Source: Bacteroidota bacterium
GTDB lineage: Bacteria > Bacteroidota > Bacteroidia > UBA8524
Reading direction: 5' to 3'
NCBI GenBank assembly: GCA_008933805.1
Contig: WBUH01000001.1
Location: 186,001 to 250,000, forward strand
Length of the DNA: 64,000 bases
Numbering within the stretch: position 1 is the stretch's first letter; each line of letters begins with the position of its first letter. Positions 1 to 64,000 of the stretch are shown in pieces. A model generated the notes under the pieces. That model was not told the origin of the DNA, did not search any database, and worked only from the letters and a program-made list of their open reading frames with translations. The translations under genes were made by a program, and so were the position numbers.

Positions 1-1
1 A

Positions 2-1900
2 AACATGGGAGTTGGGGTGGCAAAACCTGTAATAAGAGGGATGGCATTTAACCGCGTGGCTGTGGCCGATAACGGGGTGAAGCAAGAAGGCCAGCAATGG
101 GGTGCCGACCACGGTTTAGAGATTGACCAGTTTAGTATCGACCAAATTGAGATTTTAAAAGGGCCCGCCTCATTAATTTACGGGTCGGATGCCATCGGCG
201 GGGTGATCCATTTAAAACATCCGGTTAGCCCGCTGGAAGGAAAACATAGCGCAGGACTTCTTACCAACTACAAAAGTGTTAACCAAACCTACGGAATATC
301 AGGGTATGCGCAAGGAAACCACAAAGGGTTGGTATATAGAGCAAGGGTGACGGCGTTGGGTTACGGAGATTACAAAGTACCCGCCGACAGCTTTACTTAC
401 AATCGTTACCGTTTGCCCATTTATAACAATACCTTAAAAAACACGGCAGGCACCGAGCGGCACGTCGCCATGATGTTGGGCATCAACCGTAATTGGGGGT
501 ATAGCCACCTTACGGTGAGTAACTATCACCAGCAAATTGGGGTGTTTAGCGGTGCATTGGGTATTCCCCGATCGTATCAGCTAACCTCGGATGGTAACAG
601 CCGTAATATTGCGTTGCCCAATCAGCAAATCAACCATTTTAAGGTAATATCAAACAGTAATATCCGCTTAGGTCGTTCGTGGCTTGAAGCAGACTTGGGC
701 TACCAATACAACCAACGCGATGAAAACTCTAATCCGCACAACCACGGGGTAGGGCCTGCGGTGAAGGGGAGTCTTGCCCATAGGTTGAAATTACAAACCT
801 ATACCGCCAACCTTCGTTACCATGCAACTACCTTAAAAAGGTTTGACGGCGTGTACGGTATTAACACCAGTTACCAGCAAAACCGTTTTGAAGGGTATGA
901 GTTTCTGTTACCTAATTTTACTAATTTCAGCATTGGCGGTTTTGCTATTGAAAAGTGGCGGGTGAATAAAGCGTTGGTTCTTAATGGAGGGTTAAGGTTT
1001 GATTATGGTCGGGTGGATATTAAGAGGCATTTGCAGCCCGTTTGGCAAAACGCCGATACCATTATCGGTTATGCACAACGTACACCAAACGTGAACCGGA
1101 ATTTTTACAGTTGGAGCGGAAGTGTAGGTGCTGCGTACAACCCAAATAAACATTGGAGTTTTAAATTCAATTTTGGTAAATCATTCCGGATGCCTACTCC
1201 GCAAGAGTTGAGCGTGAATGGGGTGCACCATGGGAGTTTCCGTCATGAAATGGGTGATTCAAGCCTGATGCCCGAAGCCGGCTACCAAACCGATTTGGGG
1301 ATTTCTGTTGAGAAGGAAAAGTTCTTAATTAGTGTTACTCCGTTTTTTAACTATTTCAGCAATTACATTTACTTGCGACCCACGGCTGAGTTTTCGACGT
1401 TGCCTGAAGGTGGACAGGTGTACCGCTTTACTCAAACCGAGGCAATTTATACAGGCGGCGAGGTGACGATAGAGTTTCATCCTGTAAAAACCCTGCATCT
1501 TTCTGTAACTGCCGACATGGTATATACTTATAATGTAAAAGAAGAATTGCCTCTGCCCTTTACCCCGCCACCGTCAATTAAACCTGAAATTGAATGGGAG
1601 TTTGACAACGTATTAAAGCGTTTTGAAAATGTGTTTGTGCGGGTAGGCTATAATTACACTTTTGCCCAAAACCGCACCGATAGGAATGAGTTGAATACGC
1701 CTTCTTATAGCTTGGTAAACATGGGGGCGGGTTTTGATGTAGTGTATAAAAAGAAAAAACGGCTAAGTGTGTCAGCATTGGTGCAAAACCTTGGTGATGC
1801 ACGATACCTTAACCACCTGAGCCGCTGGCGATACCTTAATTTACCAGAACCCGGCCGTAACTTTGTAATTACCGTTACTGTGCCCGTTTTGGATAAGTAA
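2..1900 (+). CDS. TonB-dependent outer membrane receptor, 5' end outside window
   Basis: This is the C-terminal part of a TonB-dependent receptor, a 22-strand outer membrane barrel that imports metals, metal chelates or other scarce solutes using TonB energy. The reading frame is open to the window edge, so signal peptide and TonB box are missing. The first ~65 visible residues are the end of the plug domain (IRG, ILKGPASLIYGSDAIGGVI). The rest is alternating aromatic barrel strands ending at the 3' end of the gene. The plug segment QQWGADHGLEID resembles receptors of the metal-uptake (ZnuD-like) type, which is an inference. It converges on the flavin oxidoreductase, with 2 bp between the stop codons. 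A DUF4625 lipoprotein and a Fur-family gene lie 6-9 kb away. The substrate is not established. Confidence 0.9.
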   Translation, partial: NMGVGVAKPVIRGMAFNRVAVADNGVKQEGQQWGADHGLEIDQFSIDQIEILKGPASLIYGSDAIGGVIHLKHPVSPLEGKHSAGLLTNYKSVNQTYGISGYAQGNHKGLVYRARVTALGYGDYKVPADSFTYNRYRLPIYNNTLKNTAGTERHVAMMLGINRNWGYSHLTVSNYHQQIGVFSGALGIPRSYQLTSDGNSRNIALPNQQINHFKVISNSNIRLGRSWLEADLGYQYNQRDENSNPHNHGVGPAVKGSLAHRLKLQTYTANLRYHATTLKRFDGVYGINTSYQQNRFEGYEFLLPNFTNFSIGGFAIEKWRVNKALVLNGGLRFDYGRVDIKRHLQPVWQNADTIIGYAQRTPNVNRNFYSWSGSVGAAYNPNKHWSFKFNFGKSFRMPTPQELSVNGVHHGSFRHEMGDSSLMPEAGYQTDLGISVEKEKFLISVTPFFNYFSNYIYLRPTAEFSTLPEGGQVYRFTQTEAIYTGGEVTIEFHPVKTLHLSVTADMVYTYNVKEELPLPFTPPPSIKPEIEWEFDNVLKRFENVFVRVGYNYTFAQNRTDRNELNTPSYSLVNMGAGFDVVYKKKKRLSVSALVQNLGDARYLNHLSRWRYLNLPEPGRNFVITVTVPVLDK

Positions 1901-1902
1901 GG

Positions 1903-2925
1903 TTAAAAGCTTTCTTCTATCATTTCCTTGTTGAGTGCTGCCCCCGCAAAGTTTCCGCTTGCAACGGCTGCTGCAACTGCTCTTAACGGACTTGTGCAAT
2001 CACCGGCAGCATATATCCCTTTTACTGTGGTTTTCTGCATAAAATCAACTTTAATATGTCCCATTTCAGTAAGTTCACACCCCAGTTGCTCAGGCAGGTT
2101 ACAATGTTGTTTCATTGCAGGGCGTGCATAGATTGCCTTGATAGGTTGTGAACTCCCATCGGTAAACAGTAGTTGGGTTGCCTTCCCATTCTCGTGCTTA
2201 ATTTCTGCAATTTCTTTTGTTACTATCTCAATTTCCTTTGCAATCAATTTGGCGGTGTGTTCGGCTTTTAGTGTTGAGGGGCCATTGGTAAATACCGTTA
2301 ATTTGTCTGTCCAATTGCTGATTAGCTTTGCAAACTCATAAGCCATATCTCCATTGGCAAGTATTCCGGTTTCAAGTCCTTTTACTTCATAACCGTGACA
2401 ATACGGGCAATGTAGCACAGATATTCCCCAACATTCAGCAAAGCCTTTAATAGCAGGCATTTCATCGGACATTCCTGTTGCAAATACTAGTTTTTTTGCT
2501 ATTACAGTTTCTGTGTTATCGATACTAACTGCAAATCCTCCCGAATCAAGTTGTGTGGCATTGGTCGCCAGTCCTTTTTTTAGTTTAACGGTTGAATAGG
2601 CAAGCACTTGTTCTAAAGCCAGATTTGCAATTTCGGCAGGTGTATCCCCGTCGTGGGTAATGAAGTTATGAGAATGCGGGGTTTGGCGGTTGCAGGGGTT
2701 ACCGCTGTCTATTATTAAAACACTTCTTAGTGAACGGCCAAGTGCCATTGCCGCTGGAAGGCCGGCGTAGCTGCCTCCTATAATAATTACATCGTAAGTT
2801 GGGTGAGGGTTCATGTGAATAGGGTACTTTGTTTGGTTGAATATTTTCGTGCTAATGAAACTGCCCGCTAACAGCCATAATGCACGTTTAAAAAAGGTGC
2901 GGCGTGAGCGTACAAACAGTTTCAT
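1903..2925 (-). CDS. NAD(P)/FAD-dependent oxidoreductase (thioredoxin reductase-like) with Tat-like N-terminus
   Basis: This is a two-dinucleotide-fold flavoprotein related to thioredoxin reductase, about 340 residues from the ATG at 2925. FAD binding is shown by YDVIIIGGSYAG near residues 45-55, a redox pair in CPYCHGYE near 173-176, and AAGDC near the C-terminus. The second nucleotide motif is degenerate (GILANGDMAYEFA). The N-terminus carries SRRTFFK at residues 7-13 followed by a hydrophobic stretch, a good match to the twin-arginine signal consensus. The protein may therefore be exported folded with its flavin, or membrane-anchored. An alternative ATG at 2814 gives a plain cytoplasmic enzyme. 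A 23-bp-arm inverted repeat lies directly upstream of 2925. The reaction partner is unknown. Confidence 0.85.
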   Translation of the reverse strand: MKLFVRSRRTFFKRALWLLAGSFISTKIFNQTKYPIHMNPHPTYDVIIIGGSYAGLPAAMALGRSLRSVLIIDSGNPCNRQTPHSHNFITHDGDTPAEIANLALEQVLAYSTVKLKKGLATNATQLDSGGFAVSIDNTETVIAKKLVFATGMSDEMPAIKGFAECWGISVLHCPYCHGYEVKGLETGILANGDMAYEFAKLISNWTDKLTVFTNGPSTLKAEHTAKLIAKEIEIVTKEIAEIKHENGKATQLLFTDGSSQPIKAIYARPAMKQHCNLPEQLGCELTEMGHIKVDFMQKTTVKGIYAAGDCTSPLRAVAAAVASGNFAGAALNKEMIEESF

Positions 2926-2930
2926 AATGC

Positions 2931-2977
2931 AAAAATAGTCTTTAAATGCAACAGTGTTGCATTTAAAGACTATTTTT
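2931..2977. promoter_or_regulatory. Long perfect inverted repeat containing a 7-1-7 operator-like core
   Basis: Two 23-bp arms (2931-2953 and 2955-2977) pair perfectly around a single central base. The core, TGCAACA-G-TGTTGCA at 2947-2961, has the same sequence apart from the centre as the repeat in the DUF4625 promoter at 8218-8232. The 7-1-7 geometry is that of Fur-family boxes. It fills the 73-bp gap between the C1 peptidase stop and the oxidoreductase ATG. The T-run closing the right arm on the minus strand means it could equally act as a terminator for the peptidase gene. Both roles are possible. Confidence 0.55.
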
Positions 2978-2998
2978 TGCAAAGTACCAAAGTTAAGG

Positions 2999-4168
2999 CT
3001 ACTTCTTAATGCCCATCTTCTTTGCTATAGCATCGGGGATAGCATTTTTATGAACCAAGATGTTGGTGGTTTTATACAACACATATTGTTGTGAGGCATA
3101 CAAAAATCCGCCACAATCATTGGTTTTAGTGCCCCAAGAGTTTTTTACCTTATAATACACGTTACCGTTTTGGTCTTTCAAAATACCAGTAAGGTGCATC
3201 CCGTGGTCGTCTTCGGTTTCGTAGCTATCAAAAGCAACACGGCGCAGACTGTCAGTAATGGTAAGTTGTGCAACAGGCTCAGTAAATGCCTTTTCCATTT
3301 CTGCGGCCGGCTTCTGTGTCCATTCAGCATCAGCAGGAACGATGGCGATACCGTTTTTCCAGCTAAATCCCTTTTCGCTAACATCAGCAGCCCAAGCAAC
3401 CCCGTATCCGTTGGTAAGTGCGTTGTCCAATACTTGTTTCATGTCTTCCACAGGTATGTTGTGAAAATTGCCCCACATCCAGTTATCGGGAACTTCAAGA
3501 GCAAACTGGCTATAAAAAGGGTGGTGGTTGAACGAAGTAATCGCCACGTAATCATCCATGTTTATACCCAATGATTCAGCAAATGTTTTAGGGGTGTATT
3601 TTTTGCCGTTGTAAGTAAATTCAGTTGGCTCTGCTCCAAAGTAAGCGTCCAGTACGCCGTTAATGGCTTCTTGCCATACATTACTGGGCTTTTTGTTGTT
3701 TTTAGCCTGTATAACTACATCGGCCATTGCTTTCATCATGGCATCTAATTCGCCGTGTACAGGTGTAGAATCTCCTGTGGCAGCAGCACTTTTATCTGCA
3801 CTAAGGGGCACAATGCCGTAGTTTTTCCAAACATACATCGCATCGTGAAACGCACCGCCCGGTGCAAGGGCAATAGAGCCGTGCATACGAACATATTTAA
3901 CTACTTTATCTGCGTAAGCTTTACGTGCAACATACATAGGAGCCAGTTTTACTGTGCCTTTGCCCATACGCATCAATTCGCTTTCAAAAAACGATAGCGA
4001 AGAGTAGCTCCAGCAAGTGCTTGAGCGGTTTTGGTTGCCTACCCAAGTAGCTTCAATGTCTTTAACTACGGTAAACTTATAGTTGCTGCCTTCTTTGTTG
4101 GTAACGGTTTGCGCTGTTGCAAACGTGGCCAAGGCAAGCATTAATGTAGAAAATACTGATTTTTTCAT
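2999..4168 (-). CDS. Secreted C1B-family cysteine peptidase (bleomycin hydrolase/PepC-like)
   Basis: This is a papain-fold cysteine aminopeptidase of the bleomycin hydrolase group, 389 residues. Residues 1-20 form a signal peptide ending in ATAQ, so unlike cytoplasmic PepC it should act in the periplasm or outside the cell. Catalytic residues are recognisable: Q46 and C52 in GNQNRSSTCWSYSS, H322 in DDHGMHLTG and N343 in VKNSWG. No T9SS sorting domain is visible. It is slightly shorter than the usual 440-470 residues of cytoplasmic homologues. It is read in the same direction as the oxidoreductase and the subtilase but separated from each by a gap with its own inverted repeat or spacer. The likely role is peptide degradation. 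Confidence 0.9.
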   Translation of the reverse strand: MKKSVFSTLMLALATFATAQTVTNKEGSNYKFTVVKDIEATWVGNQNRSSTCWSYSSLSFFESELMRMGKGTVKLAPMYVARKAYADKVVKYVRMHGSIALAPGGAFHDAMYVWKNYGIVPLSADKSAAATGDSTPVHGELDAMMKAMADVVIQAKNNKKPSNVWQEAINGVLDAYFGAEPTEFTYNGKKYTPKTFAESLGINMDDYVAITSFNHHPFYSQFALEVPDNWMWGNFHNIPVEDMKQVLDNALTNGYGVAWAADVSEKGFSWKNGIAIVPADAEWTQKPAAEMEKAFTEPVAQLTITDSLRRVAFDSYETEDDHGMHLTGILKDQNGNVYYKVKNSWGTKTNDCGGFLYASQQYVLYKTTNILVHKNAIPDAIAKKMGIKK

Positions 4169-4254
4169 GTCCGAAATTTATGCGGGCATAAAGTTAAATC
4201 CAAAAGAATGCTGAAAAGTTTAAATACGACTGAAGGAAAAAATTACCGATAGAA

Positions 4255-5916
4255 TTAGCGGTTTACCAGCAAACGGGTTTGATAATAGGCTGTTCCGTTG
4301 CTTACAGAAATGTTGTAAATGCCTTGGGGAAGCTCAGTAACGTTGATGTACTGATTACTTTGTGCAATTGTTTGTTGTGCTACCAATACCCCTGAAACAT
4401 TAAATATTGATACCTGAAGGGCATCGCCGCTATTTGACAAAGACTCGAAGGGAAGTGTGATAGATGTATTAGCTGGGTTCGGATATACTGTAAAATCACC
4501 TGTGGGACTCACCACTGAAACAGAGGTTAAGTGACCCGTGTAGTTAATACTCTTATCAACATTGATCCTGCCTGCACCCAAACGGCCTTCAAAATTGGGG
4601 TTTTGAGCGGAAATATTATCACAGGTTTCCTTCAATATGCGTTCAATGAAAGGTTTCCAGTCTGGGTTTTGAGAAATTAACAAACCGATTAAGCTGGAAA
4701 CAATCGGAGCAGCCATTGAAGTACCCGTCATATTATCGTAGGCGTAATCGCTGTTTGCAACGGTGCTGTATATGTTATGGCCGGGAGCCATCACATCTAC
4801 ATAACTTCCGAAACTTGATGTTCTGTATTTCTTATCGTTTTGGTCTGTGGCACCTACTGCAATTACACCATTTAGCGCAGCAGGGTAAAAATCATCTACC
4901 GTGTAATTGGGATTATCAGTGCCATAATTACCGGCGGCAGCAACAACAATTATATTGTTTTTGCGGGCTTCGTTAATAGCTTTTGAAAGTTCTTCACTCC
5001 AAATATTTGTGCCCCATGAGCAGTTGATAATATCAACCCCCTTGGCTATAGCATAATAAATGCCTTCGATATAATGAGTCAGATTGAAAGGATTTTGTAT
5101 TGCATCAGCATCTCTTACTGCTTTTACGCAAAGTATACGGTTGTTGATGCCCAGCGAAGTGATGCCAATATTGTTGTCGGCAGCACCTAAAATACCTGCA
5201 ATGTGGGTTCCATGATTACCAAATGATTTTGGCAACCTTTCTCCATCAGGTCCTGACGGACGGGTAGGAGGCATGGGGTTATTGTCGTTATCCGCAACAT
5301 CCCACCCATAGATATCATCAATGTAGCCGTTATTATCATCGTCTCTTCCTGATGAAGCTACGGCATTAAAACGCTTGTCCTCGTCAGAAAGCATTATTTT
5401 TGTCCACAAGTCTTCATGGGTGTACCTAACCCCGTCATCAATTACAGCGATGTCTATTTCGAAGCCTGAACGCTGAAAACCCGTCCACGACATTTTTATG
5501 GTTTTAAAATACCACTGTTTGCTTTCGTCGTAATCGGCAGGGACGTATTGTTGATATGCAACAGGAATACGTTCGGCGTGCTCCACTTCATCGTGGGTAT
5601 TAAGGGCTTTTATCAATCCTTCTATATCCGAACCTTCTTTTAGTGTTACCCTGTAAAGTTCTTTGGTACTTTCTACCGAACTGGGGAAAGGGTTTATCAT
5701 CTTTTCACCCCCGTATGATTTTATCAGTTCCCAAACTGATTTACCCGTATGCGGATGATTTGGGTTGGGGATGTATGCTGTAGCCTCTTGTACCACCCCT
5801 TTGGCTAAACGAACAAACAACTCATTGCTCACATATACTTGTTGCTGCGTAACCTGAGCATTTGCCCAAGTGCATAGCGCAACTAGCAGTGTGAGGACGG
5901 TGAGTGATTTTTTCAT
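4255..5916 (-). CDS. Secreted S8 (subtilisin-like) serine peptidase with T9SS type A sorting domain
   Basis: This is an extracellular subtilase, 553 residues from the ATG at 5916, chosen because MKKSLTVLTLLVAL begins a clean signal peptide; nine extra residues are possible. The triad is D160 (AVIDDGVRYTHEDL), H235 (NHGTHIAG) and S400 (GTSMAAPI), with the oxyanion Asn in AAAGNYG. Residues 20-130 look like an inhibitory propeptide. The last ~80 residues (FTVYPNPANTSITL to the C-terminal RLLVNR) are a type A CTD that directs export through the T9SS and cell-surface attachment. It is probably a nutrient-scavenging protease. It is followed by an 86-bp gap before the C1 peptidase. Confidence 0.95.
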   Translation of the reverse strand: MKKSLTVLTLLVALCTWANAQVTQQQVYVSNELFVRLAKGVVQEATAYIPNPNHPHTGKSVWELIKSYGGEKMINPFPSSVESTKELYRVTLKEGSDIEGLIKALNTHDEVEHAERIPVAYQQYVPADYDESKQWYFKTIKMSWTGFQRSGFEIDIAVIDDGVRYTHEDLWTKIMLSDEDKRFNAVASSGRDDDNNGYIDDIYGWDVADNDNNPMPPTRPSGPDGERLPKSFGNHGTHIAGILGAADNNIGITSLGINNRILCVKAVRDADAIQNPFNLTHYIEGIYYAIAKGVDIINCSWGTNIWSEELSKAINEARKNNIIVVAAAGNYGTDNPNYTVDDFYPAALNGVIAVGATDQNDKKYRTSSFGSYVDVMAPGHNIYSTVANSDYAYDNMTGTSMAAPIVSSLIGLLISQNPDWKPFIERILKETCDNISAQNPNFEGRLGAGRINVDKSINYTGHLTSVSVVSPTGDFTVYPNPANTSITLPFESLSNSGDALQVSIFNVSGVLVAQQTIAQSNQYINVTELPQGIYNISVSNGTAYYQTRLLVNR

Positions 5917-6011
5917 TTGTTCGTTAACTAGACGATATATCAAAGTTAAACATTGGTTACCGAATAAAAAAATTTATTCATCGAATTTTTGTAGGAGAAT
6001 GCGAAAAGAAA

Positions 6012-6044
6012 AAATCCCCGCAAGCATCACTGCAGCGGGGATTT
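6012..6044 (-). terminator. Rho-independent terminator after the sigma factor/barrel operon
   Basis: A 10-bp perfect stem (AAATCCCCGC / GCGGGGATTT) with a 13-nt loop is followed on the minus strand by a T-rich run (TTTTCTTTTC). It sits 45 bp past the stop codon of the barrel protein gene and closes that operon. Confidence 0.85.
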
Positions 6045-6088
6045 ACACCTAACCAATGAAAAAAATTATTTGTTGACTTGTATCTTTT

Positions 6089-7486
6089 TTAAAAACTAAA
6101 AGCAAGAGCTACGTTACCACCTATCGACCATGGGCGAACATCTACATGAGTTTCTTTTGTCGCAGATGAAGTAACTGCCCTGCGGTAGTTAAATCCGGCT
6201 AAAGCGCGCCAGTTTTTGCTGATATTGTAATGCAAACCTGCATTAGCCGAAACCATCACGTAGTTTTGGAAGTAGTTTGTGTTTGAACTGCTTGATGGAA
6301 TGAATGCATTGCCAAATTGGGGTTCGTATAAATAATAATTGTAGTTATTAAGTATGTTGTAGGCTGCACCCGCAGATACGTTGAAACCCCAGTATTTGTT
6401 TATGTCTTGCATAAAACCAACTTCAAGCGGAATTTGTATGTAATTGTAGCTGTTTTGATGCGCAGTTGTAGTACCTACTGCAACGCTATCAACTTTATTT
6501 CCATATATGGGATCGTTTTGGTTACCTTGCTGGTTCTTGCGACGGTGTATATCGTATTTTACTATTTCAGTGGTGTTGTAAATATTTACCCCTGATTTGA
6601 TAAATACGTTTTTCGATACCATGTAGCCCATTTGTATGCCATAAGTAGTGGCGATACCGCTATGCTCATACTTGTTGCGCTCAGCGGCTGAGGCCCAACC
6701 AAATGTTGGTTTTACATCGGTTGCTGTACGGTTGTTTTGTGCATAACCATATACAGCGCCAATAAACCATTTGTTATATTTTGCTTTGGTATCTTTATCA
6801 GTGGTGTTGCCTTTACCCTTTTCAGTGTCCTTTTCTTCAAGATTCTCCTCTGTTTCAGCAGCAGGTGTAGTTGGTTCTTCAATAGTGCTGTTATTGTCAT
6901 CAACTATTGGTGCTTGAGTGTTTTCAGGAGCTAAAGGTTCTTGTTGGGTTTCAACAGGTGCTGCCTCAACAGTGGTGGGTCGGTCTTCAGTTGTCGCAGG
7001 TACAACGGCAGGAGAATTTTCTGCTGCGGGTGTTGTATTGCGGGGAATTGAGTTTCCGTTATTCCTACCATTGTTTCTTCCGTTGCCGGTTCCGTTCGAT
7101 GTAGTAGCATCGTAAGTAATAGGCGCAGGTGTTGCAACATCCGTTGTTGCAGGTGCAGCGGTTTCTTGGGGCACTTGTGTATTGCCTGCTTCGCTTTGTG
7201 CAGGGGCAGGTGAGCTAATCACTGCAGGTTGTTGTGCCATTTGAGGCTGCTCGTTGTTATTTACCAATGTAAATGTAACAATGCCGCTGGCCAGCACTAC
7301 TACCGCCACCGACGAGAACCACCATAGGAAACGCTTTTTGCGTTGTGTTTCCTTTTGGTCCATTTCGTGGTGAATACGGTCCCAAAGGCTATCCGATAGT
7401 TCCGGTTCGAAGTTATCAATCCGCTGGCGCAGTTTGTTCTTCAAACCTTCTCCTTCGCTGTATTCGTTTAAATTAACAATTTTCAT
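6089..7486 (-). CDS. Inner-membrane protein with cytoplasmic N-domain and C-terminal outer-membrane barrel domain; putative anti-sigma partner
   Basis: This 465-residue protein sits 34 bp downstream of an ECF sigma gene. Residues 1-50 are charged and helical (LSDSLWDRIHHEMDQKE) and look cytoplasmic. Residues ~53-75 form one membrane helix (WWFSSVAVVVLASGIVTFTLV). Residues ~76-235 are a low-complexity P/T/E/N-rich linker. From ~240 to the end there are amphipathic beta strands of the PorT/OMP_b-brl type, ending SIGGNVALAFSF with the terminal Phe typical of outer membrane proteins. The operon context and layout suggest an anti-sigma factor tied to an outer membrane sensor, but no anti-sigma domain was recognised with certainty. 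A terminator follows the gene. Confidence 0.8.
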   Translation of the reverse strand: MKIVNLNEYSEGEGLKNKLRQRIDNFEPELSDSLWDRIHHEMDQKETQRKKRFLWWFSSVAVVVLASGIVTFTLVNNNEQPQMAQQPAVISSPAPAQSEAGNTQVPQETAAPATTDVATPAPITYDATTSNGTGNGRNNGRNNGNSIPRNTTPAAENSPAVVPATTEDRPTTVEAAPVETQQEPLAPENTQAPIVDDNNSTIEEPTTPAAETEENLEEKDTEKGKGNTTDKDTKAKYNKWFIGAVYGYAQNNRTATDVKPTFGWASAAERNKYEHSGIATTYGIQMGYMVSKNVFIKSGVNIYNTTEIVKYDIHRRKNQQGNQNDPIYGNKVDSVAVGTTTAHQNSYNYIQIPLEVGFMQDINKYWGFNVSAGAAYNILNNYNYYLYEPQFGNAFIPSSSSNTNYFQNYVMVSANAGLHYNISKNWRALAGFNYRRAVTSSATKETHVDVRPWSIGGNVALAFSF

Positions 7487-7520
7487 CGTTCTGTTTGTTT
7501 ATGGTCGCCAATTCAGTGCC

Positions 7521-8114
7521 TTAAACTATATTATGTTTTAAAAAAAAATTTCGTTCGCTGTTTTTCAACATCGTTTGCAGCAAGGTGCGTGCCCTTGCGT
7601 ACTGTGATTTTGAAGTACCTACTGATATGCCCAATTGCTCTGCAATTTCTGCATGGCTAAAGCCTTCAATTGCAAATAGGGTAAATACCATTCTTCCGCC
7701 TTCAGGCAACCTTTGTATGGCACCCACAATATCTTCAGTAGCAAATTTGTCAATATCAAGGGTCGATACTTTGTGTTCGGCCTCATCAACATCCACTTCT
7801 ATGTATTTTATCCGCTTCATTTTGCGGTAGTAATCGGTGGCTGTGTTTACAATTATGCGGCGTATCCATCCTTCAAAGCTGCCCACAGGTTTATAGTTTT
7901 TAAGGTTCTCAAAAATCTTTATAAACCCTTCCTGCAAAATATTCTCAGCCTCATATCTGTCTCTTGCATAACACAAACACACCGATAGCATTTTGCGTGC
8001 ATACCTGTCGTACAAATGTTTTTGGTACAACCTGTCGTTATTCACGCATCCTTTTATCAGTTCGGTTTCGCTTATCATAGCTAAGGGCAGTGTGTTTAAT
8101 GTATCAAACGCCAT
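7521..8114 (-). CDS. ECF-type RNA polymerase sigma factor
   Basis: This is an extracytoplasmic-function sigma-70 factor, 197 residues. Region 2 is seen in YARKMLSVCLCYARDRYEAENILQ followed by FIKIFENLKNY and GSFEGWIRRIIVNTATDYYR. Region 4 is LPEGGRMVFTLFAIEGFSHAEIAEQLGISVGTSKSQ. Region 3 is absent, as expected for the group. It directs polymerase to a specific set of promoters when its anti-sigma factor releases it. The next gene in the operon, encoding a membrane protein with an outer membrane barrel domain, is the obvious candidate regulator. A second in-frame ATG at 8078 (MISETELI) is an alternative start. The gene is divergent from the DUF4625 lipoprotein. Confidence 0.93.
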   Translation of the reverse strand: MAFDTLNTLPLAMISETELIKGCVNNDRLYQKHLYDRYARKMLSVCLCYARDRYEAENILQEGFIKIFENLKNYKPVGSFEGWIRRIIVNTATDYYRKMKRIKYIEVDVDEAEHKVSTLDIDKFATEDIVGAIQRLPEGGRMVFTLFAIEGFSHAEIAEQLGISVGTSKSQYARARTLLQTMLKNSERNFFLKHNIV

Positions 8115-8159
8115 TTTGCAAAGGCGGGTTGTAATTAGCGATAAAAAATTTAAAGATAA

Positions 8160-8181
8160 GTGCTAAAACTATCTTTAGCAC
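8160..8181. repeat. Perfect 8-bp inverted repeat in the sigma factor/DUF4625 divergent promoter region
   Basis: GTGCTAAA (8160-8167) and TTTAGCAC (8174-8181) are separated by 6 bp. It lies 46 bp upstream of the sigma factor start and 34 bp before the -33 element of the DUF4625 promoter. It is a possible operator or autoregulatory site; no role is shown by the sequence alone. Confidence 0.5.
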
Positions 8182-8215
8182 AATGCTGTCAATGATTTAC
8201 AAAAGGAAATATTTA

Positions 8216-8259
8216 TTTGCAACAATGTTGCATTTGATTATATTTGCAACGATGTTTCA
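8216..8259 (+). promoter_or_regulatory. DUF4625 promoter overlapped by two Fur-type 7-1-7 repeats
   Basis: A consensus Bacteroidota promoter is visible: TTTG at 8216-8219, a 19-bp spacer and TATATTTG (TAnnTTTG) at 8239-8246. Two repeats overlap it. TGCAACA-A-TGTTGCA at 8218-8232 is perfect and fills the spacer. TGCAACG-A-TGTTTCA at 8245-8259 is imperfect and covers the -7 box and likely start site. Centres are 27 bp apart. This arrangement fits repression by the Fur-family protein encoded at 9085-9516. Confidence 0.7.
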
Positions 8260-8272
8260 TAAAACCAAAATC

Positions 8273-9031
8273 ATGAAAAGACTACCAATACTTGTTATGG
8301 CCTTAGGGCTGGTATTACTAAACGCTTGTAGTAAGGGTGATGACGATAAAGATACTACAAAACCTGTGATTAAACTTTCAGAGCCTACAAGCGGTGACGT
8401 GTTTGTTTCAGGGGAGAAGATGAACGTATCAGTTGCGTTTGAAGACAACAAAGAGCTGAGCCAATACAAGATTGAAATACACGATGATTTTGACAGACAT
8501 GCACACCTTAAAACAGGGTCGCCGGCATTTACGTTTACCAAAATTGTTGCAATATCAAGTAATGGCAGTTATCACTTTACGATAGATATACCGGCTGATG
8601 TGGCTGCGGGGCCTTATCATTTCATCGTTAATGCCTTGGATAAGGCCGGAAACGAGGCTGATTTTGCCGAGGCTGAGTTTACCATCAAAAATTCATTGGA
8701 CTCTATTGCGCCAACGTTAAACATTACCGCTTCGCCAAGCCCTGCCGGGGGGGTGATAAACTTGCAGGGTGCTGCAAAAACCATCACACTAAACGGAACA
8801 GCGGGTGATAATGAATCAGTAAAAAGCTACGAAGTGAAGCTGATACACAAGGCAAGTAAAGTTAATTATATAGATAAAGACGGTACTATCAGCGGGACAT
8901 CGGCCAATATAAGCGAGACAATTACTTTTGACGATGCTTGGCCTGATGGTGATTACTTGCTGGTAGTGGAAGTTTATGACTTAAAAAATAACCGCACCGA
9001 GGTGGAGTTTGATGTGATGCGAATGAAATAA
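8273..9031 (+). CDS. DUF4625 domain lipoprotein
   Basis: This is an exported lipoprotein of about 252 residues. The start at 8273 is chosen because MKRLPILVMALGLVLLNAC gives a lipoprotein signal with its Cys at residue 19; the longer reading from 8183 would run through the promoter and operators. The mature protein begins with an Asp/Lys-rich linker (SKGDDDKD) and has two Ig-like beta-sandwich segments, one at ~25-135 containing an Asp/His cluster (EIHDDFDRHAHLK) and one at ~140-250. DUF4625 is a Bacteroidota family with no assigned biochemical role that I know of. The His/Asp cluster and the neighbouring Fur-family regulator suggest metal binding at the cell envelope; that is inference. A terminator follows. 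Confidence 0.85.
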   Translation: MKRLPILVMALGLVLLNACSKGDDDKDTTKPVIKLSEPTSGDVFVSGEKMNVSVAFEDNKELSQYKIEIHDDFDRHAHLKTGSPAFTFTKIVAISSNGSYHFTIDIPADVAAGPYHFIVNALDKAGNEADFAEAEFTIKNSLDSIAPTLNITASPSPAGGVINLQGAAKTITLNGTAGDNESVKSYEVKLIHKASKVNYIDKDGTISGTSANISETITFDDAWPDGDYLLVVEVYDLKNNRTEVEFDVMRMK

Positions 9032-9053
9032 GGCTGAGGTTTATACTTTGTAG

Positions 9054-9082
9054 AGCTGTTCCAAATTGGGGCAGCTTTTTTT
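9054..9082 (+). terminator. Rho-independent terminator after DUF4625 gene
   Basis: AGCTGTTCC and GGGGCAGCT pair (two G-T pairs, loop aaatt) and are followed by a run of seven T residues. It lies 22 bp past the DUF4625 stop; its tail touches the convergent Fur-family gene's stop. Confidence 0.75.
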
Positions 9083-9084
9083 GT

Positions 9085-9516
9085 TTACGCCGAGGCGCAC
9101 TGAGCGCAAACACCTGTCACTACCAAATCGGCTGTTTTGATTGAATAACCGACCGGAACTTCAAATTTCGGTACGGTGTAATGGTCTAAACATTCAATTT
9201 TTTGGCAATTAGTGCATTTAAAATGGATGTGCTCGTCGTGGTGGGCGTGAACATCACAGTTATCGCACAATGCGTATTGGGTGGCACCGCTGTCGTCGGG
9301 TATTTTGTGCAAAATACCGCTCTCAAGAAACGAGTGCAGCGTGCGGTAAATAGTTACCCTGTCAAACTCTTTACCCAAGTTAGCCTCAAGGTCGGTTTGG
9401 GTAAGGGCGCGCTTATAAGCAATAAACTCAGCCAATACCTTAATACGGGTATCAGTTACCCGCAACTTGTGGTTGCGTAGTGTGTGGAGTACATGTTCTG
9501 TTTGTGTTTCGGCCAC
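9085..9516 (-). CDS. Fur-family metalloregulator (Zur/Fur/PerR type)
   Basis: This is a winged-helix metal-responsive repressor, 143 residues. The recognition helix is in FDRVTIYRTLHSFLESGIL (51-69). The metal region has DVHAHHDEHIHF (His 90, 92, 93, 96, 98), and the structural zinc CxxC pairs are C101/C104 and C137/C140, with an extra C84/C87 pair. Whether it senses zinc, iron or peroxide cannot be read with certainty; the neighbourhood favours zinc. The start is GTG at 9516, with a TATCTTTG -7-like box only 6 bp upstream (9523-9530). It converges on the DUF4625 gene, whose promoter carries Fur-type 7-1-7 repeats. Confidence 0.93.
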   Translation of the reverse strand: MAETQTEHVLHTLRNHKLRVTDTRIKVLAEFIAYKRALTQTDLEANLGKEFDRVTIYRTLHSFLESGILHKIPDDSGATQYALCDNCDVHAHHDEHIHFKCTNCQKIECLDHYTVPKFEVPVGYSIKTADLVVTGVCAQCASA

Positions 9517-9552
9517 AGGTTACAAAGATATTAAATAGAAACCTACTTATGT

Positions 9553-11349
9553 TTATAACCCAATTAAGTTTTGAGCAATGCTATCAAGTCGTTTCGAATC
9601 CAATTTTAGATTATCAATAAGACTAGTTAAGTTAGAATAAAATTTTAACACTTCACTTTTTAATTCTAATTCCTCCAAGACAAACTCTAATTCATCATAA
9701 TCTAGATGATAATGAAAACTAATCATATTAGTTTCAGCCTTGGAAAACTTGCTTATTAAATAATTTGTAACATTAGGGCGAGAATATGCAATATAAAAAT
9801 CACCATACCGAATCGACATATTAAATACTTCTAATATTTCTTCTTGCAATCTAAGTCCATTCATTGAAGAAGTTAATTCGATAAACTCCGAACCATTAGC
9901 TTCAAGGGTGGATGATAAGTTTAAATATTCATAAAAATTTTTAACAACATCGGGTTTCTCTTTGGAAGATTTAATTGCAAATTGAGTTTCACTTAAAACA
10001 GGGATAAACAAATTATCAATAATGTTCTTTTCATCAAGCTCATAACACTAGGAAAGAAAATTGCTGATTTCTGCCCCATCTATTTTAGCTATTTTTTCTG
10101 AATATATTCGTTGTTTAATTTCATCTGATTGCTTACTAATTAGTGCCGCAGCAAAATACTCCTGTAGTGAACGATGAGGGAATTTAAGTTCCAATCCATC
10201 TTGCACTAAGATAGACATATTCACTTTTAAATCATACAAAAAATCATCATCATTGAATTTAAAACCAAGTTGAGTTTTGATTTTCTTGATTAAATCATTA
10301 AAATAGGGTTCATCAAAAGAAAAAAATTCATCAAAAAAGCTTGCATAAGAAAACCAACATAATGTTATTTCAATTTCCTCTCTGCTTAATTTACTTTTTA
10401 AGTCATGAAGATAGCTATCGCCTTTTGTTATACTATCATGTTTAGTAAATAGTGTGTCGATAACATTTTGATAAAATTTTGATTTTGTTTTTGGCAATTC
10501 AGGATTATATCTGTAGACAAATATAAACATTGATAGGAGAAGGGGATTTTTAAGAAAATGTAAAAACTGGTTGTTTTCTACCTTGAAAACGTCCTCAAGT
10601 ATTTTATTCTTTGAAACCGTTCCGTTCATTAATTTGACCTGTTGAGTTATAAATAAAGCTATTTGTTGATTGTCAAGTGAATCAACGATCCAGTTATTGA
10701 ATCTCTTTATTCTTTCAGCATTTGTACCAGGTCGTGTTGTAAGAACGAACTGATTTTTTGGGAACATGTCAACGAAGAATTCTATTTCATAAGCCACTTT
10801 GTCCACCTCTTCCGATGAGATTTCATCATAGCCATCTAACAGAAAAACAAATTGTCCATTTTCCAAGGACCGATTTAAAAAAGTATCATTTGATTTAATT
10901 TTGTTATTTAAAATAACCTCTTTGATATAAGTGCTCAAACTTAGTTTATGGTATTTGAGGTTTCGTAATTCTATTAGTAATGGGATTTTAAAGTTTTCTT
11001 TTATACAGCAATGGAAGATATTGACCATTAACATACTTTTACCTGAACCTGCAGCTCCAATAATTGTGATATAATTCTCTTTTTTCATTAGCCTGTAGCC
11101 ATCAGTATGACTTTTGCTGCCAAACCAGTCACTACTCAATTTTAATGGGAAATAAATTTTTTCAAACTCAACAGTCTCATTTCTGAATAAAAATGTTTTC
11201 ATTTGGGAATATTTAATTCTTTGATTTTCAAGGTAATTATGAATGCCGTCGTCAAGGAAATTGGCTAGCTCATCTTTCCCAGCCTTTAAAAGTGTCATCA
11301 GAAAAGATGATTTGGTATTCACGAAGTTTGCAATTTCTAATTCGGTCAT
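9553..11349 (-). pseudogene. NACHT-family NTPase interrupted by one in-frame TAG (putative defence STAND protein)
   Basis: One continuous frame runs from the ATG at 11349 to the TAA at 9553, broken only by TAG at 10048-10050 (codon 434 of 598). The first part contains Walker A GAAGSGKSM (98-106), Walker B FVFLLDGYDE (167-176), TTRPG (204-208) and the NACHT-associated FPHRSLQEYFAA motif. After the TAG the same frame reads CYELDEKN and 150 more residues, which look like the protein's own helical tail rather than a second gene. NACHT proteins in bacteria are signal-transducing NTPases, several of which act in phage defence. Base composition is clearly more AT-rich than on either side, pointing to horizontal acquisition. 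It may be a decayed gene, a sequencing error or a functional truncated product. Confidence 0.85.
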
Positions 11350-11450
11350 ATAAGTTAGCTTTCATCAAAACTACAAAAAGAGATACTATTTCATTCACTC
11401 GTGCTTCTCAATATTTAAACTATTTTTGCAGCCCATTGTTTTAGTGAAAT

Positions 11451-13127
11451 ATGATTAGCATTAACGATATTAAAACCCCTACAGGAAACACACTTACCTG
11501 CAAAGGCTGGGTGCAGGAAGCTGCCTTGCGTATGTTGATGAACAACCTTGACAGCGATGTGGCTGAACGTCCCGAAGACCTGATTGTGTACGGAGGATTG
11601 GGTAAGGCTGCCCGTAACTGGGAAAGCCTTGATTTGATAGTGAAGGCGTTGAAAGACCTGAACGAAGATGAAACTCTGCTGATACAAAGCGGTAAACCTG
11701 TTGGAATATTGCCTACCCATAAAGACGCTCCCCGTGTACTTATTTCAAACAGTATGCTGGTGCCCAAATGGGCTACTTGGGAGCATTTTAGGGAGTTGGA
11801 TGCTAAAGGATTGATTATGTACGGCCAAATGACGGCCGGTAGCTGGATATACATCGGCTCGCAAGGGATTGTGCAAGGAACGTATGAAACCTTTGGAGAA
11901 CTTGCCCGCCAACATTACGGAGGTACCTTAAAAGGTACTTTGAACGTTACTGCCGGACTTGGTGGTATGGGCGGTGCACAACCGCTTGCCATCACTATGA
12001 ACGAAGGTGTTTGTTTAGCCGCTGAGGTAGAAGAATGGCGTATTCGCAAGCGTTTGCAAACCCGCTATTTGGATGTAATGACCCGCAACATTGACGAGGG
12101 TATAGATATGGCTCTTCGCGCTAAAGAAGAAGGTAAAGCCGTGTCTATTGGTGTGGTTGCCAATGCGGTAAACTTGTTGCAACGTATGCTTGAAAGGGGT
12201 GTAATTCCTGAAAGCCTTACCGACCAAACCAGTGCGCACGACCCGTTGATTGGTTACTATCCGCACACGATTGATGTAGAAGCGGCTGACCGTTTGCGCC
12301 GTGAAGACCCTGATAAATACATTAAACTTAGTTACGAGAGCATGGCTCGCCACGTGGAGTTGATGCTTGAGTTTCAGAAAAAGGGCAGCGTAACGTTCGA
12401 TTACGGTAACAACCTGCGCGCCCGTGCGCTTGAACAAGGGGTGAAAAACGCGTTTGATTTTCCCGGTTTTGTGCCTGCGTTTATCCGTCCTCAGTTTTGT
12501 GAGGGCAGGGGGCCGTTCCGTTGGGCAGCTTTGTCAGGCGACCCTAATGATATTTACATAACCGATAAAGTAATTCTTGAGCTATTCCCCGAAAACGAAG
12601 GCTTGCACCGTTGGATAAAAATGGCGCAGGAAAAAATTGAGTTTCAGGGATTGCCTGCCCGTATTTGCTGGTTAGGTCAAGGGGAACGTGAAAAAGCAGG
12701 TATTGCCTTTAATAACTTGGTAAAAGAGGGTAAGGTAAAAGCACCGATTGTAATTGGTCGCGACCATTTGGATACCGGCTCGGTAGCATCGCCTAACCGC
12801 GAAACCGAAGCCATGATGGACGGTAGCGATGCGATTGCCGATTGGCCGATACTTAACTCATTAATTAATACCGCAGGCGGAGCCAGTTGGGTGAGCATTC
12901 ACCACGGCGGCGGTGTGGGTATGGGTTATTCTATCCACGCAGGGATGGTAATTGTAGCCGATGGTACCGAAGACGCTGAACGCCGCTTGCACCGCGTGTT
13001 GCACAACGACCCTGCAATGGGTGTTATCCGTCATGCCGATGCAGGGTATGATATTGCTAAAGATACTGCCCGCAAACACCGTTTGGATATTAAAGAGCGG
13101 TTGTTAGGTAATGCAGCCGCAGAATAA
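11451..13127 (+). CDS. hutU: Urocanate hydratase
   Basis: This enzyme converts urocanate to imidazolonepropionate, step two of histidine breakdown, in the cytoplasm and with tightly bound NAD+ as electrophile. It is 558 residues, the usual length. Family hallmarks are the glycine-rich GLGGMGG (169-175), the [17 protein letters not shown] segment, C406 in [12 protein letters not shown] and [11 protein letters not shown] near the C-terminus. The other hut genes (hutH, hutI, hutG) are not in the window, so the pathway is dispersed or continues elsewhere. TATTTTTG at 11421-11428 is a plausible -7 box. The stop is followed at once by a 14-bp inverted repeat and a small unrelated gene. Confidence 0.97.
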
Positions 13128-13136
13128 AAAACACGA

Positions 13137-13176
13137 TTTTATATTGTTGGTTAAGAATATGGCCAACAATATAAAA
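13137..13176. repeat. Perfect 14-bp inverted repeat with the next gene's ATG in its loop
   Basis: TTTTATATTGTTGG (13137-13150) and CCAACAATATAAAA (13163-13176) are perfectly complementary around a 12-nt loop. The ATG at 13159, the likely start of the following gene, lies in the loop. The hairpin begins 9 bp after the hutU stop. There is no GC-rich stem base and no T-run after it, so it is not a textbook terminator. Confidence 0.7.
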
Positions 13177-13713
13177 TTACGCTTCTTACAACTGATACAC
13201 TTTTCTAGCTTGAGCTACACTCCTGCCTATCCATATTCAGATGATGTAGACTTGAAAAGGGAACAAATTTGGACTAACCTTCAAAAAGGTATTTTCTTTG
13301 AGGACACAGGGGTGTTTGTTCCTTGGTATATTTCATTAGCTTTTCTTGATTGTCATGCCGAACGGAAAAATCACAGCGGAAACCAAAATAGGTGGTTTTT
13401 TGGTGGGCGTTCAATATTAGATGGTTATAAAAGCCGTCTCGAAGCCAAAATAGACGATTTTGGACGTTACAAAACTCAGTTTGTCGAGATTTCAGAGTTT
13501 CTTGGATTTGATTTTGAAGGTATGGAGCGATTCAATTTCCTGAAAAGCCATATCACTGAACTTTTAGGGGAACCCTCAAAACATGAGTCGGAAAGATTTG
13601 GCCAGTTTGATGTTGGGTATTATGAATGGGAAAATGGGAGGGTAACAATTAGCATAATAGGATTTGAACAGTTTGCTTGTAAATACTTTTTGACCATAGG
13701 TATTAAGAAGTAA
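13159..13713 (+). CDS. Conserved-looking protein of unknown function
   Basis: I do not recognise this 184-residue protein. It has no signal peptide or membrane helix and looks cytoplasmic and globular, with many aromatic residues (WYISLAFLDCHAE, NRWFFGGRSILDGY, YYEWENGRVTISIIGFEQFA). An ATG at 13111 would give 200 residues and overlap hutU by 17 bp. The ATG at 13159 (MANNIKLRF) is preferred but lies in the loop of a 14-bp inverted repeat, which could affect translation. The segment is more AT-rich than hutU. Its position behind hutU does not suggest a role in histidine breakdown. Confidence 0.6.
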   Translation: MANNIKLRFLQLIHFSSLSYTPAYPYSDDVDLKREQIWTNLQKGIFFEDTGVFVPWYISLAFLDCHAERKNHSGNQNRWFFGGRSILDGYKSRLEAKIDDFGRYKTQFVEISEFLGFDFEGMERFNFLKSHITELLGEPSKHESERFGQFDVGYYEWENGRVTISIIGFEQFACKYFLTIGIKK

Positions 13714-13719
13714 ATTTGT

Positions 13720-14265
13720 CTAACGTCGTTTATCACCCATATCCTCCATTACTTTTTTATAACGCCGCCAGCTAAGTTCAAGGTCGTAAACAGGTTTGGC
13801 AATCAGGTTGGCGTTTCTAAAATTAGCCTCGGCTTCTGCTTTTAATCGGTAGAACTCGGTTTTAAATTCATCGCGGGTTAGTTCCTGCTTCTTTACCCGT
13901 TCTTCAAGGTGTGCATATTGCTCGCGGTGCAATTTCAACATCGATGAATAGCTGAAAAACAAATCAATATAGTTTTGGTACACCACCTTAAACCCGTTAA
14001 ACTCCACCTGCATTTTTTGGGCAACATCAAAGGCTGTGTCTTGCAGGCTCACGTACCAGGTATTCACCGTAGCTACACGCAGTTGCAATTCCTTTTCATC
14101 CACGTTCAAGGCCAAAGCAGTGGCCGTTAATATTTCATTCAAGCTATCCAGCCTTACTTTTTCACGGTCGTAATCCGTAATTGTTCCCTTACATCCTGTG
14201 CCTACCTGCACAAAAAACATCAATACAACGCCTATAATGGCCGTTTGGTAAAATTTAATCTTCAC
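13720..14265 (-). CDS. Putative lipoprotein of unknown function
   Basis: This is a 181-residue exported protein with a lipoprotein signal ending VQVGTGC, Cys at 25. The mature part is almost wholly alpha-helical and charged, with a likely coiled coil at ~110-165 (HLEERVKKQELTRDEFKTEF, then AEAEANFRNA). No family was recognised. The start is GTG at 14265; there is no ATG in a suitable place. Only 21 bp separate it from the divergent ChrA-like gene, which also lacks an ATG, so the two promoters must overlap coding sequence. Its stop is 6 bp from that of the preceding unknown gene. Confidence 0.65.
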   Translation of the reverse strand: MKIKFYQTAIIGVVLMFFVQVGTGCKGTITDYDREKVRLDSLNEILTATALALNVDEKELQLRVATVNTWYVSLQDTAFDVAQKMQVEFNGFKVVYQNYIDLFFSYSSMLKLHREQYAHLEERVKKQELTRDEFKTEFYRLKAEAEANFRNANLIAKPVYDLELSWRRYKKVMEDMGDKRR

Positions 14266-14286
14266 AAGCAGTATTAATTTATACTT

Positions 14287-15534
14287 TTGTCACACAATAG
14301 TTGGCTACCACCGTTGCAACCACCCGGCACCAAAGTACAGCATTTAAAAAAAATTATCTACTACAAAGATATTCTTATTCTGGCGCTCACTAGTGTTGGT
14401 GGTCCCGGTTCGCACATCGCATTTTTCATCAAACGGCTGGTAGAGGATAAACAGTACATCACCCAAAAAGAGTTTTTAGAGATTTATTCTTTTTGCCAAA
14501 TACTACCCGGCCCTACGTCAACCCAAACTATTACGGCCATTGGTTACCGCTTGGGAGGTCCGTTGCGGGCGTTTATTACCCTGTTGATATGGGTATTGCC
14601 TGCTGCCATTTTAATGACTTTGCTTTCGGTGTTTTATGTGCAGTATAAAAACGCACAAATGCCCCGCGATTTTCTTAAATACCTGCAGCCTATGGCGGTG
14701 GGCTTTATAGTAGTTGCAGCCATTAAAATATTTAATCTTATCAAAGGTAAACGCCTAAATATATACCTGTATTTCGGGGCGGCTGTATTAGCGTCGGCGC
14801 AGTTGTTGGGGCCTTATGCGTTCCCGCTCATTATTGTTTTGGGAGGGGTGATAGCTTCGCGTTACAACAAACAGCCCGAAAAATACGTTAAACCCAAAAT
14901 AAAAATCCGTTGGCGAAACCTCACCTACTTTTTAGCAGTCTTTATAGTCGCTGTGGTAGCAGGTGCCATTGTAAAGTTTACAGACGGCTACGAGGAAGCC
15001 AAGCCGATTTTGATTTTTGAAAACAGCTACCGTTTTGGTAGTTTGGTATTTGGTGGCGGAAATGTACTAATACCGATGATGTATGAACAATTTGTGGTGT
15101 TCAAGCATTATTTAACTGCGGATGAGTTTATAACCGGTGTGGGGTTTGTGCAGGCATTACCCGGTCCAGTGTTTAGTCTTTCAGCGTATACGGGCGGGAT
15201 GATTTTGAAAGATTGGGGTGTGCAATGGCAACTGGTAGGCGGACTTATAGGCACTGTGGCTATATTTTTACCCGGTGCGCTGTTTATCATGTTTTTGTAC
15301 CCTATTTGGAATAAGGTGAAAAAACATCCGCTGGTTACCAAAGCATTTGAGGGAATTTCGGCGGCATCGGCAGGACTGATTTTGGCGGCTGCCTATTTAC
15401 TTTTTAAAGATATGCCGTATCAAGATTGGCATCACTTGGCAGTAATGGCGGCTACGGTATCATTATTGCTGTTTACAAAAGTGCCTTCGCCCTTGGTGGT
15501 GTTGGGTACTTTGGTACTCGGTTTTGTGTTTTAA
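14287..15534 (+). CDS. ChrA-family chromate/anion efflux transporter
   Basis: This is a two-domain CHR-family membrane transporter of about 415 residues. The two halves each carry the family signature: FCQILPGPTSTQT in the N-terminal half and FVQALPGPVFSLSAYTG in the C-terminal half, with about ten hydrophobic segments. Characterised members export chromate, but many family members have unknown anion substrates. The only suitable start is TTG at 14287, because a stop lies in frame at 14275 and no ATG occurs before the first domain. The gene is divergent from a lipoprotein gene 21 bp away. Function as chromate efflux is a family-level inference. Confidence 0.88.
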   Translation: MSHNSWLPPLQPPGTKVQHLKKIIYYKDILILALTSVGGPGSHIAFFIKRLVEDKQYITQKEFLEIYSFCQILPGPTSTQTITAIGYRLGGPLRAFITLLIWVLPAAILMTLLSVFYVQYKNAQMPRDFLKYLQPMAVGFIVVAAIKIFNLIKGKRLNIYLYFGAAVLASAQLLGPYAFPLIIVLGGVIASRYNKQPEKYVKPKIKIRWRNLTYFLAVFIVAVVAGAIVKFTDGYEEAKPILIFENSYRFGSLVFGGGNVLIPMMYEQFVVFKHYLTADEFITGVGFVQALPGPVFSLSAYTGGMILKDWGVQWQLVGGLIGTVAIFLPGALFIMFLYPIWNKVKKHPLVTKAFEGISAASAGLILAAAYLLFKDMPYQDWHHLAVMAATVSLLLFTKVPSPLVVLGTLVLGFVF

Positions 15535-15572
15535 AACGTTGGTTAAAGTATTAACTTTGTTGTATAACTATA

Positions 15573-16235
15573 ATGCGTAATATCCTAATTAAAAGCATAT
15601 TTCTAGTGTTGATGACAGCGACTTCTTTGTCGTATGTAAAGGCGCAAAAAAATAATGCTGACGACTCATTGGTTCAATTTTCAGGCTTGGTGATGAGTTC
15701 TGATAGTTTAATGGCGTTGAATGATGTGAACATACGTATCAAAGGTCATTTTTACGGAACTATCAGTAATGCATTAGGTATATTTACGTTAGTGGCTAAA
15801 AAAAGCGATACGGTTGTTTTTACCAGTATAGGCTATAAGCCCAAACAGTACATAGTTCCCCATAATCTTAGCAGTCGTCGTTACTCAATGGTGATTACCC
15901 TTGCTTCGGATACCTTTGTGGTAGATACGGTGTTTATCAAGCCTTTTATCAGCAATGCATTGCTGCCGCATTACTTTGCTACGGTAGATATACCCGAAGA
16001 TGAAATGGAAGTTTTGGCAAGGCATAACCTTGAAGCTGAGTTTTTGAAACAACAAGCTATGGCATTGCCATCAGATGCTGCTGAAAATCAAGATTTCACT
16101 ATACGTCAGGAAGCTGCAAAATATTACTATCAGGGACAAGCACCGCCTATAAATATTCTTAACCCCTTTGCTTGGGCGCAATTTATAAAGGCGTGGAAAA
16201 ACGGGGATTTTAAAAACAAGAATAAAAAGAAGTAG
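15573..16235 (+). CDS. Secreted CarboxypepD_reg-like domain protein
   Basis: This 220-residue protein has a signal peptide ending SYVKAQ. Residues ~35-115 form a CarboxypepD_reg-like beta-sandwich of the kind found at the N-terminus of TonB receptors (FSGLVMSSDSLMALNDVNIRIKG, then GIFTLVAKKSDTVVFTSIGYK). The remainder is helical, with a Lys-rich tail (KNKNKKK), and no barrel follows. Standalone proteins of this type are common in Bacteroidota and are periplasmic or outer-membrane associated; the function is unknown. TAACTTTG at 15552-15559 is a -7-like box. A small membrane protein gene follows after 9 bp and is probably co-transcribed. Confidence 0.75.
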   Translation: MRNILIKSIFLVLMTATSLSYVKAQKNNADDSLVQFSGLVMSSDSLMALNDVNIRIKGHFYGTISNALGIFTLVAKKSDTVVFTSIGYKPKQYIVPHNLSSRRYSMVITLASDTFVVDTVFIKPFISNALLPHYFATVDIPEDEMEVLARHNLEAEFLKQQAMALPSDAAENQDFTIRQEAAKYYYQGQAPPINILNPFAWAQFIKAWKNGDFKNKNKKK

Positions 16236-16244
16236 CAGCCTTAC

Positions 16245-16637
16245 ATGGGGTGGCAGATTTTTACCTCAGTGGCAATTCTATTATTGAATTGTACAATAGC
16301 CATAAAACTTTACGGGGAGTTAATTGATTACAGGCGCAGTAACATAGCGGTTCTTGCGTTGAGTTTGCTGGTGTTTTTACTTTCTATTTTTGATGTTAGT
16401 ACAGCTAATTTTTACGTAGAAAGGGCTGTAGCAATAGTACTACTATCTCTTTCCATTTTTGTTTTTTACTTGATGTCTAAGCTATGGCTATTACTAATAA
16501 AACCGATAGTCTTTGATTGGAATAAAGCGTTACTTAAAAAGTACTCTACAAAAGAAAAACCTACCCGTTATTTTAATGTTTTAGAATGGGTAGTAGTATT
16601 GTGGGTTAAGCGATTACCTGTTTTATGGTTTTTCTAA
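16245..16637 (+). CDS. Small integral membrane protein of unknown function
   Basis: This is a 130-residue protein with three hydrophobic segments at about residues 3-22, 33-55 and 60-88, followed by a short basic stretch (KKYSTKEKPTR) and a final hydrophobic segment. No family was recognised. It begins 9 bp after the CarboxypepD_reg-like gene, so the two are probably one transcript. The ATG at 16245 is the first available. Confidence 0.55.
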   Translation: MGWQIFTSVAILLLNCTIAIKLYGELIDYRRSNIAVLALSLLVFLLSIFDVSTANFYVERAVAIVLLSLSIFVFYLMSKLWLLLIKPIVFDWNKALLKKYSTKEKPTRYFNVLEWVVVLWVKRLPVLWFF

Positions 16638-16695
16638 TAACCTGCGTACAATTGATATTGGTAAGAGATTTCAACGCATTTTCTGAAACCGGTAA

Positions 16696-16733
16696 ACCAC
16701 TTTTTTAATGCGTGGTGTTATCAATCACACCAC
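16696..16733. repeat. Alternative hairpins upstream of menA
   Basis: GTGGTGT (16712-16718) pairs with ACACCAC (16727-16733) across 8 bp, and an ACCAC at 16696-16700 could pair with the same GTGGT instead. The two structures are mutually exclusive. No T-run follows. They lie in the 167-bp gap before menA, which otherwise holds a TAACTTTG -7-like box at 16792-16799. Confidence 0.4.
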
Positions 16734-16804
16734 TTCAAATATGTCAAGCTCGCCTTCGTTGGTTTTAGCGTGAACAATAATCCCCAATACTTAACTTTGC
16801 CGCA

Positions 16805-17713
16805 ATGGATATAAAACCTTGGTTGCAGGCTTTCAGGCTGCGTACCCTTCCGCTGGCAATCGGAGCTATTACAATGGGGGCATTTGCTGCAAACGTTGCA
16901 GGAGTATTTCGTGCCGATGTTTACGCCTTGTCCCTTTTAACGGCCATATTGTTGCAAATACTCTCAAACCTTGCCAACGATTACGGCGATTTTAAAAAAG
17001 GAACCGACAACGATAAGCGGGTAGGGCCAAAACGTGCTTTACAATCGGGTATTATCAGTGAAAAGGCCATGCTTAATGCGGTTATTCTGTTTTCAGTGGC
17101 TTGTCTTGTTAGCGGGCTGTTACTGCTGTGGGTTAGTTTCGGTACATTTGGTAATTGGCAAACCTGGGCCATGTTTGGAGTAGGATTGGCCGCTATTGCC
17201 GCTGCTATTAAATATACTGTTGGAAAAAGTGCCTATGGCTACAGCGGTTTGGGTGATGTGTTTGTATTTGTGTTTTTTGGTTTGGTATCGGTTGGGGGTA
17301 CTTATTTTTTAATGGCAAAAACCGTTGATACACAGTTATTACTTCCCGCCACCTGTTTCGGGTGTTTAGCCGTTGGGGTGTTAAATATTAACAACCTGCG
17401 GGATATAACCAATGATAAGGCCAGTAACAAAATTACCCTTGCCGTGCGATTGGGCAGGGTGCGCACCCAATACTACCATTTGTTGCTGCTGTTAGTGTCT
17501 ATTAATGCCATGTTTGCATTTTTCCGTCATAACGAGTCGGTAGTTATGTATGTAGCTAACCTTATATTGTTTATTCCCATTATTTTAAGTGGTTTCAGGG
17601 TGATGAAAAACAAACCCGGTGAAGAACCGTTGTTGAACAAAGAACTAAAGGCACTTTCATTAGGCTCGGCGTTATTGGCTGTGGGGCTGTTTACCGCCAG
17701 CTTTTTTATTTAA
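16805..17713 (+). CDS. menA: 1,4-dihydroxy-2-naphthoate polyprenyltransferase
   Basis: This is a UbiA-superfamily integral membrane prenyltransferase that attaches the polyprenyl chain to 1,4-dihydroxy-2-naphthoate, giving demethylmenaquinone. It is 302 residues with eight to nine membrane helices. The first Asp-rich motif is NLANDYGDFKKGTDND near residues 56-71 and the second is NINNLRDITNDKASNK near 197-212. The N-terminus AFRLRTLPLAIG is typical of MenA. menC follows after 4 bp, so the two belong to one operon. Menaquinone is the expected respiratory quinone of this phylum. The -7-like box TAACTTTG ends only 5 bp before the ATG. Confidence 0.95.
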   Translation: MDIKPWLQAFRLRTLPLAIGAITMGAFAANVAGVFRADVYALSLLTAILLQILSNLANDYGDFKKGTDNDKRVGPKRALQSGIISEKAMLNAVILFSVACLVSGLLLLWVSFGTFGNWQTWAMFGVGLAAIAAAIKYTVGKSAYGYSGLGDVFVFVFFGLVSVGGTYFLMAKTVDTQLLLPATCFGCLAVGVLNINNLRDITNDKASNKITLAVRLGRVRTQYYHLLLLLVSINAMFAFFRHNESVVMYVANLILFIPIILSGFRVMKNKPGEEPLLNKELKALSLGSALLAVGLFTASFFI

Positions 17714-17717
17714 CAAG

Positions 17718-18761
17718 ATGAGATTAAACGCTACCGTTACCAAACATACGTTACAGTTTAAAACCCCTGCAAGAACTTCGCGAAACACGTTGCAGGATAA
17801 AACTTTATGGTTAATTCATCTTTCATATTTAGGGGCAATAGCTAAAGGGGTAGGAGAGTGTAGTCCGTTAAAAGGGTTGAGCGTGGACGACGTGGAAGGC
17901 TTTGAAGCCAAGTTGCACGAGGTAGCAGAGTTAATAAACGAAGGCCAACATCCGTTTGACTTGGGGCTTGAGCAATGGCCAAGCATCCGTTTCGGGATTG
18001 AAACAGCCATGCTTGACTTGAAGCACGGCGGTGTACGAAAGATTTTTGATACTCCTTTCTTCACTTCCCAACAAAAAATACCCATTAACGGGCTGGTATG
18101 GATGGCCGACCGACAAGATATGTTGCGCCAAGCCGAGGAAAAGATTGCAGCCGGTTTTGGGTGCGTGAAGTTTAAAGTAGGTGCTCTTGATTTTGACGAA
18201 GAGTGCCGTATGCTTGAAGACCTGCGTAGAAAGTACAGCGCATTTAAAGTAGAAATACGGTTGGATGCCAACGGAGCGTTTGACCCCGATACAGCACTTG
18301 AACAGTTAAAAGAGTTAAGCCGTTTTGAAATACACTCGATTGAACAACCCATTAAAACTAAACAGTGGGATAATATGGAGTCATTATGCGCCCAAAGTAA
18401 AATACCGATTGCTTTGGATGAGGAGTTGATTGGTATTGCGGCAGCTAATGAAGGGCTAAGTCTCTTAAAACACATCAAGCCTCAATACATTATCTTGAAA
18501 CCGGGGCTTTTGGGAGGTTTTGATTACAGTAAGTTGTGGATTGAATTGGCTGAGAAAAGTAATATTGGCTGGTGGGTAACATCCGCCTTAGAAAGCAATG
18601 TAGGGTTGAATGCCATAGCGCAATTCACCTCGCAGTATCCTGTACAAATACCACAGGGATTGGGCACGGGTAGTTTGTATATAAACAACTTTGACAGCCC
18701 GCTCACTGTGCAGGCAGGCTATATCAATTATAACCCGCTAAAAAACTGGACAACAATTTAA
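17718..18761 (+). CDS. menC: o-Succinylbenzoate synthase
   Basis: This enolase-superfamily enzyme dehydrates SHCHC to o-succinylbenzoate in menaquinone synthesis; it is 347 residues and cytoplasmic. The barrel shows VKFKVGALDFDEE with the catalytic Lys pair, metal ligands in RLDANGAFD, IHSIEQPI and ALDEELIG, and a further Lys in YIILKPGLLGG. The superfamily also includes dipeptide epimerases with similar motifs, but the position 4 bp after menA makes MenC the better call. No other men genes are in the window. Confidence 0.93.
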   Translation: MRLNATVTKHTLQFKTPARTSRNTLQDKTLWLIHLSYLGAIAKGVGECSPLKGLSVDDVEGFEAKLHEVAELINEGQHPFDLGLEQWPSIRFGIETAMLDLKHGGVRKIFDTPFFTSQQKIPINGLVWMADRQDMLRQAEEKIAAGFGCVKFKVGALDFDEECRMLEDLRRKYSAFKVEIRLDANGAFDPDTALEQLKELSRFEIHSIEQPIKTKQWDNMESLCAQSKIPIALDEELIGIAAANEGLSLLKHIKPQYIILKPGLLGGFDYSKLWIELAEKSNIGWWVTSALESNVGLNAIAQFTSQYPVQIPQGLGTGSLYINNFDSPLTVQAGYINYNPLKNWTTI

Positions 18762-18790
18762 TTTTTGTTAGATTTGACACTGATTTAGAT

Positions 18791-19165
18791 ATGAGTACAA
18801 ACTTTATAGCACGATTGAATAAGTGCGAAGCGGCTTTTCATTTATTGGTGTTACTTTCTTTGGCTGATGGGTCATCGGCTCCGAAGGAGAAAAAAATCAT
18901 CCTCGATTTTTTGGAAAAGAATTTTGACGATGGTTTGGATTTAATTAAAGAGCAGGCGTTTTTAACTGCACTGCCTACTACCGAACATTTTAGTCATTTT
19001 GAAGAAGTAATAAATCGCTTTTATACCATCAGCAGCAAAGATGAACGCAACAAGATAGTTGAGTTTGCTATGAAGGTGGTAATGGCTGATAAAACAATGA
19101 CTGCCGATGAGAATCGTTTAATAGATAAACTGTTTACCGCCTGGGATTTAAACAGGTGGTCGTAA
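18791..19165 (+). CDS. TerB-like domain protein
   Basis: This is a small all-helical cytoplasmic protein, 124 residues, with the general pattern of the TerB/DjlA-like tellurite-resistance fold: LLVLLSLADGSSAPKEKKII near residues 18-37 and MKVVMADKTMTADENRLI near 95-112, two pseudo-repeated acidic segments that could bind a metal. The exact function is unknown in this family outside ter operons, none of which is present here. It starts 29 bp after menC and may share its transcript. Confidence 0.7.
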   Translation: MSTNFIARLNKCEAAFHLLVLLSLADGSSAPKEKKIILDFLEKNFDDGLDLIKEQAFLTALPTTEHFSHFEEVINRFYTISSKDERNKIVEFAMKVVMADKTMTADENRLIDKLFTAWDLNRWS

Positions 19166-19292
19166 TCCCCATTACGTAAGGAAAATTCACTGTACCACAC
19201 AAAGTGGTGTTGTATAATTTTACAGTTTTAATTGCTGTAAATGCCTATCTTAGTGTTTAATTTGGGCTTGAGTAATTCTTTTAAACCTTACG

Positions 19293-19715
19293 ATGAAAAA
19301 AATCTTTACTACACTTTTTATCAGCGCAGTTGCTTGTTTTTCTGCTGTGGCACAAGATACGGCCAAACATATTTCGCAAGGCGATGCAGAAAAGTGGATT
19401 ACCGGTAAATGGGTGGTTGAAAATAAAAAGCTGTTACCTGTGGTGGAAACAGGTATGACAGAATATTTGCGTGATACTATGGTGTTTGGTGCTGATAAGT
19501 CGTTTAAGAACACTTTAGGAGCAAGCCCTACTAAAGTTGTATGGGAGTTAAATGCCGCAGAAATGCTGTTGGTAATATTAAACGTACAAGAATTGGACGG
19601 GATAGAATACGAAGTGGCTTCAATAACTGAAAATCGCTTGGCAATTGTAACCATCAGTCCTCAAAGAACCGATTATATCGAGTTGGTTTATAAGAAAATT
19701 ACCCCTGTAAATTAA
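19293..19715 (+). CDS. Exported lipocalin-like small protein
   Basis: This is a 140-residue protein with a signal peptide ending FSAVAQ and a mature beta-rich domain of ~115 residues. The opening ITGKWVVENKKLLP and alternating strands resemble lipocalin-like proteins of Bacteroidota, a weak resemblance. No cofactor site is seen. The 128-bp gap before it holds two short hairpins (19161-19176 and 19194-19208). It converges on the WD40 gene and overlaps it by 4 bp at the stop codons. Confidence 0.55.
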   Translation: MKKIFTTLFISAVACFSAVAQDTAKHISQGDAEKWITGKWVVENKKLLPVVETGMTEYLRDTMVFGADKSFKNTLGASPTKVVWELNAAEMLLVILNVQELDGIEYEVASITENRLAIVTISPQRTDYIELVYKKITPVN

Positions 19716-20950
19716 TTATTGCGCTCGTCTTTCAACGGGGCACCAATCGTTTTAGGTTTATCGCCATCTTTATTTGAAGGAGGTGCGTTATTACCCGGAG
19801 GGGTTGTTTGTTTCTTTTTCTCCTCTTCTTTTTTCAGTTTCTCTATCTTCTTTAATGAATCGGTGGCAGCCTTAGCAGAGTCGCGGTAGCGTTTCACAGA
19901 GTCTTTAAGGTATTGGATAGAGTCTTCCCTGAATTTTTTAAGCTTAGCCAGTTTAGCACTTTCAAGTTCTTGCCCGCTTTCCCACAAATACACCAAAAAC
20001 TTTTTTGAGTCGGCTTCAAAGCTGTTTACCATACCTGCAGAAGCTACTTGGGTTACATCAGGTGACATGGCAACCGCGCTAACAGAGGTTACTCCTGCGC
20101 GGTACAAACGTATCAGTTTGCCTGTTTCAACGTCCCACAGTCGTACGGTTCCGTCCGTAGAGCCTGTAACTGCGTACTTTGAGTCTAGCGAAAAAGCCAC
20201 AGAAGTTACTTTCCAATTGTGGCCTTCCAGTTTACGGATTGCCTTTCCTGTAAGTACGTCCCAAATGATGGCGGTTTTATCAGATGAACCTGAAAGAAGG
20301 TATTTATTGTTAAGCGCATAAGACAAAGAGTTTACCTCGTCGGTATGGCCGGTAAAGGTGGTTTTTACTTCACCCTTAAAATCAAGTTTTACAACTTCGG
20401 GAAGCTGGGTAGCTACAAAAATATCTGTACCCGTAATGTTTAGGGCAATGGCAAGCACAGGTTTGTCAAACTTTTTAAGGTTTTTTGATTCACCCTTTTT
20501 CTTCAAATCCCACAGCTTTACTATACCGTCAGCAGAGCCTGAATAGGCAAAACGAACTTTAGGGTCTAAAACAACTGTGTTTATAATGTTTTGGTGACCA
20601 TAAAGGTTATACTTAAGTCCCCAAGCTGAATCCCAAATTTTAACGGAGTTATCGCGCGACCCGCTGATAATATACTTACTGTCGCGGCTGTATGCAAGGC
20701 AACTTACAGAAGCATCGTGTGCACGGAAATTTTTTACCTCTTCACCTGTTTTAGCATCCCAAATACGGATTGAACGATCCCATCCGCCTGATGCAATAAA
20801 TTTACCGTCAGGTGAGTATACAATCGCTTCAATATCTTCTGCGTGGCCTTTAAGTGTCATCGTTGGGCGAGACAGGGTGTCTTGGGCGGCCAGCAAAAAA
20901 GTTGTACAGGAAAGAACGAACAAGCAGATAATCCGTATATTTTGCGTCAT
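19712..20950 (-). CDS. Exported WD40-repeat protein with C-terminal coiled coil
   Basis: This is a 412-residue protein with a signal peptide (CTTFLLAAQ) and about seven WD40 blades between residues 30 and 320. Individual blades end in variants of the WD motif: IRIWDAKTG, VKIWDSAWG, VKLWDLKKK, AIIWDVLTG, VRLWDVETG and LVYLWESG. After the propeller, residues ~325-380 form a charged coiled coil (FREDSIQYLKDSVKRYRDSAK) and the tail is Pro/Asn/Lys-rich. The propeller is a protein-binding platform; partners are unknown. It is a single gene with a 170-bp AT-rich upstream gap in which I see nothing else. Confidence 0.88.
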   Translation of the reverse strand: MTQNIRIICLFVLSCTTFLLAAQDTLSRPTMTLKGHAEDIEAIVYSPDGKFIASGGWDRSIRIWDAKTGEEVKNFRAHDASVSCLAYSRDSKYIISGSRDNSVKIWDSAWGLKYNLYGHQNIINTVVLDPKVRFAYSGSADGIVKLWDLKKKGESKNLKKFDKPVLAIALNITGTDIFVATQLPEVVKLDFKGEVKTTFTGHTDEVNSLSYALNNKYLLSGSSDKTAIIWDVLTGKAIRKLEGHNWKVTSVAFSLDSKYAVTGSTDGTVRLWDVETGKLIRLYRAGVTSVSAVAMSPDVTQVASAGMVNSFEADSKKFLVYLWESGQELESAKLAKLKKFREDSIQYLKDSVKRYRDSAKAATDSLKKIEKLKKEEEKKKQTTPPGNNAPPSNKDGDKPKTIGAPLKDERNN

Positions 20951-21120
20951 AAAAACTATAGTGTTTTTAAAATATTATGCAAGTTAAGCAATTTGTGTAA
21001 CTACACTAATAAATAGCCGCAAGGTTTTAAAAAATGTGCATTAACTGATAATTTATCTTTTTAAAAATCAATAAAATGACATTTTAACGGGTATTTGGTG
21101 AATAATCATTCACCCTTATA

Positions 21121-22455
21121 CTATCCCTTGTAACGCAACCATTTCCAAAGCTCTTTATAGGTTGGTTTTTTACCGTACATTAATATACCTGTGCGGTAAA
21201 TACGTCCGGCAAACCATGTTGAACCTAAAAAGCCTCCTATCAGCAACAGCATAGATAATGCCAAATCCCACTCGTGGCCTTCAATAAACGGTAATCGAGC
21301 CATCATAGTAACAGGTGAGGTGAGGGGAATTATCGACATCCACCAAGCTAATGAACTGTGAGGGTCGTTGGTGATGCTGGATACAGAAACGATAAATGAA
21401 AACACGATGGGTATGGTGATAGGGAACATAAACTGCTGTGTATCAGTTTCGTTATCAACTGCTGAGCCTACGGCAGCAAACAGTGAGCTGTACATTAAAT
21501 ACCCGAATATGAAATAGAATAAGAAAATAAGCAGGTATTTAATAACCATAGCAGTTGAGATACCACTACCTATCATCATTTCGGCCATTTGTTCAGCCAT
21601 TTCTACTTTATCAGGCTGCATACTGCCGGGCATGGTTTGCATTTGCTGGGTTGCTTCGGCAGCCCCTGAGACACCAAAAACAAGCGAAATGACAAATATT
21701 AACCCCGACCCTAATATAGCCCACATAATAAACTGGGTAAGGCCTACCATAGCAATACCTAATATTTTACCCATCATTAGTTGGAAGGGGCGAACGGTAG
21801 AGATTACCACCTCAACAATGCGGTTGGTTTTTTCTTCCATTACACCGCGCATTACCTGCACGCCGTATATAAACACAAACATGTACATTAGGAAGGTGAG
21901 GGCAAACCCAATACCCGTAAGTATTGCCGTTTCTGATTTTTTGGTTTCACCGCCCGAGTTTACCAACACATTCAAATTCACGTTCACATTAAGGCTGTCA
22001 ATCTTTTCAGCACTTAGCCCGGCGTTTTGCATTCGCTTGCTTTTCAGTTCGTTTTCAATACTTCGACTGATGGATTGCTGAGTGCTTAGGCTGCTTTGCT
22101 CACGAGTAAATAATTGTACACCCACCGGCCGGTCGAGTGTAAACGACGGGGGGAAATATAAAATGCCGTAAAACGAGGTGGAGTCGAGGTTTTTACGGGC
22201 ATCTTCAATTTTATCATCGGTATAGCCAAACAACACTTGTTTGTTGTTTTTTAGTTGGTTTTTCACCAGCCCGCTTTCATCAATTACTTGAATGAAATGC
22301 TCATTATCCTTTTCAGCTTCATTTACCATTACCCAAATAATAGCGCCGTAAAACAGTGCTATTAGTAATGGACCAAGAAGGGTCATAATGATAAAAGACT
22401 TCTTTTTTACCCTGCTCAGGTATTCACGTTGGGTTACAAGCCATATCTGTTTCAT
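21121..22455 (-). CDS. ABC-2 type transporter permease (NatB-like)
   Basis: This is the membrane subunit of an ABC exporter, 444 residues. One helix near residues 20-42 is followed by a ~130-residue extracytoplasmic domain and then five to six helices (ILTGIGFALTFLMYMFVFIYG, FIMWAILGSGLIFVISLVFG and others). The segment MRGVMEEKTNRIVEVVISTVRPFQLMMGKILG is the ABC-2 signature region and resembles NatB. It overlaps the ATPase gene by 4 bp, so the two are translationally coupled. Substrate could be sodium, drugs or lipids; the sequence does not decide. Confidence 0.9.
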   Translation of the reverse strand: MKQIWLVTQREYLSRVKKKSFIIMTLLGPLLIALFYGAIIWVMVNEAEKDNEHFIQVIDESGLVKNQLKNNKQVLFGYTDDKIEDARKNLDSTSFYGILYFPPSFTLDRPVGVQLFTREQSSLSTQQSISRSIENELKSKRMQNAGLSAEKIDSLNVNVNLNVLVNSGGETKKSETAILTGIGFALTFLMYMFVFIYGVQVMRGVMEEKTNRIVEVVISTVRPFQLMMGKILGIAMVGLTQFIMWAILGSGLIFVISLVFGVSGAAEATQQMQTMPGSMQPDKVEMAEQMAEMMIGSGISTAMVIKYLLIFLFYFIFGYLMYSSLFAAVGSAVDNETDTQQFMFPITIPIVFSFIVSVSSITNDPHSSLAWWMSIIPLTSPVTMMARLPFIEGHEWDLALSMLLLIGGFLGSTWFAGRIYRTGILMYGKKPTYKELWKWLRYKG

Positions 22456-23369
22456 GCTGTTGCGGGGATTTCGTTGTTACTAACCAGTGAAATAAATATA
22501 TCGTTAATAGTGGGCAGCAACTCACTGAACGAGTGTACCGAAGTAACGGGCAGCAATTGTTGCAAAAGGCGGTTGGGGTTGTTGTCTCCCTCAACACTAA
22601 AAATGGTTTTTTGCCTTCCGTCGGGCAGGGTTTCGTTACCTGTTACCGTATAGCCTGCTATTGTTTGGGGGTCAAATACATCGGTGATGGTTTCAAACAG
22701 GTTCTTTTTATACTGTTGTTTGATTTCCTGTAACTTGCCGTCTAACACTTTTTGAGAATTATTTATCAGCGCAATGTGGTCGCACATTTGCTCTACCGAT
22801 TCCATACGGTGTGTAGACAGGATGATGGTTGCACCTTTTGAGCGTAGTTCAATAATCTCTTTGCGCACCAATTCAGCATTCACGGGGTCAAAACCTGTAA
22901 ACGGTTCATCCAGTATTATCAGCTTAGGGTTGTGCAGTATGGTGATAATGAACTGTACTTTTTGCTGCATACCTTTTGAAAGGTCTTCAACCTTTTTGGT
23001 ACGCCAAGAGTTAATGTCAAACTTATCAAACCAATGGTCGATTGCTTGTTTGGCTTCCGTGCGACTTAATCCCTTAAGACGGGCAAAGTACATAGCCTGC
23101 TCTTGTATCGGCATCTTTTTGTATAATCCGCGCTCCTCGGGCAGGTAGCCAATGGTGCCTATGTGAGAAGGCCCCAAGGGTTCTCCGTTAAAATATATGT
23201 GGCCCGAATCGGCACCGGTGATGCCGGTAATAATACGTATTAGCGAGGTTTTACCGGCTCCGTTGGGTCCCAGCAAACCGAATATACTACCTGAAGGCAC
23301 TTCAAAACTTACCCCGTTAAGGGCGAGCTTTTCGGCATATTGCTTCACTACATTATCAATTTTTAGCAT
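22452..23369 (-). CDS. ABC transporter ATP-binding protein (NatA-like)
   Basis: This ATPase energises the ABC-2 permease encoded directly downstream. From the ATG at 23369 it has about 305 residues; the preceding 13 codons are not needed. Walker A is GLLGPNGAGKTSLI, the signature is VEDLSKGMQQKVQ, Walker B is KLIILDEPFTGFDPVN and the switch His is in ILSTHRMESVEQM. The C-terminal ~85 residues are a family-specific regulatory extension. The pair corresponds to the NatAB-type exporters common in Bacteroidota. Confidence 0.93.
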   Translation of the reverse strand: MLKIDNVVKQYAEKLALNGVSFEVPSGSIFGLLGPNGAGKTSLIRIITGITGADSGHIYFNGEPLGPSHIGTIGYLPEERGLYKKMPIQEQAMYFARLKGLSRTEAKQAIDHWFDKFDINSWRTKKVEDLSKGMQQKVQFIITILHNPKLIILDEPFTGFDPVNAELVRKEIIELRSKGATIILSTHRMESVEQMCDHIALINNSQKVLDGKLQEIKQQYKKNLFETITDVFDPQTIAGYTVTGNETLPDGRQKTIFSVEGDNNPNRLLQQLLPVTSVHSFSELLPTINDIFISLVSNNEIPATA

Positions 23370-23483
23370 CGGCAAAAAGTGTTTGGGCAAAAGTATGTAA
23401 GGTAGCAAGTCGAGGGTATTGGTTTTTCGACCAATGGCTTGCTTTAGAAGATTATCGGGAAGAGTGCCTGAAGGATGTTGCTT

Positions 23484-25610
23484 TTAGCCCCAAGTGCTAT
23501 TGCTCTTATCCAGCAGGTAAGTATATATCTCTTCTTGCGAGCGGATAACGGGTAATGAAAACGTGCGGAAACTGTTGTCGCTTTCACCATCAATGATGCG
23601 GGCCTTTACATTATCGCGCCATTGTATCTCCAAAATATCCTTTATTGATTTTAGTATTTTGGTGTCGAATATGGGAAAAGCCACCTCAATCCGTTTTTCA
23701 AGGTTACGTCCCATCCAATCGGCAGAAGCAAGGTAGCATTTTTCGGCTCCGTCGTTGCAGAACATATAGCAGCGGGTGTGCTCCAAAAACTTATCTACGA
23801 TACTGATGATTTCAATGTTCTCGCTTAATTTGGGAATACCCGGTTTTAAACAGCAAATGCTGCGGATAATCATGCGGATTTTTACCCCCGCTTTTGATGC
23901 AGCATACAGTTTGTTTATCACATCCTCATCCACCAAGCTGTTCATTTTGGCAAATATCCATGCCTCCTTGCCTTTTTTGGCGTTGCGTATTTCGTTTTCA
24001 ATCAAATGTAAGAACTCGTTTTTCATGTAAAACGGAGCTACCAACAAATGCTTAAATGTATAGTTGATACGCGGGAAATTATTGATGAAGCTAAATAGTT
24101 TTATGGCTTCGGAAGTGAGGCGTTTATCGGCAGTAAGCAAGCCCATATCGCAGTATAGGCGGGCTGTTACCCCGTTATAATTACCGGTTGAAAAGTGGGC
24201 GTAGTGTACAGTACGGCCATTTTCTTTACGGTAGATAACGCACACTTTTCCGTGTATTTTGTGGCTGGGTTTGCCAAACACTACTTTAGCGCCTTCTTCT
24301 TGCAAGCGTTGAGTCCAGTACAGGTTTGATTCTTCATCAAAACGGGCTTGTAATTCAATTACGGCCGTTACGTCTTTACCGTTTTTTACGGCATTAATCA
24401 ACGCGTTGGCAATGTTTGAGTTACGGGCTACACGATACAAGGTGATTTTAATGGCCTGCACACCGGGGTCGATAGCCGCTTCGCGCAACATCCTTATCAG
24501 GTAATCAAAAGAGTGATAAGGGTGGTGCAGCATTATATCCCCTTCTTTTACAGCGTCGAAAATCATTTTTGATTTTTCGATACGCGGGATGGGTATCGGC
24601 TGTAGGGTAGGGTACTTATACTTTTCAAGTCCCGTGGTTGGAAAGTTCCCAAAATCTTTAAAGTTGTGGTAACGGCCGCCGGGTATTAGTCCGTGCGAGG
24701 GTAAGCGCAATTTGTTGATGATAAATTGCAGCATGTCTTCAGGAATTTCCCTGTCAAAAATAAACCTAACGGGAGCACCTCTTTGGCGTTGTTTAAGGCT
24801 TTTGGTGATTTTTTCAATCAACGGTTCGGCAATTACTGAATCCGCATCAATATCCAACTCAGCATCGCGGGTTAGTTTTACCGTATAAGCCTCAAATGTA
24901 TCGTAATCAAAACTCGAGAATATTTCATCCAATGAGTTGCGTATTACATCGTCCAATAGAATGATGTAGGTATTCTCATCGGTTTTTTGCATCACGTAAA
25001 AGCGGCCAACTATATCGCTGGGTACTTCAATGATGGCATATTTTTGCCTTAAACTTCCATCTTTGCGGCTCATTTTTACTGCCAGATAAATAGATTTATC
25101 CCTTAAGAAGGGGAAATCGCGCAGATGGTCTAATATTATCGGGAATAGACTGGGCAATACCTGTGTTTTAAAGTATGCCCTTAGTTCATCACGTTGACGG
25201 TGGTTTAGCTGGGTTTCATCCAGTATAAAAACCTTTTGTTTCAGCAGCTCTTCCTTAATGTGGTCAAAGGTGCTGTTAAATATATCTTGTTGCTCTAAAA
25301 CCGTTTGTTGTATAGTGTTAAGAAGCTCTTGGCTATCCGTCATGCCTTTAAGCTTATTGCGGCGTTGGTATTCTATCAGCCTTCGTAAGCTGGCCACACG
25401 CACCCTAAAAAACTCATCTAAATTTGATGAGAATATGGATAAAAATTTCAGTTTCTCAAGCAGCGGCACATTAGGGTCAACAGCTTCTTGCAACACACGC
25501 TCATTAAACGTAAGCCAGCTTAGTTCGCGGTTTTTTATCGTTTCAACAGGTTTTGCTGTTTCTTTTACTCTTTTTATAAGTGTTTTTATAACCTTCTTTT
25601 TCGCCGTCAT
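23484..25610 (-). CDS. ppk1: Polyphosphate kinase 1
   Basis: This enzyme reversibly makes polyphosphate from ATP and is 708 residues, the normal length. The N-terminal domain opens NRELSWLTFNERVLQEA. The catalytic phospholipase D-like half contains the autophosphorylated His motif SHKIHGKVCVIYR, then YAHFSTGNYN and the second motif in LEHTRCYMFCN with LASADWMGRN. Polyphosphate stores phosphate and energy and supports stress survival. The gene appears monocistronic, and no exopolyphosphatase gene (ppx) is adjacent. Confidence 0.96.
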   Translation of the reverse strand: MTAKKKVIKTLIKRVKETAKPVETIKNRELSWLTFNERVLQEAVDPNVPLLEKLKFLSIFSSNLDEFFRVRVASLRRLIEYQRRNKLKGMTDSQELLNTIQQTVLEQQDIFNSTFDHIKEELLKQKVFILDETQLNHRQRDELRAYFKTQVLPSLFPIILDHLRDFPFLRDKSIYLAVKMSRKDGSLRQKYAIIEVPSDIVGRFYVMQKTDENTYIILLDDVIRNSLDEIFSSFDYDTFEAYTVKLTRDAELDIDADSVIAEPLIEKITKSLKQRQRGAPVRFIFDREIPEDMLQFIINKLRLPSHGLIPGGRYHNFKDFGNFPTTGLEKYKYPTLQPIPIPRIEKSKMIFDAVKEGDIMLHHPYHSFDYLIRMLREAAIDPGVQAIKITLYRVARNSNIANALINAVKNGKDVTAVIELQARFDEESNLYWTQRLQEEGAKVVFGKPSHKIHGKVCVIYRKENGRTVHYAHFSTGNYNGVTARLYCDMGLLTADKRLTSEAIKLFSFINNFPRINYTFKHLLVAPFYMKNEFLHLIENEIRNAKKGKEAWIFAKMNSLVDEDVINKLYAASKAGVKIRMIIRSICCLKPGIPKLSENIEIISIVDKFLEHTRCYMFCNDGAEKCYLASADWMGRNLEKRIEVAFPIFDTKILKSIKDILEIQWRDNVKARIIDGESDNSFRTFSLPVIRSQEEIYTYLLDKSNSTWG

Positions 25611-25646
25611 AGCTCCCGTTCTGAATACTTTGCTAAATTACAAACT

Positions 25647-26672
25647 CTACTTTTTTACTGATAAATAAATATACACAGGGAAATGGTCGCTGTATCCGCC
25701 CAGATATTTTTTACCACCAAAAGTACGCATAGGAGAGCCTAAATATTTAGGTTCGGTTTGTTTCATCCAATCTTCGGCAAAAATAGTGGCGCTTTCTTTT
25801 ACGTATTGCAAGCCATTGTTGCCTACATACAAATCTGAGTTTACTATTATTTGGTCAAGCATATTCCACTCTTCACGGTATTTGTATGAACCCAGCCCTT
25901 TGTTTTTTAATGGATACATTAGGTTAAACAGTGATTTTGGCTTCTCTTTCACTTCAGGATCTCGTGCGCCTATCACCTCTTTTATGCTGCTATCAGCGGG
26001 CTCATCGTTAAAATCACCCATAATTATAATGTTCTCTTTTTTATCAGCGGCATATAATGAGTCAGCGGCATGGCGCACCACTTTGGCTGCTGCTATGCGT
26101 TTATACTCTGATTTTTCACGCCCTTCAGACCTTGAGGGGAAATGGCATACCAAAAACGTCATGCTTTTTTCTTCCAACTCGGTTTGTACCATTAAAACAT
26201 CGCGGGTAACGGGTACACTATCGGGTAAGTCAACACGCAATGTGGTAAAGCTAATCCAAGGCAATACGTCTTCTTTGTATATCAACGCCACATCAATACC
26301 CCTTGCATCGCGCATATCCTGCATCACAATACCGTAGTGCATTTTTTTAAGTGCGGGGGTGTTTATCAAATCTTTCACTACCCTGCTGTTTTCAATCTCA
26401 CACAAACCCAGTATGTCAGGGCCTTTGCCATTGTTCATCGTGCTGATAACCTTGGCAAGGTTGGCTAGTTTGTTTTGGTAGCGTTCGTTTGTCCATTCGT
26501 TTTCGCCCGTTGGGGTAAACTCTTCGTCTTTAATGGTTTTATCATCCAATGTATCAAACAGGTTTTCAACATTGTAAAAAGCAACCATGTAGTTACCGTC
26601 AGCGTTTTGGCCCCATGTGGCAATACTAACCAGCACAAAAAATACGGTGGCGAATAGCGGATAAAACTTCAT
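25647..26672 (-). CDS. Exported endonuclease/exonuclease/phosphatase-family protein
   Basis: This is a secreted metal-dependent hydrolase of the DNase I/phosphodiesterase fold, 341 residues, with a signal peptide ending ATWGQ. Active-site motifs appear in order: NVENLFDT with the first Asn, LCEIENS with the metal Glu, GDFNDEP, DQIIVNSDL and the final YSDHFPV His pair. Substrate may be extracellular DNA or a phosphoester; it cannot be told from sequence. The stop codon lies 36 bp upstream of the ppk1 start, so the two could be co-transcribed. Confidence 0.88.
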   Translation of the reverse strand: MKFYPLFATVFFVLVSIATWGQNADGNYMVAFYNVENLFDTLDDKTIKDEEFTPTGENEWTNERYQNKLANLAKVISTMNNGKGPDILGLCEIENSRVVKDLINTPALKKMHYGIVMQDMRDARGIDVALIYKEDVLPWISFTTLRVDLPDSVPVTRDVLMVQTELEEKSMTFLVCHFPSRSEGREKSEYKRIAAAKVVRHAADSLYAADKKENIIIMGDFNDEPADSSIKEVIGARDPEVKEKPKSLFNLMYPLKNKGLGSYKYREEWNMLDQIIVNSDLYVGNNGLQYVKESATIFAEDWMKQTEPKYLGSPMRTFGGKKYLGGYSDHFPVYIYLSVKK

Positions 26673-26807
26673 AAAAATTATTGGCGTTTAATGTTCTACA
26701 AAACGCGAAAATACAAGCCCTGCACTTATGGTGTATGTTAAATTTTAAAACACAAAAAACACGGGCAGGTTACGCAGGCTTTTAGTACCTTTGCAAACTT
26801 TTAATTT

Positions 26808-28193
26808 ATGACCTTAATAAAATCTATTTCAGGAATAAGGGGGACGATAGGAGGCAAAGCAGGCGATGGCTTAACTCCGGGTGATGTTGTGAAGTTTACT
26901 GCTGCGTATGCAACTTGGCTAAAAACAAAAACCGATAACAGGAAGGTTGTAATTGGTCGTGATGCGCGTATATCGGGCGAGATGGTGAACCACCTTGTGG
27001 TGGGAACCTTGCTTGGGCTGGGTTTTGATGTTTTGGATTTGGGATTAAGCACCACACCTACGGTTGAGATTGCTGTACCCGATGAAAATGCTGCAGGTGG
27101 TATTATACTTACTGCCAGCCACAACCCTAAGCAGTGGAACGCATTGAAATTGCTGAATGAGAAGGGTGAATTTATATCTGCCGAAGATGGTGCCGAATTA
27201 CTTGCTATTGCTGAAGAAGCAGCGATTGAGTATGCCACGGTGGATGATATTGGTTCATATAGTAAAGACGACACGTACATTGATAAGCATATAGAAAAAA
27301 TACTTGCCCTGCCGCTGGTAGATGTAAAAGCCATTAAAGCTAAAAACTTTAAAATAGTGGTGGATGCTGTAAACAGCACCGGCGGTATTGCAGTGCCTAA
27401 GTTGCTACACGCTTTGGGTGTGAAGGAGGTAATAGAAATATTCTGTACCCCTGACGGTAAGTTTCCGCACAACCCTGAGCCTTTGCCCGAGCATTTGAGT
27501 GCTATTTGCGGTGAGGTGAAGTTTCATAAAGCTGACTTGGGTATTGTTGTTGACCCTGATGTTGACCGCCTTGCATTGGTAAGCGAAGACGGCAGCACTT
27601 TTGGCGAAGAATATACCTTGGTGGCTGTGGCTGATTACGTGCTTAAAAGCGTTAAAGGCAATACGGTATCAAACCTTTCATCATCGCGTGCGTTGCGTGA
27701 TGTGACCGAGAAGCACGGCGGTAAATACTTTGCGAGTGCTGTAGGTGAGGTGAACGTGGTGAAGATAATGAAGGAAGAAAACGCTGTAATTGGCGGTGAG
27801 GGTAACGGAGGTATTATATATCCTGAGTTGCACTACGGCCGTGATGCGTTGGTGGGTATAGCCCTATTCCTTTCACACCTTGCCAAGTTTGATAAAATGG
27901 CTTCGATACTACGCAATACCTATCCTGATTATCACATCTCTAAAAATAAAATCCAGTTGACGGATGATATTGATTTGGATGCTGTGATGAAAAAGGTGCG
28001 CGAGAAATACAAAGCACAACCTGTGAACTTGATTGACGGGTTGAAAATTGAATTTGATAACGAGTGGGTTCACCTTCGTAAATCAAATACAGAGCCTATC
28101 ATCCGTATATATTCTGAAAGCCAAAGCGAAAACACTGCAAACGCGCTGGCACAGAAGATTATGAACGATATTAAAGAGATTTTGAAGGCGTAA
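26808..28193 (+). CDS. glmM: Phosphoglucosamine mutase
   Basis: This enzyme converts glucosamine-6-phosphate to glucosamine-1-phosphate for UDP-GlcNAc and peptidoglycan synthesis. It is 461 residues, an alpha-D-phosphohexomutase. The phosphoserine is S104 in LTASHNPKQWNALK, the metal loop is VDPDVDRLALV, the sugar-specificity loop is GEGNGGIIYP and the phosphate-binding loop RKSNTEPIIRIY. A phosphomannomutase role is possible by family, but this Bacteroidota type is usually GlmM. TACCTTTG at 26786-26793 is a -7-like box 14 bp before the ATG. Confidence 0.9.
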   Translation: MTLIKSISGIRGTIGGKAGDGLTPGDVVKFTAAYATWLKTKTDNRKVVIGRDARISGEMVNHLVVGTLLGLGFDVLDLGLSTTPTVEIAVPDENAAGGIILTASHNPKQWNALKLLNEKGEFISAEDGAELLAIAEEAAIEYATVDDIGSYSKDDTYIDKHIEKILALPLVDVKAIKAKNFKIVVDAVNSTGGIAVPKLLHALGVKEVIEIFCTPDGKFPHNPEPLPEHLSAICGEVKFHKADLGIVVDPDVDRLALVSEDGSTFGEEYTLVAVADYVLKSVKGNTVSNLSSSRALRDVTEKHGGKYFASAVGEVNVVKIMKEENAVIGGEGNGGIIYPELHYGRDALVGIALFLSHLAKFDKMASILRNTYPDYHISKNKIQLTDDIDLDAVMKKVREKYKAQPVNLIDGLKIEFDNEWVHLRKSNTEPIIRIYSESQSENTANALAQKIMNDIKEILKA

Positions 28194-28245
28194 TAATTTC
28201 AAACTCACAAGTAACAGATACTATAAAATAACAGATAACTGAACG

Positions 28246-29349
28246 ATGGCATTACAATGCGGTATAGTTGGGCTACCCAACGTAGGTAAATCAACCCTTT
28301 TTAATTGCTTGAGCAATGCAAAGGCGCAGGCAGCAAACTTTCCTTTTTGTACTATAGAGCCTAACGTGGGTGTGATTACAGTACCCGATGAAAGGTTAAA
28401 TGAACTTGCAAAGTTGGTAGACCCGCAGCGCATTGTTCCTACAACGGTAGAGATTGTTGACATTGCAGGTCTTGTAAAAGGTGCCAGCAAAGGCGAGGGA
28501 CTGGGAAACCAGTTTTTGGGCAACATCCGTACTACCGATGCTATTATACACGTGGTGCGCTGCTTTGATGATGACAACGTGATACACGTTGACGGCAGTG
28601 TTGACCCCGTGCGCGATAAAGAAATTATTGATACTGAGCTGCAACTGAAAGACCTTGATACCGTTGACAAACGATTGGCTAAAGTTGCTAAACAAGCCAA
28701 AACAGGCGGCGACCCATTGGCGAAGAAAGAAGCTGATTTATTGGAACGTATCAAAGAGGTGTTGGAGCAAGGAAAATCAGCAAGGGTGGTTGAGCCTCAA
28801 AACGAAGACGAGAAGCGTTTGTTGAAAGAGTTTCAACTACTAACCAGCAAGCCGATATTGTATGTGTGCAATGTGGATGAAGGCAGTGTTGTAAACGGAA
28901 ACCATCATACTGAACGCTTTAAAGCATCCGTAGCTGAAGAAAGAGCTGAGGTTTTGATTATCAGTGCTGCCATAGAGGCTGATATTGCCCAGCTTGAAAG
29001 CTTTGATGACCGTATGGCGTTTTTGAACGATTTAGGCTTGCAAGAATCAGGTGTGGCTAAGTTGATTAAAGCCGCCTATCGCTTGTTGGATTTGATTACC
29101 TACTTTACTGCCGGTGTGCAAGAAGTGCGTGCTTGGACAATTACCGAGCACACCAAAGCACCCCAAGCAGCAGCTGTAATACATACCGATTTTGAAAAAG
29201 GGTTTATCCGCGCGGAGGTGATACACTACCAAGATTACATTACACTGGGCAGTGAAGCTGCTTGCCGTGATGCCGGTAAACTAAACGTTGAGGGTAAAGA
29301 ATATGTAGTGCAAGACGGAGACGTGATGCACTTTAGGTTTAACGTGTAA
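28246..29349 (+). CDS. ychF: YchF/OLA1-family ATPase
   Basis: This is a ribosome-associated P-loop protein of the Obg branch that hydrolyses ATP, 367 residues. P-loop GLPNVGKSTLF is at 8-18 and DIAGLVKGASKGEGLGNQFL is the switch region. The NKxD specificity motif is replaced by NVDEG, which explains ATP preference. A coiled-coil arm follows near 130-200, and the TGS domain fills the C-terminal ~85 residues, ending GDVMHFRFNV. It modulates translation and oxidative-stress responses. The gene starts 52 bp after glmM and ends before a strong terminator. Confidence 0.97.
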   Translation: MALQCGIVGLPNVGKSTLFNCLSNAKAQAANFPFCTIEPNVGVITVPDERLNELAKLVDPQRIVPTTVEIVDIAGLVKGASKGEGLGNQFLGNIRTTDAIIHVVRCFDDDNVIHVDGSVDPVRDKEIIDTELQLKDLDTVDKRLAKVAKQAKTGGDPLAKKEADLLERIKEVLEQGKSARVVEPQNEDEKRLLKEFQLLTSKPILYVCNVDEGSVVNGNHHTERFKASVAEERAEVLIISAAIEADIAQLESFDDRMAFLNDLGLQESGVAKLIKAAYRLLDLITYFTAGVQEVRAWTITEHTKAPQAAAVIHTDFEKGFIRAEVIHYQDYITLGSEAACRDAGKLNVEGKEYVVQDGDVMHFRFNV

Positions 29350-29373
29350 TCGTTATCCAATATCGTATAAAAG

Positions 29374-29400
29374 AAAAGGACGGCCATTGGCCGTCCTTTT
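29374..29400. terminator. Bidirectional Rho-independent terminator between ychF and carbonic anhydrase
   Basis: A perfect 12-bp stem (AAAAGGACGGCC / GGCCGTCCTTTT) with a 3-nt loop has T-rich tails on both strands. It separates the convergent ychF and carbonic anhydrase genes. Confidence 0.92.
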
Positions 29401-29423
29401 GTATTTCTATGTAAAGTAAAGTA

Positions 29424-30047
29424 TTATTCAAAAAAGGTTACCCTGCCGTCTTCAATATCATGCAGGCCGCCTATAATTTTTATTTTCCCCTCTTTTTCCA
29501 TGTTAGCCAGTATCGGGCTCTCTTTACGGATGCGTTCAATCGTGTGGTGAACATTTAGTTCGGTTACGTTGGTCACAAACTCTTTGTTGCTGCCGGTACG
29601 GTTTTCAGTGCTTTTAGTTTCCATATCAATAGCGGGTTGCACCTTTTTTAGCAAGGTGGTAAGGTTGCCCATTTCAACATGGTTGCATGCACCGATAATA
29701 GCACCGCACTTAGAGTGGCCTAGTACAACAATTAACTTTGAACCGGCTACGTTGGTAGCAAACTCCATGCTGCCCAAAATATCATCGTTCAAAATGTTTC
29801 CGGCAATCCTGATGCTAAACACATCCCCTAAGCCTTGGTCAAATATCAGTTCCACCGACGTGCGAGAGTCGATGCAGCTTAATATTGTGGCAAAAGGGTA
29901 CTGTCCGTCAGAAGTTTCGTTTACTTGTTGAAGCAGGTTACGGTTGGCTTTTAAGTTTTTTACAAACCTGTCGTTACCTTCCTTCAAAAACTCAATGGCC
30001 ATGTCCGGCGTCAGTTTAGCTTGTGTTTCTTTAGAGTGTGTTCTCAT
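29424..30047 (-). CDS. Beta-class carbonic anhydrase
   Basis: This zinc enzyme interconverts CO2 and bicarbonate; it is 207 residues and has no signal peptide. Zinc ligands are C58 in ILSCIDSRTS, H111 and C114 in GHSKCGAI; D60-R62 is the conserved gating dyad. It is the second gene of a two-gene operon, 22 bp downstream of the bestrophin-like channel gene, which suggests coupled handling of bicarbonate. A divergent TetR-family gene and palindromes in the shared promoter region suggest the pair is regulated. Confidence 0.95.
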   Translation of the reverse strand: MRTHSKETQAKLTPDMAIEFLKEGNDRFVKNLKANRNLLQQVNETSDGQYPFATILSCIDSRTSVELIFDQGLGDVFSIRIAGNILNDDILGSMEFATNVAGSKLIVVLGHSKCGAIIGACNHVEMGNLTTLLKKVQPAIDMETKSTENRTGSNKEFVTNVTELNVHHTIERIRKESPILANMEKEGKIKIIGGLHDIEDGRVTFFE

Positions 30048-30069
30048 TGTATTACTAAATATTAAGGGG

Positions 30070-30966
30070 TTACATACTGTAAAAACTTTCAGGCTTTAGG
30101 GGTTGGGGTACATTTTCCTCGCCAATAAGCTGAAGTATATTTATCTCTATCGTTCTTGATATAGTACTCATTGCTGTATCCGTCGGTTTGTTTTCAAACG
30201 GGTCTTGCATGTATGTGGCACTACGTTCTAACAAAAAGAAACCAACCGATATTACCAACAGAATCAGTATTTCAAAATGTAAGGGAACATCTTTTAAAGA
30301 TATTGAAAGAAACACAACAAATATGTAAATAATGAAGTGCAGGAAAATGCGGTACGTTACCGGAAATACAGTGTTCTTTATCCTTTCTGCACCTCCCATA
30401 GCGTCGCAAAGGCGCACCAGTGTACTATCCAGTTGCAATTGGGCAAATAGTTCAAGTTTGTTATGTTGTTTCAATCGGCTCAAATCCTCCCTGTGTTGCT
30501 GCATTAATGCCAAGGGTTTGTTGTTGTGCTTGTTGAGGTAAGCAAAATCGTCTTCGTTCAAAAATTTCTGAAGTCCCACTTGGGGCATATTATAACCGCG
30601 CAGTGATTGTGAGAGCGCGTAGCACCAAGCTATTTGCCTAAGTGCCATTTTTTTGATTGTTTCCTTTTCGTCAGTATTCACCAGCGATTGCAATTGCATT
30701 ACAAAACTGCGCGAATCGTTTACGATACTACCCCATAATTTGCGGGCTTCCCACCATCGGTCATACGATTGATTAAGCTTAAACGACAGCAGTATAGAGA
30801 TGGCCGTACCCATTATGGCAGTGATTGCCAAAGGAATGTCAGGTAAGGCTTCTATATAGTGTTTTTTGAGCAGCGAAACCGTTGTTGCTAATGCTATAAC
30901 AAACAACGCCTCGTACTTAACCTTGTGTACTACATAAAGTACCGGTATGTTTTTGTTTAAAAGCAT
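30070..30966 (-). CDS. Bestrophin-family ion channel protein
   Basis: This is a member of the bestrophin/UPF0187 family of membrane channels, about 298 residues from the ATG at 30966. Four hydrophobic segments are visible: near 15-35 and 42-60, and the pair YRIFLHFIIYIFVVFLSI and LHFEILILLVISVGFFLLE. Between them lies a long helical cytoplasmic region with the family segment NQSYDRWWEARKLWGS, and FENKPTDTAMS near the end. Family members conduct chloride, bicarbonate or cations. Its operon partner is a beta-carbonic anhydrase, favouring bicarbonate as the permeant ion here; that is inference. Confidence 0.9.
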   Translation of the reverse strand: MLLNKNIPVLYVVHKVKYEALFVIALATTVSLLKKHYIEALPDIPLAITAIMGTAISILLSFKLNQSYDRWWEARKLWGSIVNDSRSFVMQLQSLVNTDEKETIKKMALRQIAWCYALSQSLRGYNMPQVGLQKFLNEDDFAYLNKHNNKPLALMQQHREDLSRLKQHNKLELFAQLQLDSTLVRLCDAMGGAERIKNTVFPVTYRIFLHFIIYIFVVFLSISLKDVPLHFEILILLVISVGFFLLERSATYMQDPFENKPTDTAMSTISRTIEINILQLIGEENVPQPLKPESFYSM

Positions 30967-30986
30967 AAGTATTTCGTTTTTGAACA

Positions 30987-31015
30987 AATACTATACCAAA
31001 TAATAGTATTACTAT
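30987..31015. promoter_or_regulatory. Palindromes between bestrophin and tetR genes; putative TetR operator
   Basis: ATAGTA-T-TACTAT at 31003-31015 is a perfect 13-bp palindrome. AATACTAT at 30987-30994 forms a second inverted repeat with ATAGTATT at 31003-31010, giving three related half-sites. They lie between the bestrophin ATG at 30966 and the TetR promoter, where a local TetR regulator would be expected to bind. Confidence 0.55.
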
Positions 31016-31024
31016 CATTTTTGA

Positions 31025-31056
31025 TTGCTTTATTTTGATATTAGAAGTTACCTTTG
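31025..31056 (+). promoter_or_regulatory. Promoter of the TetR-family gene
   Basis: TTG at 31025-31027, a 21-bp spacer and TACCTTTG at 31049-31056 match the Bacteroidota promoter pattern. The predicted start site is ~15 bp before the ATG at 31078. The putative operator palindromes lie just upstream. Confidence 0.6.
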
Positions 31057-31077
31057 TAATGTAAAAGTTAGTTTGTA

Positions 31078-31758
31078 ATGGAGTTTCATGTTAGCTTTAA
31101 GTTGAATGAGCATATCTATTTGAAAGACCCTGAAAGCAGTGAGTTGGGTAGGCAGATAGTGAAACATGGCATTGATTTAATTTATGAACTGGGCTTTGAA
31201 AACTTTACGTTTAAGAAGCTGGCGGCTGCTATAAAAACTACCGAAGCAACCGTTTACCGGTACTTTGAAAACAAGCACAGGTTGCTGCTTTATATTCTTA
31301 ACTGGTATTGGAGTTACTTGGATTATATAGTGAATTACCAGATAACAAATGTGGCGGGAACGTCTGAAAAGCTATCGCTGATAATAAAACTACTTACCCA
31401 CGAATTGCCTGCCAGCGTGGGACCACTTGACTATAACAAAAAGTACCTGAATGAGATTGTGATTGCTGAAAGCAGTAAGGTGTATTTAGTAAAAGAGGTG
31501 AACGAGATAAACAAAGGGCAGGTGTTTAAACCTTATAAAGAACTTTGTGCTACCATTGCAGCCGCTATAACGGCATATAACCCCGATTATAAATTTCCGC
31601 GTTCGCTAAGCAGCACGTTGATAGAGGCATCGCATCAGCAGCAATTTTTTATGGAACATTTGCCAAAACTCACCGATGCAGGCGAAGGGGAACGTGAGAC
31701 ATTTGCAGCCTCGTTTTTAACCGATTTGATTTTTAAGACATTAAACGCTTCTAAGTAA
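31078..31758 (+). CDS. TetR/AcrR-family transcriptional regulator
   Basis: This is a 226-residue DNA-binding regulator. The N-terminal helix-turn-helix is clear near residues 28-72: LIYELGFENFTFKKLAAAIK followed by TTEATVYRYFENKHRLLLYIL. The C-terminal ~150 residues are a helical ligand-binding and dimerisation domain unlike any I can name. It is divergent from the bestrophin/carbonic anhydrase operon, with a 111-bp intergenic region containing palindromes, so that operon is the likely target, together with its own gene. Confidence 0.93.
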   Translation: MEFHVSFKLNEHIYLKDPESSELGRQIVKHGIDLIYELGFENFTFKKLAAAIKTTEATVYRYFENKHRLLLYILNWYWSYLDYIVNYQITNVAGTSEKLSLIIKLLTHELPASVGPLDYNKKYLNEIVIAESSKVYLVKEVNEINKGQVFKPYKELCATIAAAITAYNPDYKFPRSLSSTLIEASHQQQFFMEHLPKLTDAGEGERETFAASFLTDLIFKTLNASK

Positions 31759-31780
31759 GGATAACTTAGGCCGACTGTTT

Positions 31781-32842
31781 TTATACAGTTTGGGTAAATC
31801 GTTTGGCATCTACCTCAATATCTAACTCACCGTTTTCGAAAAGGTAATCGGCAAATTGATTTGCAAAAAACGGTGCCAACATTACCCCGCGCGAACCTAA
31901 CCCGTTAAAAACTCCAATTTGCGGATGTTGATGGTGTAGACCCACCACCGGACGGCGGCCTACCACAGCGGGTCTAACGGCGGCTTTGTGTTCAATAATG
32001 GTGTAAGGTACGTTTATCAGTTCGTTTAACTTTTCAATCAACTCAGTCTTTGCAGGTTCTGTGATTGTATTCTCCAAATCACCCCAACGATAGGTTGAGC
32101 CTACTTTATACAAGTTATTCCCAAGGGGAACAATAAACACCCCTTTGTTTACTATGGCTTCGTTTTCGGGGAGTTGTGCTTCAATCACAAATACTTCGCC
32201 TTTGGCCGGTGAAAACGGAATGTGATTCCACCAAGGGTTAAAACGCGCATACAGCCCTTCGCAAAAAATAATCTTATCGGCACTGTTGCCCTTGTATTCA
32301 ACACTACCAGCCTTCAATTCTAATGCGTTGTAGTCAAAGGTATCGGGCAAGTACCCGCCTAAGCTTTCAAAATACTGTGCTGATGAGGCTAAGTAAGTAT
32401 TTACGTTTACGTTGCCGCAATCAAGTATCGGGGCTGAACCGTGGGGAGCATTGTATGCTTGTGTATCTATGCCTGTAAATATTTCAGGGGAAAGAAATTG
32501 CTCCACATCGGGGTTGTGTAGTTTGCCGCGCCAATGGTTCACATCCCCCTCGTTTGAGAATACCTTGTAATATGGGCGGGGATGAAAAAAACTGGCCTCT
32601 AAACGTTGCTCAATAACGGGATAAAAAGTTTTGTTAAACGCCAGTAGGGTAGGGGCGATGTAGCTTTGGGTATATTTCTTAAACACCACAGGATTCCAAA
32701 CTCCTGCCGCAACTTTTGATGAAGTGATTTCACGGGGTTCATCAATTACCAGTACGGTTTTGCCCCGTTGCAAAAAAATATGGGCAAGGGTGGTACCAGC
32801 CAACCCTTGCCCAACAATTATAAAATCGAAATTTCTTATCAA
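31781..32842 (-). CDS. FAD-dependent oxidoreductase of the D-amino acid oxidase family
   Basis: This is a 353-residue flavoprotein of the DAO fold. The FAD motif is GQGLAG at 11-16 in FDFIIVGQGLAGTTLAH; the ribose-binding acidic residue follows in VLVIDEP. The C-terminal FAD contact is GVFNGLGSRGVMLAPF, typical of glycine/D-amino acid oxidase-like proteins and of the MnmC C-terminal domain. Substrate is unknown. The start must be TTG at 32842 because the FAD motif begins at residue 11 and no earlier ATG exists; TTG overlaps the upstream gene's TGA stop, so translation is coupled. Confidence 0.87.
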   Translation of the reverse strand: MIRNFDFIIVGQGLAGTTLAHIFLQRGKTVLVIDEPREITSSKVAAGVWNPVVFKKYTQSYIAPTLLAFNKTFYPVIEQRLEASFFHPRPYYKVFSNEGDVNHWRGKLHNPDVEQFLSPEIFTGIDTQAYNAPHGSAPILDCGNVNVNTYLASSAQYFESLGGYLPDTFDYNALELKAGSVEYKGNSADKIIFCEGLYARFNPWWNHIPFSPAKGEVFVIEAQLPENEAIVNKGVFIVPLGNNLYKVGSTYRWGDLENTITEPAKTELIEKLNELINVPYTIIEHKAAVRPAVVGRRPVVGLHHQHPQIGVFNGLGSRGVMLAPFFANQFADYLFENGELDIEVDAKRFTQTV

Positions 32843-33273
32843 GAGAAGCTAAGTGTGGGAGCCGATGATAAATCAAGCGAAAAAGGTTTGTTTTCAGTTT
32901 TGGTTTCAACCTCTTCTGTTGTGTCCTCTTCCTCTTCTTCAAGCTCGGTTTTATCCAGCATATCCAACTTCATTGGTTCAGGCTCAGGTTGTTTGGCTAC
33001 CGGTGCCGGTGCAGCAGGAGCAGTGCGTTTGGCTGCTTTCGCTTGGTTTTGTACTTGGTCGGTTACACCCACTATTTCCAGTTTGGCTTCACGGGCAAAA
33101 ATACCAAAGCCTATCGCTTTCTTAATCTCTGTAATCTGAAGTGTTACTTCAAACTCTTCAACGGTAAAAGGCTTATCCTTCACACTAAACTCAATTTTAT
33201 TATCTAAGCAATAATCAAATATGGTTTGAATGTTTTTACGCTTAATCAATACAACGGGCAATTCGTGGTTCAT
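32839..33273 (-). CDS. Unknown protein with acidic C-terminal tail
   Basis: This is a 144-residue cytoplasmic protein with no recognised family. Residues 1-75 form a compact mixed domain (VVLIKRKNIQTIFDYCLDNK, FEVTLQITEIKKAIGFG). Residues ~80-100 are Ala/Pro-rich (KRTAPAAPAPVAK), and ~105-125 are strongly acidic (ELEEEEEDTTEEVE). It overlaps the downstream FAD oxidoreductase by 4 bp, implying co-expression, though no functional link is obvious. Confidence 0.6.
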   Translation of the reverse strand: MNHELPVVLIKRKNIQTIFDYCLDNKIEFSVKDKPFTVEEFEVTLQITEIKKAIGFGIFAREAKLEIVGVTDQVQNQAKAAKRTAPAAPAPVAKQPEPEPMKLDMLDKTELEEEEEDTTEEVETKTENKPFSLDLSSAPTLSFS

Positions 33274-33444
33274 GTTTACAATAATTAAAGGGTAACAAAA
33301 ATAACCCCCTTGGTCCTAAAAAAGGTGGTGTAAAGCCAGCACTTTTTCACAAGATAATAACAGGGCTATGGATAAGTTTTTTGATGACCGATATCATTTT
33401 TTGCAGGAATGCCGTTGCCGAAATTTGGTTAAATTTTTAACCCG

Positions 33445-33804
33445 ATGGAAACCATAAACATATCAGCAGAATACCCTACTTTGTTTATCAATCACCAAAA
33501 TCTGCAAAGCCAGAAAGCCGAGGCTTATGTGAAAACCAAATACCATTTTGTGAACGTGGTAGATGTGGTGCAGCATAAAGTAACGCCTTTGCAATGGATT
33601 GAGATTTCTCAAAAATGCGGGGTTGCTTTGGGTGATTTGTTTGACCGTACCAATGCACTGTATCAGGAAAAGGTGCACCACACTTCTAATTTTGATGAGA
33701 ATGATTTGGCCCGTATGCTGTCTGAAAATCCTTCGATGATACGAACGCCATTTGTAGTAAAGGATGGTGAATTGAAGTTTTACGAAAGCGCTACCGATTT
33801 ATAA
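33445..33804 (+). CDS. ArsC/Spx-like thioredoxin-fold protein lacking the catalytic Cys
   Basis: This is a 119-residue protein with the general plan of the ArsC/Spx family: an N-terminal strand-helix (PTLFINHQNLQSQKAEAYVK), a central helical region (LQWIEISQKCGVALGDLFDR) and the family's C-terminal MIRTPFVVKDGELKFY segment, equivalent to the RP-VV motif of arsenate reductases. The N-terminal catalytic Cys expected after the first strand is replaced (NHQN), so it should not be an arsenate reductase. It may bind a partner, as Spx does. It converges on the sensor kinase gene, 4 bp apart. Confidence 0.65.
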   Translation: METINISAEYPTLFINHQNLQSQKAEAYVKTKYHFVNVVDVVQHKVTPLQWIEISQKCGVALGDLFDRTNALYQEKVHHTSNFDENDLARMLSENPSMIRTPFVVKDGELKFYESATDL

Positions 33805-33808
33805 GGAC

Positions 33809-35824
33809 TTAAATTGCGGACGTTTTAAACACGGGCAGGGTGATGGTAAACTCAGTCCCCTTACCTTTTTTGCTTTGTACGCTGATAGAGCCGTTGTTTT
33901 TCTCTACAAAGTCTTTGCATATCACCAGTCCTAATCCTGTGCCGGTTTCTCCATCGGTGCCCATCACTGATTTGTTTTTACCGGCCTCAAAAATCGATGG
34001 AAGTTTTTCGGGGTCAATACCCAGTCCGCTATCGCTAACCCATACACTCACGGTATTGGTCTCGATGTTCTTCTTTCCCCCGATTGTGATTTTTCCGCCC
34101 ACCAGTGTAAACTTCAAAGCGTTTGAGATAAGGTTGCGTATCACCGTGCTAATCATTGTGCCGTCAGCATCGGCAAGCAATCCTTCGGGTACTTGGTTTA
34201 AAACAATAATGTCTTTTGCTTTCGCCTTTAGGTAATACAATTTGATATTAGACTCGGTAATTGCGTGTAAATCAATCTTGTCTTTTAAAAACGCGGTATC
34301 GCCGTATTGAGCTTTTGCCCACAACAGTAAATTATCCAGCAGGTTAAACGATTGTTTTGAGGCATCTTTAAGCATTGCAATGGTTTCATCGTTTCTCAGT
34401 CCCTCTTCATGTCCCATCATTTCGGCAAGTTGGCTCACATTGGCAAGTGGGCCCCGCAAGTCGTGGGCAATCACACTAAAAATCTTGTCTTTAGTTTTAT
34501 TCATTTCCTCCAGTTGCCCTTTTTGCGACTCAAGGGTTTTGCGTTGCTCGTCTATTTCCTTAGTACGCTCTTCAACCCTCAGGCTCAATAAGGCATTTTG
34601 CTGGGTTGCCAGTTCGCGGTTCTCGCGCATGCTGTCATAGCTTTGTTTCAGTGCGTTTTCTTTCTCAGTCCTTAAAATGTTAATCCTGTCGGCTAATGCT
34701 AAGGATAACAACACCATATCCATGGCAGAGCCTATTTGCCATGCGTGTGAAAGGTAGTAGGTATATGGTACTGCGCCTACACGTTGTAAAATGGTGATTA
34801 TACCGCCAATAAGGAAGAACGTCCACGCAAGCATGAAAAACCTTGCAGATTTGAACCCACTGCTGTACGAAATGTAACCGGCTATGAGCATAATACAGCT
34901 ACCTGCAAATACAAGTGCTTGCACTAGGTAGTTGGCTATTGTGTGAAAGCCCAACCAGTCGAGAGGAAAAACCAACAGGTTGATAACTACCATAACTTTT
35001 AATACCCGGTCAACCTTAGGCAATCGGGTTTCAAGTTGCAAAAACACCATTGCAAACAGGGTTGAAAAAATGCCCAATGCAAAAAACGACGGCTCATAAA
35101 TATTAATCCAAGGAGTATGGGGCCATGCTAATAAAAACAGGTAACCGCCAATGTGTAAGGTGATAATGGCAGTGGCTATGATGTGAAGGATGTAATACAG
35201 GTACACCTTGTCTCGCAACGAAAACCAAAGGAAAAAGGTGTATAGAATAATAAGGATGGCAAAACCAATGTACGTACCCTGTATAAGATTTTCAGTCAAC
35301 CGGTCGGCGTGTAGCGTGTTGTATGATTTAAGGATAACAGGCAATACAATGCTGTATGAGCCTTTTACTCTTAAGTAGTAATCGTAGGTTCCTTTTAATA
35401 GTTTAAATTTAGGAAGATTTCCTTCTAAGTCACGTGTATTGATGCTACTTAGTGAGCCGGCATGCTTTTTTGCTACCGGTTTTCCGGATTCATCAAAAAT
35501 GTACAGCTCAATGGTATCCATCATGGGATAGCCCAATTGAAGGAATACGGCATCGTCGGTACTTACAAATATTTTTGCTTTAAGCCATATTGCCGATTTT
35601 GTTCCTGAAAAGGAAGGCACCTCATGTAAGTTGCGTTTAAACAATAAGGGGGTAGCGGCAATATGCTCAATAGGCATATTACCCGAAACGTCTTCGAACA
35701 ATTGCATCCGAGGACCAAGAAGATCCCCTTCTGTTTTATCGTCAAAAACAATTACCGATTGTGCTTGCACAGCTATGCTTGCAAACCAAACTAAGAGTAG
35801 TGTGTATAAAAACCTTGCCGACAA
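33809..35824 (-). CDS. 7TM-DISM sensor histidine kinase
   Basis: This is a 671-residue membrane sensor kinase. A signal peptide (ASIAVQAQ) precedes a periplasmic 7TMR-DISMED2 beta-sandwich at ~25-170, which in the family binds carbohydrates or other ligands. Seven membrane helices span ~180-390, followed by a coiled coil and HisKA with the phospho-His in FSVIAHDLRGPLANVSQ. The HATPase domain has N box NLISNALKF, DSGLGIDPEKL and GTGLGLVICKDF. No response regulator gene is adjacent. The start is TTG at 35824; it is the only start that preserves the signal peptide. Confidence 0.93.
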   Translation of the reverse strand: MSARFLYTLLLVWFASIAVQAQSVIVFDDKTEGDLLGPRMQLFEDVSGNMPIEHIAATPLLFKRNLHEVPSFSGTKSAIWLKAKIFVSTDDAVFLQLGYPMMDTIELYIFDESGKPVAKKHAGSLSSINTRDLEGNLPKFKLLKGTYDYYLRVKGSYSIVLPVILKSYNTLHADRLTENLIQGTYIGFAILIILYTFFLWFSLRDKVYLYYILHIIATAIITLHIGGYLFLLAWPHTPWINIYEPSFFALGIFSTLFAMVFLQLETRLPKVDRVLKVMVVINLLVFPLDWLGFHTIANYLVQALVFAGSCIMLIAGYISYSSGFKSARFFMLAWTFFLIGGIITILQRVGAVPYTYYLSHAWQIGSAMDMVLLSLALADRINILRTEKENALKQSYDSMRENRELATQQNALLSLRVEERTKEIDEQRKTLESQKGQLEEMNKTKDKIFSVIAHDLRGPLANVSQLAEMMGHEEGLRNDETIAMLKDASKQSFNLLDNLLLWAKAQYGDTAFLKDKIDLHAITESNIKLYYLKAKAKDIIVLNQVPEGLLADADGTMISTVIRNLISNALKFTLVGGKITIGGKKNIETNTVSVWVSDSGLGIDPEKLPSIFEAGKNKSVMGTDGETGTGLGLVICKDFVEKNNGSISVQSKKGKGTEFTITLPVFKTSAI

Positions 35825-35959
35825 GGAGTAAACTTATCTTAAACACAAAAATATAATTTTTGAATGCAAGAACACACTAAATGGATTATTGTAACCGCTT
35901 TATTATTTTAACAATCACACTTGCACTACAAATGGTTTTATGAGTTATATTATCGGCGT

Positions 35960-37009
35960 ATGATTAAACGTGTTGTTTTAACTGCTGTTATGGCTATGTG
36001 CAGCCTTGCTGTATTTGCTCAGGATTTCTCGCTGCAAATGCTGCATTCATCAATACCTACCAACTTACGTGGGTTATGCCCCGTGGATGATAGTGTAGTT
36101 TGGGTGAGCGGCAGCAACGGCCATGTAGGCAAAAGCACCAACGGTGGGGCATCGTGGAAATGGATGCGGCCCGACGGATTACCCAAAGCTGATTTTAGAG
36201 ATGTAGAAGCTTTTGATGAAGACAGAGCTGTGATAATGGCAGCCGGATTTCCCGCAGCGATTTTGTACACCAATAACGGAGGCGAAAGCTGGACGGAGGT
36301 TTTTAGAAGTAACGATAGCGCCGTGTTTTTAGATGCAATGGATTTTTGGAATGAAGACGAGGGGGTGTGTATCGGCGATTGGATTGATGGAAAACCTTAT
36401 ACCCTGTATACCAACAATGGTGGCAAAACATGGCAATTGATGGGGGATACTAAATTTAAACCTTTGACAGAGAAAACAGCAAGCTTTGCGGCCAGCGGCA
36501 CTTGTGTTCGTGCATACGAAGTTGATAAAAATAAAGGGTTCGTACAGGCTATATCCTCGGGTACAAAGCACGGTTTATTGGTAGCTGATTTTGATAGTAA
36601 AAGCAAGCTGTTTGAATATGAGTTTAAAGTAGCCCCTTACGAAGCGTCGTCTCCCTCTCAGGGGATTTTTTCATTGTGTATAAACCCAGATACAACCATT
36701 TGGGTTGTAGGAGGCGACTATGCACAACCAACGCTGGGTTATTTTGCAGTAATGAAAAAAAATGAAACTTTTTTCAAGCCCGAAAGTAATGTTTCAGGCT
36801 ACCGCAGTTGCGTTGAAGCATTTAACTATGATAATGAACCCATGATAATTGCTTGTGGCAGTAACGGTGCTGATATTACAACGCTTAAACAGGCAACATG
36901 GAAAACCATTAGCCAAGTACCTTTAAACACAGCAATAAAAACAAAAAAGGGGAACACTGTTTTTTTAACAGGTCAGCAGGGTACTATTTACAAGTTGGTG
37001 GCTAAATAA
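35960..37009 (+). CDS. Exported YCF48/BNR-repeat beta-propeller protein
   Basis: This is a 349-residue secreted protein starting at 35960 (signal peptide ending AVFAQ). It has repeated BNR-type sequence with GxTW-like turns: KSTNGGASWKWM, YTNNGGESWTEVF and YTNNGGKTWQLM. This pattern is that of the YCF48-like photosystem II assembly-factor propeller fold, used in non-photosynthetic bacteria as a general binding platform. There is no T9SS sorting domain. Ligand and partner are unknown. The following NUDIX gene converges on it, 6 bp apart. Confidence 0.83.
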   Translation: MIKRVVLTAVMAMCSLAVFAQDFSLQMLHSSIPTNLRGLCPVDDSVVWVSGSNGHVGKSTNGGASWKWMRPDGLPKADFRDVEAFDEDRAVIMAAGFPAAILYTNNGGESWTEVFRSNDSAVFLDAMDFWNEDEGVCIGDWIDGKPYTLYTNNGGKTWQLMGDTKFKPLTEKTASFAASGTCVRAYEVDKNKGFVQAISSGTKHGLLVADFDSKSKLFEYEFKVAPYEASSPSQGIFSLCINPDTTIWVVGGDYAQPTLGYFAVMKKNETFFKPESNVSGYRSCVEAFNYDNEPMIIACGSNGADITTLKQATWKTISQVPLNTAIKTKKGNTVFLTGQQGTIYKLVAK

Positions 37010-37015
37010 GAAGGG

Positions 37016-37420
37016 TTACTTAACCCTAATGGCAATAAACTTAAGATAGTTTTCTATAACCTTCAAATCAGCAGGTGCCCAATCAAGCGTGTGTAAATCT
37101 TCGGGGGCAAGCCATGCAAAATCATGGTGTTCAACAAGTGTAAACTCGCCGCCTGTCATTTCACACACAAAAGGTATTAATCTGATAATCCGTTCAGGAT
37201 AGGGTTGGTCGCAGGGTTCAAGTTCGTCGTATATGGCTACGGTTATGTTCAACTCTTCCTCAAGTTCACGTAGCAAACAATCGTGGTAGCTTTCGCCCGG
37301 TTCTACTTTTCCTCCCGGAAATTCCCATTTATAGGTAAGCGACATGTGCGCGCCACGTTGCACGGCAAGCACTTTGCCTTCGTGTTCAATAATTGCGCAT
37401 GTAACGTCTACTACTACCAT
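37016..37420 (-). CDS. NUDIX hydrolase (MutT-like)
   Basis: This is a 134-residue nucleoside-diphosphate-linked-moiety hydrolase. The Nudix box is GGKVEPGESYHDCLLRELEE, then EL (residues 36-57), with the metal-binding Glu cluster intact; the usual Gly near the end is Asn (ELNI). The N-terminal VVDVTCAIIEHEGKVLAVQRG and the WEFPGGK context resemble MutT-type 8-oxo-dGTP pyrophosphatases that sanitise the nucleotide pool. Substrate is inferred. The gene stands alone, with a 185-bp AT-rich gap upstream in which I see no further gene. Confidence 0.9.
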   Translation of the reverse strand: MVVVDVTCAIIEHEGKVLAVQRGAHMSLTYKWEFPGGKVEPGESYHDCLLRELEEELNITVAIYDELEPCDQPYPERIIRLIPFVCEMTGGEFTLVEHHDFAWLAPEDLHTLDWAPADLKVIENYLKFIAIRVK

Positions 37421-37605
37421 AAAACCGGCGCAATGATAGTGTTTTAATTGCTAAGCAGGTACACGGCAAGGTCTATTATTTGTAATAATTCTGCATGATG
37501 TTGTTTTACAGAATAATAGGTTGAAAAAGGAAGTGTTAAGGTAAGAGGGTAAGAATACAGCAACCGCGGACTTTAACTCAGTTTACAATCAGGTTGGTAT
37601 GATAG

Positions 37606-38049
37606 TTAGATTTTATACTTATCCATGTTTTTGATAAAGATATCATAATAGGCCAATCGGCTTTGCAGCAAACGGTTCACCTCTGTCATATCTTTAAACA
37701 GTGAGTTAAACAACTCTTTGGCAGGGATAGTAATGGTTTCATCATCAGCAGGCACATTGCCGTAAGCGGGTTCAGGTTCATGCACCATGGCAGTACCCCA
37801 ATCGATAGATGTAAGTGCGTCGGGCTCTTTAAACATGTTTCCCTCACCAAAGTGCCACCAATTGCGGTCAATCTCCGGAAATGCAGTGGGTACCATGGTT
37901 ATCAAATCGCCCGTCATTTGGGTTTTGTTCTCGATGTAGTTTCTAAGCGAACGGTCGGTAACGCAATTGTCTAGTCGCTCAAGTAAATCTTTATAGCCCA
38001 GTCCCAATACCTGTTTTATAATCCCCAAGCGTGTTCCGTATGTATTCAT
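37606..38049 (-). CDS. XRE-like helix-turn-helix protein
   Basis: This is a 147-residue protein. Residues 1-70 resemble the XRE-type HTH proteins of Bacteroidota: GTRLGIIKQVLGLGYKDLLERL, then DRSLRNYIENKTQMTGDL and the characteristic FPEIDRNWWHFGEGNMF segment. The centre is acidic and Pro-rich and the last ~40 residues are a helix that could oligomerise (FKDMTEVNRLLQSRLAYYD). It is probably a DNA-binding regulator; targets are unknown. It is divergent from a small unknown gene at 38216. Confidence 0.7.
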   Translation of the reverse strand: MNTYGTRLGIIKQVLGLGYKDLLERLDNCVTDRSLRNYIENKTQMTGDLITMVPTAFPEIDRNWWHFGEGNMFKEPDALTSIDWGTAMVHEPEPAYGNVPADDETITIPAKELFNSLFKDMTEVNRLLQSRLAYYDIFIKNMDKYKI

Positions 38050-38215
38050 AAAGCAAATGTTGAAATTTTTTACCGAAAAATTTTTAAAATAAGAAAATAA
38101 ATTCCATTTTTGAAAAAACCTTCATACAAATATAAACCTATCGGGCAAACACAGAAAGGGATATAATACCCAATTGGCTAAAGAGGAGCGAAAGCAACAA
38201 TAGCAAAGGGGTGGG

Positions 38216-38497
38216 ATGAATAAAATACTATTGACTATGGAATTGCAGTACTTTAAGAAGACTGAAACAACAGCAAGCAACGATGAGATAATTACTTATT
38301 ACGTAACAGGCGGCAAACAAAGTACGGTGCTGATGATGAACCGTGATGAACCTGTGCGGTATATTATTTCCTATTTGCCGGGTACTATTGATGTAACCGC
38401 CGAAATGAAAAAGATTACACAAGGAGAATTTTTGGCAGCAGCTACACGCAGTAATAATGCCGTATGCTGGTATGTTGACGGTGTGAACGGAATATAG
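38216..38497 (+). CDS. Small unknown protein
   Basis: This is a 93-residue soluble protein of no recognised family, with a beta-rich middle (DEIITYYVTGGKQSTVLMMN, then EPVRYIISYLPG) and a helical end. The ATG at 38237 (MELQYFKK) is an alternative start. It is divergent from the XRE-like gene, separated by 166 bp, and is followed ~90 bp later by a strong terminator. I considered a toxin-antitoxin pair with the XRE-like gene but see no toxin fold. Confidence 0.5.
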   Translation: MNKILLTMELQYFKKTETTASNDEIITYYVTGGKQSTVLMMNRDEPVRYIISYLPGTIDVTAEMKKITQGEFLAAATRSNNAVCWYVDGVNGI

Positions 38498-38590
38498 AAA
38501 TTAACAAAACTCCATTTACCAAGTGATAGATTAATAGTATATATAGTAGATGCATTTGGTTTGATAATTGCAAGGGCGCACAACCCTTAA

Positions 38591-38628
38591 CCCCGTAGCC
38601 AGAAGGGATTTTGGCTACGGGGATTTTT
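38591..38628. terminator. Rho-independent terminator between convergent genes
   Basis: An 11-bp perfect stem (CCCCGTAGCCA / TGGCTACGGGG) with a 10-nt loop is followed by ATTTTTAT. It lies between the small gene ending at 38497 and the cyclophilin lipoprotein gene ending at 38676. Confidence 0.88.
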
Positions 38629-38675
38629 ATTAATAAGGGTTAAGGTAATGCGTTTGTTTAGGGTGAAGCCGTGTA

Positions 38676-39335
38676 TTATTTAGCTTCAAAATTAAACTCA
38701 GTGCGAAGTTGAGCGCGGGTTTTTGTTACCACATTCACATCCATTCTAATATCAGTAAGCGGGCGGTCGCTGGCGTTTCTTGGTTTGCCTACGATGGTAG
38801 TTGCTACAGGCATACCGCTTATTATTTGCCCGAAAACAGTATAGTTATTATCCAAAAACGAAGTTCCGGCGGTATTCACAACAATATAAAACTGTGAGCC
38901 GCTAGATTCTTTTAGCGGGTTAACACCGTCAGGTTGGCGGGCAGCACCCACAGCACCGTAAACATGTTTTAATGAGCTTTTTATTTCGGCAGGTATGTTA
39001 TAGCCCGGGCCACCGGTACCGTCGTTATTAGGGTCACTGTCTTTACTGTTTGGGTCGCCGCCTTGTATCACAAAGTTGGGTACAATACGGTGAAAAGTAA
39101 TGCTGTCAAAAAAGCCTGAATCGGCAAGGGCTAAATAGTTTGCCTTGTGCAGTGGTGTTTCGTTATACAGCCACATGTACATAGTGCCATAGGCTGTTTT
39201 AATTTCGAGGATTTTTTCGGTGGTATCGTTGTTTGATGGATTAGGAGTAGGGTTTGTGTTTTTGTCGTCCTCCTTACAGCTGTTATAAAACAAGGCTGTG
39301 ATTGCCAGTAAGCCTATGAGTAATGTTTTTTTCAT
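38676..39335 (-). CDS. Cyclophilin-type peptidyl-prolyl isomerase lipoprotein
   Basis: This is an exported PPIase, 219 residues, with a lipoprotein signal ending ALFYNSC. The cyclophilin domain (~42-205) shows FDSITFHRIVPNFVIQGGDP, the catalytic Arg in FHRI, the GSQFYIVV core and NNYTVFGQIISGM. It assists folding of envelope proteins by isomerising X-Pro bonds and is probably tethered to the periplasmic face of a membrane. It sits 52 bp after a PAS-type sensor kinase gene in the same direction. Confidence 0.93.
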   Translation of the reverse strand: MKKTLLIGLLAITALFYNSCKEDDKNTNPTPNPSNNDTTEKILEIKTAYGTMYMWLYNETPLHKANYLALADSGFFDSITFHRIVPNFVIQGGDPNSKDSDPNNDGTGGPGYNIPAEIKSSLKHVYGAVGAARQPDGVNPLKESSGSQFYIVVNTAGTSFLDNNYTVFGQIISGMPVATTIVGKPRNASDRPLTDIRMDVNVVTKTRAQLRTEFNFEAK

Positions 39336-39387
39336 AGGTGAAAGATATAAAAATTATTAGCTAAAACAGATTGAAAATAAACCGCAA

Positions 39388-41652
39388 TTAAGAATCGTGA
39401 GTCAACTCTATGGTGAAGCAAGAGCCTATTCCCAGCTCGCTTTTAATGTCTAAAGTACCGTTTAGCATCTCAACCAATGTTTGTATCATAAACAGCCCCA
39501 TATTATTTCCGTCGCGGTTAGAAACAAATTTTTTACTAAGCTTATAAACGTGGTCCTTATATTTTTCAAGGTCAATACCGCCGCTATTATCCGTGTAGGT
39601 AATTACTGTTTTTCCGTCTTTGTGTTCTGATGTGATGGCTATCAGGGGTTGTGAATTTGTGTTGTTGTATTTGATACTGTTAAGAATAAGCTGCTGAAAA
39701 ATGTTGAATACATGAGATTTAACTGCAGTTATAGTGGGCACATTATCAAACCGGCAAGTAATTATGGCATCGCTTTTATCGATGTATTGTGCAATGTGCT
39801 TTTTCACATCCGTTACCAGCGATTCTAACTCGATTAATGCTTTAGGTTCATTATTCTGATCTTTTAGGTTGAGAACATTTATCAGTTCTGTTATTACCAC
39901 ATCAAGGTTTTTTGAAGATGTACGCAGACCGTTAACAGCAAACTTTACATCTTCTAATGATGAGTCATCAGTTAGAATATCAATTAATCCAAGTATAGAT
40001 GACAAAGGCCCTCTGATACTATGCGACATAATTTGGGTAAATTCTTCCAAATCTCTGTTGCGCTGTATAAGGTCTTTTATCAGGTTTTGCTTTTCGTCTT
40101 CCAGTTTTTTCAGCTTGGTAATATCATACGCTGATAAACACACTCCAATAATGGTGTTGCTGTTAATTACCGGTGTGATGTTGATGTTATAAAAAGCCGC
40201 GTCGCTTTTGTAATTATATTGGGCTTCGTACTCAATACTTTTTTTATCGTTAATTACTTGTAGCAGGGTTTTTCTCGCTTCAGAACGTCGTTCAGGCGGC
40301 AACATTGCAATAAAATTACCATGAACAGAGAGTTTAATATTTGTCTCTTCAGCAAACCCCGTAAGCATTCTGTTGTTATAGGCCAATAAATTAAACTCCT
40401 TATCCATCAATAAGTACCCTACTTCAGTACTTTGAAACAGTGATTTTAAGTTGGCTTCGGATGTTGAAAGCTGCTGCTGATTGTAGGTTTTTGTAAAATG
40501 AATGGTAATAAGGTTTGCAACAGCTTCAATCAATATCTGTTCTTCATTTAAAAAAACAGGTTCGGCTCCATCACGGTCTTCGGTATATACTACGTCAATA
40601 AATCCTTCGGTGCCGTTATCCAAATTTATCGCCGCAGTTTGTTTTATGGGAGAGTCGCTATAATTAGCACTTAAATATTCTTTACCGTTAAAAACTATTT
40701 TGGCTCCGCAAATTTCAGGGTATTGCCAGCCGTAGGGCAGCAATGTTGCTATTTTCTGCAGTACACCGTCAGTGGTTATGCCCTCATCTTGTAATACGTT
40801 CCTTACCTGATAAATGGTTGAAAGTTCTTTAATGCGTTCTTTTAGCTGATGGATTGCAGTTTCACGCTCAGTAATATTGGCGTAATTAAGCACAATGGCG
40901 TTCACGTTTTTATCGTGTAGCAGGTTTCTGTATGTGCCTTCAATCCATACGTAAGAGCCGTCCTTTCTTCTCAGTTTGTGTTTTTTTGAAACTATGTTGC
41001 CCGGTATGCTGATGTTTTTGATGAAATCATCGTTATCAACCTGCCTGTATTGAGGATGTATCACATCAATACCATTAATGCTTTGTATTTCTTGTAATGT
41101 ATATCCGCTTATTTTTTCGGCTGACGGAGTTTGGTAGAGCACTTTCCCCTCCATGTCCATCAGTACTATTGCATCTAAGCTGGTTTCTATCAGGGTTCTG
41201 AAATAGTTTTCACTGGCTTCAAGCGCAAGGTTTTTTCTTTCAATTTCATGCCTTGTTTCTTCTAATGCAATAGCCTTACGTTTGGCATCGTCAATATTAG
41301 TTGCGGTGAGTGCAATGCCCAGCAATTGTTTGTTTTCATCATACACCGGGTTTACTTTGTATTGAAACCAAATTGATACATCGCCGGCAGCCGTTTCCCG
41401 CTCAGTTAAAATAGTTTCGCCATTTACGGCTTTTTCAAAAGACTCAAGGTAAAGAGGCTTTAGCGGCTCGATAACAAAATACCTGTAATCGTCACCTTCG
41501 TTCAGTTCTTTTCCGAAGTATAGTTTTAGATTGTCTTTAATGATGTTGTTAAAACACACAACTTTATGGTGAGTATTGATAAGCACAATACTGTCCGTCA
41601 TATTATCAAGAATAGCTTTGAATAATACCCTAAGGTGTTGCTCTTGATCCAT
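39388..41652 (-). CDS. PAS-domain sensor histidine kinase (soluble)
   Basis: This is a 754-residue kinase without membrane helices. PAS domains are seen at ~10-125 (ILDNMTDSIVLINTHHKVV), ~152-268 (TLIETSLDAIVLMDMEGKV) and ~400-515 (LFQSTEVGYLLMDKEFNLL), with a GAF-like segment between the second and third. The HisKA phospho-His is in EFTQIMSHSIRGPLSSILG. The HATPase has NSIKYNN, DNSGGIDLEKY and NMGLFMIQTLVEMLNG. It senses a cytoplasmic signal; neither signal nor response regulator is evident. Confidence 0.92.
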   Translation of the reverse strand: MDQEQHLRVLFKAILDNMTDSIVLINTHHKVVCFNNIIKDNLKLYFGKELNEGDDYRYFVIEPLKPLYLESFEKAVNGETILTERETAAGDVSIWFQYKVNPVYDENKQLLGIALTATNIDDAKRKAIALEETRHEIERKNLALEASENYFRTLIETSLDAIVLMDMEGKVLYQTPSAEKISGYTLQEIQSINGIDVIHPQYRQVDNDDFIKNISIPGNIVSKKHKLRRKDGSYVWIEGTYRNLLHDKNVNAIVLNYANITERETAIHQLKERIKELSTIYQVRNVLQDEGITTDGVLQKIATLLPYGWQYPEICGAKIVFNGKEYLSANYSDSPIKQTAAINLDNGTEGFIDVVYTEDRDGAEPVFLNEEQILIEAVANLITIHFTKTYNQQQLSTSEANLKSLFQSTEVGYLLMDKEFNLLAYNNRMLTGFAEETNIKLSVHGNFIAMLPPERRSEARKTLLQVINDKKSIEYEAQYNYKSDAAFYNINITPVINSNTIIGVCLSAYDITKLKKLEDEKQNLIKDLIQRNRDLEEFTQIMSHSIRGPLSSILGLIDILTDDSSLEDVKFAVNGLRTSSKNLDVVITELINVLNLKDQNNEPKALIELESLVTDVKKHIAQYIDKSDAIITCRFDNVPTITAVKSHVFNIFQQLILNSIKYNNTNSQPLIAITSEHKDGKTVITYTDNSGGIDLEKYKDHVYKLSKKFVSNRDGNNMGLFMIQTLVEMLNGTLDIKSELGIGSCFTIELTHDS

Positions 41653-41758
41653 ATAAGTTGATTAGTTACCCAAATATACTTAAAAAACTTTGTGTGAATA
41701 TTTTACGAGCTAATTCTGTTTTAGTTTTTTTGGGGATTGCAGAAGGCAGTAAAATAAA

Positions 41759-41785
41759 AAACCCTTCAGAAATTCTGAAGGGTTT
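41759..41785 (-). terminator. Rho-independent terminator after tRNA-Lys
   Basis: A 12-bp perfect stem with a 3-nt loop (AAACCCTTCAGA / TCTGAAGGGTTT) lies 17 bp past the tRNA 3' end and is followed on the minus strand by TTTATTTT. A T-run on the plus side means it may also work in the other direction. Confidence 0.88.
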
Positions 41786-41801
41786 ACTTTCCTTTTTTTT
41801 G

Positions 41802-41874
41802 TGATCCCGCTGGGACTCGAACCCAGGACCTATACATTAAAAGTGTACCGCTCTACCAGCTGAGCTACGGAATC
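41802..41874 (-). tRNA. tRNA-Lys (anticodon TTT)
   Basis: This is a 73-nt tRNA read on the minus strand. The acceptor stem pairs GATTCCG with CGGGATC plus discriminator A. The D arm is GCTC..GAGC, the anticodon loop CTTTTAA gives TTT, and the T arm is CTGGG-TTCGAGT-CCCAG. The 3' CCA is not encoded, as is common in this phylum. A terminator follows. Confidence 0.97.
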
Positions 41875-41964
41875 GTATCCGTTTTTCTTAAAAGGACTGC
41901 AAAGATAGGTTTTTGATGTTAGAATGCAACTTATTGTGTGAAAAAATTTCTTATTTCCTCAAAA

Positions 41965-43083
41965 TCAAAACATTATTCTGTAGGTGTAATGTACTTTAGT
42001 TCGTGTTGCCCCCAAACTATGGAGCATACTATGCATTTTTGGATTGAAATCACCAATCCATGCCATCTCAACATTAGTTACCTCGGGGTGGTTTTGTATT
42101 GCATCGTAAAACTTCATAATCATACCTGTGTCCAGTCCCAAGTTATGGTACTTGGGTATAATACCGTATGCTATACCTCTTACGCGGTTTATCTTTTGCG
42201 TTTTTAGGTAGTACATAAACTTTAGCTTGGCCCAAAGATTAAACTTGCCGTTAAGGTGTTTAAAAATCTGGTTTACATCAATCAGGTTCACATAAAAAGC
42301 TGCAGGCTCTCCGTCAGCATAGGCAAACCAAATAATATCTTCAACCACAATGGGCATAAATTCCTCAATCAGTTGGCGGGTACGTTCTAAGGTAAGCGGT
42401 GAAAAACCTTCGTGGTGCTGCCATGCAAGGTTATATATGTGCATAAAATCGGCAGCAAAACGCTCTTTGTCTTTTTTCTTAAAATGCTCAAAAGTGTATT
42501 TGGGGTTACCAAGAATGCGGCTTCCCAATTTGTTAAAGCGCTCAAAATTAAAGGCTCCCCGTTCAAGGTCGCTGGTACTTTGTTCTATAATTTTTTTAAA
42601 GCCGTAGTTTTCAAACAGTGCTTGGTAGTAATGCGGGTTGTAGTTTTCCTGATAGCTGGGGTTTTTAAATCCTTCAACCATCAGGCCCCAAAACTTATCA
42701 CGTTCTCCAAAGTTAATCGGGCCATCCATTCCCTCAACACCCTCTTGTTGCAGCCATTTTTTGCAAGCATCAAAAAGAGCCTGCGCGGCGTGCACATCAT
42801 AAATGCACTCAAAAAATCCCATTCCGCCTATTCGTTTGCCATCGGTAAGGGAGTTTCTTGTGTAAAAGGCGGCCACTCGGCCAATAAGTTGCCCGTTATT
42901 ATTTTCTAACACCCACCTGCGGGCATCACCGTCGGCAAAATAAGCATTTACTTTAGGGTCAAAAACCCTCTCAATATCAACGTCTAACGGGCATATCCAA
43001 TTAGGGTCGTTTTTGTAAGGCACCTTGCCTGCCTCAATAAACATCCGCTCGGTAAACTTGTTGTCAACTACAGTCAGCTTCAT
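41965..43083 (-). CDS. GNAT-like acetyltransferase family protein
   Basis: This is a 372-residue cytoplasmic protein of the large Bacteroidota family annotated as GNAT-like N-acetyltransferases. Features are the N-terminal DPNWICPLDVDIERVFDPK, the central GRVAAFYTRNSL and GGMGFFECI region, the GPINFGERDKFWGLM segment and the C-terminal HNLGLDTGMIMKFYDAIQ followed by VEMAWIGDFNPKMHSM. The fold looks like a duplicated GNAT domain, as in FemABX-type proteins. The substrate is unknown. It is divergent from the peroxiredoxin-like gene. Confidence 0.78.
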   Translation of the reverse strand: MKLTVVDNKFTERMFIEAGKVPYKNDPNWICPLDVDIERVFDPKVNAYFADGDARRWVLENNNGQLIGRVAAFYTRNSLTDGKRIGGMGFFECIYDVHAAQALFDACKKWLQQEGVEGMDGPINFGERDKFWGLMVEGFKNPSYQENYNPHYYQALFENYGFKKIIEQSTSDLERGAFNFERFNKLGSRILGNPKYTFEHFKKKDKERFAADFMHIYNLAWQHHEGFSPLTLERTRQLIEEFMPIVVEDIIWFAYADGEPAAFYVNLIDVNQIFKHLNGKFNLWAKLKFMYYLKTQKINRVRGIAYGIIPKYHNLGLDTGMIMKFYDAIQNHPEVTNVEMAWIGDFNPKMHSMLHSLGATRTKVHYTYRIMF

Positions 43084-43156
43084 CTTTTTTTGCTTGTTTC
43101 TCTATATTTATCCTATAAAACAAGATATTTGCAAAGGTCAACTAAATTCAATACAC

Positions 43157-43732
43157 ATGCTGCAAATTGGTGATAAAATGCCCGACTTTAATCTATTGGG
43201 CGTTTGGGGCAAAATGAGAAACAATTACGAGTATGCCGATAAATATGCATTGGCAATTATTTTTACTTGTAATAGCAACAAGTACTCACAGGCATACAGC
43301 GAGCGTTTGATTAAGCTGTTTGACCAATACGAGGAAGACAACTTTGCTATTATTGGTATTAACAGCAACGATGATAGCCAATCGCCCGAAGACACCATGG
43401 AAATGATGGTGAAAGCGGCCTACCACTACAAATTGCATGAGCGTAATTTTTTATATGTAAAAGATGACACGCAAGAGGTGGCCAAAACCTTCGGTGCCAG
43501 TTACAATCCTGAAGTATTTCTGTTCAACTCTAAACGCGAACTAGTGTATAAGGGGGCTATTGATGATGCTTGGGAAAACGAAACCGTAGTAACCCAAGCA
43601 TATCTTGAAGATGCTGTTGAGTATTGCCTTGACGGTATTGATGTTGATTTTCCTGAAGTGCCCGTTACATTTGGCGAGCCCATTATTTGGAAGCCCGGCA
43701 ACGAGCCTGAATACGCAAAAATGAAATCTTAA
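43157..43732 (+). CDS. Thioredoxin-fold (AhpC/TSA-like) protein with degenerate active site
   Basis: This is a 191-residue protein beginning MLQIGDKMPDFNLLG, the usual start of AhpC/TSA or thioredoxin-like proteins; the longer frame from 43025 overlaps the divergent gene and is rejected. The active-site region is FTCNSNKYSQAYSERL, in which one Cys remains and the second Cys of the usual CxxC(P) is replaced by Asn. Later landmarks are GINSNDDSQSPEDTMEMM and VPVTFGEPI. It may be a one-Cys peroxidase or a non-catalytic relative. Confidence 0.75.
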   Translation: MLQIGDKMPDFNLLGVWGKMRNNYEYADKYALAIIFTCNSNKYSQAYSERLIKLFDQYEEDNFAIIGINSNDDSQSPEDTMEMMVKAAYHYKLHERNFLYVKDDTQEVAKTFGASYNPEVFLFNSKRELVYKGAIDDAWENETVVTQAYLEDAVEYCLDGIDVDFPEVPVTFGEPIIWKPGNEPEYAKMKS

Positions 43733-43738
43733 CTTGCT

Positions 43739-43790
43739 GTTAGCCTTTGGCAATTAGTGTTTTGCTAAAGGCCAAAAGCAAATAGCTAAT
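43739..43790 (+). repeat. Intergenic hairpin plus GCCAAAAGCAAAT repeat
   Basis: TTAGCCTTTGGCAA (43739-43752) and TTGCTAAAGGCCAA (43761-43774) form an imperfect hairpin (one mismatch, one G-T pair). The 13-bp string GCCAAAAGCAAAT occurs here at 43771-43783 and again at 58060-58072, where it also follows a GGCTAAAGG hairpin arm. Confidence 0.6.
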
Positions 43791-43800
43791 AACAATTCAA

Positions 43801-44613
43801 CTGAACTCCAACGGTTTCACAAACAAAGTAGTAATTATTACCGGTGCTTCGTCGGGTATTGGTGCTGCTTGTGCGCTTGAGTTTGATGCTCAGGGAGCAA
43901 AGGTAGTGCTGGCTGCACGCAATGCCGATAAATTACAAGAAGTAGCAAGCCGACTAAAAAACCAATATCTGGTTGTACAAGCCGATGTTTCGGTTGAGGC
44001 CGATTGTAAACGGTTGATAGATGAAACGGTGGCCGCTTTTGGTAAGGTGGATGTGCTTGTAAACAATGCGGGGATAACCATGCGCGCCTTGTTTAACGAT
44101 GCTGAGTTGGATGTAATACGCCGCCTGATGGACATTAATTTTTGGGGCACAGTGTATTGTACAAAATTTGCCTTGCCGCACTTACTTAAAACCAAAGGCA
44201 GTGTGATTGGAGTATCATCGATAGCAGGGTTTAAGGGATTACCCGGACGCACGGGATATTCAGCCTCAAAATTTGCCATGCAGGGCTTTTTAGAGTCGCT
44301 GCGTATAGAAAACCACAAAACCGGCTTGCACGTCCTGATAGCCTGCCCGGGTTACACGGCCAGCAACATACGCAATGTGGGCTTAAATAAAGACGGCAAA
44401 GCGCAAGGCGAAAGCCCCTTTGACGAAAGCAAGCTAATGAGTGCCGAAGAGGTAGCCGCGCACATTGCCCGTGCCACCCGAAAGCGCAAAAAGTATCTCG
44501 TACTTACACCATTGGGCAAACTTACCGTTTGGCTCAACCGCTTCTTTCCGTCGTACATAGATGGAATGGTGTATAATAGTGTGGCTAAGGAGAAAGACTC
44601 GCCGTTTAAGTAG
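43801..44613 (+). CDS. Short-chain dehydrogenase/reductase with no ordinary start codon
   Basis: This is a classical SDR of about 270 residues. The NAD(P) motif TGASSGIG, NNAG (VLVNNAGIT), the catalytic Ser (VSSIAGFKG) and YSASK (catalytic Tyr/Lys) are all present. No ATG, GTG or TTG exists between the upstream in-frame stop at 43783 and the nucleotide motif; CTG at 43801 is the best candidate. The first GTG, at 43906, would remove the TGASSGIG motif. Either CTG initiates or the start codon is mutated or mis-sequenced. Substrate is unknown. Confidence 0.8.
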   Translation: MNSNGFTNKVVIITGASSGIGAACALEFDAQGAKVVLAARNADKLQEVASRLKNQYLVVQADVSVEADCKRLIDETVAAFGKVDVLVNNAGITMRALFNDAELDVIRRLMDINFWGTVYCTKFALPHLLKTKGSVIGVSSIAGFKGLPGRTGYSASKFAMQGFLESLRIENHKTGLHVLIACPGYTASNIRNVGLNKDGKAQGESPFDESKLMSAEEVAAHIARATRKRKKYLVLTPLGKLTVWLNRFFPSYIDGMVYNSVAKEKDSPFK

Positions 44614-44734
44614 TTCAGTCATTTTAAAAATTCAGCGATTCAACTTTTATTCTTCTAGATTGACCTTCGTCGATAATATCTTTTTATAAAGAACTGATTG
44701 GTTTACATTTGGTTACACTATTAATCTATCTATC

Positions 44735-45136
44735 ATGAAAAAAACTATCTTATTCTTTGTAATCCTGTTAGGATTTATTGCCGCCAGCACAACTGTTAGT
44801 GCCCAATGTGCAAATGCCAGAGTGCATAATCGTACCGCATACGATATGTATGTAACTATCTACGACCAGTGCGGTCAAAATACAGGTGCAGTTCTTGTGC
44901 CCGCAAACACACCGGTTGTTATCCCTATGCCGAGTGCCACTTGTGCAATGCTGTCAGGAAACATTTTTTATCCTACAATACCTTTTCCAGGCAACCCATG
45001 TTCAGGGAATCACCCGATATGCCCGCCATCAAGTAGTCCCTGTACCATTTGTAGTGGTTTTAGCCCTAAAACAGTCACAACAACTGTAACACCTCTTCTT
45101 CCTTCGGGCTGTGAATATGATATAGATATTATCTAA
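44735..45136 (+). CDS. Small secreted Cys/Pro-rich protein of unknown function
   Basis: This is a 133-residue exported protein with a signal peptide ending TTVSAQ. The mature part has eight to nine cysteines (CANARV, DQCGQN, ATCAMLSG, GNPCSGNHPICPP, SPCTICSG, SGCEYD), suggesting disulfides in an extracytoplasmic location. No family or sorting domain is recognised. It is a single gene with its own strong terminator after the stop. Confidence 0.7.
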   Translation: MKKTILFFVILLGFIAASTTVSAQCANARVHNRTAYDMYVTIYDQCGQNTGAVLVPANTPVVIPMPSATCAMLSGNIFYPTIPFPGNPCSGNHPICPPSSSPCTICSGFSPKTVTTTVTPLLPSGCEYDIDII

Positions 45137-45164
45137 ATCAGTTTAGAAACATATTAAAATGCCT

Positions 45165-45202
45165 AAGGGCAGAGACCGACTTAATGGTCTCTGCCCTTTT
45201 TC
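45165..45202 (+). terminator. Rho-independent terminator after the Cys-rich secreted protein gene
   Basis: A 13-bp stem (AAGGGCAGAGACC / GGTCTCTGCCCTT) with an 8-nt loop is followed by TTTTC. It stands 28 bp after the stop codon. Confidence 0.9.
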
Positions 45203-45262
45203 ATTATAAAACATCAAAAAAATCCCCATCGTCCCGCCTTGCTCAATATCTTTGCAGCAGCC

Positions 45263-47050
45263 ATGAGTATTGAGCACGTATTACAGCAAAACATTTCAAA
45301 AGCCATTGAAGCCCTTTACGGCGCAGCCGTTGAAGTGGCAAGTATAAAGTTGGAAACCACCAACGCCGATTTTGAGGGCGATTACACCTTTGTGGTGTTT
45401 CCTTACTTGCGAACCAGCAAAAAGAATCCTGAACAAACCGCTACTGATATTGGTGGTTTTTTGAAGGGAAATTGTGCTGAAGTGGGTGACTTTAACGTAG
45501 TAAAAGGCTTTTTGAACCTTGTAATCAGTCAAAGCTACTGGTTAAACACATTTTACAGCACGGTGGTTCCCAATGCTGATTTTGGTCGCACCACTGCGGG
45601 CAAAGGTCATAAGGTGATGGTTGAGTATTCATCGCCCAATACCAACAAACCCCTGCATTTAGGCCACATACGTAATAACCTGTTGGGTTATAGCGTGAGC
45701 CAGATATTAGAATTTAACGGCTACGAGGTGGTGAAAGCCAACCTGATAAACGACCGTGGCATACACATTTGCAAAAGTATGCTGGCATGGCAAAAGTTTG
45801 GCAACGGCGAAACCCCACAAAGCAGCGGCCTGAAAGGTGACCATTTGGTGGGCAAGTATTATGTGGAGTTTGATAAGCACTACAAGGCTGAAATAAACGA
45901 ATTAAGAGCTTCGGGCAAGAAGGAAGAAGAGGCTGAAAAAACAGCACCTTTGATTTTAGAAGCCCAAGAAATGCTGCGCAAGTGGGAGGCAGGGGATGAG
46001 GAGGTGATGAACCTTTGGAAAACCATGAATGGTTGGGTGTATGAAGGGTTTGATGCCACCTACAAGCGGTTGGGAGTTAGCTTTAATAAGTTTTATTACG
46101 AAAGCCAAACCTATTTGCTGGGCAAAGAAATAGTACAGGAAGGTTTAGACAAAGGCGTGTTTTACCGCCAAGAAGATAGCAGTGTGTGGATTGACCTTAC
46201 CGCCGAGAATTTGGATAAAAAGCTACTGTTGCGTAGGGACGGTACTTCGGTGTACATGACACAAGATTTGGGTACTGCCGATAAAAAGTACGAAGAATAC
46301 GGCTGCGATAAATCAGTATATGTGGTGGGCAATGAGCAGGATTACCATTTTAAGGTGTTGTTCTCTATCCTTAAAAAGATGGGTAAAAGCTATGCCGACG
46401 GCTTGTTTCATTTGAGTTACGGGATGGTGGATTTGCCCAGCGGTAAAATGAAATCGCGCGAGGGTACGGTAGTAGATGCTGACGATTTGATGGACGAAAT
46501 GCACAGCACCGCCCGCGAGCTTACGATGGAGTTGGGCAAGATAGAAGGCTTTAATGCAGAGGAACAAACTGAGTTGTTTGAAACTTTGGGATTAGGAGCG
46601 CTGAAATATTTCTTATTGCGTGTTGACCCTGTGAAACGCTTACTTTTCGACCCTAAAGAAAGTATTGATTTTGCAGGAAATACAGGGCCTTTTATACAAT
46701 ACACCCATGCCCGTATTTGCTCGTTGTTAAAGAATATCGAGGAGAGCGGATTCAAAACGGGTACTGATATGCCCGCTACTATATTGCCCCACGAGCGGGA
46801 TATGATTGTGTGGTTGGCTCAATTCCCCAAAGCGGTGGAAGATGCAGGCCGCGATTATAACCCAGCCCTAATTGCTTCTTATACCTACGAGTTAGCAAAA
46901 TTATATAACCGTTTCTACCACGATTCACCCGTGAACAAAGAACCTGATGCAGTGCTTAAATCGTTCCGTGTGTTGCTTACCCAAGCCACCGGCCGTGTGT
47001 TAAAACAGGGCTTGCGCTTGCTGGGTATCAAAGCCCCCGAAAGGATGTAG
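45263..47050 (+). CDS. argS: Arginyl-tRNA synthetase
   Basis: This class I synthetase charges tRNA-Arg and has 595 residues from the ATG at 45263; eight extra codons starting at TTG are unlikely. The N-terminal Add-1 domain precedes the HIGH-type signature SPNTNKPLHLGHIRNNLLG. The KMSKS position reads GKMKSREGT, a normal variant for ArgRS. DALR-type anticodon-binding domain: ESIDFAGNTGPFIQYTHAR to the C-terminus. TATCTTTG at 45247-45254 is a -7-like box only 8 bp before the ATG. Confidence 0.97.
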   Translation: MSIEHVLQQNISKAIEALYGAAVEVASIKLETTNADFEGDYTFVVFPYLRTSKKNPEQTATDIGGFLKGNCAEVGDFNVVKGFLNLVISQSYWLNTFYSTVVPNADFGRTTAGKGHKVMVEYSSPNTNKPLHLGHIRNNLLGYSVSQILEFNGYEVVKANLINDRGIHICKSMLAWQKFGNGETPQSSGLKGDHLVGKYYVEFDKHYKAEINELRASGKKEEEAEKTAPLILEAQEMLRKWEAGDEEVMNLWKTMNGWVYEGFDATYKRLGVSFNKFYYESQTYLLGKEIVQEGLDKGVFYRQEDSSVWIDLTAENLDKKLLLRRDGTSVYMTQDLGTADKKYEEYGCDKSVYVVGNEQDYHFKVLFSILKKMGKSYADGLFHLSYGMVDLPSGKMKSREGTVVDADDLMDEMHSTARELTMELGKIEGFNAEEQTELFETLGLGALKYFLLRVDPVKRLLFDPKESIDFAGNTGPFIQYTHARICSLLKNIEESGFKTGTDMPATILPHERDMIVWLAQFPKAVEDAGRDYNPALIASYTYELAKLYNRFYHDSPVNKEPDAVLKSFRVLLTQATGRVLKQGLRLLGIKAPERM

Positions 47051-47148
47051 GCAGCGTATAGTTGCTGCTACTGCGTTACTGTTTCTGTGTTATTTTCGTT
47101 TGGCTTCCTTGTAAATCGCTACCTTTATAGGGTATTAATTTAATCGTT

Positions 47149-47850
47149 ATGCCAACTACTCAACATGGCACCTGTGTTGTTTGCAAAAAGCAATACCCTG
47201 TATCACAGTTACACCCTTATTTTTTAGTCAGAAATAACTTAACAAACCTTATCTGTGCTGATTTTCCCAGCTTTGGTCAAGGTGATTTTATTTGTGCGGA
47301 TGACTTAAACGCCTACCGTTCTAAATACATTGCCCAATTGTTGAAGGGCGAGGGGGAATCATTAAACCAGTTTGAAGAGGAGATACTGGACAATCTTAAA
47401 AAGGAAGAGTTGTATGTGCAGAAGCTATACGATGAGTACGACCGACAACTAACCTATTGGGATAAACTAGCCGATAGAATTGCCAGCTTTGGCGGTAGTT
47501 GGAAGTTTATCAGCATTTTTGGCGGCTTTATATTGCTGTGGATAGCTATTAATATTTTTTTGCTCACACAAGATGCCTTCGATCCTTATCCGTTTATATT
47601 GTTAAACCTTATTTTGTCTTGTTTGGCAGCCATACAAGCTCCGGTGATAATGATGAGCCAAAACCGTATGGAGGAGCGCGACCGTATGCGTGCCGAAAAC
47701 GATTTTAAAATAAACATGAAGGCCGAGATTGAGATAAAGATATTGCACGAAAAGATGGACCACTTGATTACAAATCAATGGCAAAAGCTGTTGGAGATAC
47801 AGCAAATACAAATTGAATTGATGGAAGAAATGCGTAAAAAGCAGAAATGA
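47149..47850 (+). CDS. DUF1003 membrane protein with N-terminal CxxC segment
   Basis: This is a 233-residue DUF1003 protein. Residues 5-25 hold a possible half zinc site, CVVCKKQYPVSQLHP, with a later C and D cluster (LICADFPSFGQGDFICADD). Two membrane helices (FISIFGGFILLWIAINIFLL and PFILLNLILSCLAAIQAP) sit in the conserved DUF1003 core, which ends with ERDRMRAENDFKINMKAEIE. The C-terminal ~45 residues are a coiled coil. Function is unknown. It overlaps the sirtuin gene by 4 bp, so the two are co-translated. Confidence 0.88.
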   Translation: MPTTQHGTCVVCKKQYPVSQLHPYFLVRNNLTNLICADFPSFGQGDFICADDLNAYRSKYIAQLLKGEGESLNQFEEEILDNLKKEELYVQKLYDEYDRQLTYWDKLADRIASFGGSWKFISIFGGFILLWIAINIFLLTQDAFDPYPFILLNLILSCLAAIQAPVIMMSQNRMEERDRMRAENDFKINMKAEIEIKILHEKMDHLITNQWQKLLEIQQIQIELMEEMRKKQK

Positions 47851-48536
47851 AAAAGAAACTGGTAGTGCTTACCGGCGCGGGTATGAGTGCCGAAAGCGGA
47901 ATAAAAACATTTAGAGACAGCGACGGTTTGTGGGAAAACCACGATGTGATGGAAGTAGCAAGTATTGACGGTTGGCGTAAGAACCCGCAACTGGTGATGG
48001 AGTTTTATAACCAACGCCGCAAACAGTTGTTTGAGGTAGTACCCAATGCAGGGCATATAGGGCTTGCTGAACTGGAGCAGGATTTTGATGTACATATAAT
48101 CACACAAAATGTAGATGACTTGCACGAACGTGCAGGCTCAACCAATATTATCCATTTGCACGGTGAATTAAAGAAAGTGCGCAGCATTATGGACGAGGAG
48201 TTGGTGTACACCCTTGACGGTTGGGAACTTAAAATGGGCGATACTGCCGAGGACGGTGCGCAACTTCGTCCGCACATTGTGTGGTTTGGCGAAGAAGTAC
48301 CTATGATGGAGAATGCGGCAGTGATAACCTATGGCGCCGATATATTGGTGGTAATCGGTACATCGTTGCAGGTGTATCCTGCGGCGGGCTTGATGCATTA
48401 TGCACCGGCTCATATTCCTAAATTTTTGATTGACCCTAAAGGTGAACCCGTAAACGGGGTTAAAAACCTAACCGTACTAAACAAAACAGCCACCGAAGGG
48501 GTGGCTGAATTGAAAATATTGTTGTCGGAACTGTAA
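47847..48536 (+). CDS. cobB: NAD-dependent protein deacylase (sirtuin, class III type)
   Basis: This NAD+-dependent lysine deacylase of 229 residues removes acyl groups from proteins. NAD motifs: GAGMSAESGIKTFRD, TQNVDDLHERAG, the catalytic His in HLHGEL, and GTSLQVYPAAG. FYNQRR has the YxxR pattern associated with desuccinylase/demalonylase activity in CobB and SIRT5. The four Cys of the structural zinc site are absent; the region between HGEL and RPHIVWFGE has none. This is a short variant seen in Bacteroidota. It overlaps the DUF1003 gene. Confidence 0.93.
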   Translation: MKKKLVVLTGAGMSAESGIKTFRDSDGLWENHDVMEVASIDGWRKNPQLVMEFYNQRRKQLFEVVPNAGHIGLAELEQDFDVHIITQNVDDLHERAGSTNIIHLHGELKKVRSIMDEELVYTLDGWELKMGDTAEDGAQLRPHIVWFGEEVPMMENAAVITYGADILVVIGTSLQVYPAAGLMHYAPAHIPKFLIDPKGEPVNGVKNLTVLNKTATEGVAELKILLSEL

Positions 48537-48537
48537 A

Positions 48538-49671
48538 TTATTGTTTAAACGGGTCAGCAAATTTGGGGTCTTTTACCATACTCTCGTCTGACATTGCCTT
48601 TAAGAAAGCAATCAAGTCTTTTTTATCATCTTCGGTAAGTTCCAAGGTTGGCATTCCGTGTTTGTTGCGCACTACTTGGCCGCCGTTGTTGTTGCCCCAG
48701 CCTCCAAATGGTTTTACTTCGCTTAATTGGCGCGAAACATTGGGGTGGTTCACCACTTCAGAGTTGTAGTGTTCAACTACTTCTTCAAGGGTGGCAAAAC
48801 GTCCGTCGTGCATATAAGGAGCAGTAAAGGCAAGGTTACGAAGTTGTGGGGCTTTAAAGAAACCCTCGTCTTGCGAAGAGTTGGTAATACCCTTACGACC
48901 TTCGTCTTTATACTTGCTTTCAAGGCCGATGTTAAACACTTCAGGCATATACGAAAACGTATTATTAGCGTCTTTGTGGCATTCTTGGCAATGCAACTTG
49001 GTAAAGTACAAAGTACTACCTCGTTGTTGCTCAGGATTCAACGTGTGTGTACCCCTCATTGCCTTGTCATAAGGCGAGTTATTGGCGCGTATTGATATCA
49101 GGAAGCTGGCCAGTGCTTCGCTTATTTTGTTAACAGTAATCTTTTTACTGCCAAAAGCACTCTTAAACAATTCAGGGTAATAAGGTATTTCGGCAAGTTT
49201 GTTTTCAAGCACTTTAATATCCTCTAACCCCATTTCCTCGCGGTGTTTGATAGGCATCAACACCATGTCGGATAAGTTGTTGGCACGGGCATCCCAAAAT
49301 AAATTGGCACCTGAAGTAAGGTTAAAAATAGGAGGGGTGTTTCGGGCACCAATTTCACCAATAAAACCTTCGCTAAAGCGTTTGTCGTCGGCAAAAGCTT
49401 TTTCTTGTTTGTGACAGCTGCCGCAGGATACCGCATTGTTAAACGATAAGTGCTTATCATAAAACAATACCCTACCCAAAGTAGCCTTATCATTAGTAAC
49501 TTCAATACCTGTAAAAATCCCCGACAAGTTGCTGGTGTAATCAAATGAAGTAGCCGGAAGTTCAGGTTTTTCGTAAGGTAATTCAGTACGCTGTGTGTCG
49601 CGTTTACAGGCCGCTACCAAAAGCATCACCGATGCGGCCATTGCAGATAATTTTACGGTTACGTTTTTCAT
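48538..49671 (-). CDS. Di-heme cytochrome c peroxidase-family lipoprotein (copy 2)
   Basis: This is a periplasmic MauG/CCP-family protein, about 377 residues from the ATG at 49671, with a lipoprotein signal ending LLVAAC. Two heme c sites are present: CGSCHKQE and CQECHKD, with the downstream motif APYMHDGRFATLEEVVEHYN and the C-terminal MPTLELTEDDKKDLIAFL. Family members reduce hydrogen peroxide or oxidise protein substrates. It is the last gene of a four-gene operon with a tandem paralogue directly upstream. Confidence 0.92.
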   Translation of the reverse strand: MKNVTVKLSAMAASVMLLVAACKRDTQRTELPYEKPELPATSFDYTSNLSGIFTGIEVTNDKATLGRVLFYDKHLSFNNAVSCGSCHKQEKAFADDKRFSEGFIGEIGARNTPPIFNLTSGANLFWDARANNLSDMVLMPIKHREEMGLEDIKVLENKLAEIPYYPELFKSAFGSKKITVNKISEALASFLISIRANNSPYDKAMRGTHTLNPEQQRGSTLYFTKLHCQECHKDANNTFSYMPEVFNIGLESKYKDEGRKGITNSSQDEGFFKAPQLRNLAFTAPYMHDGRFATLEEVVEHYNSEVVNHPNVSRQLSEVKPFGGWGNNNGGQVVRNKHGMPTLELTEDDKKDLIAFLKAMSDESMVKDPKFADPFKQ

Positions 49672-49721
49672 AATTTGGTTTTCAATATCGAATATACAAT
49701 TAAAATACCTCTTACCCCCAA

Positions 49722-50864
49722 TCAATAATTAAATGGGTCTGAATATTTTGAGTCGGTAAGCAGTTTGTTGTCCTTAAGTGCTTTTAAGAAAGCCACAAGG
49801 TCGGCCTTTTCATCGGGTGTAAGTTCAAGAGTTGGCATGCCAAATTGATTAAGCTTAGGCGATGAGGTGTTGTTATTGCCCCAGCCTCCGCTATTAGGGT
49901 CAACGATTCTTAGCTGAGGCGACACATTAGCATGGTCTACTACGCCTGAATTATAATGATCAACCACTTCTTCAAGCGTTGCAAAACGTCCGTCGTGCAT
50001 ATAAGGAGCTGTTACGGCAAGGTTGCGTAAAGGGGGGGCTTTAAAAAGACCTTCAGCTTCAGGAAAACTTACACGTTCGCCCATTCCCTTATCTGTGTAA
50101 TTTTTTTCAAGTCCTATGTTAAACGAGGCGCTGTTGTAATAGGGCGCAGTAGCGGGACCATGGCAGGTTTGGCAATGTAGGCCGCTAAAAACTTCAAAGC
50201 CCTGTTTTTCTTGTGCATTTAGTGCATCAATGCCAATCTTTTCAAACAATGTGTTTTCAGAACGAATTGAAAGAATAAACTGCGTTAACGCTTCGCTAAT
50301 ACCTTTTGTGGTTACTTGCGATGAACCGAAAGCTTTGTTAAACAATTCGGCATAGTAAGGCACTTTGTTTAGCTTTGTCTCAAGCATTTCTATTTTTTCC
50401 ATGCCCATTTCCACATTGTGGCGTATTGGCATCAGCACCATTTCACGCAAATCGTTGGCTCGGCTGTCCCAAAAAAAGTTACCACTTCCGGCAAGGTTAA
50501 ATATTGGCGGTGCATTTCTTGTTCCTAATCCGGCTGCAAAGCCCGCGCTAAAACGGTTAGGGTCGGCAAAGGCGTTTTCTTGTTTATGGCAACTGCCGCA
50601 TGATACCGCATTGTTTACCGACATGAACTTCTCATAGAACAATACCCTTCCCAGTGCAGCTACGTCGTTATTAATTGTTATTCTATTTCCTTGTCTGTCA
50701 AAGAAAAATACATGAGTAGTCCCTGATTCGTAATCAAAGGCAGATTGAGCTAGCAAAGGCGCTTTAAAACTTTCTTCATTTTTTGGAGCTTCCCGTTTAC
50801 ATGCAACGGCCAATAGCAAAGCCGATGCAAATAATGATGCCCATTTGATAGTGTTAGTTTTCAT
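49722..50864 (-). CDS. Di-heme cytochrome c peroxidase-family lipoprotein (copy 1)
   Basis: This is a 380-residue paralogue of the next gene, with a lipoprotein signal ending LLAVAC and heme sites CGSCHKQENAF and CQTCHGPA; APYMHDGRFATLEEVVDHYN and MPTLELTPDEKADLVAFL match the second copy closely. The two copies differ most in the linkers after the lipid anchor. The start overlaps the upstream barrel gene by 4 bp, so it is translationally coupled to it. Two electron-transfer hemes and membrane anchoring suggest a periplasmic peroxidase. Confidence 0.92.
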   Translation of the reverse strand: MKTNTIKWASLFASALLLAVACKREAPKNEESFKAPLLAQSAFDYESGTTHVFFFDRQGNRITINNDVAALGRVLFYEKFMSVNNAVSCGSCHKQENAFADPNRFSAGFAAGLGTRNAPPIFNLAGSGNFFWDSRANDLREMVLMPIRHNVEMGMEKIEMLETKLNKVPYYAELFNKAFGSSQVTTKGISEALTQFILSIRSENTLFEKIGIDALNAQEKQGFEVFSGLHCQTCHGPATAPYYNSASFNIGLEKNYTDKGMGERVSFPEAEGLFKAPPLRNLAVTAPYMHDGRFATLEEVVDHYNSGVVDHANVSPQLRIVDPNSGGWGNNNTSSPKLNQFGMPTLELTPDEKADLVAFLKALKDNKLLTDSKYSDPFNY

Positions 50865-51538
50865 ATCTTTATTATAAAATATACAGTTGTGGGAAATGAA
50901 AATGCAACGTCATTTTTTGCTGTGAAATCTGATGTGGTTAGCGAAGGATAGCGGCTGTCTTCGGCTGTTGTTTTTTCTTCGCTGTAAAAGTATAACAATG
51001 CCCCTTCAGCACTTAAGCTAAGCCTGCGGGTCATTATAAACTCTACTCCAAGCACAGGGCCTCCGCCAAATGCGATGTTTCTTGTAGTTATAGAGGATAC
51101 TTGGTTAGGCGGTACAGGAGTAACAGTGGTTTTTGAAACTGATTTTTCGTACTGCCAGCGTATATCACCTCCTGCATAACCTATTAAACGTTTTGCCAAG
51201 GTAAATTGCCTTTCGTAACCTATGCGCAAGTAATAATTAAGCAAACTCGAATCCGGTAGGTTTGCGCTTGTTGTTGATGATTGTTTTTGTGAAAGAAATT
51301 TGATACCCAAACCGGCGCGCAATACATTGCTGCCACCCATTATATATTTATAGGTGAGCAGATAGGGATTATCTGCGGCAGTGGTAATAGTATTGAACGA
51401 CAAAAATTCTTTCACAAAAGCAGTTGAGTTAATTCCTATTTGATGTTTTAGCTGTTGTTTAGCGGTGTCCTGCGCTGTAGTGCTTACAATTGCTGCAAAA
51501 ACAATCAGTACCGCAATACATCCCCTTACTTGCAGCAT
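50861..51538 (-). CDS. Outer membrane beta-barrel family protein (copy B)
   Basis: This is a 225-residue exported protein starting at the ATG at 51538 (signal peptide ending STTAQ); the longer frame begins with TTG. The mature part has alternating amphipathic strands with HQIGINSTAFVKEFLSFN near its start and aromatic strand ends (TTVYFIIKI at the C-terminus). It is homologous to the preceding gene. The function is unknown; it probably is a small barrel in the outer membrane. It overlaps the downstream peroxidase by 4 bp. Confidence 0.78.
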   Translation of the reverse strand: MLQVRGCIAVLIVFAAIVSTTAQDTAKQQLKHQIGINSTAFVKEFLSFNTITTAADNPYLLTYKYIMGGSNVLRAGLGIKFLSQKQSSTTSANLPDSSLLNYYLRIGYERQFTLAKRLIGYAGGDIRWQYEKSVSKTTVTPVPPNQVSSITTRNIAFGGGPVLGVEFIMTRRLSLSAEGALLYFYSEEKTTAEDSRYPSLTTSDFTAKNDVAFSFPTTVYFIIKI

Positions 51539-51609
51539 TGCAAGTATAAAATTACTCGATTTTTTATGTAAGGCAATGTTTTTCAATGTATTTCGTCGAA
51601 AATATTGTA

Positions 51610-52281
51610 CTAAATGTTAATGATAAAAAATATGGACGTGGGCACTGTAACAAGCACCCTTGAGAGGGCACTGTATTCGTTCCGCTCAAACCCTATAAAC
51701 TGTGTGTTTATTTCACGCCTGCGGTTCTCTCCATAAGTTACATAAGCTGTAGTTTCAGCGTTCAGGCTTATTCGCTTGTTTATTTTAAACTCAATCCCTA
51801 AAATAGGTCCGCCGCCGGCAGAAAAGCCTTCAATGCTTGAAATCATTTCTTCTTGCTTTTGAGGGAAGCCTCCTCCAAGTACGGAGCTTGTAAAACGCGA
51901 TTTTGAGTATGAATACACCGCATCAACACCGAAGTATAGCAGCCAATGTTTATCAAGGCCCTTTTGCCATTCGTATCCCAAGCGGGTATCGATAGTCATG
52001 TTTGAGTTGGAGCTTAAACCCGTAGGGCTGTTTGTGTTGTTTTTTGTTTTTGTATTACTACCGCCTAAGCCTATACGCCAGCCTTGATTGTCATCGATGT
52101 ATTTATAGGTTACTAAATAAGGGCTGATTCCTGCTATTGTGTTGTTAAACGATAAGAATTGTTTGATAAAAAGTGAAGCATTTACACCTATTTGGTGTGT
52201 AGGCTTCTGCTCTTCATCAGTTTGGGCAATCGCCTGTGCTGAGATTATAAGGAATGCAATAAGTGCTAGTTTAACTCTCAT
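51610..52281 (-). CDS. Outer membrane beta-barrel family protein (copy A)
   Basis: This is a 223-residue paralogue of the adjacent gene, with a signal peptide ending QAIAQ and the shared opening THQIGVNASLFIKQFLSFN, a GGGPILGIEFKINKRISL segment and the terminal SIFFIINI. It is the first gene of the operon leading to two di-heme peroxidases. The 311-bp region upstream is divergent with the DinB gene and presumably holds both promoters. Confidence 0.78.
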   Translation of the reverse strand: MRVKLALIAFLIISAQAIAQTDEEQKPTHQIGVNASLFIKQFLSFNNTIAGISPYLVTYKYIDDNQGWRIGLGGSNTKTKNNTNSPTGLSSNSNMTIDTRLGYEWQKGLDKHWLLYFGVDAVYSYSKSRFTSSVLGGGFPQKQEEMISSIEGFSAGGGPILGIEFKINKRISLNAETTAYVTYGENRRREINTQFIGFERNEYSALSRVLVTVPTSIFFIINI

Positions 52282-52592
52282 ATTTACTATTGACGTATTA
52301 ATTAGGTTTGAGGTTGGATGCGTTTATAATAGTTGTATGATGCAATATTCTTTACTAAGAGACTGTTACAAGCACATAAACGCTGCTTTATTGTGTAAAC
52401 GTATTTCGTTCGTCGAAAACTTAACTTAAAGTGTACATCTCCTAGCAACTGAGAGTTTGTAAAATTAACTGCTTGTTTATTAGAGCAAAAGAATATTTTG
52501 CGTGATTTTAACGCAAAAATCTTAGCCAAAGCATTGCGGCTGATAGTAGGTGTTGTATATTTGCGTAATAATTACATAAATATTGTTCTTGT
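52282..52592. other. Divergent intergenic region of 311 bp
   Basis: This gap separates the barrel/peroxidase operon from the DinB gene. It contains the DinB-side promoter at 52534-52563. I see no RNA gene or convincing ORF; a 75-codon minus-strand frame at 52302-52529 has no recognisable start signal or domain. Confidence 0.6.
52534..52563 (+). promoter_or_regulatory. Promoter of the DinB-family gene
   Basis: TTG at 52534-52536, exactly 19 bp, then TATATTTG at 52556-52563: a full match to the Bacteroidota -33/-7 pattern. It leaves a ~25-nt leader before the ATG at 52593. Confidence 0.72.
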
Positions 52593-53087
52593 ATGAAAAC
52601 AATAAACGTTTTAAAAGAATTACACGAGGCAAATCATTGGGCAAATGGATTATTGCTGGAGACAATACCCGAAGATTTATTTGCAGCCGAAGCAAAAGGA
52701 AGTTATAACAGCATAAAAGCAATATATACGCATATATGGGATGCGCAAACGGTATGGTACAACCGCCTTACGGGCAATGCAAATGCTCCTATGCCCTCAA
52801 AAAGTTTTGAAGGGGATTACGATGTGTTGCGCAAGGCAATTTTAGTGAGCAGCGAAAACTACACTCGGCTGTTGGATGATAAGACCGACGCTTATTTAGA
52901 AGAAATATTGTCGTACACCAACTTGCAGGGCAAACCCTTTGAACAGCCTATTTATGAGATTTTGTTGCATATAACTAACCACAGCGGCTACCACAGAGGG
53001 CAGGTGGTTGATAGGCTGCGTGCATTAGGTTTTGAAGGTAAAATACCACAAACTGATGTGATTGCTTGGTACAGACTTAAGCGATAA
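52593..53087 (+). CDS. DinB-family metal-binding protein
   Basis: This is a 164-residue four-helix-bundle protein of the DinB/YfiT superfamily. The three metal-binding His are in THIWDAQTVW (first) and HITNHSGYHRGQV (second and third). Members are thiol S-transferases or unknown; the damage-inducible name is historical and no LexA-type site is seen. The region between helices (LLVLEEILSYTN-like) carries no extra domain. It is transcribed alone, from a good promoter. Confidence 0.87.
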   Translation: MKTINVLKELHEANHWANGLLLETIPEDLFAAEAKGSYNSIKAIYTHIWDAQTVWYNRLTGNANAPMPSKSFEGDYDVLRKAILVSSENYTRLLDDKTDAYLEEILSYTNLQGKPFEQPIYEILLHITNHSGYHRGQVVDRLRALGFEGKIPQTDVIAWYRLKR

Positions 53088-53174
53088 AGTAGCACGGGGT
53101 TATTTTGGTGCACAAACAGTTAGCTTTTTGGGCAGTTTGGTATATATTTACAAAACCAATTACCCACAAAGCTG

Positions 53175-55919
53175 ATGAAGTTTATTGCTACCGTAATAAC
53201 CCTTTTTTGTATTTCTGTTTCACTAAAAGCCCAAACGCTTATTAAGGGCAAAGTGAAAGATGCCGAGACTAATGAAGATTTGATAGGGGCATCTATTATA
53301 CTTAAAGTGGCAAAAACCGGTGTTGTTTCTGACCTTGACGGTAACTTTACTTTAGAGGTAAAACAGCCGTTGCCCGTTGTTATAGTGGTGAGCTTTATGG
53401 GCTATTTATCTCAAGAAATTGAGGTTAAAAATAACAAGCCACTAACCATACGACTGGAGCCTGTTGTGCAAACAATAGGGGAGGTAGAAATAACCGACAT
53501 GCGGATTACCGAAAAGCAAAAGCAAGCCCCGCTAACGGTTGAAACCCTCGATCAGTTATCCATTAAAGAAACTCCCGCTGCTAATTTTTACGAAGGACTT
53601 TCGCACTTAAAAGGGGTTGATTTAACCTCGGCCAGTATCGGGTTCAAAATTATTAACACACGCGGGTTCAACAGCACTTCGCCTGTACGTTCGCTGCAAT
53701 TGATAGACGGTAGCGATAACCAAGCACCCGGTCTCAATTTTTCATTAGGTAATTTTTTGGGAGCCAGTGAGTTGGATATACAAAAGGTGGATTTGATAGT
53801 AGGCGCCAGCGGTGCATACTATGGTCCTAATGCTTTTAACGGGGTAATAAACATGACCACTAAAAGCCCCTTTCAGCACCCCGGTTTTATGGCACAGGTG
53901 AAGGTGGGAGAGCGCAGTTTGCATGAAACCGCAGTGCGCTTTGCTCAAGTATTTAAAAACAAAAAGGGCGAAGAGAAATTTGCCTATAAGTTTAACTTTT
54001 TCTACATGGGAGCCCGCGATTGGGAAGCCGAGAACTACGAGGCTACCCCTCAATCCCGCTCAAAAACAGGGAATCCCGGCGGATGGGATGCTGTAAATAT
54101 TTACGGTGATGAATCATACGGAACAGGACAAGTGTCTTCGCCCGGTTTGGGTACCTACCATCGTACCGGTTACAAAGAAACTGACTTGGTAGATTACAAC
54201 ACCAAAAACGCTAAGTTGGGTGTGGCAGCGCACTATAAGCTCAAAAAAGATATTGAAACTATTTATACGTTTAACTTTGGTACAGGTACTACTGTGTATC
54301 AAGGGGATAACCGTTTTAGTTTGCGTGATATTTTGTTTTTTCAGAACAAGGTAGAGATACGCAAAGAGAACAAGTTCTTCTTTAGGATATATGCCACCCA
54401 CGAAAATGCAGGTAATTCTTTCGATGCTTTCCGCACAGCACTTATCATGCAAAACAACTCAAAAGAAGACGCCAAGTGGGGGATTGATTATGCTAACTAT
54501 TGGAACCAAAACATTGACAAACGGGTGAGGGCATTGCCCGGATTTCCGCCTTTCCAGTCAGGTGATACAACGTTGCAGCAGCGAAGGCAGGATTTTGTGC
54601 AAAACAACTACCGCGATTCGTTTGTGAAATGGCACAACGAAACCAGCGATTTTGCCGATTCTAAAAACTTCTTTAATACTCCCCGCTACGAGCCGGGTAC
54701 ACCCCAGTACGACTCAGCTTTGCGTGCCACCATCAGCCGTAAAATTACCGAAGGCGGGTCGTTGTTTTTTGATAAATCGGCTTTGTACCACACACAAGGT
54801 GAGTATAAATTTACCCCAAAGTTTGCTGAAATAACGGTAGGGGCCAGCGCACGGTTATACCGGCCATATTCTGAAGGAACCATATTTTCTGATACCAACG
54901 GCAAGCGTATCAGCAATTTTGAATACGGTATTTATGCCGGTGCTGAAAAGAAACTGGCCAAAGAAAAGCTAAAGATAAATGCCACGGTTAGGGTAGATAA
55001 AAATCAAAACTTTAAACACTTGGTTTCTCCTGCTGTTTCATTTGTTTATACTGAAAAGCAGCACGTTTTTCGTGTTTCATTTGCATCAGCTATTCGTAAT
55101 CCAACGCTTACCGACCAGTATTTCTTCTTAAACGTAGGGCGTGCAACGTTGGTGGGCAACCTTGAAGGCTATAAAAACCTTGTTACAACTGATTCTTACA
55201 TCACCTATCTGAATACTTTAAATCGCAATAACCTGCAATATTTTGATGTAGACCCTGTGAAACCTGAACGGGTTAAGTCGGCTGAGGTAGGTTACAGAAC
55301 CACTATCAATAAAAACATCTTTATTGATGCCAGTTATTATTACAGCATTTACAACGACTTTTTGGGATATAAAATTGGGGTTGACTTAGAGATTGATACC
55401 AATACAAACTTCCCTACCCGTACTGATATTTACCGTGTAACTACCAACTCAAAGGATGCAGTTACAACAACAGGTTTCTCAGCGGGTATCAATTACTTTT
55501 ATAAAAGCTACCTGAATTTTGTAGGGAACTATAGCTGGAATATACTTGATCGCCGAGGCAGCACCGACCCTATTATTCCTGCATTTAACACTCCAGCCCA
55601 TAAGTTTAACATTGGTGTTAACGGGCGCGAGATAAGCAGCAAAATAGGCAGTTTGCGTATCCGAAACTGGGGCTACGGTATTAACTACCGTTGGGTGCAA
55701 GGCTTTAGGTTTGAAGGCTCGCCGCAGTTTACAGGCGATGTGCCTACGTATGATATGGTGGATGTGCAGGCCAACTACGTAGTATCAAGAATTTATACCA
55801 CCTTTAAATTGGGAGCAAACAACGTACTTAATAACAAAGTGATACAAGTGTATGGCGGTCCTAAAATTGGCAGGCTGATATACTTTAGTGCCACCGTTGA
55901 TTTGCAGCACTGGAAATAA
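53175..55919 (+). CDS. TonB-dependent receptor with CarboxypepD_reg-like domain
   Basis: This is a full-length 914-residue outer membrane receptor. Signal peptide 1-19, then a CarboxypepD_reg-like domain at ~22-100 (IKGKVKDAETNEDLIGASI). The plug at ~115-230 includes INTRGFNSTSPVRSLQLIDG and VDLIVGASGAYYGPNAFNGVI. The remaining ~680 residues are barrel strands, ending KIGRLIYFSATVDLQHWK. No SusD partner gene is adjacent, so a glycan-uptake pair is not indicated; it may import a metal complex, vitamin or peptide. Confidence 0.94.
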   Translation: MKFIATVITLFCISVSLKAQTLIKGKVKDAETNEDLIGASIILKVAKTGVVSDLDGNFTLEVKQPLPVVIVVSFMGYLSQEIEVKNNKPLTIRLEPVVQTIGEVEITDMRITEKQKQAPLTVETLDQLSIKETPAANFYEGLSHLKGVDLTSASIGFKIINTRGFNSTSPVRSLQLIDGSDNQAPGLNFSLGNFLGASELDIQKVDLIVGASGAYYGPNAFNGVINMTTKSPFQHPGFMAQVKVGERSLHETAVRFAQVFKNKKGEEKFAYKFNFFYMGARDWEAENYEATPQSRSKTGNPGGWDAVNIYGDESYGTGQVSSPGLGTYHRTGYKETDLVDYNTKNAKLGVAAHYKLKKDIETIYTFNFGTGTTVYQGDNRFSLRDILFFQNKVEIRKENKFFFRIYATHENAGNSFDAFRTALIMQNNSKEDAKWGIDYANYWNQNIDKRVRALPGFPPFQSGDTTLQQRRQDFVQNNYRDSFVKWHNETSDFADSKNFFNTPRYEPGTPQYDSALRATISRKITEGGSLFFDKSALYHTQGEYKFTPKFAEITVGASARLYRPYSEGTIFSDTNGKRISNFEYGIYAGAEKKLAKEKLKINATVRVDKNQNFKHLVSPAVSFVYTEKQHVFRVSFASAIRNPTLTDQYFFLNVGRATLVGNLEGYKNLVTTDSYITYLNTLNRNNLQYFDVDPVKPERVKSAEVGYRTTINKNIFIDASYYYSIYNDFLGYKIGVDLEIDTNTNFPTRTDIYRVTTNSKDAVTTTGFSAGINYFYKSYLNFVGNYSWNILDRRGSTDPIIPAFNTPAHKFNIGVNGREISSKIGSLRIRNWGYGINYRWVQGFRFEGSPQFTGDVPTYDMVDVQANYVVSRIYTTFKLGANNVLNNKVIQVYGGPKIGRLIYFSATVDLQHWK

Positions 55920-56001
55920 GCTTTTGGCAGGTATAAGGTAAAAATTAAGGCACGGTGAAAGTGATTTTCAATTAGTAAATGGCTAATTACTTTTGGGTTA
56001 T

Positions 56002-56100
56002 TGTCCCAAACTGTCCCAGCAAAAAATCATAAAGTAAAACCATGCGACATCCTTTGTTTTAGTGCGTTTGAGAAAACTGTCCCGCTGTCCCGTGCGTCCC
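56002..56100 (+). repeat. CTGTCCC direct repeats upstream of rnpB
   Basis: TGTCCC (56002-56007), CTGTCCC (56011-56017), CTGTCCC (56077-56083), CTGTCCC (56085-56091) and GTCCC (56096-56100) recur in two clusters; AAACTGTCCC is repeated exactly 66 bp apart. The role is unknown. Confidence 0.5.
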
Positions 56101-56114
56101 ACTAAAAATATCAA

Positions 56115-56122
56115 TACCTTTG
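56115..56122 (+). promoter_or_regulatory. -7 box of the RNase P RNA gene
   Basis: TACCTTTG ends 3 bp before the predicted 5' end of the RNase P RNA at 56126, as expected for a TAnnTTTG -7 element. No clear -33 TTG lies at the usual distance. Confidence 0.6.
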
Positions 56123-56125
56123 CAA

Positions 56126-56526
56126 TGGCAGAAAGGTTCATCGCCTCGAGTAATCGGGGAGGAAAGTCCGGGCAACACAGGGTACCATGCTTGCTAACGG
56201 CAAGGTGCGGCAACGTACAGACAGTGCCACAGAAAATAACCACCTCGCCCTGACGTGTCGGGATGGGGAAAGGGTGAAAACGCAGGGTAAGAGCCTACGA
56301 GCCCCGTGGCGACACTGGGGCGGGGTAAACCTCATGGGTTGTAAGACCAAATAAACCCCGGCGTCCTGATGTATCAGGACAAAGCGCGGCCCGCGCCATA
56401 ACTTGCCGCAAGGCGGGTTGTCGGGAAGGGTAGGTTGCACGAGCAGGTCGGCAACGGCTTGCCTAGATAAATGATGAGCAGTCTCGAAATATCGGGATGA
56501 ACAAAACCCGGCTTACTCTTCTGCCA
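56126..56526 (+). ncRNA. rnpB: RNase P RNA, class A
   Basis: This is the catalytic RNA that trims tRNA 5' leaders. About 401 nt; TGGCAGAA at the 5' end pairs with TTCTGCCA at the 3' end (helix P1). The conserved GAGGAAAGTCCGGGC core occurs near 56158-56172, ACAG...AAA sequences of P4/J regions follow, and the 3' core is AACAAAACCCGGCTTAC. It stands alone between a TonB receptor and an NtrC-type regulator gene. Minus-strand reading frames across it are not genes. Confidence 0.96.
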
Positions 56527-56667
56527 TTTTTTTACTATCAAAATCGATGGAAATCCCCATGTAAGCTACTCGTTATCCACATTTGGTAATTGTGTATTGA
56601 CTTTTTCAAAATTTTACCCAAAGTTTGATACCTTTGTTTAATAAATTATACACTTAGGCAGTTTAAT

Positions 56668-58029
56668 ATGGCAAACATCCTGATTATTGACGACGAGAAG
56701 AGCATACGGAATACCCTGAAAGAAATTCTTGAGTACGAAGGGTATAAAGTTGATGAAGCCGCCGACGGACAGGCGGGGCTTGAAAAATTAGAGAATCAGG
56801 ATTTTGACGTAGTGCTGTGCGATATTAAAATGCCCAAAATGGACGGTATGGAAGTTTTGAGCAAAGCAGCAGAACTTGCCCCCGATGTTCCTTTTATAAT
56901 GATAAGCGGCCACGGCACTATTGAAACTGCCGTAGAAGCTACCAAAAAAGGTGCATACGATTTTTTACAAAAACCACCCGATTTGAACCGTTTGTTAATT
57001 ACCATCCGCAACGCGGCTGATAAAAACAAATTGGTGGTTGAAACCAAAATACTAAAACGCAGGGTAACCAAAACCCGCGAGATAATAGGCGAATCGCCCG
57101 CCATTAAATCAATTCTTGAAACAATAGAAAAAGTTGCTCCTACCGAAGCCCGTGTACTGATTACAGGAGAAAACGGAACGGGTAAAGAATTGGTGGCCCG
57201 CTGGATACACGAAAAAAGTAACCGTGCCGGTGCCCCATTGGTAGAGGTGAACTGTGCTGCCATTCCTTCAGAGTTGATAGAAAGCGAATTATTCGGGCAC
57301 GAAAAAGGCTCGTTTACATCGGCTGTAAAACAGCGCATCGGTAAGTTTGAACAAGCCAACGGCGGCACATTATTCTTGGATGAAATAGGTGATATGAGTC
57401 TATCAGCCCAAGCAAAAGTGTTGCGTGCCTTGCAAGAAGGTAAAATAGCCCGTGTAGGCGGTGATAAAGAAATAGATGTAAATGTGCGCGTAATTGCGGC
57501 AACCAATAAGGATTTACTAAAAGAAATAGACTTTGGTAATTTCCGTTTGGATTTATATCACCGTTTGAGCGTAATATTAATACACGTTCCCACGCTAAAT
57601 GAGCGTTTGGACGATATTCCGTTGATTGCCGAGAAGTTTTTGAAAGAAATTTGTGAAGACAGCGGTTTATCGCGCAAAACATTTACCCCGCAAGGGCTTG
57701 AAGCATTGAAGGCTATCGAGTGGACGGGTAACATCCGCGAATTGCGCAACGTGGTAGAGCGTTTGGTGATTTTGAGCGATACAAAAATTACCGACCAGGA
57801 CGTGGTGAACTATGCTAATCCCGGCAGGGCCGGTAGCGGCAAATCGATGTACGAGAAGTTCGATCGTTTTCAGGATTTTAAAGATTATGCAGAAAAATGC
57901 TTTATCGAAGAAAAACTGAAAAAGAACAACTGGAACATTGCCAAAACCGCCAGCGAAATAGATATACAACGCAGCCACTTGTACAACAAGATTGAGAAGT
58001 TTGGCTTGAAGCGTGAAGGAATGGAATAA
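56668..58029 (+). CDS. NtrC-type sigma-54-dependent response regulator
   Basis: This is a 453-residue activator with receiver (1-120, phospho-acceptor D52 in VVLCDIKMPKMDG), AAA+ ATPase (Walker A GENGTGKE at 167-174, Walker B GGTLFLDEIGD at 232-242) and a Fis-type HTH at the C-terminus (NWNIAKTASEIDIQRSHLYN). The sigma-54 contact loop reads GSFTSA (214-219) in place of the canonical GAFTGA. It presumably answers to an unlinked sensor kinase. No histidine kinase gene is adjacent. Confidence 0.94.
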   Translation: MANILIIDDEKSIRNTLKEILEYEGYKVDEAADGQAGLEKLENQDFDVVLCDIKMPKMDGMEVLSKAAELAPDVPFIMISGHGTIETAVEATKKGAYDFLQKPPDLNRLLITIRNAADKNKLVVETKILKRRVTKTREIIGESPAIKSILETIEKVAPTEARVLITGENGTGKELVARWIHEKSNRAGAPLVEVNCAAIPSELIESELFGHEKGSFTSAVKQRIGKFEQANGGTLFLDEIGDMSLSAQAKVLRALQEGKIARVGGDKEIDVNVRVIAATNKDLLKEIDFGNFRLDLYHRLSVILIHVPTLNERLDDIPLIAEKFLKEICEDSGLSRKTFTPQGLEALKAIEWTGNIRELRNVVERLVILSDTKITDQDVVNYANPGRAGSGKSMYEKFDRFQDFKDYAEKCFIEEKLKKNNWNIAKTASEIDIQRSHLYNKIEKFGLKREGME

Positions 58030-58034
58030 TTCGG

Positions 58035-58072
58035 TTTAGCCAACGGCTAAAGGCAAATAGCCAAAAGCAAAT
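58035..58072 (+). repeat. Second copy of the GCCAAAAGCAAAT intergenic repeat
   Basis: TTTAGCC-AAC-GGCTAAA (58035-58051) is a perfect 7-bp hairpin, followed by AGGCAAATAGCCAAAAGCAAAT; the 13-bp string GCCAAAAGCAAAT (58060-58072) is shared with 43771-43783. It lies immediately before the Sua5-type gene start. Confidence 0.6.
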
Positions 58073-59030
58073 GATGATAGGGACGGATATAGATAAAGCG
58101 GTAGAATATTTAAAAAACGGTGAGTTGGTGGCAATACCCACCGAAACAGTGTATGGCCTTGCTGCCAATGCGTTTGATACACACGCCGTAACCAAGATAT
58201 TTAAAGCAAAAAACCGCCCTTTTTTCGACCCTCTGATTGTTCATACCCATAGCATTGATGCGGTACACCAGTGGGTTGAAAATATTCCCCCACAGGCGGT
58301 TGAGTTGGCTAATATTTTTTGGCCCGGCCCGCTAACGCTGGTATTACGTAAAAAAGACATCGTACCTGATTTGGTAACCGCAGGCAACCCAACTGTGGCC
58401 GTACGAGTGCCCAATCATCCTCTCACACTGCAATTATTATCACAATTAGATTTTCCGTTGGCTGCACCAAGTGCCAACCCGTTTGGGTACGTAAGCCCTA
58501 CTACGGCGCAACATGTAAGCGACCAATTAGGTGATAAAATACCTTATATTTTAGAAGGCGGCCCCAGTAAGGTGGGAATTGAATCTACAATTATATCTTT
58601 TGCCGGACCTGTGCCCGAAATACTGCGTTTAGGCGGTACATCTATCGAAAAAATAAAACAAGTAATAGGGGATATGGAGGTGAATATCAACCAACACTCT
58701 AACCCCCAAGCCCCCGGTCAAACCGATAGTCATTATGCCCCCCATGCACGTTTTGTGTTGGGTAGGGTAGAGGACGCTAACGTGCCTGTGGATAATTTAG
58801 TATATACCGGAGCAATTACTTTTTCGCGTCATATTCAGCTACTTAGAGAAGAGAATCAGGTTTGTTTATCGAAAAATGAGGATTTAGATGAAGCAGCGAG
58901 CAACATTTTTGCTGCCATGCGGCTCTTGGATAAAAAGGGGATGAAAGTAATTTATGCTGAGTTGTTGCCCGATACAGGCTTAGGACGAGCAATAAACGAC
59001 CGCTTGCGAAGAGCTGCTCACGTTAAATAA
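58071..59030 (+). CDS. L-threonylcarbamoyladenylate synthase (Sua5/TsaC type)
   Basis: This enzyme makes threonylcarbamoyl-AMP for the t6A37 modification of ANN-decoding tRNAs. It is 319 residues, the two-domain Sua5 form. The YrdC domain (1-200) shows IPTETVYGLAANA, NRPFFDPLIVH, WPGPLTLVL, VAVRVPNHPL and PLAAPSANPFGYVSPTTA. The C-terminal Sua5 domain follows a linker with SHYAPHARF. The ATG at 58071 is preferred over the adjacent one at 58074. Confidence 0.94.
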   Translation: MMIGTDIDKAVEYLKNGELVAIPTETVYGLAANAFDTHAVTKIFKAKNRPFFDPLIVHTHSIDAVHQWVENIPPQAVELANIFWPGPLTLVLRKKDIVPDLVTAGNPTVAVRVPNHPLTLQLLSQLDFPLAAPSANPFGYVSPTTAQHVSDQLGDKIPYILEGGPSKVGIESTIISFAGPVPEILRLGGTSIEKIKQVIGDMEVNINQHSNPQAPGQTDSHYAPHARFVLGRVEDANVPVDNLVYTGAITFSRHIQLLREENQVCLSKNEDLDEAASNIFAAMRLLDKKGMKVIYAELLPDTGLGRAINDRLRRAAHVK

Positions 59031-59113
59031 TCACTTTTGGCACACTTTTTTCAATAACGGGGATAACTCGATTATTTGTTTTTAAAAAAAATATTTTAAT
59101 ATTGTAGCATTGA

Positions 59114-59479
59114 ATGAATAGAATTTTACTTACAATACTTTCAGTTATTATGTTTGGTACAGCGGCAATAGCAGGCAACGCACCTGCAGGCCCCGGTGAT
59201 AAAAACCCTGTTATCAAATCATATCCAAATCCGGTTTCATCTGAACTTACAGTTGAAGTTCAATTGGTGGCTAATAACTTTTCAAAAGTAGAAGTGAAAA
59301 TCGTTAACCTTCTTGGTCAAGATATTGTACCTGCTGTTAAAGCAGATTTGGAAGGTCTTAACAATACATTTAAAGTAGATGTGCGCGAAGTTCCCGCAGG
59401 TATCTATTTTATGGAGGTAACTACCACCGCAACCGATGGTTCATCCTTCACTCACACCAAAAAAATCACCAAACACTAA
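59114..59479 (+). CDS. Stand-alone T9SS type A sorting-domain protein
   Basis: This is a 121-residue exported protein in which a signal peptide (1-20) is followed by ~15 residues of Gly/Pro-rich linker and then nothing but a T9SS type A sorting domain: SYPNPVSSELTVEVQL, KVEVKIVNLLGQDI, AGIYFMEVTTT and the terminal KKITKH. No passenger domain precedes it. It may be a remnant of a larger cargo protein, a decoy or competitor for the T9SS sortase machinery, or a structural surface protein. Confidence 0.82.
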   Translation: MNRILLTILSVIMFGTAAIAGNAPAGPGDKNPVIKSYPNPVSSELTVEVQLVANNFSKVEVKIVNLLGQDIVPAVKADLEGLNNTFKVDVREVPAGIYFMEVTTTATDGSSFTHTKKITKH

Positions 59480-59545
59480 TTTCTTATTCCTTTTTACTGC
59501 TCAATAGGATGAACTTACGTCCTTAAAAGCTATTTTTGCACCTTC

Positions 59546-61333
59546 ATGGAGCATATTCGCAATTTTTGTATCATCGCACACATCGACCACGGCAAAAGTA
59601 CTCTTGCCGACAGGTTACTTGAATATACACAAACCGTTAGCAGTCGCCAGATGCAAGCACAAGTGCTTGACGATATGGACTTGGAGCGCGAGCGCGGTAT
59701 CACTATTAAAAGCCACGCCATACAAATGGATTACCAATTGGATGGCAAGAAATATACCCTAAACCTTATTGATACTCCCGGACACGTTGACTTTTCGTAT
59801 GAAGTTTCGCGTTCTATTGCAGCCTGCGAAGGTGCGTTGCTGATTGTGGATGCATCACAAGGTATTCAGGCGCAAACAATTTCAAACCTTTACTTGGCAC
59901 TTGACCAAGGGCTTGAAATCATACCCATTCTTAATAAAATGGACCTTCCCGGTGCAATGCCCGAGGAAGTAACCGACCAAATAGTTGATCTTATCGGCTG
60001 CAAGCCCGAAGATATTATCCCTGCCAGCGGTAAAACCGGTATGGGGGTATTGGATATTTTGCGTGCCATTGTTGAACGTGTACCTGCCCCTAAAGGAACT
60101 CCCGATGCTCCGTTGAAAGCGCTTGTTTTTGATTCGGTGTTCAACTCTTTCAGGGGGATTATCGGTTACTTTAAAGTAGTTGACGGTGAAATGCGCAAGG
60201 GCAGCCGAGTAAAGTTTATGGCAACCGGAAAAGAATATTTTGCGGAAGAAATAGGCGTGCTACGTTTGGATAAAGAACCCCGTGATGTTATTAAAACGGG
60301 TGATGTGGGGTACATTATCTCAGGGATTAAAGAAGCCCGCGAGGTAAAAGTGGGTGATACGATTACCTTATCAGAAAGACCTTGCGAAGAAGCAATTAAA
60401 GGGTTTGAAGATGTGAAGCCGATGGTATTTGCAGGAATTTACCCCGTGGATACCGACGATTTTGAAGAGCTGCGCGAAAGCATGTACAAGCTGCAACTAA
60501 ACGATGCTTCATTAGTTTTTGAACCTGAATCATCAGCAGCGTTGGGCTTTGGTTTCCGTTGCGGTTTCTTAGGAATGCTGCACATGGAGATTATACAGGA
60601 GCGTTTGGAGCGTGAGTTTAACATGACGGTAATCACTACTGTCCCCAACGTGTCGTACCACGCATACACCACCAAAGAAGAAATGGTGATTGTGAACAAT
60701 CCCAGCGATTTGCCCGACCCTTCAAAAATTGATAAGGTTGAAGAGCCTTACGTACATATACAAATTATTACCAGTAGCGATTTTGTGGGTGCCATCATGT
60801 CGCTATGCCTAACCCGCAGGGGATTGCTTAAAAATCAGATTTATCTTACTACAACCCGCGTTGAATTGAACTTTGAAATTCCGTTGGCAGAGGTAGTATT
60901 TGATTTTTATGATAAGCTGAAAACCATTTCTAAAGGCTACGCCTCATTAGATTATCATCCGGTTGGGTATAAAGAGTCTAATTTGGTGAAATTGGATATT
61001 TTCTTGAACAAAGAGCCTGTGGATGCACTTTCGGCGATTATTCACCGCGACCGTGCTTACGATTGGGGCAAGAAAATTTGCGAGAAACTGAAAGAGCTTA
61101 TCCCGAAACAACAGTTTGAAATTGCGATACAAGCGGGTGTAGGGCAAAAAATCATCGCCCGTGAAACCATATCGGCTTTGCGTAAAGACGTAACTGCCAA
61201 GTGTTATGGTGGTGATATAAGCCGTAAACGTAAACTGCTTGAAAAACAGAAAAAAGGTAAAAAACGTATGCGTCAAGTAGGTACGGTTGAAGTACCCCAA
61301 GAGGCGTTTATGGCCGTATTGAAGATTGATTAA
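59546..61333 (+). CDS. lepA: Elongation factor 4
   Basis: This ribosome-associated translational GTPase back-translocates stalled ribosomes or assists initiation. It is 595 residues, the usual size. G1 is [15 protein letters not shown]2 [10 protein letters not shown]3 [12 protein letters not shown] and G4 NKMDLP. The LepA-specific C-terminal domain contains [24 protein letters not shown] and the final [16 protein letters not shown] at 59531-59538 is a -7-like box 7 bp before the ATG. A terminator overlaps the next gene's 3' end. Confidence 0.98.
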
Positions 61334-61354
61334 CGTTTTAAACTAACGTATAAA

Positions 61355-62239
61355 CTAATGGGTGGGGATTTTCTTCACCCATTTTTTATTTTCGGGGATG
61401 TATTGGTAGTAGAAATCAGGCAATAGTGTTTTTCTTTCAGCTAAAGCAGCAGAATGGGCTTCTGGAATTTCCCTGTCTTCAACGTTTATGTTAAGTTTAT
61501 AAAACTCTATTTTATCATCATTAAAATTATAATCATACACTAAAGACCATGATGTGTCTCTATAATCAAGCTTGCTAATAGTGTCAAGGGTTCTGGTATC
61601 AATAAAATAAAGGTCTTGCGATATGTTAAAAGAGTAAATACTATCGTACTCTTCCTCTGTTAGGGTTTTTCCATCACCAGTAGATCCGTCATACATTTCC
61701 AAATCCCATTGATAGAAAAAATTATTTTCCTCTGCTACCTTGTACGAAAAAAGCACCTCATTATTTTCAATATCAATAATATTTAAACTCTCGGCCCAGT
61801 AGTCGCCGTAGGTCATAACCACAGAATAACCGTGGTGTATATTATTTAGCTGGGTGGTTAAAACTATACACTTATGATTATTAATTGTGGTATCCCAATA
61901 CGAAATTGTGGTGAAAACCGGGATGGGTTCAGGCAAATACCAAACACGGTAACGTTTCCCGTCTTTTATCGCTATATGTACATCTGACCAATTATAACCG
62001 CCTCCCATAAACCCGCTAAACCATTGACCAATGAAGTAATAATCCTCGCCTTCAATAAAATCAGCGCCGCTATCATTTATAAACATGAAATTATTCTTGT
62101 CTGCAAACTTTTCCAAATCATCCACCCAAAAAATACTATCCGGGGTTGCTATATTAATAATACTGTCTGTGGTTTGTGTTTGGCAAATAGCAGGGTAGCA
62201 GCACAAAGCTAGTAAGGCAACAATAAGGTTTTTTATCAT
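61355..62239 (-). CDS. Unknown exported protein, tandem paralogue B
   Basis: This is a 294-residue exported protein with a signal peptide ending PAICQ. It is beta-rich and homologous to the next gene upstream: both have an N-terminal LEKF helix, GEDYYFIGQW / GEDFYILGEF, a YRVW(Y)LPE / YRVWKLPA strand, and end DFYYQYIPENKKWVK / DFYYQYYPNEKKWVK. No known family recognised. Acidic Tyr/Trp-rich composition suggests an envelope or surface location. It is probably transcribed with the paralogue. Confidence 0.7.
   Translation of the reverse strand: MIKNLIVALLALCCYPAICQTQTTDSIINIATPDSIFWVDDLEKFADKNNFMFINDSGADFIEGEDYYFIGQWFSGFMGGGYNWSDVHIAIKDGKRYRVWYLPEPIPVFTTISYWDTTINNHKCIVLTTQLNNIHHGYSVVMTYGDYWAESLNIIDIENNEVLFSYKVAEENNFFYQWDLEMYDGSTGDGKTLTEEEYDSIYSFNISQDLYFIDTRTLDTISKLDYRDTSWSLVYDYNFNDDKIEFYKLNINVEDREIPEAHSAALAERKTLLPDFYYQYIPENKKWVKKIPTH
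61357..61392 (+). terminator. Terminator of lepA overlapping the convergent gene's 3' coding end
   Basis: AATGGGTG (61357-61364) pairs with CACCCATT (61376-61383) and is followed by TTTATTTTC. The stem encodes the last codons of the opposite-strand gene, whose stop is at 61355-61357. Confidence 0.7.
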
Positions 62240-62268
62240 TGAGGGTTTTAATTAAAGGGGAAATTATA

Positions 62269-63117
62269 TTAATGTTTAAGATGTTTTACCCATTTTTTTT
62301 CGTTGGGGTAGTATTGGTAGTAGAAATCGGGGCGCTTTTGCGCTGTTACAAAGGCTTCTTTTTCTTGACTACATTCTTTACTCGCGCTTGATAGTTTGTA
62401 AAACTCAATACCCTTTGGAGTAAAAGAGTAATTATAGTTATACCATTGTGATTCGTATTCGGGGTTTTCGTCCGTTTCAAGTGTTTTTATATCCTTTATG
62501 CGCTCTGCATACCAACTGAATGTTTTGTGAAAAACAACCGTGTTTTCTGTTAGGTTGATAAGCAGAAGTGTTTTGTGGTATTCATTAAATGACCCCGGAT
62601 TAAGACTTGCCATCGACCAACGAGTTTCATAACAACCCTCTAAGTGTAGCAGTTTTTTACCATTAATCTCAACAAAACCTCTGTTAAACACATACGAAAA
62701 CTCGGGAAGTGTTGCAGGTAGTTTCCATACTCTGTAGCTACTATTATCTTTTATCCCTACAACAGGGTTGGTGTAAGCTATTGCATAGTAGTAACGGTTG
62801 AATTCGCCTAGGATATAAAAATCTTCTCCAACAAATAAATTATCATTTTCATCTAATTGTTCGGTAAGAGGTCTAAGCCTTGATTCGTAAACAAATTTTT
62901 CGAGGTTTTCTATAAATTCAATGTTATCAGCTTTTTTCTCTGTAATAATGGAATCATTTATTGGTTTCAAAAAATAATCCTCTTCTTCAGTTTTTGAAAT
63001 CTCTTCACTGTTTACATTATTAACCTTAGATTCAGGTTGTTTGCTAGTGCTTTCTGTTGTGGGTGCTTTACAGGCAAAAACAAAAAGCAGGGCAATAAAG
63101 CATAAACCATTTTTCAT
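62269..63117 (-). CDS. Unknown lipoprotein, tandem paralogue A
   Basis: This is a 282-residue lipoprotein with a signal ending LFVFAC (Cys 16). A linker rich in Ser/Glu (~17-55) precedes a domain homologous to that of the next gene. Distinctive landmarks are IENLEKFVYESRLRPL, GEDFYILGEFNRYYYA, SSYRVWKLPATLPEF and PDFYYQYYPNEKKWVKHLKH. The paralogue is 29 bp downstream. Function unknown; a surface-exposed or periplasmic role is likely from the anchor. Confidence 0.72.
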   Translation of the reverse strand: MKNGLCFIALLFVFACKAPTTESTSKQPESKVNNVNSEEISKTEEEDYFLKPINDSIITEKKADNIEFIENLEKFVYESRLRPLTEQLDENDNLFVGEDFYILGEFNRYYYAIAYTNPVVGIKDNSSYRVWKLPATLPEFSYVFNRGFVEINGKKLLHLEGCYETRWSMASLNPGSFNEYHKTLLLINLTENTVVFHKTFSWYAERIKDIKTLETDENPEYESQWYNYNYSFTPKGIEFYKLSSASKECSQEKEAFVTAQKRPDFYYQYYPNEKKWVKHLKH

Positions 63118-63132
63118 GCCCTAAAATAAATA

Positions 63133-63157
63133 AAAAAGGGGCATAAAGCCCCTTTTT
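63133..63157 (-). terminator. Rho-independent terminator after the truncated T9SS cargo gene
   Basis: A perfect 10-bp stem (AAAAAGGGGC / GCCCCTTTTT) with a 5-nt loop is followed by a T-rich tail on the minus strand. It separates the T9SS cargo gene from the lipoprotein gene starting at 63117. Confidence 0.9.
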
Positions 63158-63182
63158 AGTACGGTCATCCTAGTAATTGAGT

Positions 63183-64000
63183 TTATTTAACCACAAGGTT
63201 AAGGGTTTGTGTACCCTCAATGGTTTTAACAGTTACACTGTATATGCCTTGAGCCATGTTGGTTTTTGATATTTCAATGGGCAGTTGGTTAATGCCTTTG
63301 CTCACATTGAATTTACCCGTAAAATGTTGTTTACCCAACATATCATAAACGGTAACCTCAGCTTCACCGCTTACTTCGGTAGATATGCTAAGCGTTACGT
63401 CTTTAGCCGTACCGTTAGCAGGGTTAGGAATTAGCACCGCGGTTTGTTCAAAACCTTGTTTGCCGCCTTCTTGGTCACCGTTGTTAGGGTTAGCCACTTT
63501 ATTGTTGTTTCCTCCAAAAATTACAGGTGCAAAACACAGGGTCAAATCTTGCACAGGTAGTTCAAGAGTTGTTAGGTTACCTGTTACAAAGTTATTAACC
63601 GAGAAGAAGGGGCTGTGAGGCATGGTTGGATTTGCGGGTAATTGAAATGGATTGCTGAAAAACTCATTACATCCGGAAACACCATTGTAGTAAGCTTTTA
63701 TTAAATACATATCAGGCAAGTTACCAACTACCGGAGGACCACCCCAAGTACCAAAAATGCTTAAACCGGCCGGAGCAGGCATTGGAGGAGGGGCACAAGG
63801 AGGTCCCATGTTTAATATTTCTATCGAGCGGCCCATATCATTACCGGGACTACCGTATAAAAACTCACCGCCGGCAACACCGTTACCAAATTGGTCAAAT
63901 TTCACCACCATCACGTCAAAAGCTCCCATAGGGCCATTATCAGTGTGTCCTACTGCGTAGTATTCATACTGGCAGGCAGTATTTAAACGTTCAACCACCT
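63183..64000 (-). CDS. T9SS type A sorting-domain surface protein, 5' end outside window
   Basis: This is the C-terminal ~272 residues of a secreted protein; the frame is open to the window edge. The N-terminal visible part contains YAVGHTDNGPMGAFDVMVVKF, similar to SBBP/beta-propeller repeats of Bacteroidota surface proteins, then Pro-rich loops. The last ~85 residues are a type A sorting domain: LIPNPANGTAKDVTLSI, EVTVYDMLGKQ, MAQGIYSVTVK and the terminal LNLVVK. It should be exported through the T9SS and anchored at the cell surface. Ligand unknown. Confidence 0.9.
   Translation of the reverse strand, partial: VVERLNTACQYEYYAVGHTDNGPMGAFDVMVVKFDQFGNGVAGGEFLYGSPGNDMGRSIEILNMGPPCAPPPMPAPAGLSIFGTWGGPPVVGNLPDMYLIKAYYNGVSGCNEFFSNPFQLPANPTMPHSPFFSVNNFVTGNLTTLELPVQDLTLCFAPVIFGGNNNKVANPNNGDQEGGKQGFEQTAVLIPNPANGTAKDVTLSISTEVSGEAEVTVYDMLGKQHFTGKFNVSKGINQLPIEISKTNMAQGIYSVTVKTIEGTQTLNLVVK

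What the first reader, a model, noticed from the sequence alone, without database searches (positions are those of the whole stretch)
9553..11349. NACHT NTPase broken by a single in-frame TAG
The two reading frames 10048-11349 and 9553-10011 are in the same frame, separated by one TAG and 12 sense codons. Reading through gives ...NFLS-stop-CYELDEKN..., natural-looking NACHT tail sequence. The gene is AT-rich and isolated. Either it has just been inactivated (as defence genes often are), a truncated NTPase core is still functional, or the stop is suppressed or erroneous.
Basis: partly seen in the sequence, partly recalled or inferred. Interest (0 to 1): 0.6.

Follow-up and report, generated by a model that had tools for sequence, protein, structure and literature searches.

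The report
Bacterial antiphage NACHT gene, stop-codon interrupted
A horizontally acquired bacterial immune gene of a known family (a NACHT/NLR-related antiphage protein) carries one premature stop codon that cuts off its last domain, most likely an ordinary, recent loss of the gene or a sequencing error and not a new mechanism.

Summary
On the minus strand a 433-codon NACHT frame (11349-10051) ends in TAG (10048-10050), and the same frame stays open for 164 more codons to a TAA (9553-9555). The stretch after the stop is genuine gene: all 60 full-length homologues aligned run through this site and on for 108-228 residues, Glu437 (three codons past the stop) is invariant, and a tail profile scores the post-stop sequence at 25.5 bits against 12.4 for the best of 5000 shuffles. 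The gene is a diverged relative of bNACHT proteins with a 'short NACHT-associated C-terminal' (SNaCT) domain; many homologues match Pfam SNaCT8 or SNaCT9. The stop falls at the NACHT/SNaCT border, so the predicted product keeps the NTPase module and loses the C-terminal domain. The gene is an AT-rich (29.8% GC) one-gene insertion between hutU and a fur-family gene that are 66 bp apart in a related genome. TAG is an ordinary stop here and no CUA-anticodon tRNA was found, so recoding is unlikely. Some relatives are broken too (three frameshifted, one ending early, of 79 genome loci). Best reading: a recent single-lesion inactivation, or a base error that these data cannot exclude. Ordinary, low interest.

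The parts
10048..11349 (-). NACHT head, 433 codons plus TAG; complete NACHT module with its motifs intact
   Evidence: Pfam NACHT 47.8 bits against a cut-off of 26.7; homologue profile 494.9 bits on the head
11035..11058 (-). Walker A / P-loop GAAGSGKS (residues 98-105), intact
   Evidence: Sequence; G101, G103 and K104 invariant in 61 sequences
10822..10851 (-). Walker B region FVFLLDGYDE (residues 167-176), intact
   Evidence: Sequence; F167, D172, G173, D175 and E176 invariant
10147..10179 (-). PHRSLQEYFAA motif (residues 391-401), the last strongly conserved motif of the NACHT module, intact
   Evidence: H392 and Q396 invariant
10048..10050 (-). In-frame TAG at codon 434; inside a predicted helix (429-438), at the NACHT/SNaCT border
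   Evidence: all 60 aligned homologues have a residue in this column; helix 429-438; SNaCT8 starts at L025 residue 441, which aligns with window residue 438
9553..10047 (-). Severed tail: 164 codons plus TAA, in the position of the SNaCT domain
   Evidence: Tail profile 25.5 bits against a shuffle maximum of 12.4; E437 invariant and D439 nearly invariant; the full-length profile aligns to residue 596 of 598
9085..9516 (-). FUR-family regulator, one flank of the insertion
   Evidence: Pfam FUR 9.3e-11; orthologue in G001 and G002 next to hutU
11451..13127 (+). Urocanate hydratase (hutU), the other flank of the insertion
   Evidence: Pfam Urocanase; 85% identical orthologues in G001 and G002

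Best explanation
The locus is a horizontally acquired, single-gene NLR-related defence gene (bNACHT type, with a C-terminal SNaCT-type domain). It has recently been inactivated by one nonsense codon at the border between the NACHT module and that domain. Shown: the frame, the stop, homology on both sides of the stop, the domain border, and the insertion between hutU and fur. Inferred: that intact relatives work as antiphage NTPase switches; that loss of the C-terminal domain abolishes function; and that the mutation is recent, because it is the only lesion and the tail matches homologues as well as expected.
For: The stop column is filled by a residue in 60 of 60 full-length homologues, whose tails are 108-228 aa long against 164 here. 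An invariant Glu and a near-invariant Asp lie 3 and 5 codons past the stop. The tail profile scores 25.5 bits, the best of 5000 shuffles 12.4 and the reversed tail -0.4. Homologue L180 aligns from residue 17 to 589 without a stop. The catalytic motifs are intact. Tail identity of the window against the 60 homologues averages 15.2%, compared with 14.6% for other pairs of similar head identity, so there is no sign of decay. The read-through model is ordered across the stop and at the C-terminus. TAG ends 8 of the 45 other long ORFs of the window, and no CUA tRNA was found. Breakage also occurs in relatives: L078, L083 and L093 are frameshifted and L035 ends early, of 79 genome loci.
Against: The closest homologue found is only 45% identical, so neither dN/dS nor the age of the stop could be computed. 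There is one genome only and no raw reads, so a base error is not excluded. The stop lies at a domain border, which is also where a functional truncation would lie.
Confidence: 0.62

Rival explanations
1. The TAG is a sequencing, assembly or polishing error (or a minor-strain base in a metagenome assembly), and the real gene is an intact 598-residue bNACHT protein.
For: It is the only lesion in a 1.8 kb gene. Both parts match intact homologues to their natural ends, and the tail shows no decay.
Against: The only other TAG-separated same-frame pair of open stretches of at least 100 codons in the window is explained as two adjacent genes, so there is no sign of a poor assembly. No reads were available.
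Confidence: 0.22
2. The 433-residue NACHT-only product is functional, for example as an NTPase switch without the C-terminal domain or as a dominant-negative regulator.
For: The stop lies at the NACHT/SNaCT border. All NTPase motifs are intact, and the module resembles NLRC4/NOD2.
Against: No naturally tail-less homologue was found: loci that end early are frameshifted or end near a contig end. The stop cuts a predicted helix just before the invariant Glu. The tail has stayed open and undecayed, which a long-standing truncation would not need.
Confidence: 0.09
3. The stop is read through, or the tail is made as a separate polypeptide by reinitiation, so that a full or split protein is still made.
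For: The tail frame is fully open, and a TTG lies 12 codons after the stop.
Against: TAG is an ordinary stop in this genome and no CUA tRNA was found among 36 tRNAs. The restart codon is TTG, with no ribosome-binding-site-like sequence seen by eye. No homologue is split here.
Confidence: 0.05

Closest known systems
bNACHT clade 14 (SNaCT-bearing bacterial NLR-related antiphage proteins, e.g. bNACHT02, 11, 12; PMC12169576)
   Same: Single protein of about 600 aa, no recognisable N-terminal effector domain, central NACHT module, short C-terminal domain. A homologue in a Vibrio phage is annotated NLR_like_bNACHT01 and carries Pfam SNaCT11.
   Different: Here the C-terminal part is cut off by a stop, and the severed tail does not itself reach a Pfam SNaCT model.
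Pfam SNaCT8 (PF22714) / SNaCT9 (PF22715) proteins of Bacteroidota
   Same: 10 of the 61 aligned sequences match SNaCT8 and 18 match SNaCT9. L025, 45% identical over the head, has SNaCT8 at 441-596 of 598, the position of the severed tail.
   Different: The window tail is too diverged to match either model; it probably belongs to a SNaCT subfamily without its own Pfam entry.
Animal NLRs (NLRC4, NOD2)
   Same: Best fold matches in the PDB are the NACHT modules of NLRC4 and NOD2 (E about 1e-11, TM 0.40-0.45).
   Different: No leucine-rich repeats were found; the C-terminal domain is short.
EruA (NF058535), NACHT antiphage protein
   Same: Weak match over part of the NACHT module (31 bits).
   Different: Far below the 1000-bit cut-off; the EruA model is 1318 positions long. 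Not a member.

Membership tests
NACHT-module STAND NTPases (PF05729) | NACHT domain above the curated cut-off, with P-loop and Walker B | tested here: met
   47.8 bits against 26.7; motifs intact
bNACHT clade 14 (SNaCT type) | Sequence relatedness of the NACHT module to SNaCT-bearing proteins | tested here: met
   Head aligns full length with SNaCT8 and SNaCT9 proteins; it lies in a well-supported 10-row clade with L025, a SNaCT8 protein
bNACHT clade 14 (SNaCT type) | C-terminal SNaCT domain matching a Pfam SNaCT model | tested here: inconclusive
   No Pfam SNaCT match for the tail at E <= 1, but it matches the homologues' C-terminal profile (25.5 bits)
bNACHT clade 14 (SNaCT type) | C-terminal domain present in the translated product | tested here: not met
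   TAG at codon 434 ends the standard-code product before the domain
bNACHT clade 14 (SNaCT type) | No recognisable N-terminal effector domain | tested here: met
   No effector family in the N-terminal 80-90 residues
bNACHT clade 14 (SNaCT type) | Phage protection | not testable with these tools
   Needs a plaque assay
Stop-codon recoding (TAG read as sense) | TAG not used as an ordinary stop; CUA-anticodon tRNA present | tested here: not met
   8 of the 45 other long ORFs of the window end in TAG; no CUA tRNA
EruA (NF058535) | Score at or above the 1000-bit cut-off | tested here: not met
   31 bits

The most novel reading that the evidence does not exclude
The 433-residue NACHT module without its C-terminal domain is the functional product in this lineage, e.g. 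a minimal NLR-like NTPase or a negative regulator, with the domain shed at its border by a single codon.
Probability: 0.06. Interest if true: 0.4.

Novelty: new member of a known kind. Interest (0 to 1): 0.13.

Why it matters
Mainly as annotation: the gene is a diverged bNACHT/SNaCT-type protein that pipelines would call a 433-aa NACHT protein or a pseudogene, and its severed tail appears to belong to a SNaCT subfamily that Pfam does not yet cover. It adds one case to the turnover of defence genes: arrival as a single-gene insertion, then loss by a point lesion. The cut at the NACHT/SNaCT border also suggests a simple question, whether a NACHT module without SNaCT does anything.

Tried and rejected
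Natural end at this position with a separate downstream gene: rejected, since the full-length homologues run through. As a contrast, the other TAG-separated same-frame pair in the window (15573-16235 and 16245-16637) is two genes, the second with its own ATG just after the stop. Genetic-code change: rejected. Chance open frame after the stop: rejected (about 4e-7, plus the tail profile). Direct repeats flanking the insertion: a short similarity (TAGTATC..TTTGTA) does not exceed shuffles. PADLOC gives no match for the protein, and only weak matches to other families for relatives. The paper describing the bNACHT clades (Kibby et al. 2023) is not held. The first viral-contig scan with the single sequence found nothing; the scan with the alignment found 21 relatives. 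The tail alone does not find L180 by BLASTP (E 0.67): its homology shows only through the profile or the continuous alignment.

Full report
Observation. On the minus strand the frame from ATG 11349 runs 433 codons to TAG at 10048-10050, then 164 more codons to TAA at 9553-9555. The tail is 27.9% GC, where random sequence would give a stop at about 8.6% of codons, so 164 open codons have a chance of about 4e-7; the other five frames of that stretch hold 11-27 stops.

What the gene is. The head carries a NACHT domain (PF05729, 47.8 bits) with P-loop and Walker B intact, and the read-through model is closest in fold to NLRC4 and NOD2. Relatives are proteins mostly of about 580-700 aa across Bacteroidota and, more distantly, on plasmids of E. 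coli, Klebsiella, Agrobacterium and Paenibacillus, and in a Vibrio phage record (Vinavirales) annotated NLR_like_bNACHT01. Of 61 aligned sequences 18 match Pfam SNaCT9 and 10 SNaCT8; the phage relative matches SNaCT11. [quoted passage not shown] The window gene is therefore a diverged relative of that kind.

The sequence behind the stop is real gene. Sixty full-length homologues were aligned without the window protein, which was then added. None has a gap at the TAG column, and they continue for 108-228 residues (window 164). One caveat: the selection asked for at least 60 residues beyond the BLAST match. Among strong matches (200 bits or more) not cut by a contig end, only L035, L078 and L083 failed that criterion; two are frameshifted in the head, and L035 ends 39 bases before its contig end. 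A profile of the 60 tails scores the window tail at 25.5 bits; the best of 5000 shuffles reaches 12.4 and the reversed tail -0.4. Glu437 and Asp439, 3 and 5 codons after the stop, are invariant and nearly invariant. The full-length profile aligns to residue 596 of 598, and L180, found independently, aligns from 17 to 589 (35% identity) without a stop.

The stop lies at a domain border. SNaCT8 begins at residue 441 of L025, aligned with window residue 438. The AlphaFold2 model of the read-through protein (mean pLDDT 82.9) has the stop inside helix 429-438, with the blocks 431-450 at 96 and the C-terminal helix at 88-94; the middle of the tail (461-550) is less certain, 62-89.

How it got there. 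In related genome G001, hutU and the fur-family gene are divergent neighbours with 66 bp between their start codons (counted on the sequence; coordinates) and no NACHT gene; in G002 they are also neighbours, in tandem. In the window 1,934 bp lie between them, containing this gene alone, and short similarity to the G001 intergenic sequence remains on both sides. None of the four other family members searched has a homologue. GC is 29.8% against 47-49% in the flanking genes. This is a one-gene insertion, presumably horizontal.

How it most likely works, or does not. Intact relatives are inferred to act as STAND NTPase switches: the C-terminal part senses and the NACHT module oligomerises and signals (general scheme in PMC12169576). 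The predicted 433-residue product has the switch and lacks the C-terminal domain, so it is most likely inactive. That is inference; no experiment on SNaCT removal was found in the papers held.

Why not recoding. TAG ends 8 of the 45 other long ORFs in the window. Of 37 tRNA matches in the genome, ARAGORN confirms 36 and none has a CUA anticodon; the remaining weak match (35.8 bits) has no CUA in its anticodon loop by eye. The genome is 97.67% complete, so a missing tRNA is not wholly excluded.

Age and error. There is no second lesion, and the tail is as similar to its relatives as other tails are at the same head distance (15.2% against 14.6%). The stop is thus recent, or not real. No relative closer than 45% was found, so selection cannot be measured. 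Broken copies are not rare in the family: L078, L083 and L093 are frameshifted in the head and L035 ends early, among 79 genome loci.

Verdict. It is an ordinary broken, or mis-sequenced, member of a known defence family.

Noticed in passing
window 15573-16637 (+): A second pair of same-frame open stretches separated by one TAG. Here homologues of the first end near the stop and the second has its own ATG at 16245, so these are two genes; a useful contrast to the NACHT case.
   Followed up: yes
G000 C8:185622-186119 (+), locus L170: A second NACHT-domain gene over the Pfam cut-off elsewhere in the same genome, in a 1062-aa open frame, with no stop inside the matched part.
   Followed up: no
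L078, L083, L093, L035: Relatives of this gene that are themselves broken: three frameshifts inside the NACHT module and one early end near a contig end.
   Followed up: partly
L181 (G576 C1:2888656-2889932): Another apparently broken relative: the N-terminal part is in a different frame with three TAA stops.
   Followed up: no
L022, Vibrio phage 10N.286.49.B11_PE003: A 14.8 kb Vinavirales phage record carries a SNaCT11 NACHT gene, so this defence family also rides on small phages.
   Followed up: no
window 9553-10047 (-): The severed tail matches the homologues' C-terminal profile but no Pfam SNaCT model, which points to a SNaCT subfamily without a curated entry.
   Followed up: partly
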